IMG/VR virus record: IMGVR_UViG_3300028654_000072 | Location: 1-21,622 of that record | Source: a virus | Strand: one strand, 5' to 3' | Length of the DNA: 21,622 nucleotides | Shown here: positions 1 to 21,622 of the stretch, one piece after another | Layout: the number at the start of each line of letters is the position of its first letter | Position numbering within the stretch: position 1 is the first letter of the stretch | The notes under the pieces: model-generated | The model's input: only the letters and a program-made list of their open reading frames with translations | Database searches by the model: none | Told to the model about the DNA's origin: nothing | Program-made: the position numbers and the translations under genes

Positions 1-905
1 TAGTCCTGTCCCCCCGGATGTCCCCGATGTCCCGGTAGCTCCCTGAGTACCCGTCGCGCCCTGAAGGCCTGCACCGGTCGTACCTTGAATGCCAGTCGTG
101 CCTTGGATACCCGTAGGCCCCTGAAGCCCTGTGTTGCCCTGGATGCCAGTCGTGCCTTGAACACCGGTCGTTCCCTGAACACCCGTAGGCCCCTGAAGCC
201 CCGTGGCCCCAGCAACACCAGTATTACCTTGAACCCCAGTCGTGCCCTGAACGCCAGTGGCGCCCTTGACCCCTGTCACGCCTTGAAGACCTGTCTGGCC
301 ATCGACGCCCGTCGTTCCCTGCACACCGGTACGGCCCTGGACACCAGTTTGGCCTTGTAATCCTGTCTGGCCCTGGACACCAGTTTGGCCTTGCAGCCCG
401 GTGATACCTTGAACGCCTGTCTGACCTTGAACGCCAGTCGTGCCCTGGATGCCTGTCTGGCCCTGGGTACCCGTCGTGCCTTGCACGCCTGTATTACCCT
501 GAACGCCGGTAGAGCCCTGGATGCCCTGAACGCCTGTCTGACCCTGAACGCCTGTCGTGCCCTGGATACCCTGAACGCCAGTGTTGCCTTGGATACCCTG
601 AACGCCAGTCTGGCCCTGCTGACCCACACCGGTATTGCCTTGGATACACGTAGTACCCTGAACGCCGGTCGTGCCCTGAACACCGGTATTACCCTGCGTG
701 CCTGCACCAGTAGCACCCGCCACACCTGTCACACCTTGCGTGCCTTGCACACCAGTAGGCCCCTGAAGCCCTGTGGCCCCGGCAACACCTGTCCGGCCCT
801 GCGGCCCTGTGATACCCTGAACGCCCATTCCAGTGACGCCGGCAGGGCCTGTCTGACCCTGAATACCGGTCTGACCCTCGATGCCTGTGGCGCCTGCAAC
901 ACCTA
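1..905 (-). repeat. Collagen-like Gly-X-Y stalk, distal segment
   Basis: About 300 codons of Gly-X-Y triplets, mostly a six-residue unit of the form G-x-T-G-V/I-Q, so the DNA is a degenerate 18-bp tandem array. The register breaks twice: a Gly to Cys change at 646-648 (codon TGT) and a slip at the adjacent GVG-QQG stretch near 611-635. Trimeric stalks of this kind usually form extended rods. The array continues past the left edge. Confidence 0.85.
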
Positions 906-3900
906 TAGGTACAAAACGAACAGTCAGTTTGGGACGATTGCCGATATCCGTGTTTTTCGACGAATAAATGGCATAATCCTGATTGGTCGTGGCGTCTGAG
1001 ATAGCGATGAATCCATAGTTGGAGATCGTCCCGGACACCCAGCCCTGCACGACATTCACGCCCTCCGAGAACAGCTGAATAGTCTTGCTGCCAATAGATT
1101 GCGTGATCTGACCCATCACCGTCGAGTCGCGGTCACCGCCGGCAGTTGTCCAATTGTTCACGCCATCGTAAGTGTTCCATGTGGCCGCAGAGGCCGTCCA
1201 GTCGGTCGTGACCCGGTAGAGGGTCATCGTATCGGTACCGGTAGCCTGAGACTGCCAAACGCTCACAGAAGCATCATTTACCGTGATGGCCGGCGAAAGC
1301 GATGAGAGATCCCATTTGATGAGCGTACGCTTCGCAGCCGCCGGCGTGTCGAGAAAGTCCGCGGTATCAGTCGAATGATTGGTTGTGGGATTCAGAACCT
1401 CAATCCAGGTATCCTGCGCTGCCTGATTGCTGTAAATAGCAATGTAGCTGCCAGTTATGCCCTGCACACCCGTCGTGCCCTGCAGCCCTGTCTGACCCTG
1501 AATGCCCTGAATACCTGTCTGACCATCAACGCCAGTCAGGCCTTGAATGCCCTGCACCCCTGTGCGACCTTGTAGCCCTGTGGTACCCTGAGTGCCTTGA
1601 ACACCCGTCGTGCCCTGTACGCCTGTGGCGCCAATAGGGCCGCCAAGGGGGCCTGTCGTGCCCTGGATACCGGTAGATCCTCTAATGCCTGTCACGCCCT
1701 GGATGCCGGCACCGGTAGCGCCTTGAATGCCTGTGATGCCTTGACTACCCTGCAGTCCTGTCTGACCCTGAGGGCCTCGAGCAGCCCATTGAACTTGTAG
1801 CCTTGGGCGTAGAGACGCGGTAGCGTTATCGCCTGAGGCTGTTTCGTAGAAAATGTTGCTTCCACCGAAATATGGCGATGTCTGCGTGAACGTAAACCCG
1901 TAATTGGGGACAGTACCAGAGACCCACTTCTGAACAAGAGATCGAATGTCCCAAGTCCTGGTCGTGGCATCGCTCGACGTGTTATGAATTGTCGCGTAAA
2001 CAGTCGAATCGGTAAAATCGGCCGAAGAGAAATGCGATGATGCCCAGCCTGTGTTGGTCGGCGACGCGAACGACTTCGTCCAGGTAGCCTGGCTATGCGT
2101 GGCAGGATCTTCGGTAATGCCCTCATTCGTGGCATCCACACCCCAGTTCGTTGTCAACCGACGTATGTTCACGTCTTGGTTCTGTGAACCTGCAGCCTGC
2201 GTGACGGCATTTGTTGTCAGCACAGCAGAGATGATCGTCGAATCGAAAGGTATGAACGATAAATCATAAGCCATCAGCCCATAAGACAGCTGCCCTGAAG
2301 GGGGAAACGGCCCTGTTTCTCCAGAATCGCAGTAGCTTTCCATGGTGGACTCGCCACCATGCGCATCATTGCCTGATCCCGGTTCCCAGACATACGTGTC
2401 CTTGGATGTCCCGACTGCCCCGGCAATGCCCTTCCCGAATGCAACATTGTTCAAAGACAATCCGGTTTGACCCTGAAGCCCTGTCACACCCTGCACACCA
2501 GTCTGACCACCGCCCTGAATACCGGTTGTGCCTTGGATACCTGTAGGCCCCTGAAGACCTGTATCCCCCTGTGCAGTCGGGATGTAATTGAAACTGAGCT
2601 TAGGGACTATGCCGCTGCTGTCTTGGAAAGACTTGAACTGGAAACTGACAGTGCCAGTACCAGAGTCCTGACCGATCGCAACACCGTTCCAACCATGCTT
2701 CACCGCACTGCTTAACTGCTGGCATCCGTAGGCATTAAGAGGGAATGACCAGGTATGTCCTGTCTGATCCCCTGGGACAAACGTGGCGATTGCCGTGGTG
2801 TCGTAGTCACCTACGCCAAACCCACCGGGAGATGCCCATGCGTTTGTGCCATCATACTTATTCCATGTAGCACCTGTCTCAGTGAAGGGCTTTTTCAGCA
2901 AGTAGGCGCTGAACGTGGCATCGTTCGTGATGATATTGTATGGGGACGTGGGCCAGAGATTGATGCCTGAATGATCGGTAAAGGTCATCGTGGCATCGAG
3001 AACAAACGGGTAAACAGCCCCCACCGACGGCAGATCCCATTTGACCCATGTGTTTCTATTCTGAACACCCACGCTGTCGATTACCCAGAGCTCATCCAAA
3101 AGTCCGTAATTGGTGTTCGAAGCCGCGCCAATAACGCCGTAGGTATCTATGCCCGTGGTTGAATCAAAATGATTGGTCACGAACACGCCAGTAATGCCCT
3201 GCAGCCCTGTGTTGCCCTGAGCACCTTGAATTCCAGTCACACCTTGAGGCCCACCAAAAGGCCCTGTCACACCCTGCATTCCAGTCGTGCCAAGCCCAGT
3301 CTGGCCCTGAACACCGGTCTGACCCTCAATGCCCTGCACGCCAGTAGCACCCGCCACACCCGTCATGCCCTGCACGCCAGTCCCGCCCTGAACACCGGTA
3401 TTACCTTGAGGCCCTGTGAAGCCCTGGTTACCCTGCACGCCCTGAGGGCCCTGGATACCAGTCTGACCAATCGTGCCCTGCACACCAGTAGGCCCCTGAA
3501 GCCCTGTGGCCCCGGCAACGCCCGTTGAGCCTGCAACGCCTGTGTTGCCCTGGTTCCCCTGAATACCCTGCACACCGGTAGGCCCTTGAAGCCCTGTAGG
3601 GCCACCTGATGCCCCGGTCATGCCTTGGATACCAGTATCACCTTGAACGCCTGTGAGGCCCTGTACGCCTTGGACACCGGTAGACCCGTCAACACCAGTC
3701 TCACCGGCTACCCCGGTGTTTCCCTGCACGCCTGTAGCGCCCTGGATGCCCTGGACGCCTGTCTGGCCATCCACGCCTGTGGCACCCTGCACGCCTGTAG
3801 CGCCCTGGATGCCTTGGACGCCGGTTTCACCCTGAACGCCTGTGGCGCCAGAATAGACCGAATTCAGGCCTGTGATGCCTTGGAATCCTGTTGCCCCGGT

Positions 3901-4332
3901 GAAATCGATCTGATTTTTGATGTGAACGATCAGTTTGGGCGCGGCCTGAGTATCAGATGCCAAATCCGAGGCATTTACCGCGAATTCGACCGAATAGTAC
4001 TGGTCATGAGCCAACCACGGGATATCCGTGGGGTCAAAGCGCCAATTGATGACGAATGTCCCAGTCGACTGCTGGAAATACGTGAAATAGAGGATATGCG
4101 GGTAGAGATTGTAGAGCTCAGGCTGCAGCCGTGTCCACCGGTCATCCGCGGTCGTGGGCGACCCAAGCATGTACGATGCAGCACGCAGGTTCGAAATGCC
4201 TGCCAAGGGAAGATCGACTTCGATCGATCCCCAGGCCATGCTGTCCTGAGAAATGTCTATGATCGGCAGCTTGGCGCCATCAGGCCACACCTGACCGAAC
4301 AACGTGAAATGAACTGGATTTATTTCTGACAT
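1..4332 (-). CDS. Giant collagen-like tail fibre with three DNRLRE-type modules (3' end missing)
   Basis: The frame opens at ATG 4332 (GAGG Shine-Dalgarno 9 nt upstream) and runs off the left edge with no stop, so at least 1,444 residues exist and the C-terminus is not seen. The first ~143 residues form a non-repetitive domain, probably the particle attachment end. Then come Gly-X-Y stalks (about 3901-3184, 2569-2460, 1780-1459 and 905-1) rich in GxTGVQ and GIQ triplets. Between them are three globular blocks (about 3183-2570, 2459-1794, 1458-906), each with a TW-N/T-YDG or ATWTK-like core, a W-V/D-L segment and a closing 'RPKLTVRF'-like strand. These resemble DNRLRE/disaggregatase-related domains, which are carbohydrate-associated. 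As the last gene of the tail cluster it is inferred to be a receptor-binding or side fibre. The stalks are Thr/Gln-rich rather than Pro-rich, as usual for phage collagens. A surface protein of another kind is less likely because of the position. Confidence 0.85.
3184..3901 (-). repeat. Collagen-like Gly-X-Y stalk, proximal segment
   Basis: About 240 codons of Gly-X-Y triplets between the N-terminal domain and the first DNRLRE-like block. Degenerate 9- and 18-bp units code for combinations of GVQ, GAT, GNT, GIQ and GLQ. Two shorter stalks of the same type (about 2460-2569 and 1459-1780) separate the later globular blocks. Confidence 0.82.
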
Positions 4333-4359
4333 AATCTCTATCCTCGTATTAGCAAAGTA

Positions 4360-4551
4360 TTACCTGCGTTTGCGAGTCTCTGCGGCCTGGGCCTCTTGCA
4401 CAGCGATGTCGATCAGAACTGCTTGCTGTTCGGGGACGGTCTTCCAATCATACTCGGCGATCATGTCGATCACTGCATCCCCGACCCGCTGCCCGTTTTC
4501 CAACCGCATCCGGATCATATTGCGAAATTCTGCTTCTCTTTTCTCTGTCAT
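4360..4551 (-). CDS. Small protein of unknown function (63 aa)
   Basis: It starts with MTEKREAEFRN and ends in a basic AETRKRR tail. The middle is amphipathic and helical in character, with acidic and aliphatic residues (VGDAVIDMIAEYDWK). I see no signal peptide, membrane segment or catalytic motif. The start is preceded by AAGAGATGA-type purine-rich sequence. It lies between the 235-aa fibre-like gene and the collagen fibre, 27 bp from the latter and on the same strand, so it is co-transcribed with them. Small helical proteins at this place in tail clusters are sometimes fibre assembly factors, but that is only a positional guess. I do not recognise the family. Confidence 0.6.
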   Translation of the reverse strand: MTEKREAEFRNMIRMRLENGQRVGDAVIDMIAEYDWKTVPEQQAVLIDIAVQEAQAAETRKRR

Positions 4552-4566
4552 CTCTTTCCCCCTGTC

Positions 4567-5274
4567 TTAAGGGCACAGGCCGTACGCCTGAAGCAATGCC
4601 ACGATGTCAGCGAACGTCGCCGCCGGCGTAGGCTGCTGTGCCACCGGTGTCGCCCCGAAAAAGCCTACCAAAGGCTGTGACCCGTCCGTAGCGAATGTCA
4701 CGGCGGCCTGAGCGCTATATTGCGGCATAATCGAAATGCCATTTGACGTGAACGATATCTGTTGCAGGCGGCTGTCCTGAATGTAGATGTCACCCGAGCC
4801 ACCATTGTTACCATCCGTGAAAAGGGCCAAAAACCCTGAATCTGCCACGATTTCCATGCCACCAGCGGCGAACACCATCATGCTGTCCGCTACAGGCGAG
4901 GCTGACGTGGACACGGTCGAGAAGTTACCAATGCCGGTCACCAGCGTGTCCCCCACGAACCCGGTGTCGACAATCTGCGTCCTGGCAGTCTGTGCCCCGT
5001 CGGCCGTCTGAATTGTAGGCGCCGGATCGGCCGGATTCAAGGCTGCAATGCCCACAACGCTGGCATTGATGGCCACGTTCGATGACCCACAGCTCACCGC
5101 GGTGATCGTGTTCGAAGAGTTGACCAATCCCGCATGGACATGCTGGGCGCCGACCAGGGTGTCAGTAAGGTTGGGCAGCTTGCCTATGATGTCCTTCAAG
5201 GCCTGTGTCTCTGTAGGACCCCAATTGGCATCGCCAGTGTCGTTTAGAGTGTAACCGTTATAGTTCTCAGACAT
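4567..5274 (-). CDS. Tail fibre-like/virion protein with GFFGATP C-terminal motif
   Basis: This 235-residue protein has a short acidic N-terminal helix (ALKDIIGKLPN) followed by a long Ser/Thr/Gly/Ala-rich beta-type stretch without charged catalytic clusters. Its end reads LVGFFGATPVAQQ, then a helix closing in LLQAYGLCP. That 'GFFGATP-x-x-Q' ending recurs at the C-terminus of many phage fibre and appendage proteins and is probably a trimer-tip element. The AAGGGA Shine-Dalgarno lies seven bases upstream of the ATG. It follows the baseplate J-like gene by 10 bp. In Mu this position holds gp48 (DUF2313), but I see no resemblance to it here. Function is inferred from position and composition: a baseplate-proximal fibre or spike. 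Confidence 0.65.
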   Translation of the reverse strand: MSENYNGYTLNDTGDANWGPTETQALKDIIGKLPNLTDTLVGAQHVHAGLVNSSNTITAVSCGSSNVAINASVVGIAALNPADPAPTIQTADGAQTARTQIVDTGFVGDTLVTGIGNFSTVSTSASPVADSMMVFAAGGMEIVADSGFLALFTDGNNGGSGDIYIQDSRLQQISFTSNGISIMPQYSAQAAVTFATDGSQPLVGFFGATPVAQQPTPAATFADIVALLQAYGLCP

Positions 5275-5284
5275 GATAAATCCC

Positions 5285-6364
5285 TTATGCTGAAGGTGTT
5301 ACAGAGATGATACCTGGTTGAATGACCTGGTAGTACTGTGGTACCACGTCCGATGTGGGTGTGGTAACCACGGCATTGACTGCCCCGTCCTGAATGCAAA
5401 TAGATTCGAGCTTGGACGTGTAGAGCGTGTCCCCAGGGAGCATGCTCGACATGAACGACGCGATATCGTTCTGCATGGTCTGGATATCGCTGGTGACCGG
5501 TGATACCGTCACTGACACGTTCTGAACCAAAAGGGCCACAGCCTGAATGACGGTCGATGCCGCGGTCACAGGACGCCTGGCATCAACGTACATCTGTAAG
5601 CCTGTCACCAGGTTCGTCATTGCCCCGGTGCCCAGTATGGATAGATCATTAGGCTTGATGACGAGGTAGACCTGCCCTGCCGGCACTGCCGGAGGCGTGA
5701 TGACCGTGCAGTACTGCACGAAATAGGTCGTGGTCGACTGGGGCACGATCGTGTGCAGGCCTGATCCACCGTTTGTGAGGGTCACCGGTGAGATGAACCC
5801 AGTATCCCACACTTGGATCAGGGATGGATCGGCATACGCCTGATAAACCCCGTAGGACGTGTTCAATGACAACCCACCCGGCAGAGTACCTGTCGTCGTG
5901 AATTGAACAATGACACCATCCATGTTGTAGTTCTGGCCTACAGTGATCGTGTCGGCGCCAACATTAACCGCCCCGGGCAAAAAATTCTCATTATGATAAG
6001 CGGTCTGGGCCGGCATTTGTAATGCCCAGTTCTGGTAGTCCGTCTTGGTGCCGCCGGCTGGCGGGGACTTCAGGGCCGTGATCATGGCATTGGCGTAGTC
6101 ATTGTCGTTTTCGCCGGCCTGACGTGTGATGCCCAGGATGCTGCCCCAATGATTAATTGAATCTGTCGAACCTGTATCAGGGAAGGGTTGCTGGGCCAGG
6201 TAGTCCTGGTACTTGTACACGCCCCACAGGGCGCTCGCCAGCACGCTGCATTTGATGTATACAGGGCTGCCGATGCTCGTGTCAGGGCTGGGCGACAGGT
6301 TGCTGTAATCAGTCAGCATGGCCTGAAGCAAATCATCGTAGCTTCTAAGATAGGGATTCGACAT
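5285..6364 (-). CDS. Baseplate J-like protein (Mu gp47 / P2 gpJ / T4 gp6 family)
   Basis: At 359 residues it matches the length of Mu gp47. The N-terminus (YLRSYDDLLQAMLTDYSN, then GSPVYIKCSVLASALWGVYKYQDYLAQQ and INHWGSILGITR) is the typical Baseplate_J opening, in which a helix precedes the statement of the first strand layer. The C-terminal half carries VNVTVSPV-like and SIxQDGAVNAVVTTP-like segments that fit the family's repeated alpha/beta domains. Proteins of this family form the wedge ring that surrounds the hub and opens on contraction. The gene starts one base after the stop of the gp46-like gene (TAA-C-ATG) and belongs to the same tightly packed baseplate unit. The middle insert (about residues 130-215) is Gly/Thr-rich and looks like an added beta domain. 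Confidence 0.88.
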   Translation of the reverse strand: MSNPYLRSYDDLLQAMLTDYSNLSPSPDTSIGSPVYIKCSVLASALWGVYKYQDYLAQQPFPDTGSTDSINHWGSILGITRQAGENDNDYANAMITALKSPPAGGTKTDYQNWALQMPAQTAYHNENFLPGAVNVGADTITVGQNYNMDGVIVQFTTTGTLPGGLSLNTSYGVYQAYADPSLIQVWDTGFISPVTLTNGGSGLHTIVPQSTTTYFVQYCTVITPPAVPAGQVYLVIKPNDLSILGTGAMTNLVTGLQMYVDARRPVTAASTVIQAVALLVQNVSVTVSPVTSDIQTMQNDIASFMSSMLPGDTLYTSKLESICIQDGAVNAVVTTPTSDVVPQYYQVIQPGIISVTPSA

Positions 6365-6365
6365 G

Positions 6366-6728
6366 TTAAACCACCGCGTAAAATTGTTGGTACTTAATTA
6401 TTAACCCATTGGGTTGCGTGGCCTGAACCTTGATATTCATCCTGCCTGGCGTCCGAGGGTCGGAGTCCTTTTCAACAGCAACATCGATCGCCGTGGCACG
6501 TCCGACCTGGATGAGCCATTGGAGGGCATCTTGGACATATTGCTTGGCCAGCAATAGATCTGAGGTGCCCAGCTTTTTGATCGTGCCCAGCTTATGTCCG
6601 AACGAGGGCTGCTGCCACCAACGCCCATACTCGATGTTCAGGCTGAACCAGATGTTCGTCCTGATATCGGTGTTGGCGTTGAAAGTCATGGCGCCAAGTC
6701 CATTTACGAGTAGCACTTGAAAGTCCAT
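6366..6728 (-). CDS. Baseplate protein, Mu GP46 / gp25-like family
   Basis: The 120-residue protein shows the GP46 pattern: a strand ending in IWFSLNIEYGRWWQQP, a helix-rich middle in which a G-x-K-L-x-x-I-K-K-L element is followed by AKQYVQDALQWLIQVG, and a final strand pair with a PNG turn. This family is the Mu-type counterpart of the T4 gp25 / P2 gpW wedge protein that joins the wedge to the hub and the first sheath ring. The ATG follows the spike gene's stop after a single base (TAA-T-ATG), and it is followed by the Baseplate_J gene, the same order as in Mu. No lysozyme catalytic residues are expected or seen. Confidence 0.8.
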   Translation of the reverse strand: MDFQVLLVNGLGAMTFNANTDIRTNIWFSLNIEYGRWWQQPSFGHKLGTIKKLGTSDLLLAKQYVQDALQWLIQVGRATAIDVAVEKDSDPRTPGRMNIKVQATQPNGLIIKYQQFYAVV

Positions 6729-6729
6729 A

Positions 6730-7365
6730 TTATTCGGCCTCTACAACGCTTGTGAATGCATTCGGATACAACGTTGAGTTTACCGGCGATACCATGCCTG
6801 CACTGTATTGCAACGGCGCCAGCGTCATGCCATGCGGCACATCCAGGGCATGGGTGTGGTTGGCGAGCAGATCGGCGAACGATTCCATGCAAAGTTTCTT
6901 GAGTTGGTCGTTCGGATCTGCCCCCAGTTTGATAGACGGCGCCGTGATGCCGGCGTTGTTCTGTGTGATCGTTATCTGGTTGTTGCCCGCAATGATCTGA
7001 ATAGACCCATTAGCTGTGTGGATATCGATCAGCCCTTTATCGCCACCCTCGACATTGTCATTGCTGTGTAGTGCAATCACGACCTCAGATCCATCAGCAC
7101 CATCGGCATAAACAGCTACCTGTCCCTCTTTCAGGGCCACAGGATAAAGATTACCATCATTCTCTGCCACGGACACACTGTTGTTCCCGTACTGAACTGT
7201 GACCAGATCAGCGCCTTGTTTAGGCTGAGACCTGAACCCATAATGCTGAAAAATCTTGCCGGACACGATCTCGTTGCCTCGGCCGTATGCCGTGAACGTG
7301 CGGTAGGCAGCATTGCCGGCCGCGACCAGATTGATCAGAGAAGCTTTAATGATGTCGATTATCAT
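6730..7365 (-). CDS. Baseplate central spike / assembly protein, Mu gp45 family
   Basis: The protein has 211 residues. The N-terminal half has the Mu gp45 signature: a helix, then KIFQHYGFRSQPKQGAD, a beta strand (LVTVQYGNNSVSVAEND) and GQVAVYADGADG, an OB-fold-like region. After it comes a short beta-helical stretch (LIDIHTANGSIQIIAGNN, then QITITQNNAGITAPSIKLG). Near the end is an H-T-H at residues 170-172. HxH motifs in P2 gpV-type spikes bind an iron ion at the tip. Here the motif lies before a C-terminal extension of about 40 residues, so an iron site is possible but not certain. The start overlaps the hub gene's stop as ATGA, suggesting translational coupling. Confidence 0.85.
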   Translation of the reverse strand: MIIDIIKASLINLVAAGNAAYRTFTAYGRGNEIVSGKIFQHYGFRSQPKQGADLVTVQYGNNSVSVAENDGNLYPVALKEGQVAVYADGADGSEVVIALHSNDNVEGGDKGLIDIHTANGSIQIIAGNNQITITQNNAGITAPSIKLGADPNDQLKKLCMESFADLLANHTHALDVPHGMTLAPLQYSAGMVSPVNSTLYPNAFTSVVEAE

Positions 7366-8747
7366 ATTCCCGTTACCTGCATGTCATGACGGACATTTCG
7401 AATAATTGAATTGTCGATCTTGCCAGGCCTGCACAAGTCAAGCACAGTCGTTATGCCGCCCGAATTGCTGCCACGATACTCAACCCCATAGGTCAAGAAC
7501 TCTGAGAACACCACGCCCGGGATGAAGTCATCCTCAACAATGGCCAGATGATTGATGAAATAGGGCTGAGAGTTAGGATCTGGGCTGTGCCCTTCAACTG
7601 TATACTTCAATGTATACAAACGTCTGTTCTGCTGCAGAAATTCTGTGTCAAGAAGCTGCTGCTTGGTGTTCTTCCACACATTATCATCCACGGCATTGAC
7701 CCCAGCCACCTTGAACTTTGTCAAGCCCTGGTAGCCCTTATCAGGAGACCCGGACTCTATCGCCTCGGCCACGAGCACACTTCGGACTGTCTGGAAAGTG
7801 CCATTCACCACCGTAGGAGCCTGATCATATTCGGACTCGGATTGGCCGACGAGCCTGATCCATTTGTGATAATCGGTCGCGTCCTGGGTAAACTCGCACG
7901 AGATCACGTTATTCTGCCCAGATTTGTTGGGCAGGCCTGTAGTAGGCTCAGTCCCGGGGACAAGATTTTGAATGAAATAGTTTCCACTCTTTAACACAGA
8001 GTCCTGTACCGGACTGCCATCAACGCCATAGGAGACCAATTCGTCATCAGGCCCTGTGACCTTGTGAAACACGATGACCTGCTGGTCGTCAGTGTTTACC
8101 GGCTTTGCATACATGAAAATGCCGACAGGATTCACCAGGGTCGAGATGAAATCGAACAGGGTCTGCCCGTGAGTTGATCGAACCTTTTTCACTGTGGCCA
8201 GTTTCTTAGAGGCATCTATTGCCGTAGATGTCCACTCAAACTTCAGTTCTGGCAGGCTCAGCAGCTCTATGCCATCGTGGTTGGGAAACACGGCCTTAGA
8301 ACCTTCCCACACGTCCTGCACAACATCAGCAAGCACACCGCTGACTGTCTTTTTGTTGAGCGGATAGAACTGACCATCGGGGCCAGTAGTCTGAAGCCCT
8401 GCCGTGGTGGTCTGGTAGAACTTGGGCGTCAGAACGAAATTGTCATGCAAGACCTGCATGGCATCTCGACCATACAGCTTCAGCACGCGGCTGCCCTTGC
8501 TGTAGGAGATAGACACGCGATCGATCCACCCGGACATCATGGTAAACCCATTGATCTGAAATTCGAACGTGATAGGCGACACAGCCACGTTGACCTGCAC
8601 CGACCATTCGATTTCCATTTCAATTGTGCCGGCGCCCGAGAAAATATCGCGCTTACACGAATAGCTTCTCAGCTTCTCTTGAGGGACTTGATCCCTTGAG
8701 AATGACGAGCCCAAGAAAATGGTTACTACATCACGGCTGCTGGGCAT
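7362..8747 (-). CDS. Baseplate hub protein, Mu gp44 (P) / P2 gpD / T4 gp27 family
   Basis: At 461 residues it is somewhat larger than Mu gp44. The N-terminal domain has the family pattern: a mixed strand ending in YSCKRDIFSGAGTIEMEIE, then FEFQINGFTMMSGWIDRVSIS and KGSRVLKLYGRDAMQVL, where the G-R-D-A turn is typical. The central helices and the segment reading ISTLVNPVGIFMYAKP are followed by the second beta domain. Hub trimers sit under the tail tube and carry the spike. The first 17 bp overlap the end of the DNA-circularization-like gene, and the gene ends in an ATGA overlap with the spike gene. The hub and its spike partner are therefore probably made together. The Shine-Dalgarno is weak, which fits coupling to the upstream gene. 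Confidence 0.82.
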   Translation of the reverse strand: MPSSRDVVTIFLGSSFSRDQVPQEKLRSYSCKRDIFSGAGTIEMEIEWSVQVNVAVSPITFEFQINGFTMMSGWIDRVSISYSKGSRVLKLYGRDAMQVLHDNFVLTPKFYQTTTAGLQTTGPDGQFYPLNKKTVSGVLADVVQDVWEGSKAVFPNHDGIELLSLPELKFEWTSTAIDASKKLATVKKVRSTHGQTLFDFISTLVNPVGIFMYAKPVNTDDQQVIVFHKVTGPDDELVSYGVDGSPVQDSVLKSGNYFIQNLVPGTEPTTGLPNKSGQNNVISCEFTQDATDYHKWIRLVGQSESEYDQAPTVVNGTFQTVRSVLVAEAIESGSPDKGYQGLTKFKVAGVNAVDDNVWKNTKQQLLDTEFLQQNRRLYTLKYTVEGHSPDPNSQPYFINHLAIVEDDFIPGVVFSEFLTYGVEYRGSNSGGITTVLDLCRPGKIDNSIIRNVRHDMQVTGI

Positions 8748-10044
8748 AAACCTGTACCGTCCCCGACGCGAATGTCGGATTCAAAATCGATGGGTTGATT
8801 TTCAGCAAACGATCTACTGTATTGTACGTCAGTCCGAACTTGGCACATATGATATGCAATGGCATTGATGGCGAAATGGACACAGGCATCTGCACCTGTT
8901 TCTTAAGCTTTGCCTGCCCCACGTAGCTTATCAAGGCCTCAGCCATGGCCTTCAGTGTCGGCTGATCCCGGTCAAGGTCTATGGCGCCCTGGATGTACTG
9001 CCTGACCGAATAGGCTATGCCCTCGATGTCCTGCACGGTCATGGGAGGCGTAGCAACAGATGCCGTGACCCTACGACCGTTCAGATCGAACGACTGGTTC
9101 TGCTCGAGCGACTTCCATTGGGCGTCAGCCTGGTCATCCGCCTTGAATAGCACAGTGGCTTGTTTGCCCAAAGTGCCGGACCATATCGATGTCATGCGAG
9201 ATTTGAAGAAATCGGCATGTTTGCCTGTGACCGAGTCTTTCAGGGCATTCATATTGTAAATGGCTGAATTGATGAAATTCACCGGCAAATTGCTGAGATT
9301 CGACAGGCTGCCCATGATACGATCGGAGCAGTTGACAATAGACCCTACGATGCGTGAGGGGACATCGCCCACATAGCTTACTGCCGAGTTCAAAGTTGAT
9401 GAGATTGTGTTCACATCTGCCAGGGTAGTGTCCAGGACACCAATGACCGTATCTGCCTCTTTGAGAAAGCCTCGCACGGCCGAGGACACGCCTTGGATTT
9501 GAGAGGTCAGGGACTTCTCAGCAGAGACAACCTTCCCCAGCACCGATGACAGGCCTGAGGATGTGAGTAGCCCGGGTATCGCAGTGGAGATGTTGCTGTT
9601 GACGCCGACCAGGGCCTGCTGTGCCGCGACCTGAAGAAAACCTGTCGTGGAAAGCTGGGCCTTCTGGTTCTGTAAGCCCTGTTGGATGAACGTGATATCG
9701 ATCGCCACGTAGTTCTGGGTATCGTCATGGATCAGCGTGGTCGACTCGATCATGCCCTGCATCGTGCCATACTTGGGGTGTATAAGCACGTGGGTCTTGG
9801 ATGTGTCGTTCAGACCATTGAGAAAACTGAGGTGATTGCTGTAATTGGCGGTGAATCCGCCGACATCAGAACCGAAGAAGAAGCATCTGAACTTGATCTC
9901 ACGAGCGTGCAGGCCCATGTTCTGCAGGATGGCGCCATCTTCATTGATGAACTCTTGGCGAGCAATGCTCTGCCCAATCGTATCGCTGATGTCCAGGATA
10001 CGAAGCTCGTAGTTGTCAAGTTTGGCGTCGAAAAGTTTTGCCAT
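8731..10044 (-). CDS. Mu gp43 (N)-like DNA circularization N-terminal protein with LysM-like C-terminus
   Basis: The first ~130 residues (acidic strand pair, IARQEFINEDGAILQNMG, REIKFRCFFFG, then LIHPKYGTMQGMIEST and AIDITFIQQG) follow the DNA_circ_N pattern. Despite the name, this family is a virion protein at the tail tube/hub boundary. The middle is helical and low in aromatic residues. The last ~50 residues (PLHIICAKFGLTYNTVDRLL, ending in an I-N-P-S-I motif and a V-x-V strand) resemble a single LysM/tail protein X-like domain, which in P2-type phages is a separate gene. The gene starts two bases after the tape-measure stop. Its 3' end overlaps the hub gene by 17 bp. A fused LysM is common in this family. 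Confidence 0.8.
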   Translation of the reverse strand: MAKLFDAKLDNYELRILDISDTIGQSIARQEFINEDGAILQNMGLHAREIKFRCFFFGSDVGGFTANYSNHLSFLNGLNDTSKTHVLIHPKYGTMQGMIESTTLIHDDTQNYVAIDITFIQQGLQNQKAQLSTTGFLQVAAQQALVGVNSNISTAIPGLLTSSGLSSVLGKVVSAEKSLTSQIQGVSSAVRGFLKEADTVIGVLDTTLADVNTISSTLNSAVSYVGDVPSRIVGSIVNCSDRIMGSLSNLSNLPVNFINSAIYNMNALKDSVTGKHADFFKSRMTSIWSGTLGKQATVLFKADDQADAQWKSLEQNQSFDLNGRRVTASVATPPMTVQDIEGIAYSVRQYIQGAIDLDRDQPTLKAMAEALISYVGQAKLKKQVQMPVSISPSMPLHIICAKFGLTYNTVDRLLKINPSILNPTFASGTVQVYAQQP

Positions 10045-10046
10045 GG

Positions 10047-11543
10047 TTATCTATCCGATACAGCCATCTGGTTAGGTATGTCGTACTTGAACTTTGCCTT
10101 GAAAATATTCTCACCGCTGACATTGAGATTGGCAGTGAGACTTATAGGCATTTTACCCTCGCTGCCAGTGAACATTGAATTCGCCAAGGCCTGCGCCTGG
10201 TCTGAAGAGGCATTGGGATCGACGCCCATTCCCAGCAATGAGTTGCGACGATCGAGATTTTCATTGGATGGCGTGAACGATGAGGGGGCGCCCTGTCCTG
10301 CAGCCTTGCCTGCCTTCGTCCTTCTAAATGCTATGCCCTCTTTCGTGGCTTTGTCGACATCATCGGTCAACTGCTGTACTTGAGCCTGAGTATGCAGCAC
10401 TTCCATCCAGCCTATAAGGTTACCCAAATTCTCGGCAGCCCTGCCAACAATAGTCCCCAGGGTACCGAACGCACCGGCCAAAGCCTTGATGGACTCAGGA
10501 TCTACCTTGGACAGAGAATCAGCAACTTGCTGCAAGACAGGAGCCAATGCCGAATCCGCCAGTGTCAGAAAAACTTTATTCAATCGGTTCATTGACCCTT
10601 CGAATCCCTTAGACTTCTCATCTGCCTGACCAAGGACATCCTCAGCAGTGCCGCCGGCAGATGCCATGGCGTCCTGCCATTCTTTGGTCTGATTGATGAG
10701 ACGCTCGAGTCCGGCTATACCCTGTTTACCAAAAAGCTGACCAATACCAACTATACTGGCTCCGTGTGCCTGAGCCTTCGCCAGAATCGTGCCCAGCGTG
10801 TCCTTTGACACATCTGCTCCTATGGAGGTCATCATTCTACTTACCAGAGGATTTGTCTTCATTTTTATCATGGCCTTGGCCAATGCCTGCGGTGAGCCCG
10901 TAAACATAGCCGTGGTCATGAAATCCTGAATCTGCTTCGTAGATGCGTTAGGACCGTAGGCGAGCCGAGCAGCTGCAAGCATCTGTTTTGCATTAGGCAA
11001 TATTTCGGCAAATGACATTTTTGAGAACTTGCCCTGAGAGAACTTCAGCATGGTGGCAGTCATGGCCTTGAACTGCTCGTCAGTCATCTTGCTGTCGAGC
11101 ATCAGATCGCCCAACGCCTTGCCGAGATCAGCCCCAGAAGCACCGGATGCCTCTTGAAGTGCTGTGATATACTTGAGATTACGCAGGTAGAAATCTGAGT
11201 TCTTGTTCACGTCGAGAAAGGACTTGGACAGCTGCATCATCTCTTCAGTGCTGGCACCGCTGGATACATCGAGCAGACCTTCTTTGAGCTGCATCATCTT
11301 TGACGCAGAAAGTCCAGCGTTGATCCCGACACGCCTGATCCCATCCTCGAATTTGCCCACCATCTCGACAGTTTTAAATGCCAAGAAGCCGGCCGCGGCC
11401 TCCTTCATCATCTTCCAGGATTCATTCACGGCCTTGGTAGACTTGTTGACCTCGGTGAGCTTGCCCTGCACCTGATTCAATGCACGAATGGCAGACGAAG
11501 GATCGCCCTTAAATGAAAGAACCATGTCGCGCTCAATAGCCAT
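10047..11543 (-). CDS. Tail tape measure protein (short, 498 aa)
   Basis: The protein is almost wholly alpha-helical with heptad-like stretches (ALNQVQGKLTEVNKSTKAVN near residues 21-40) and a TP901-type core with repeated G-A/S and L-x-x-L-x-x-A segments (about residues 80-330). No strong transmembrane run is seen; the weakly hydrophobic region is around ALAGAFGTLGTIVGRAAENL (residues ~354-373). Tape measures fix tail length at very roughly 1.5 angstrom per residue, so about 75 nm is suggested. The start lies four bases after the stop of the frameshifted chaperone extension, with a GAAAGG Shine-Dalgarno inside that extension's last codons. Chaperone, frameshift and tape measure form the standard order. 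Confidence 0.85.
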   Translation of the reverse strand: MAIERDMVLSFKGDPSSAIRALNQVQGKLTEVNKSTKAVNESWKMMKEAAAGFLAFKTVEMVGKFEDGIRRVGINAGLSASKMMQLKEGLLDVSSGASTEEMMQLSKSFLDVNKNSDFYLRNLKYITALQEASGASGADLGKALGDLMLDSKMTDEQFKAMTATMLKFSQGKFSKMSFAEILPNAKQMLAAARLAYGPNASTKQIQDFMTTAMFTGSPQALAKAMIKMKTNPLVSRMMTSIGADVSKDTLGTILAKAQAHGASIVGIGQLFGKQGIAGLERLINQTKEWQDAMASAGGTAEDVLGQADEKSKGFEGSMNRLNKVFLTLADSALAPVLQQVADSLSKVDPESIKALAGAFGTLGTIVGRAAENLGNLIGWMEVLHTQAQVQQLTDDVDKATKEGIAFRRTKAGKAAGQGAPSSFTPSNENLDRRNSLLGMGVDPNASSDQAQALANSMFTGSEGKMPISLTANLNVSGENIFKAKFKYDIPNQMAVSDR

Positions 11544-11547
11544 TGCA

Positions 11548-12161
11548 TTAACCTTTCGGTCTCACACGATATGTTGTCGAACCAGAGGGATTGGACTTGC
11601 GATCAGCCGCTACGCTGGCTATGCCTGCTTCGATGCTCGCGATGACGAGCCACTGGCCTTCGGTAAGGTCACAGGCTGGCTTGCCATAATAGCTAAGAGC
11701 CGCTTGGCTGTGCTGATACTTGAAATGTTCCCAAGTGTCTGACTGGGATTTTTTTTTAAATCGGACAGGATTCGATCGAACTCTTCATCCGATAGATTGT
11801 CCGGAGATGGTGAAATGTCCTTCTCAAACGCCACGTATTCATCCAACAGTATACGCTTCTCGTCAGCTGAGAGCGCCTTACGAAACTCTGTTACGGATGC
11901 ACATATGGGTTCGTCGGGGGCGGCAGGGTCCCGAAGAGACCGGTACAGCATCTGAGTGGCCTGCTCAGATTCATATTCATTCGCTGTGACCATGTTCAGC
12001 TCAACCTTGGCAGTCTTAAACAGCTGCTCGGTTGCGAACGTGGCCTCCTGCCGCTGCTGCTGCGACAGAATCTTCAACAGCACGTGCTCGGCGCTACCTG
12101 GCCAGGTGACCAGCTTGGTAGCGCTCGAGCCGAGCTTAAGTCTTAACAGAAGATCTGACAT
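11548..12161 (-). CDS. Tail assembly chaperone, -1 frameshift fusion (gpGT-like, ~204 aa)
   Basis: A -1 shift at the slippery run (11760-11748) moves ribosomes into a frame open for 68 further codons, ending in TAA at 11550-11548, four bases before the tape-measure ATG. The extension begins K-K-S-Q-S-D-T-W-E-H-F and includes a Trp- and Tyr-containing middle (KYQHSQAALSYYGKP) and a basic end (YRVRPKG). Its composition is protein-like, and it is far longer than the +1/-2 alternative, which meets TAG within 18 codons. In lambda and many other phages the fused form binds the tape measure through the extension while the short form coats it. The frame junction taken is after Lys 136 if the T-TTA-AAA heptamer is used. 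Confidence 0.82.
11619..12161 (-). CDS. Tail assembly chaperone, zero-frame product (gpG-like)
   Basis: This 180-residue protein sits between the tail tube and tape-measure genes, where long-tailed phages encode a tail assembly chaperone made in two forms. It has an N-terminal beta strand (LLLRLKLGSSATKLVTW), then a charged helical body, and a Ser/Lys-rich end. The ATG shares one base with the tube stop (TAATG), so translation is coupled. At codons 135-138 it reads TTA AAA AAA AAT, a -1 slippery run preceded by T. Without slipping, translation ends at 11619. With slipping it continues to 11548. Function follows from position and the frameshift; the sequence itself is not one I could assign alone. 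Confidence 0.82.
   Translation of the reverse strand: MSDLLLRLKLGSSATKLVTWPGSAEHVLLKILSQQQRQEATFATEQLFKTAKVELNMVTANEYESEQATQMLYRSLRDPAAPDEPICASVTEFRKALSADEKRILLDEYVAFEKDISPSPDNLSDEEFDRILSDLKKNPSQTLGNISSISTAKRLLAIMASQPVTLPKASGSSSRASKQA
11748..11760 (-). promoter_or_regulatory. Programmed -1 ribosomal frameshift site
   Basis: On the coding strand the site reads T-TTA-AAA-AAA-AAT, that is T3 A9 T. It contains the classical heptamer T_TTA_AAA and, overlapping it, A_AAA_AAA. Both allow both tRNAs to re-pair in the -1 frame. The zero and -1 frames are both open here, and the -1 frame leads exactly to the tape-measure start. A stimulatory structure downstream was not evaluated. Confidence 0.82.
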
Positions 12162-12535
12162 TAGTTCGCCCCGGTATTCCCGTCCTTGGTCGCTGCCATG
12201 AACGTGATCTCCTTGAGCATTTCGGTTTCACCGTCGATTTTCCCGTCACCGACTTCAAGGCAGCTCACGCCACCGAAATCATGACGTTCCCCTGAGTCGT
12301 ACTCGACCGACAGGGTACCGTTCTCAACGCCCAAGAAATCAAAGGGTGTGACCGAGCGCGGGTAGACATACTCTACCGTCAACTGATAGCGCTTGGTGAG
12401 CTCGGCAACGCCCGTTGAATACATCAGGTTGACCGGCTTGCGAGCGATCACGGCCTTCTCAGTAACTGAGCGAAACTCAGCAACAGAGGTACCGTTGACC
12501 TCAAGAAACGTTCTGGTTACAAAAAGTTCTGCCAT
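12161..12535 (-). CDS. Tail tube protein (Mu gpM family)
   Basis: The 124-residue length matches Mu gpM (about 118). The sequence is a beta-rich small protein: FLEVNGTSVAEFRSVTEK near the start, RYQLTVEYVYPRS in the middle, and GTLSVEYDSGERHDFGGVSC with a final EITFMAA strand. The tube lies inside the sheath and polymerises on the hub to the length set by the tape measure. A strong AAGGAG Shine-Dalgarno precedes the ATG, as fits a protein needed in many copies. The gene follows the sheath by 18 bp and ends in a TAATG overlap with the chaperone. Confidence 0.88.
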   Translation of the reverse strand: MAELFVTRTFLEVNGTSVAEFRSVTEKAVIARKPVNLMYSTGVAELTKRYQLTVEYVYPRSVTPFDFLGVENGTLSVEYDSGERHDFGGVSCLEVGDGKIDGETEMLKEITFMAATKDGNTGAN

Positions 12536-12553
12536 ATGAATTCGCTCCTTTGT

Positions 12554-14032
12554 TTATCCGAGAATAAGGTCGACAACGCCCGCAATGACATGCAATCCCT
12601 GGACGACATTCGCAGGCACCTTGACATCGATCTGCCCTTGGGTCTGCGTGTCGATCTCAGCGATCACACCCGCCTTGTATTGAGCAACGTTCTGAACGAT
12701 CTCAAGCTGCTCAAGAAGGTAGAGCACGTCCAGAACCTGTGAGACCACACGCGCCGGCGTCTTGGTCGAGAGCTTCGCCCGAATGAAACGCAATGCCAGA
12801 CGTGTCCGGATCTGGGCACGCACGTAGTCAAGTGTTCTGACTGTCGTGATGTCCAGCAAGGTCGGATCAGGGATCGAGGCTGTGGTTGTGTAGGTGCTGA
12901 TCGCACGTACGATCGTGACTTCATTGCCCGGGACGACCTCAAGCGGCGTCACGCCATTGTTCAGAGCATCTTCACTCTGCGTCCTGGTCATACGATCCAC
13001 CACTGAAGGCGGCGCAATCGTTGCCAAAGCAAGGCCATCGAAGGGCACAACAGGATCGCTGTTGTATGAAAGCATCGCTGCATATTCTGCACCAACCTTC
13101 CAGGGCTCGGACTTGGCCTGGTTGTTACCACCGTTGGCGTATGTGATCCATGCAATCGATCCGCGCCCATCATTCATGGTCGTGCCGGCCAGAGTCTTGA
13201 TGTTCGAGTAGGTGTCGACCTCTTCGGTCGCACCGGCTGCCCAAACCGCAGGACGCTGCTCCATTGCACCTGACGCAAAGGCCACCATGGACTTGATCTT
13301 GCCCAGGTTGCTTGCATCCGGTAGAGTCGAGCAGAAAATCGTGTATCCGCCTGCAACCACGGCCGCCAAGACTGTTCCCGCGGATGAGTAGACACCCACG
13401 TCAGGATCGGAGGCGCCACCAGTCAGCTGGGTCAGGGTCACGCCTGTACCGGTCACGGTATTCAGGGCATAGGACAGAGTCGACTGGTTGCCCAGTGTAC
13501 CCTTGTGCCGAGCCGTCAGGTTGATCGCATTGGACACAACCGCGTATGTGACAGGGAGAAGGTTGGATACCGCTGAAAGGGCTGTACCGAGGTTTGTGGC
13601 CACGGTCGTGTTGGCATCGCCGACAGATACGCCGACAGATACGCCGACATCGCCGATCCAGATCTGCAGGGATCCAGCCGCAGTGGCCGTGCCAGTGATG
13701 GCAAAGCTACCGGCAGCCTGGGTGCCCCCACCTGCATCGTCAATGGCGCATACGGTAAGGCTGATGTTGGGATTGGATTCGAACATGGCCTTGGTGGCCA
13801 GATGGGCTACAGAGCCGGTACCGAAGTACAAGGCACTGTCGGCATCACTGAAGACCACGGTAGGTGTTTTGGAGGCCACGCTGCCAGTGCTCAACTTCTG
13901 AGCAAGCAGGCAGATCTTGTCCTGTGGGGCGGTGAGGCCCTGTAGGGCATTGTTAGTGTTCTCTTCGAAATAGACACCCGGTTTACGGATGTTGGAAGGG
14001 ATGCTGAAAAAACTGATATTCGGGGAACTCAT
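12554..14032 (-). CDS. Contractile tail sheath protein (Mu gpL family)
   Basis: At 492 residues it matches Mu gpL. The N-terminus has the hallmark RKPGVYFEENTNNAL, the strand that reaches the neighbouring subunit, followed by ICLLAQKLSTGS. The C-terminus has the YVRAQIRTRLALRFIRAKL helix and VVSQVLDVLYLLEQLEIVQN, ending in an I-L-G strand that completes the handshake network. A Ser/Thr/Gly-rich region (about residues 95-210) is likely the surface domain. It holds a small tandem duplication coding for V-S-V-G twice (13621-13644). The sheath contracts to drive the tube into the host. Its ATG overlaps the stop of the HNH gene (ATGA), so sheath translation may be coupled to an inserted gene. Confidence 0.92.
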   Translation of the reverse strand: MSSPNISFFSIPSNIRKPGVYFEENTNNALQGLTAPQDKICLLAQKLSTGSVASKTPTVVFSDADSALYFGTGSVAHLATKAMFESNPNISLTVCAIDDAGGGTQAAGSFAITGTATAAGSLQIWIGDVGVSVGVSVGDANTTVATNLGTALSAVSNLLPVTYAVVSNAINLTARHKGTLGNQSTLSYALNTVTGTGVTLTQLTGGASDPDVGVYSSAGTVLAAVVAGGYTIFCSTLPDASNLGKIKSMVAFASGAMEQRPAVWAAGATEEVDTYSNIKTLAGTTMNDGRGSIAWITYANGGNNQAKSEPWKVGAEYAAMLSYNSDPVVPFDGLALATIAPPSVVDRMTRTQSEDALNNGVTPLEVVPGNEVTIVRAISTYTTTASIPDPTLLDITTVRTLDYVRAQIRTRLALRFIRAKLSTKTPARVVSQVLDVLYLLEQLEIVQNVAQYKAGVIAEIDTQTQGQIDVKVPANVVQGLHVIAGVVDLILG

Positions 14033-14502
14033 GTCTTTACTCCTTTACGCAGATTTTCTTCAGTCGCGAGAAGCTGAAGATTGGTGTAGTGAAAACACAG
14101 TCTTCTGTGATATGAGCATTGCAAATTGAACTTGCATGCGGCAGTGATGTGATCAACCTGATACTCATCATTTTCATACTTCTCCCACGTGAATCCCTGT
14201 GGAGCTCTCTGTTCTAAGTATTGTTTCAATTGTTCTATCGAGAGCCCTATGATCCCAAGACTGTCAGAACTAAACCGTCTCACTACTCCCGTCAGTGCAC
14301 GTCGAATTTTGTGCCTGTGATTGTTTATTATCTGAATCTGAGGATTTTGCCGCCTTATCCTACAGTTTTCACGCCTTTTTTCAGTCTTCGAATACACCCT
14401 ATCATATTCGCGCCGCCATTCGAGGTATTTTTCACGATTCTTGGACTTGTACCTCTTGTGCGACTCATAATAATCCGAACTGTATCCTTTGTACATGTGC
14501 AC
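14029..14502 (-). CDS. Free-standing HNH (endonuclease VII-like) homing-type endonuclease
   Basis: The frame opens at GTG 14502, but ATG 14496 is the better start because AGAGG lies five bases before it; that gives 155 residues, numbered from the ATG below. A basic Tyr-rich N-terminal region (about residues 1-65: YESHKRYKSKNREKY and similar) probably binds DNA. The catalytic part has Y-Q-V-D-H-I (residues 112-117), then a histidine-rich CSYHRRLCFHYTNLQLL block (the second N-containing element) and EENLRKG. This D-H ... N ... N order is the HNH fold of recombination endonuclease VII-like enzymes. Such genes behave as selfish elements and often insert between structural genes. It sits between the gp38-position ORF and the sheath, sharing ATGA with the sheath start. 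A virion role is unlikely. Confidence 0.85.
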   Translation of the reverse strand: MHMYKGYSSDYYESHKRYKSKNREKYLEWRREYDRVYSKTEKRRENCRIRRQNPQIQIINNHRHKIRRALTGVVRRFSSDSLGIIGLSIEQLKQYLEQRAPQGFTWEKYENDEYQVDHITAACKFNLQCSYHRRLCFHYTNLQLLATEENLRKGVKT

Positions 14503-14586
14503 CTCTCACGACAAGGTTGCTCACGGTTTCGTAAAGGGGACGGCGTCCGTGAAAACGCCTCTTCGGGAGCTACCCTATCCCCTCAT
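14503..14586 (-). promoter_or_regulatory. Structured leader upstream of the HNH gene (possible H-type pseudoknot)
   Basis: On the minus strand GGCGT (14559-14555) pairs with ACGCC (14546-14542). The loop between them contains CACGG (14551-14547), which can pair with CCGTG (14526-14522), a crossing arrangement. It ends about 14 bases before the AGAGG Shine-Dalgarno of the HNH gene. It could control HNH translation or be a remnant of an insertion element. Pairing was read by eye only. Confidence 0.35.
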
Positions 14587-14718
14587 CTACTTCTTTGTCT
14601 TCTCCTTCTCAACGGCCTTCATAGGCTCTGGAGGTATATCGGACTTTGTTTCTTTCGGTTGTTCAGGTTGGCTGATCGGTCGCCCATTGATCCTTATCTC
14701 GACACTATGGGTTCTCAT
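14587..14718 (-). CDS. Small ORF in the Mu gp38 position (43 aa)
   Basis: ATG 14718 opens inside the last codons of the gp37-like gene, overlapping it by 14 bases, with GAGG nine bases upstream (GAGGATATCATAA). The product begins M-R-T-H-S-V-E-I-R-I-N-G-R-P and ends in a Lys/Glu/Pro-rich tail (EKEKTKK). In Mu a short gene, gp38 (DUF2635), lies between gp37 and the sheath. This ORF is shorter and I do not see the DUF2635 pattern of a P-G turn and a C-terminal R-R/D-G-D-V, although the early V-E-I-R-I-N-G strand could be a remnant. It may be real, a truncated gp38, or chance. Confidence 0.45.
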   Translation of the reverse strand: MRTHSVEIRINGRPISQPEQPKETKSDIPPEPMKAVEKEKTKK

Positions 14719-15271
14719 TTATGATATCCTCGGCATCGCTCGGATCTACGTCCGGATCATGTTCTGGCTCGAGCCAGTAATTCGCCACGATAGTCTTCAA
14801 CGTGCCCAGGTCTTGCCCATCCGGATTCGCCATGTCGACATCCCAACTCGACCAGAACCTCATCTCGTACAACTGATACCCGGCCTTAGCAAACATGGCC
14901 GTGGTGATGTTACGAAAACTGTCGGGGATGAGTGGATTCTCGAGTTCAGGCAGCAACCGCTGCAGGGTCAAGAATTCGCTGATCGCTTCCAGTAAATCGT
15001 AGACAGCCTTCTTTCGTGCAAACTCTCCGGTAGGACCACCCTTGACATTGTTGATCACAACAATCAGGCTGATCATCACCTTGCACTTATATGTATACAA
15101 CGAGATCTTGGAAAAGTTCGCGTTGTTGATTGTCACATTAACAGCAGGCCTGGTCAGGTTTATCGTGCCATCAATCAGATCTTTGGCACCGATTTCTCTT
15201 ACGTCAAGACCATTGGCCTTCAAACTTTCAAGGATCGCAGTATGCAGATCAGACATCGTTGTTGATGGCAT
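14705..15271 (-). CDS. Mu gp37-like tail completion/terminator protein (DUF1834-like)
   Basis: The protein has 188 residues in the place of Mu gp37. It starts with an amphipathic helix (LHTAILESLKANGLDV), continues with the strands RPAVNVTINNANFSKISLYTYKCK and VMISLIVVINNVKG, and has a long helix ARKKAVYDLLEAISEFL. This is the alpha/beta arrangement of tail terminator-type proteins that cap the tail and join it to the head. The C-terminus has an acidic run (EPEHDPDVDPSDAEDI). The ATG lies two bases after the gp36-like stop (TAA-GT-ATG); a second in-frame ATG at 15256 is also possible. No obvious Shine-Dalgarno is seen for either, so re-initiation is likely. Confidence 0.75.
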   Translation of the reverse strand: MPSTTMSDLHTAILESLKANGLDVREIGAKDLIDGTINLTRPAVNVTINNANFSKISLYTYKCKVMISLIVVINNVKGGPTGEFARKKAVYDLLEAISEFLTLQRLLPELENPLIPDSFRNITTAMFAKAGYQLYEMRFWSSWDVDMANPDGQDLGTLKTIVANYWLEPEHDPDVDPSDAEDIINENP

Positions 15272-15273
15272 AC

Positions 15274-15753
15274 TTACATTGCCGTCCCGGGCCTGGCCGT
15301 GCCTGGAATAGCCCTGATCAAATAGTCCTGGAAATTGTTCGTGGCCAGATTCACGGGTGTCACTTCACCCTGCTTATGATTCGAAACGAACCATGTCGGG
15401 TTCTGCGTTTCAGGGAACGGACTGATCCGACCCTTTTGGATATCCCTCAGCACCATCATGCCGTGCTGGTAATCGTCCTTGACAGGATCAGGCAATGTGA
15501 GCATCAAGCTGCGCTTATACAAAAAGTATGTCGACAGCTTGATGCTTACATCGGTGATCAGAGACGGCGGCGTGCCTTGAATTGGAACAGGATACCGGCC
15601 GCGCAGGTATCCATCAATCAAATCATCAGCCTCACTTATGGCCAATGAGACCTTTTCGATATCGATCTCGTCGGTATCACCATCATCCGTCAGCTGCTTG
15701 ATTACATCAGCTGGGATGTAGTTCTTCAAATCGGTGAGATCGCAATAGCTCAT
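15274..15753 (-). CDS. Mu gp36-like head-tail connector protein (DUF1320)
   Basis: The 159-residue sequence opens with MSYCDLTDLKNYIP, then a helix of the form ADVIKQL, IDIEKVSLAISEADDLIDGYLRGRYPVP, and a later SIKLSTYFLYKRS helix. The A-x-x-E-A-D-D-L-I-D-G-Y-L-R-x-R-Y-P-V segment is the core of DUF1320, a helical adaptor family like the HK97 gp6 connector. It is inferred to form the ring between portal and tail. A CAGGA Shine-Dalgarno precedes the ATG. The gene sits 66 bp downstream of the capsid gene, after a terminator-like hairpin, so it may be read at a lower level than the capsid. Confidence 0.85.
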   Translation of the reverse strand: MSYCDLTDLKNYIPADVIKQLTDDGDTDEIDIEKVSLAISEADDLIDGYLRGRYPVPIQGTPPSLITDVSIKLSTYFLYKRSLMLTLPDPVKDDYQHGMMVLRDIQKGRISPFPETQNPTWFVSNHKQGEVTPVNLATNNFQDYLIRAIPGTARPGTAM

Positions 15754-15767
15754 GATTCGTCCTGGTT

Positions 15768-15796
15768 AAAAAGGTGGTGGCCTTTCGACCACCACC
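15768..15796 (-). terminator. Rho-independent terminator-like hairpin after the major capsid gene
   Basis: On the minus strand an 8-bp GC-rich stem, GGTGGTGG with CCACCACC, encloses an eight-base loop (TCGAAAGG) and is followed directly by TTTTT. It lies 24 bp past the capsid stop. The next gene starts 15 bp later, so it would act as a partial terminator reducing downstream expression. Confidence 0.75.
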
Positions 15797-15819
15797 ACCC
15801 CATCATCATCACACCATCG

Positions 15820-16812
15820 TTACGAATTCGTGTGCTGCCATGTCCAGCCGACGTCAGTTGCCACAGGCGCAACGTCGATCTGCTCGGTCACGGTGTAGAC
15901 ATACGCACGCTTGCGATAGTCGTAGTAGCCCTCGACATAGGTCAGGCTGCCACGGTACGGCAAACGATACTGGAGACCAGCCGTCAGGACGCGAAGTCCG
16001 GGGGCTTCTTTGTGGAACAGGTACGCGTTGCCGGTACCGCTCGGGTTCCAGATCTGCGACATCGTGTTCGGGTTCTTCGTCTTCTTGTTCTCGTTCGATC
16101 CCACGTAGACGCTGGAACCAACGAGGACTTCGTCGAGCTGCAGGAGACGAGCAAGCAACTCAGCGGTCGTAACGGCCGTCTGCGTGTACTTGATCTTGTC
16201 AGACACGATCGGATTGAACTGCTGGGCCACGAACGTGTCATAGTCGATGACCAGAACGTTCGGACGCACACCAGTTGCGCGGAGGATTGCGGCCTTCGCG
16301 CTGAACACGTCCTTGATGAACGAGTTCGCGGAGGTGTCGAGCGCCCATCCACCGTTACCGGCTGACGGCACTGATCCACCATTGGTACCATCCTGCCACG
16401 TTGTGGTGTAGATGGTATCGGAGATGAGCTTCTCCTTGAACTGGAAAATCCGGCTCATCGCGTGCTGTTGCGCGTCGATGATCGAATTCGTGGGCAGCTG
16501 GCCAGGCATCGACTCGATGTCGACCATTTCCACAGGCACCGACTCACCAGCACTGATCTGCTTGGGATTCGCGGTTGTGGACTCGATGTCCCAATCAAAA
16601 ATCTTCGTTTCTCCGCCTTCTGAACGGTACAGTGTACCGGGTTCGATCCGAAACATGTTCGACTTGACATACTTCAGAATCTTCTGCGAGGGCGAGCTGA
16701 GAGGCATGATCGGCCATACGCTGTCACCAATCAGGTTCTCAGGCTTGTACTGAATCGTCAGGTTGGGATTGGCAACCTGTACGGTTATCTGACTTGAGGA
16801 TGGAAGAGCCAT
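15820..16812 (-). CDS. Major capsid protein (HK97-type fold inferred)
   Basis: The 330-residue protein lies directly after the scaffold and decoration genes and has a perfect AAGGAG Shine-Dalgarno seven bases upstream of the ATG. Features suit a capsid subunit: an N-terminal strand (QITVQVANPNLTIQYKP), a long loop region with KIFDWDIESTTANPKQI, a spine helix region (KEKLISDTIYTTTW), a central domain with RPNVLVIDYDTFVAQQFNP and LLQLDEVLVGSS, and a C-terminal YRLPYRGSLTYVEGYYDYRK region. Central-domain statements of the form P-N-V-L-V-I-x-x-x-T are common in Mu T-like capsids. Short length is offset by the separate decoration protein. Catalysis is not expected. Confidence 0.88.
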   Translation of the reverse strand: MALPSSSQITVQVANPNLTIQYKPENLIGDSVWPIMPLSSPSQKILKYVKSNMFRIEPGTLYRSEGGETKIFDWDIESTTANPKQISAGESVPVEMVDIESMPGQLPTNSIIDAQQHAMSRIFQFKEKLISDTIYTTTWQDGTNGGSVPSAGNGGWALDTSANSFIKDVFSAKAAILRATGVRPNVLVIDYDTFVAQQFNPIVSDKIKYTQTAVTTAELLARLLQLDEVLVGSSVYVGSNENKKTKNPNTMSQIWNPSGTGNAYLFHKEAPGLRVLTAGLQYRLPYRGSLTYVEGYYDYRKRAYVYTVTEQIDVAPVATDVGWTWQHTNS

Positions 16813-16830
16813 AAATTTCTCCTTTTGTTC

Positions 16831-16862
16831 TGATAGATAATTACCCTACCTTGAAACAGGGC
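16831..16862 (-). other. Inverted repeat between decoration and capsid genes
   Basis: TTGCCCT and AGGGTAA form a 7-bp stem with one G-T pair and a loop of about 18 bases. It lies between the decoration stop and the capsid Shine-Dalgarno. There is no T-run, so it is more likely a mild mRNA structure than a terminator. Confidence 0.3.
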
Positions 16863-16873
16863 AACCACCGTTG

Positions 16874-17296
16874 TTACGCTGTCGTCGAGTCCACGCCCGG
16901 GTTGTTGTCGATCAATCGCGCTGCCACGACATCATATGCCGCGGTGCTTGCCTGAAGAGTGATCGCTCTGGCGTATTTGAAGTTGGATGTGGCATCTGCG
17001 ACAGAGTACCCGAGTCCAACGATCGATCCATCCGTACCGGGAACGAGAACGGTCCCAACCGGATAGACGCCGGCAACGCAAATGCGCGTCACGCCTGCAA
17101 GGTCGACTGTTGCTGCATACTGCCCCTGCACACCAGCACTGGGCTGATTGGCAAGAACACCGAGAGCCTGCGAGGTCTTCGCGCAGGGCTGGATCTGGGA
17201 AGTGCTGTCCATCGAGACAAACGTGAATTGGTTGTTCGACAGATCGGCACCAGCCTGCCAGCTCATTGAGAGAGATGTCTGAGAAGTGTAAGCCAT
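16874..17296 (-). CDS. Capsid decoration/cement-like protein
   Basis: The 140-residue sequence has no charged catalytic cluster and is Ala/Ser/Val/Gly-rich and beta in character. It reads LSNNQFTFVSMD, then CAKTSQALGVLANQPSAGVQ, QYAATVDLAGVTRICVAG and YPVGTVLVPGTDGSIVGLG. The patterns 'ALGVLANxPxAG' and 'VxLAGVTxxxVAG' are typical of DUF2190-like capsid cement proteins. They sit on or between capsomers and stabilise the shell. Its position between the protease/scaffold and the capsid genes agrees. A strong AAGGAGA Shine-Dalgarno precedes the ATG, as expected for a protein needed in hundreds of copies. Mu itself places a different protein here. Confidence 0.75.
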   Translation of the reverse strand: MAYTSQTSLSMSWQAGADLSNNQFTFVSMDSTSQIQPCAKTSQALGVLANQPSAGVQGQYAATVDLAGVTRICVAGVYPVGTVLVPGTDGSIVGLGYSVADATSNFKYARAITLQASTAAYDVVAARLIDNNPGVDSTTA

Positions 17297-17338
17297 AAAT
17301 GTTCTCCTTTTATTGTCCTTGAAATTGCCCTTTATTCG

Positions 17339-17372
17339 AAAAATGGGCGGCCAGGCTTATGTTACGCCTGGC
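17339..17372 (-). terminator. Terminator-like hairpin after the protease/scaffold gene
   Basis: On the minus strand a perfect 7-bp GCCAGGC/GCCTGGC stem with a nine-base loop is followed six bases later by TTTTT. The T-run is a little far from the stem, so termination is probably partial. It would separate the protease/scaffold from the decoration and capsid genes, which then might need their own promoter. None was identified with confidence. Confidence 0.5.
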
Positions 17373-17386
17373 TCATTCCCATGAGG

Positions 17387-18211
17387 TTATCCATTCATCT
17401 TGGGTAGGTATTTCTCTGAGAAGTATGCCCTGAACCCTTCAGGATCCTTGTCCATGACCTCACGGTGCACCTTCTTGAGCATGTCACCGTAGCTGATCTT
17501 GGGCGTGAGACCGATCTTGTCCTGCTCGGTCATGCAATCGTTCATGCGCTTGTCGATATACGACTGCATCTCGAGCGAGGTCTTCGGGAACTCAGTGACC
17601 GCTTCCATGGCCGGCACGACAGGGAATTCCCCGAACTGCACAACCTTGGGCTGCGCCTTGAGCAACGCCTTCATTTTCTCCAACCCTGACTCTGCTGCTT
17701 CATTGAAGCTCTTGCCCAGAACCTTGGCCTCAACGGCGCGGGCCTGGTCAATCTGTGCCTGGGCATCAAGACCCATAAGCGTGATCTCGCGGTCGGCAGG
17801 CTTCAAGACGCCATCCTTGATGAGACTCTCGCAGAAGTCGGCATTGGTGATCTTGGACTTGGCAAGTGCGGCCTCGGCCATGGCAAGCTTTGCCTTGGTG
17901 GCTTCGAGCTCAGCCTTCAATTTGGCATTCTCAGTCTCTTCTTCATTGGCCGCGTCCTTGATCTCGGCGTTCTCGGCCTTGGCAGTCGACTGTTCGCCCG
18001 GGTCTTTCGTCTCTTTTTCTTTGATGTCGGCGTTGATGGACTCGCCCGTGGTGTTCACCTTGGCAGGTGTACCAGTCTCGAGAGCCACGACAGTCTGGGC
18101 CTCGTGGAAGTCCTTCTCAGAGAACTCTTTCTTGGCCTTTTCGACGTCGAAACCGAACTTCTTCAACAGGTTCTGAAGAAAAGTGAGTTCTTGCTCTTTC
18201 ATCTTATCCAT
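17387..18211 (-). CDS. Scaffold protein from an internal start (Mu Z-like, 274 aa)
   Basis: ATG at codon 371 of the protease gene is preceded by GGAGG with eight bases of spacing (CGGAGGATATCGAG), a better Shine-Dalgarno than expected by chance inside a coding region. The product begins M-D-K-M-K-E-Q-E-L-T-F-L. It carries the acidic/Lys-rich coiled-coil stretch ENAKLKAELEATKAKLAMAE and a C-terminal helical part ending near KYLPKMNG. In phage Mu and lambda the scaffold is produced by the same device: an in-frame start within the protease gene, so free scaffold outnumbers protease-scaffold fusion. It is inferred to nucleate capsid assembly and to be cut by the protease. Confidence 0.7.
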   Translation of the reverse strand: MDKMKEQELTFLQNLLKKFGFDVEKAKKEFSEKDFHEAQTVVALETGTPAKVNTTGESINADIKEKETKDPGEQSTAKAENAEIKDAANEEETENAKLKAELEATKAKLAMAEAALAKSKITNADFCESLIKDGVLKPADREITLMGLDAQAQIDQARAVEAKVLGKSFNEAAESGLEKMKALLKAQPKVVQFGEFPVVPAMEAVTEFPKTSLEMQSYIDKRMNDCMTEQDKIGLTPKISYGDMLKKVHREVMDKDPEGFRAYFSEKYLPKMNG

Positions 18212-19321
18212 CTCGATATCCTCCGAAAAAGTGTATATACGATAGTGATCTTGCTCATTAAATGACATGGGTTGCAGACCCTCAATGGCCGGCTGAGATC
18301 CACCCAAAAAGCCCAGGTGACGCATGCGGTTGTCGTCATACAGGCTGATGGACCGGGTCTTATAGGCGCCCTCTTTCAAGGCCGCGGCAAATGCCGGGTT
18401 GAGTTCAGACAGCTTCACACGCAGCTTCTCACCGAAACGCTTCACGCCCTGAACCCAACCATAGGCAGGCGATGAATCAGACGGATGTCCTATGCAAACA
18501 GGGATCGGTTTTGTGGCAAGCTGGCTGTTGGCCTTGGCAGCGATGTCATCGAGGTCTTTCTCTGTCCAGGTTGCTTCAGTACCTGATGCATCAACATGCG
18601 TACCTGCCTCAAATGCCTCGACATACAGGTTCTTACCTGATTCATCGAAGCCCAGGCAGTAGTCCTCATCATCGTTCTCGTCATCAAGCAGGCCATCGCC
18701 GTCGAGTTTGAATTCTTTTTTGCCTTTGGCGGCAGCGAACTCAGATGCTTCTTCGGGGAAGGCGGCCTTGAGACGGCTGTAGTAGTCTGGTATTTCGATG
18801 AGGTGGTCGAGGGCTATCTTAAGTGCGATCTTTTTGTCGTCGGTATGTTCGAGCTCGTGTTCGGAGCCCATTTTGAGTTCATCCATGTCGATGTCATGAT
18901 CAATGAGTGTGTCGAGCATGCCTGACTCATCCACGTCAATTTCGTGGGTTTCGTCGTCAACACCCTCGTTGTACTGCACTGTCATAGGCCGTAGAGCCGT
19001 CTGAACTGTAATCGCCGAGGCCGAATTCGCAGGGGACGCGGTGCTGACAGGTGCTGCAGTCCCACCATCGTCGTGATTCTTCGGCTCGCCGGTTGCCGGC
19101 GTCACACCTGTCTTGTATTTGTGCTCTTTCAACCACGACCTGGCCTCTTCTGTCGAAAATTTGCTGGCATCGAATCTAATGGATTGGACTTCTGTCTTGC
19201 CGTTGGGGGTAACACCCCAAATGACATCAATGCCATCGCCAAACTTGCCGTTCTCACGACGAAACTTCTTGTAACGTCCCGGCGGCTGCTGTCTGGCGGC
19301 TACCTGATTGGAAAATGGCAT
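17387..19321 (-). CDS. Prohead protease/scaffold fusion (Mu gpI-like, with extra N-terminal domains)
   Basis: At 644 residues it is much longer than Mu gpI. In order: residues 1-70 have a small domain (TEVQSIRFDASKFSTEEARS, then WLKEHKYK) like the opening of XkdF-type prohead proteins. Residues ~145-192 have SEHELEHTDDKKIALKIALD then HLIEIPDYYSRLKA, resembling DUF5661. Residues ~205-222 form an acidic DGDGLLDDENDDED stretch like a calcium-binding loop. Residues ~240-355 are the Mu I-like protease (ATWTEKDLDDIAAKANS, IPVCIGHPSDSSPAYGWVQG, then EGAYKTRSISLYDD and a GFLGGSQPAIEGL end). The rest is scaffold. The I-type protease acts inside the procapsid on scaffold and capsid precursors. The start at 19321 follows AGGGGAAT. 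Confidence 0.82.
   Translation of the reverse strand: MPFSNQVAARQQPPGRYKKFRRENGKFGDGIDVIWGVTPNGKTEVQSIRFDASKFSTEEARSWLKEHKYKTGVTPATGEPKNHDDGGTAAPVSTASPANSASAITVQTALRPMTVQYNEGVDDETHEIDVDESGMLDTLIDHDIDMDELKMGSEHELEHTDDKKIALKIALDHLIEIPDYYSRLKAAFPEEASEFAAAKGKKEFKLDGDGLLDDENDDEDYCLGFDESGKNLYVEAFEAGTHVDASGTEATWTEKDLDDIAAKANSQLATKPIPVCIGHPSDSSPAYGWVQGVKRFGEKLRVKLSELNPAFAAALKEGAYKTRSISLYDDNRMRHLGFLGGSQPAIEGLQPMSFNEQDHYRIYTFSEDIEMDKMKEQELTFLQNLLKKFGFDVEKAKKEFSEKDFHEAQTVVALETGTPAKVNTTGESINADIKEKETKDPGEQSTAKAENAEIKDAANEEETENAKLKAELEATKAKLAMAEAALAKSKITNADFCESLIKDGVLKPADREITLMGLDAQAQIDQARAVEAKVLGKSFNEAAESGLEKMKALLKAQPKVVQFGEFPVVPAMEAVTEFPKTSLEMQSYIDKRMNDCMTEQDKIGLTPKISYGDMLKKVHREVMDKDPEGFRAYFSEKYLPKMNG
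18212..18225 (-). promoter_or_regulatory. Internal ribosome-binding site for the scaffold start
   Basis: The coding strand reads CGGAGG followed by ATATCGAG and the in-frame ATG at 18211-18209. The five-base GGAGG with eight-base spacing would work as an independent ribosome site inside the protease gene. Confidence 0.7.
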
Positions 19322-19458
19322 AGAATATTCCCCTGCGGCTGATACAGCTTATCCGATAATACAGATTAGCTCGATTTCAGCTAATCTGTAAGTGAGCCTT
19401 AATTATCTACCAGAACATTCACGGTTTTGAGTCGTTTTGAAGACAAAATGAAAGCTTT
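19322..19458. promoter_or_regulatory. Divergent control region between structural and terminase units
   Basis: This 137-bp gap separates two divergent transcription units and holds no gene. It is AT-rich compared with its neighbours. On the minus strand a TATTAT box (19360-19355) sits beside the inverted repeat; TTAGCT lies 17 bases upstream but matches a -35 poorly. No clear sigma-70 pair was seen for the plus strand. Promoters for both units are expected here, but neither is certain. Confidence 0.5.
19361..19389. repeat. Perfect 11-bp inverted repeat (operator-like)
   Basis: ACAGATTAGCT and AGCTAATCTGT flank a seven-base spacer (CGATTTC). Both arms match perfectly, 11 of 11. Neither strand has a T-run after it, so it is not a standard terminator. 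It lies in the divergent promoter region and abuts the minus-strand TATTAT box, the typical place of an operator. The regulator is not in the window. Confidence 0.65.
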
Positions 19459-19860
19459 TTGACAGAAATCGAGCGGTTTATGGGCAAAAAACATCTAAAA
19501 GCGAAATTCTTGGAAGGTTTCAAAAATTCACGTGGGGCCATCAGTTCGACGTGTATTGCCATGGGAATGGATCGCACGACCTACTACATATGGCTAAAAA
19601 ATGACGCGGACTTCGCCGCGGCCGTAGACGCGCTGAAGCAGAGTTTCGTCGAATTCGTTGAACAGAAGGTCTGGCAAAAGATCGAATCTGGCTCAGATTA
19701 CTGGGTCAAAGAATGGCTGCGCACACACTCCCCGGACTGGGTTCCCAAAGAACAGAACGAACTGTCAGGCAAGGTCGAGCTCGTCCTGAATCGCCATATC
19801 ATGGGTGATCAGACCCCGACCACGCCCTTGGAAACAAAACCAGAAGCTAAGGCCGCGTAA
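19459..19860 (+). CDS. Probable terminase small subunit / DNA-binding protein
   Basis: The frame can start at TTG 19459 (133 aa) or ATG 19480 (126 aa, MGKKHLKAKF). The ATG gives a more usual start; neither has a strong Shine-Dalgarno (GAAAG lies before the TTG). It contains a helix-turn-helix-like segment (SRGAISSTCIAMGMDRTTYY, then IWLKNDADFAAAV) followed by a helical oligomerisation region (VEFVEQKVWQKIESGS) and WVKEWLRTHSPDWVPK. It ends in a flexible Thr/Pro/Lys tail. Position directly before terL (TAAATG junction) and the HTH suggest the DNA-recognition subunit of the packaging motor. A transcriptional regulator is the alternative. Confidence 0.72.
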   Translation: MTEIERFMGKKHLKAKFLEGFKNSRGAISSTCIAMGMDRTTYYIWLKNDADFAAAVDALKQSFVEFVEQKVWQKIESGSDYWVKEWLRTHSPDWVPKEQNELSGKVELVLNRHIMGDQTPTTPLETKPEAKAA

Positions 19861-21622
19861 ATGGACGAGTTAGCCACAGTTGACGGTAAACCGTTGGATC
19901 TCGTCTGCAATGCCATGCAGGACAAGATCTTCTGGGGCTCGACGGCCAAATACATTACCGCGTCCTGTGGTCGGCGTGCTGGGAAAACTCAAGGCGCTGC
20001 CCAATTCTTGATTGATACCCTCTTCTCGGTACACGATAAAAAGGTCATGTGGATTGATGTTCAATATCGATCCGTTGTTGGCTACGTTGAGACCTATTTC
20101 TTGCCAATAATGAATAAAATCAGCAAGAAACTGTGGTCTTGGAAGCCTTCCAGGCGTGAATTACGCATCTTGGACAACGTAATTGAGTTCAGATCGTCTG
20201 ATAGACCTGACATGCTCGTAGGTCTGGGCTACTGGATGGTTGTCCTCAATGAGGCTGGTATAAGCCTCTTCAAGCAGCCGAATCTTTGGTTTCAATATGT
20301 GGCGCCTATGCTACTTGACCATGAGGACTCCAGGGCGTTCTTGATCGGTACGCCACGTGGCATGCTGGCAAGGGACGGGAAAGAGTCAATATTCTACAGT
20401 TTCTTTAAAAAAGGGCAGGTGGGGGGCTCTGAGTACGATCCTCACTATGCTTCGTTCAAATTCAGTACCTACGACAACAAAAAGCCGAATGGCTTTCTCG
20501 TTGAGGACGATATTCGCAAGCTCGAAGAAGAGACGCCGGCACGTATTCGGCTGCAAGAATTGCATGGTGAGTTCGTTTCTGGCTCAGATTCATCGATATT
20601 TCTGCCTGAATGGTGGCAGTACTGTGAAGATGTGCCTGGCCCTGAGTTCTGGGAACGAACGTTCATTTCGATCGATTCAGCATTCTCTGAGAAGACTTCA
20701 GCAGATGAAAGTGCTGCCACGGTATGGATCAAGGCCTGGGACGGCAGGTTCTTTTGCATTGATTGCTGGCATGATCGTGTGACCTATCCCGACCTGCTTG
20801 AGGCGACGAAGAAGTTGATCCTACGATACCAGCCCCACACGGTTTTGATTGAAAATAAGGCCTCTGGACAATCTTTGATTCAATCACTGCGGCGTGACCT
20901 GCCTGACCTTCATATCGCCAAGTTCCCTGGGGAAGGCGTGAAAATGATGGACAAGGTCAATCGTGCGGCCGCCATTTCATCTCATATCGAGATGGGCAAG
21001 GTGTTTTTGAAGCGAGCGCCTTGGAATGCTGATCTCGTCAACCAATGTACGTTGTTCCCGGACGGTGACCATGACGATATATGCTTTGTGAGCGGCACAA
21101 TGATTGCCACGCCCTTTGGAGATCGACCGATAGAGACTCTCAGGATGGGGGACATGGTGATCACCCCACTTGGGCTGCGAATGATTACCAACTTGTGCGT
21201 TAACGATGCCGACAAAGTAATCACCAAACTTGGACTGACCTGTACCCCTAACCACCCCGTTTTTTCTCATGATGGGTTTGAGAGAATAGATACCATTTCT
21301 CAGCCTATCTTAAGTATATTAACGGCATGGAAAACTATACAGTGGTCTCTGTTGACAGCATTGAGTTCGAGGGCAGGCTTTACCGCAGGCTTGGTGGGAA
21401 AAGAGCTTATTACTACCATAGCACGTACCATCCCGCATCAGAGTCTGGGCGAGGCAAGTCTCACCGAACTATGGAAGCTCTTCATAAGGTCATCTGGAAG
21501 AGATACCACCCTGGTGAAGAGATACCTTCAGGCTGGCATGTTCATCATGTCGACAATAACCAAGACAATAATGAGCCTGACAATCTACGCCTGCTACCGT
21601 CTAAGCAGCATCACGGCCTCAG
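19861..21622 (+). CDS. terL: Terminase large subunit interrupted by an intein (3' end missing)
   Basis: The ATG follows the upstream stop directly, with AAGG eight bases before it. The frame stays open to the right edge (587 codons). Extein residues 1-407 hold the ATPase: GRRAGKT Walker A (37-43, Lys 42), a MVVLNEAG Walker B-type strand with Asn 130-Glu 131, and a GTPRG motif III. They also hold the RNase H-like nuclease: D272 in SIDSAF, E331 in LIENKASG, and the HDD at 404-406. Terminase cuts and pumps DNA into the prohead through the portal. Right after HDDI, an intein starts at Cys 408. The C-terminal extein lies beyond the window. The Asn in place of the usual Walker B Asp is notable. No portal gene is in the window; one would be expected downstream. 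Confidence 0.9.
   Translation, partial: MDELATVDGKPLDLVCNAMQDKIFWGSTAKYITASCGRRAGKTQGAAQFLIDTLFSVHDKKVMWIDVQYRSVVGYVETYFLPIMNKISKKLWSWKPSRRELRILDNVIEFRSSDRPDMLVGLGYWMVVLNEAGISLFKQPNLWFQYVAPMLLDHEDSRAFLIGTPRGMLARDGKESIFYSFFKKGQVGGSEYDPHYASFKFSTYDNKKPNGFLVEDDIRKLEEETPARIRLQELHGEFVSGSDSSIFLPEWWQYCEDVPGPEFWERTFISIDSAFSEKTSADESAATVWIKAWDGRFFCIDCWHDRVTYPDLLEATKKLILRYQPHTVLIENKASGQSLIQSLRRDLPDLHIAKFPGEGVKMMDKVNRAAAISSHIEMGKVFLKRAPWNADLVNQCTLFPDGDHDDICFVSGTMIATPFGDRPIETLRMGDMVITPLGLRMITNLCVNDADKVITKLGLTCTPNHPVFSHDGFERIDTISQPILSILTAWKTIQWSLLTALSSRAGFTAGLVGKELITTIARTIPHQSLGEASLTELWKLFIRSSGRDTTLVKRYLQAGMFIMSTITKTIMSLTIYACYRLSSITAS
21082..21622 (+). mobile_element. Intein in terL (Hint domain, C-terminal splicing part missing)
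   Basis: The insert begins C-F-V-S-G-T-M-I-A-T, then PFGDRPIETLRMGDMVITP: intein block A with the nucleophilic Cys 1. Block B is LTCTPNHPVFSHDGFERI with the T-x-x-H motif. It is expected to excise itself and join the exteins at the conserved HDDI site of TerL. Blocks F and G (HN then the +1 residue) are not seen because the window ends. In the intein frame the part after ~21282 does not resemble a known domain and overlaps an HNH ORF in the -1 frame. Without the C-terminal blocks it cannot be said whether it splices. Confidence 0.85.
21327..21622 (+). CDS. HNH homing endonuclease ORF nested in the intein in another frame (3' end missing)
   Basis: ATG 21327 opens a frame shifted -1 relative to terL; the frame is open from 21282 (a TGA at 21279 bounds it) to the edge. 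Residues 1-98 show an N-terminal segment VDSIEFEGRLYRRLGGKRAY, then a MEALHKVIWKRYH helix, GEEIPSGWHVHHVDNN (HVHHVDNN at 71-78) and DNLRLLPSKQHHG. This is the classical phage HNH pattern 'R-x-V-W ... G-x-x-V-H-H-x-D-x-N ... N-N ... N-L ... H'. No clear Shine-Dalgarno precedes the ATG. No slippery site was seen in 21282-21327, so a frameshift from the intein is not supported. It would be the mobility enzyme of the intein. Confidence 0.85.
   Translation, partial: MENYTVVSVDSIEFEGRLYRRLGGKRAYYYHSTYHPASESGRGKSHRTMEALHKVIWKRYHPGEEIPSGWHVHHVDNNQDNNEPDNLRLLPSKQHHGL

What the first reader, a model, noticed from the sequence alone, without database searches (positions are those of the whole stretch)
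21082..21622. Intein whose homing endonuclease is encoded in an overlapping frame
The terL frame reads through block A and B of an intein and stays open to the edge. From 21327 the -1 frame codes a convincing HNH endonuclease. Both frames are open together for about 296 bp, while the third frame closes at once (TGA at 21353). By a simple uniform-codon estimate the intein frame would stay open over 98 codons by chance about 1% of the time. Normally the endonuclease is inserted in frame between the splicing halves. Here the same DNA may be read as intein linker and as HNH enzyme, letting the enzyme be made independently of terL. I have a general impression that odd out-of-frame segments follow Hint domains in phage proteins, but I cannot cite a description.
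Basis: partly seen in the sequence, partly recalled or inferred. Interest (0 to 1): 0.87.

Follow-up and report, generated by a model that had tools for sequence, protein, structure and literature searches.

The report
Intein hiding an out-of-frame HNH nuclease
In many phages, a self-splicing insert (intein) in the DNA-packaging gene terL carries its homing endonuclease not as part of the intein protein but as a separate gene read from the same DNA in another frame, so one stretch of DNA encodes a disordered linker and a folded nuclease; this window is the front half of one such case.

Summary
terL reads into an intein N-half (Cys1 at 21082, block B TPNH at 21244-21255). An HNH_3 endonuclease starts at ATG 21327 in the -1 frame, and both frames stay open to the edge. 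An identical contig adds 340 bp and both frames are still open, so the window's own C-half is unseen. The nearest complete relative (L002) shows it all: terL, intein N-half, 232-aa HNH in -1, blocks F/G and C-extein, in one 775-aa terL frame.

The window alone is weak evidence (6-27% chance of openness given the HNH). The relatives are not: 69 non-redundant terL inteins, including three named phage genomes, have the same layout. The HNH is always -1, never in frame. All 66 scored automatically have no stop in the intein frame across about 210 codons (2.2 expected; free-standing HNH relatives 4.9, 0 of 11 open). Splice residues are conserved. HNH starts carry Shine-Dalgarno-like sites. AlphaFold gives Hint ends joined by a disordered linker in one frame and a folded HNH in the other.

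Most likely the intein cis-splices using a passive linker and the HNH is made by internal initiation. This is a new variant of intein. The nearest description is the ShiLan element, which has no splicing domain. One unread preprint may overlap.

The parts
19459..19860 (+). terminase small subunit-like gene directly upstream of terL
   Evidence: ORF; HTH_Tnp_1_2 match just below the cut-off; position abutting the terL start (terS name inferred)
19861..21081 (+). terL N-extein, ending in the nuclease motif ...FPDGDHDDI
   Evidence: Pfam Terminase_6C E 3e-10; NCBIfam TIGR01630 and several PHROG terL families; intein-free TerL reads ...FPNGAHDDMVDSMSQAL at this point
21082..21326 (+). N-terminal half of the intein (Hint): Cys1 at 21082-21084, block B TPNH at 21244-21255
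   Evidence: Cys1 in 66 of 66 and TxxH in 64 of 66 relatives; AlphaFold of the L002 counterpart gives Hint strands at pLDDT 85-97
21327..21622 (+). HNH homing-endonuclease gene in the -1 frame relative to terL (ATG 21327), open to the window edge and 340 bp beyond in L001
   Evidence: HNH_3 (PF13392) E 1.9e-12; 47% identical to the complete 232-aa HNH of L002; AlphaFold of the L001 product: mean pLDDT 86
21477..21614 (+). HNH_3 catalytic domain (HVHHVDNNQDNNEPDNLRLL)
   Evidence: Pfam residues 51-96 of the ORF; His-His/Asn/His positions invariant in 50 aligned relatives
21328..21621 (+). the same DNA read in the terL frame: intein linker at the endonuclease insertion position, no stops
   Evidence: in L002 it runs on to blocks F/G and the C-extein; low-confidence, disordered in AlphaFold

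Best explanation
A contiguous, cis-splicing intein sits inside the nuclease active-site motif of the terminase large subunit. At the position where inteins usually carry an in-frame endonuclease domain, it holds a complete HNH homing-endonuclease gene in the -1 frame. The ribosome translating terL reads straight through that gene in the terL frame, giving an unstructured linker of about 200 residues between the two Hint halves; the intein then folds and splices itself out (inferred). The HNH is translated separately from its own internal start codon at the end of the N-intein (inferred from start and Shine-Dalgarno signals). It would cut intein-free terL so that repair copies the element in (inferred). 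Because the HNH protein makes the remaining frame impossible to keep open, the -1 frame is the one available for hiding it, and selection removes stops from the intein frame.
For: Complete relative with all parts. HMM classification: 67 loci plus 4 from bacterial/archaeal assemblies with the HNH wholly inside one intein ORF, all in -1, none in frame or in the other frame; three more by inspection. 66 of 66 non-redundant cases have 0 stops in the intein frame against 2.24 expected by synonymous shuffling (expected number open 7.75); free-standing relatives 0 of 11 open, mean 4.9 stops; the other frame about 17 stops everywhere. Cys1 66/66, TxxH 64/66, terminal Asn followed by Cys or Ser 66/66; HNH start at intein residue 72-94, stop 11-30 residues before the splice site. 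N-exteins are terminases. HNH starts: 67 ATG, 7 GTG, 2 TTG; Shine-Dalgarno match of 4 or more in 67% against 21-29% in controls, 5 or more in 40% against 5-8%. Substitutions concentrate at HNH third positions as in free-standing HNHs. AlphaFold: intein frame Hint ends pLDDT 85-97 and 89-94 with a linker mostly under 55; HNH mean 86. Foldseek: inteins (2lwy, 6qaz gp41-1) and, weakly, I-HmuI.
Against: No experiment: splicing, HNH expression, cutting and homing are all inferred. The window's own C-half is not seen, and its HNH start has only a weak Shine-Dalgarno match (TAAG, far from the ATG). The 'overlap' class is defined by an open intein frame, so 66 of 66 is not by itself a test; the shuffles and free-standing controls are. 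About a dozen relatives are split inteins with the HNH between two ORFs, so contiguity is not universal in the family.
Confidence: 0.85

Rival explanations
1. The HNH is made by -1 ribosomal frameshifting, giving an intein-HNH fusion rather than a separate enzyme.
For: The HNH is always in the -1 frame, the frame reached by the commonest programmed shift.
Against: X XXY YYZ slippery heptamers occur in the usable stretch of only 5 of 70 loci. The HNH frame is closed 0-15 nt upstream of its start in about half of the loci (0-3 nt in nine), leaving almost no room to shift. Start codons with Shine-Dalgarno-like sites sit at that point. The constant -1 phase is explained by stop content: the other frame has about 17 stops per HNH.
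Confidence: 0.06
2. The terL intein is split (fractured gene): the N-half ends soon after the window, the HNH is a separate gene in between, and a C-half ORF follows, with trans-splicing.
For: About a dozen relatives have exactly this layout, e.g. L072, L084, L096, L108; the window's C-half is unseen.
Against: The window's intein frame is open at least 212 codons past the HNH start. Its sister L002 is contiguous to the end of terL. L001 and L002 form a fully supported pair, apart from the clade that holds most split cases (deep branches weak).
Confidence: 0.07
3. Sequencing or assembly indel, or a decaying intein: the HNH was in frame and was shifted by error or mutation.
For: The window alone cannot exclude it (chance of openness 0.06-0.27).
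Against: The same -1 relation in 69 non-redundant loci from different phages and projects, never in frame; HNH and splice residues conserved; no stops in either frame.
Confidence: 0.01
4. The segment is a self-splicing RNA intron carrying an HNH gene, and the open intein frame is incidental.
For: HNH genes are common in phage group I introns (known for the family; PMC11855218 discusses it).
Against: No Rfam family at gathering score in L001, L002, L015 or L038. The flanking halves are Hint domains with splicing residues. The linker stays free of stops, which an intron would not need.
Confidence: 0.01

Closest known systems
ShiLan domain / hidden out-of-frame HNH insertions in actinobacteriophage DNA methylases (Arsenault, Gosselin, Gogarten 2025, PMC11855218)
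   Same: An HNH endonuclease encoded out of frame inside a phage gene whose own frame stays open through the insertion; zinc-finger-flanked HNH; homing inferred.
   Different: ShiLan has no intein splicing domain, so its host protein keeps the extra segment; host gene is a methylase. Here the HNH is framed by a complete Hint domain and sits in terL.
Canonical HEN-containing inteins, e.g. the dCTP deaminase intein of cyanophage CL131 with HintN plus in-frame HNH_3, which self-excises (PMC6293099)
   Same: Hint halves flanking an endonuclease at the usual insertion position (insertion site discussed in PMC6801210).
   Different: Endonuclease is in the intein reading frame and part of the excised protein; here it is a separate -1 frame gene.
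Fractured genes: split inteins with a free-standing endonuclease gene between the halves (Dassa et al. 2009, cited in PMC3229294; not read here)
   Same: Endonuclease is a separate gene located at the intein's break point; some relatives found here have this layout in terL.
   Different: The intein here is one ORF; the HNH overlaps it instead of interrupting it.
TerL inteins of mycobacteriophages (PMC5050341)
   Same: Inteins in functional motifs of the large terminase subunit.
   Different: No out-of-frame endonuclease turned up in the passages searched; those inteins were surveyed as in-frame domains.
[quoted passage not shown] 2025 preprint, doi 10.1101/2025.01.02.630785; reference 7 of PMC11855218)
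   Same: Title, and its citation for overlapping reading frames, suggest that related architectures may be described.
   Different: Not held in the library, so its content could not be checked.

Membership tests
Intein (Hint, class 1) | Cys/Ser at position 1 and block B TxxH | tested here: met
   Window Cys1 at 21082 and TPNH at 21244; 66/66 and 64/66 in relatives
Intein (Hint, class 1) | Block F/G ending in Asn followed by Cys/Ser/Thr, then C-extein, in the same ORF as the N-half | tested here: inconclusive
   Met in L002 and all 66 relatives; the window and L001 end before it
Intein (Hint, class 1) | Hint fold | tested here: met
   AlphaFold of the L002 intein and Foldseek to intein structures; Pfam Hint_2 in the window, Intein_splicing in relatives
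Intein (Hint, class 1) | Protein splicing | not testable with these tools
   needs expression
Canonical endonuclease-containing intein | Endonuclease domain in the intein's own reading frame | tested here: not met
   HNH in -1 in the window and in every intein-embedded relative
HNH homing endonuclease (HNH_3) | HNH_3 domain with conserved catalytic residues | tested here: met
   E 1.9e-12; invariant His, Asn and Cys columns
HNH homing endonuclease (HNH_3) | Cuts the element-free allele and drives homing | not testable with these tools
   Relatives sit free-standing beside terL, terS or portal genes, consistent with a terL target
Split intein / fractured gene | Intein encoded by two separate ORFs with the endonuclease gene between | tested here: not met
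   One ORF in L002 and the 69 loci; window frame open as far as sequence exists
ShiLan-type hidden HNH insertion | Out-of-frame HNH in an uninterrupted host-gene frame | tested here: met
ShiLan-type hidden HNH insertion | No detectable self-splicing domain | tested here: not met
   Hint halves flank the HNH
Group I intron with HNH ORF | Intron RNA structure | tested here: not met
   No Rfam match at gathering score

The most novel reading that the evidence does not exclude
A widespread, previously undescribed class of inteins in phage terL in which the homing endonuclease is a separately translated gene overprinted in the -1 frame on the intein's linker. Splicing and endonuclease activity are thereby uncoupled, and gene prediction hides the enzyme.
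Probability: 0.6. Interest if true: 0.85.

Novelty: new variant of a known kind. Interest (0 to 1): 0.78.

Why it matters
It is a third way for an intein to keep a homing endonuclease, besides in-frame fusion and split genes, and it is common. It gives an evolutionarily replicated example of long same-strand gene overlap in which one frame codes a folded enzyme and the other only a tolerated linker, with free-standing and split relatives as natural controls. It suggests a route by which free-standing HNH genes become part of inteins: land at the permissive loop and lose stops in the frame that is easiest to open. In practice, terL entries in databases carry about 200 residues of shadow sequence and the nucleases are missed (one PHROG terL family, phrog_30251, appears to include the shadow).

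Tried and rejected
Frameshift, split gene, intron and assembly error were each tested (see rivals). The C-half of the window's own intein was sought with an exact 42-base probe from the end of L001: only the same contig was found. A promoter scan of 21000-21622 found nothing. tblastn of the L002 intein alone found no phage match; the L051 intein found five records over its full length. Whether the linker is itself selected: linker identity between L001 and L002 is 0.31 against 0.24 expected from the HNH alone, a small excess that shared ancestry could explain. The Gosselin 2025 preprint and Gorbalenya 1998 could not be read.

Full report
What is in the window. terL starts at 19861 and reads without a stop to the edge. 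Up to 21081 it is terminase (Terminase_6C, TIGR01630 and PHROG terL families), ending in the nuclease motif DGDHDDI. At 21082 an intein begins: Cys1, the block A/B signature and TPNH. An intein-free terminase reads ...FPNGAHDDMVDSMSQAL here, and L002 resumes after its intein with CDALSMGLNY, so the intein splits that motif. From ATG 21327 the -1 frame codes an HNH_3 protein (E 1.9e-12). Both frames are open to 21622; the third has ten stops.

Is it more than chance in the window? Only moderately. Keeping the HNH protein and shuffling its own synonymous codons leaves the intein frame open over 98 codons with P 0.27; uniform codons give 0.06. An identical contig (L001) adds 340 bp and both frames stay open: 212 codons, P 0.07 and 0.0005. 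The window's C-half is not in any record found.

The complete relative. L002 (HNH 47% identical) has the whole structure in one 775-aa terL frame: N-extein, Cys1 and block B, a region over which a 232-aa HNH runs in -1 with its own start and stop, then VYNLEIDYAHCYYANKILVGN|CDALSMGLNY and the stop of terL. Three named phage genomes show the same inside genes annotated as terminase large subunit: Acinetobacter phage Highwayman, Tetrasphaera phage TJE1 and Rhodobacteraceae phage LS06-2018-MD07; an unannotated fecal phage record (L018) is a fourth.

Survey. Profile HMMs for the N-half, C-half and HNH placed 67 loci, plus 4 from the genome assemblies, as HNH wholly inside a single intein ORF. In every one the HNH is -1 to the intein; none is in frame and none in the other frame. 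Three more were confirmed by eye (L100, L113, L115), giving 69 non-redundant complete cases. About a dozen are split inteins with the HNH between two ORFs, and 11 non-redundant loci are free-standing HNH genes, several beside terS, terL or portal genes. Because the search was seeded with out-of-frame HNHs, the absence of in-frame cases is a statement about this HNH family, not about all inteins; in-frame HNH_3 inteins exist (PMC6293099).

Selection on the intein frame. Across the 66 automatically scored non-redundant cases the intein frame has no stop over about 210 codons. Shuffling each gene's synonymous codons predicts 2.24 stops and 7.75 open cases; the free-standing relatives average 4.9 stops and none of 11 is open. 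The remaining frame averages about 17 stops in all classes. The class is defined by openness, so the shuffles and free-standing genes are the test. The same numbers explain the constant phase: only -1 can be kept open behind this protein.

Selection on the HNH frame. In the overlap, substitutions pile up at HNH third positions (0.53-0.64 for pairs above 70% identity), as in free-standing HNHs. That position is the second position of the intein codon, so the intein-frame linker is not conserved as protein. In the non-overlapping N-half the same pairs show the usual third-position excess in the intein frame. AlphaFold agrees: in the L002 intein frame the ends fold as Hint (pLDDT 85-97 and 89-94) and the linker is mostly below 55; the HNH frame from L001 has mean pLDDT 86. 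Foldseek finds inteins for the first and, weakly, I-HmuI for the second.

Splicing competence. Cys1 is present in 66 of 66, TxxH in 64 of 66, and the terminal Asn followed by Cys or Ser in 66 of 66. The HNH starts at intein residue 72-94 and stops 11-30 residues before the splice junction, consistent with the usual endonuclease insertion position (PMC6801210). Of 62 N-exteins, 36 match Terminase_3 and 35 Terminase_6N.

How the HNH is made (inferred). Starts are ATG in 67, GTG in 7 and TTG in 2. Shine-Dalgarno matches of at least 4 occur upstream of 67% of starts against 21-29% of control positions, and of at least 5 in 40% against 5-8%. The HNH frame is closed within 15 nt upstream in about half the loci, and slippery heptamers are present in 5 of 70. 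This favours internal initiation over frameshifting. The window's own start has only a weak match. No Rfam intron is present.

Evolution. On an HNH tree the overlapping state is strongly clustered but needs at least several changes, with free-standing genes scattered among overlapping ones and most split cases in one clade (deep branches weak). This fits repeated exchange between free-standing and intein-resident HNHs.

Prior knowledge. The closest description in the papers searched is the ShiLan element and a second methylase insertion: out-of-frame HNHs in phage genes, explicitly without splicing domains (PMC11855218). That paper cites a 2025 preprint on non-canonical actinobacteriophage inteins in connection with overlapping frames; it is not held, so priority is uncertain.

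Verdict. For the window itself the C-half is inferred from L002. Splicing, separate translation, cutting and homing are inferred and testable in cultured phages.

Noticed in passing
L072, L074, L084, L085, L089, L096, L107, L108, L110, L112, L114, L020, L021: terL genes split at the same intein, with the related HNH between an N-half ORF and a C-half ORF, including Vibrio phage 1.238 and Brochothrix phage BL3; the C-half ORF often overlaps the HNH 3' end. A natural comparison for the contiguous form.
   Followed up: partly
L002:2547-4871: PHROG families phrog_30251 (terminase large subunit, 799 positions) and phrog_35162 (unknown, 232 positions) align across the shadow linker, so database families appear to contain translated shadow sequence.
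   Followed up: no
L017, L022, L024: Free-standing relatives of this HNH lie next to terS, terL or portal genes in Acinetobacter phage BP10, Pseudomonas phage FBPa53 and Sphaerotilus phage SN1.
   Followed up: partly
L105-L109, L117: Overlapping or split cases also occur in assemblies binned as Bacteroides, Parabacteroides, Acidobacteria, Patescibacteria and the archaeon Methanimicrococcus, presumably prophage or phage contigs.
   Followed up: no
window 1-4332, - strand: Very long collagen-like protein of (GxTGVQG)n repeats with interspersed non-repeat domains, probably a tail fibre or structural protein; the ORF is cut by the window start.
   Followed up: no
window 14029-14502, - strand: 157-aa ORF that by eye resembles an HNH protein (EYQVDHITAACKF...HYTNLQLLATEENLRKG) between tail genes; no Pfam match at E 0.01.
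   Followed up: partly
L041, L073, L079: Three members have inteins about 40 residues longer (363-364 aa) because the HNH ORF is extended at its C-terminus before block F.
   Followed up: no
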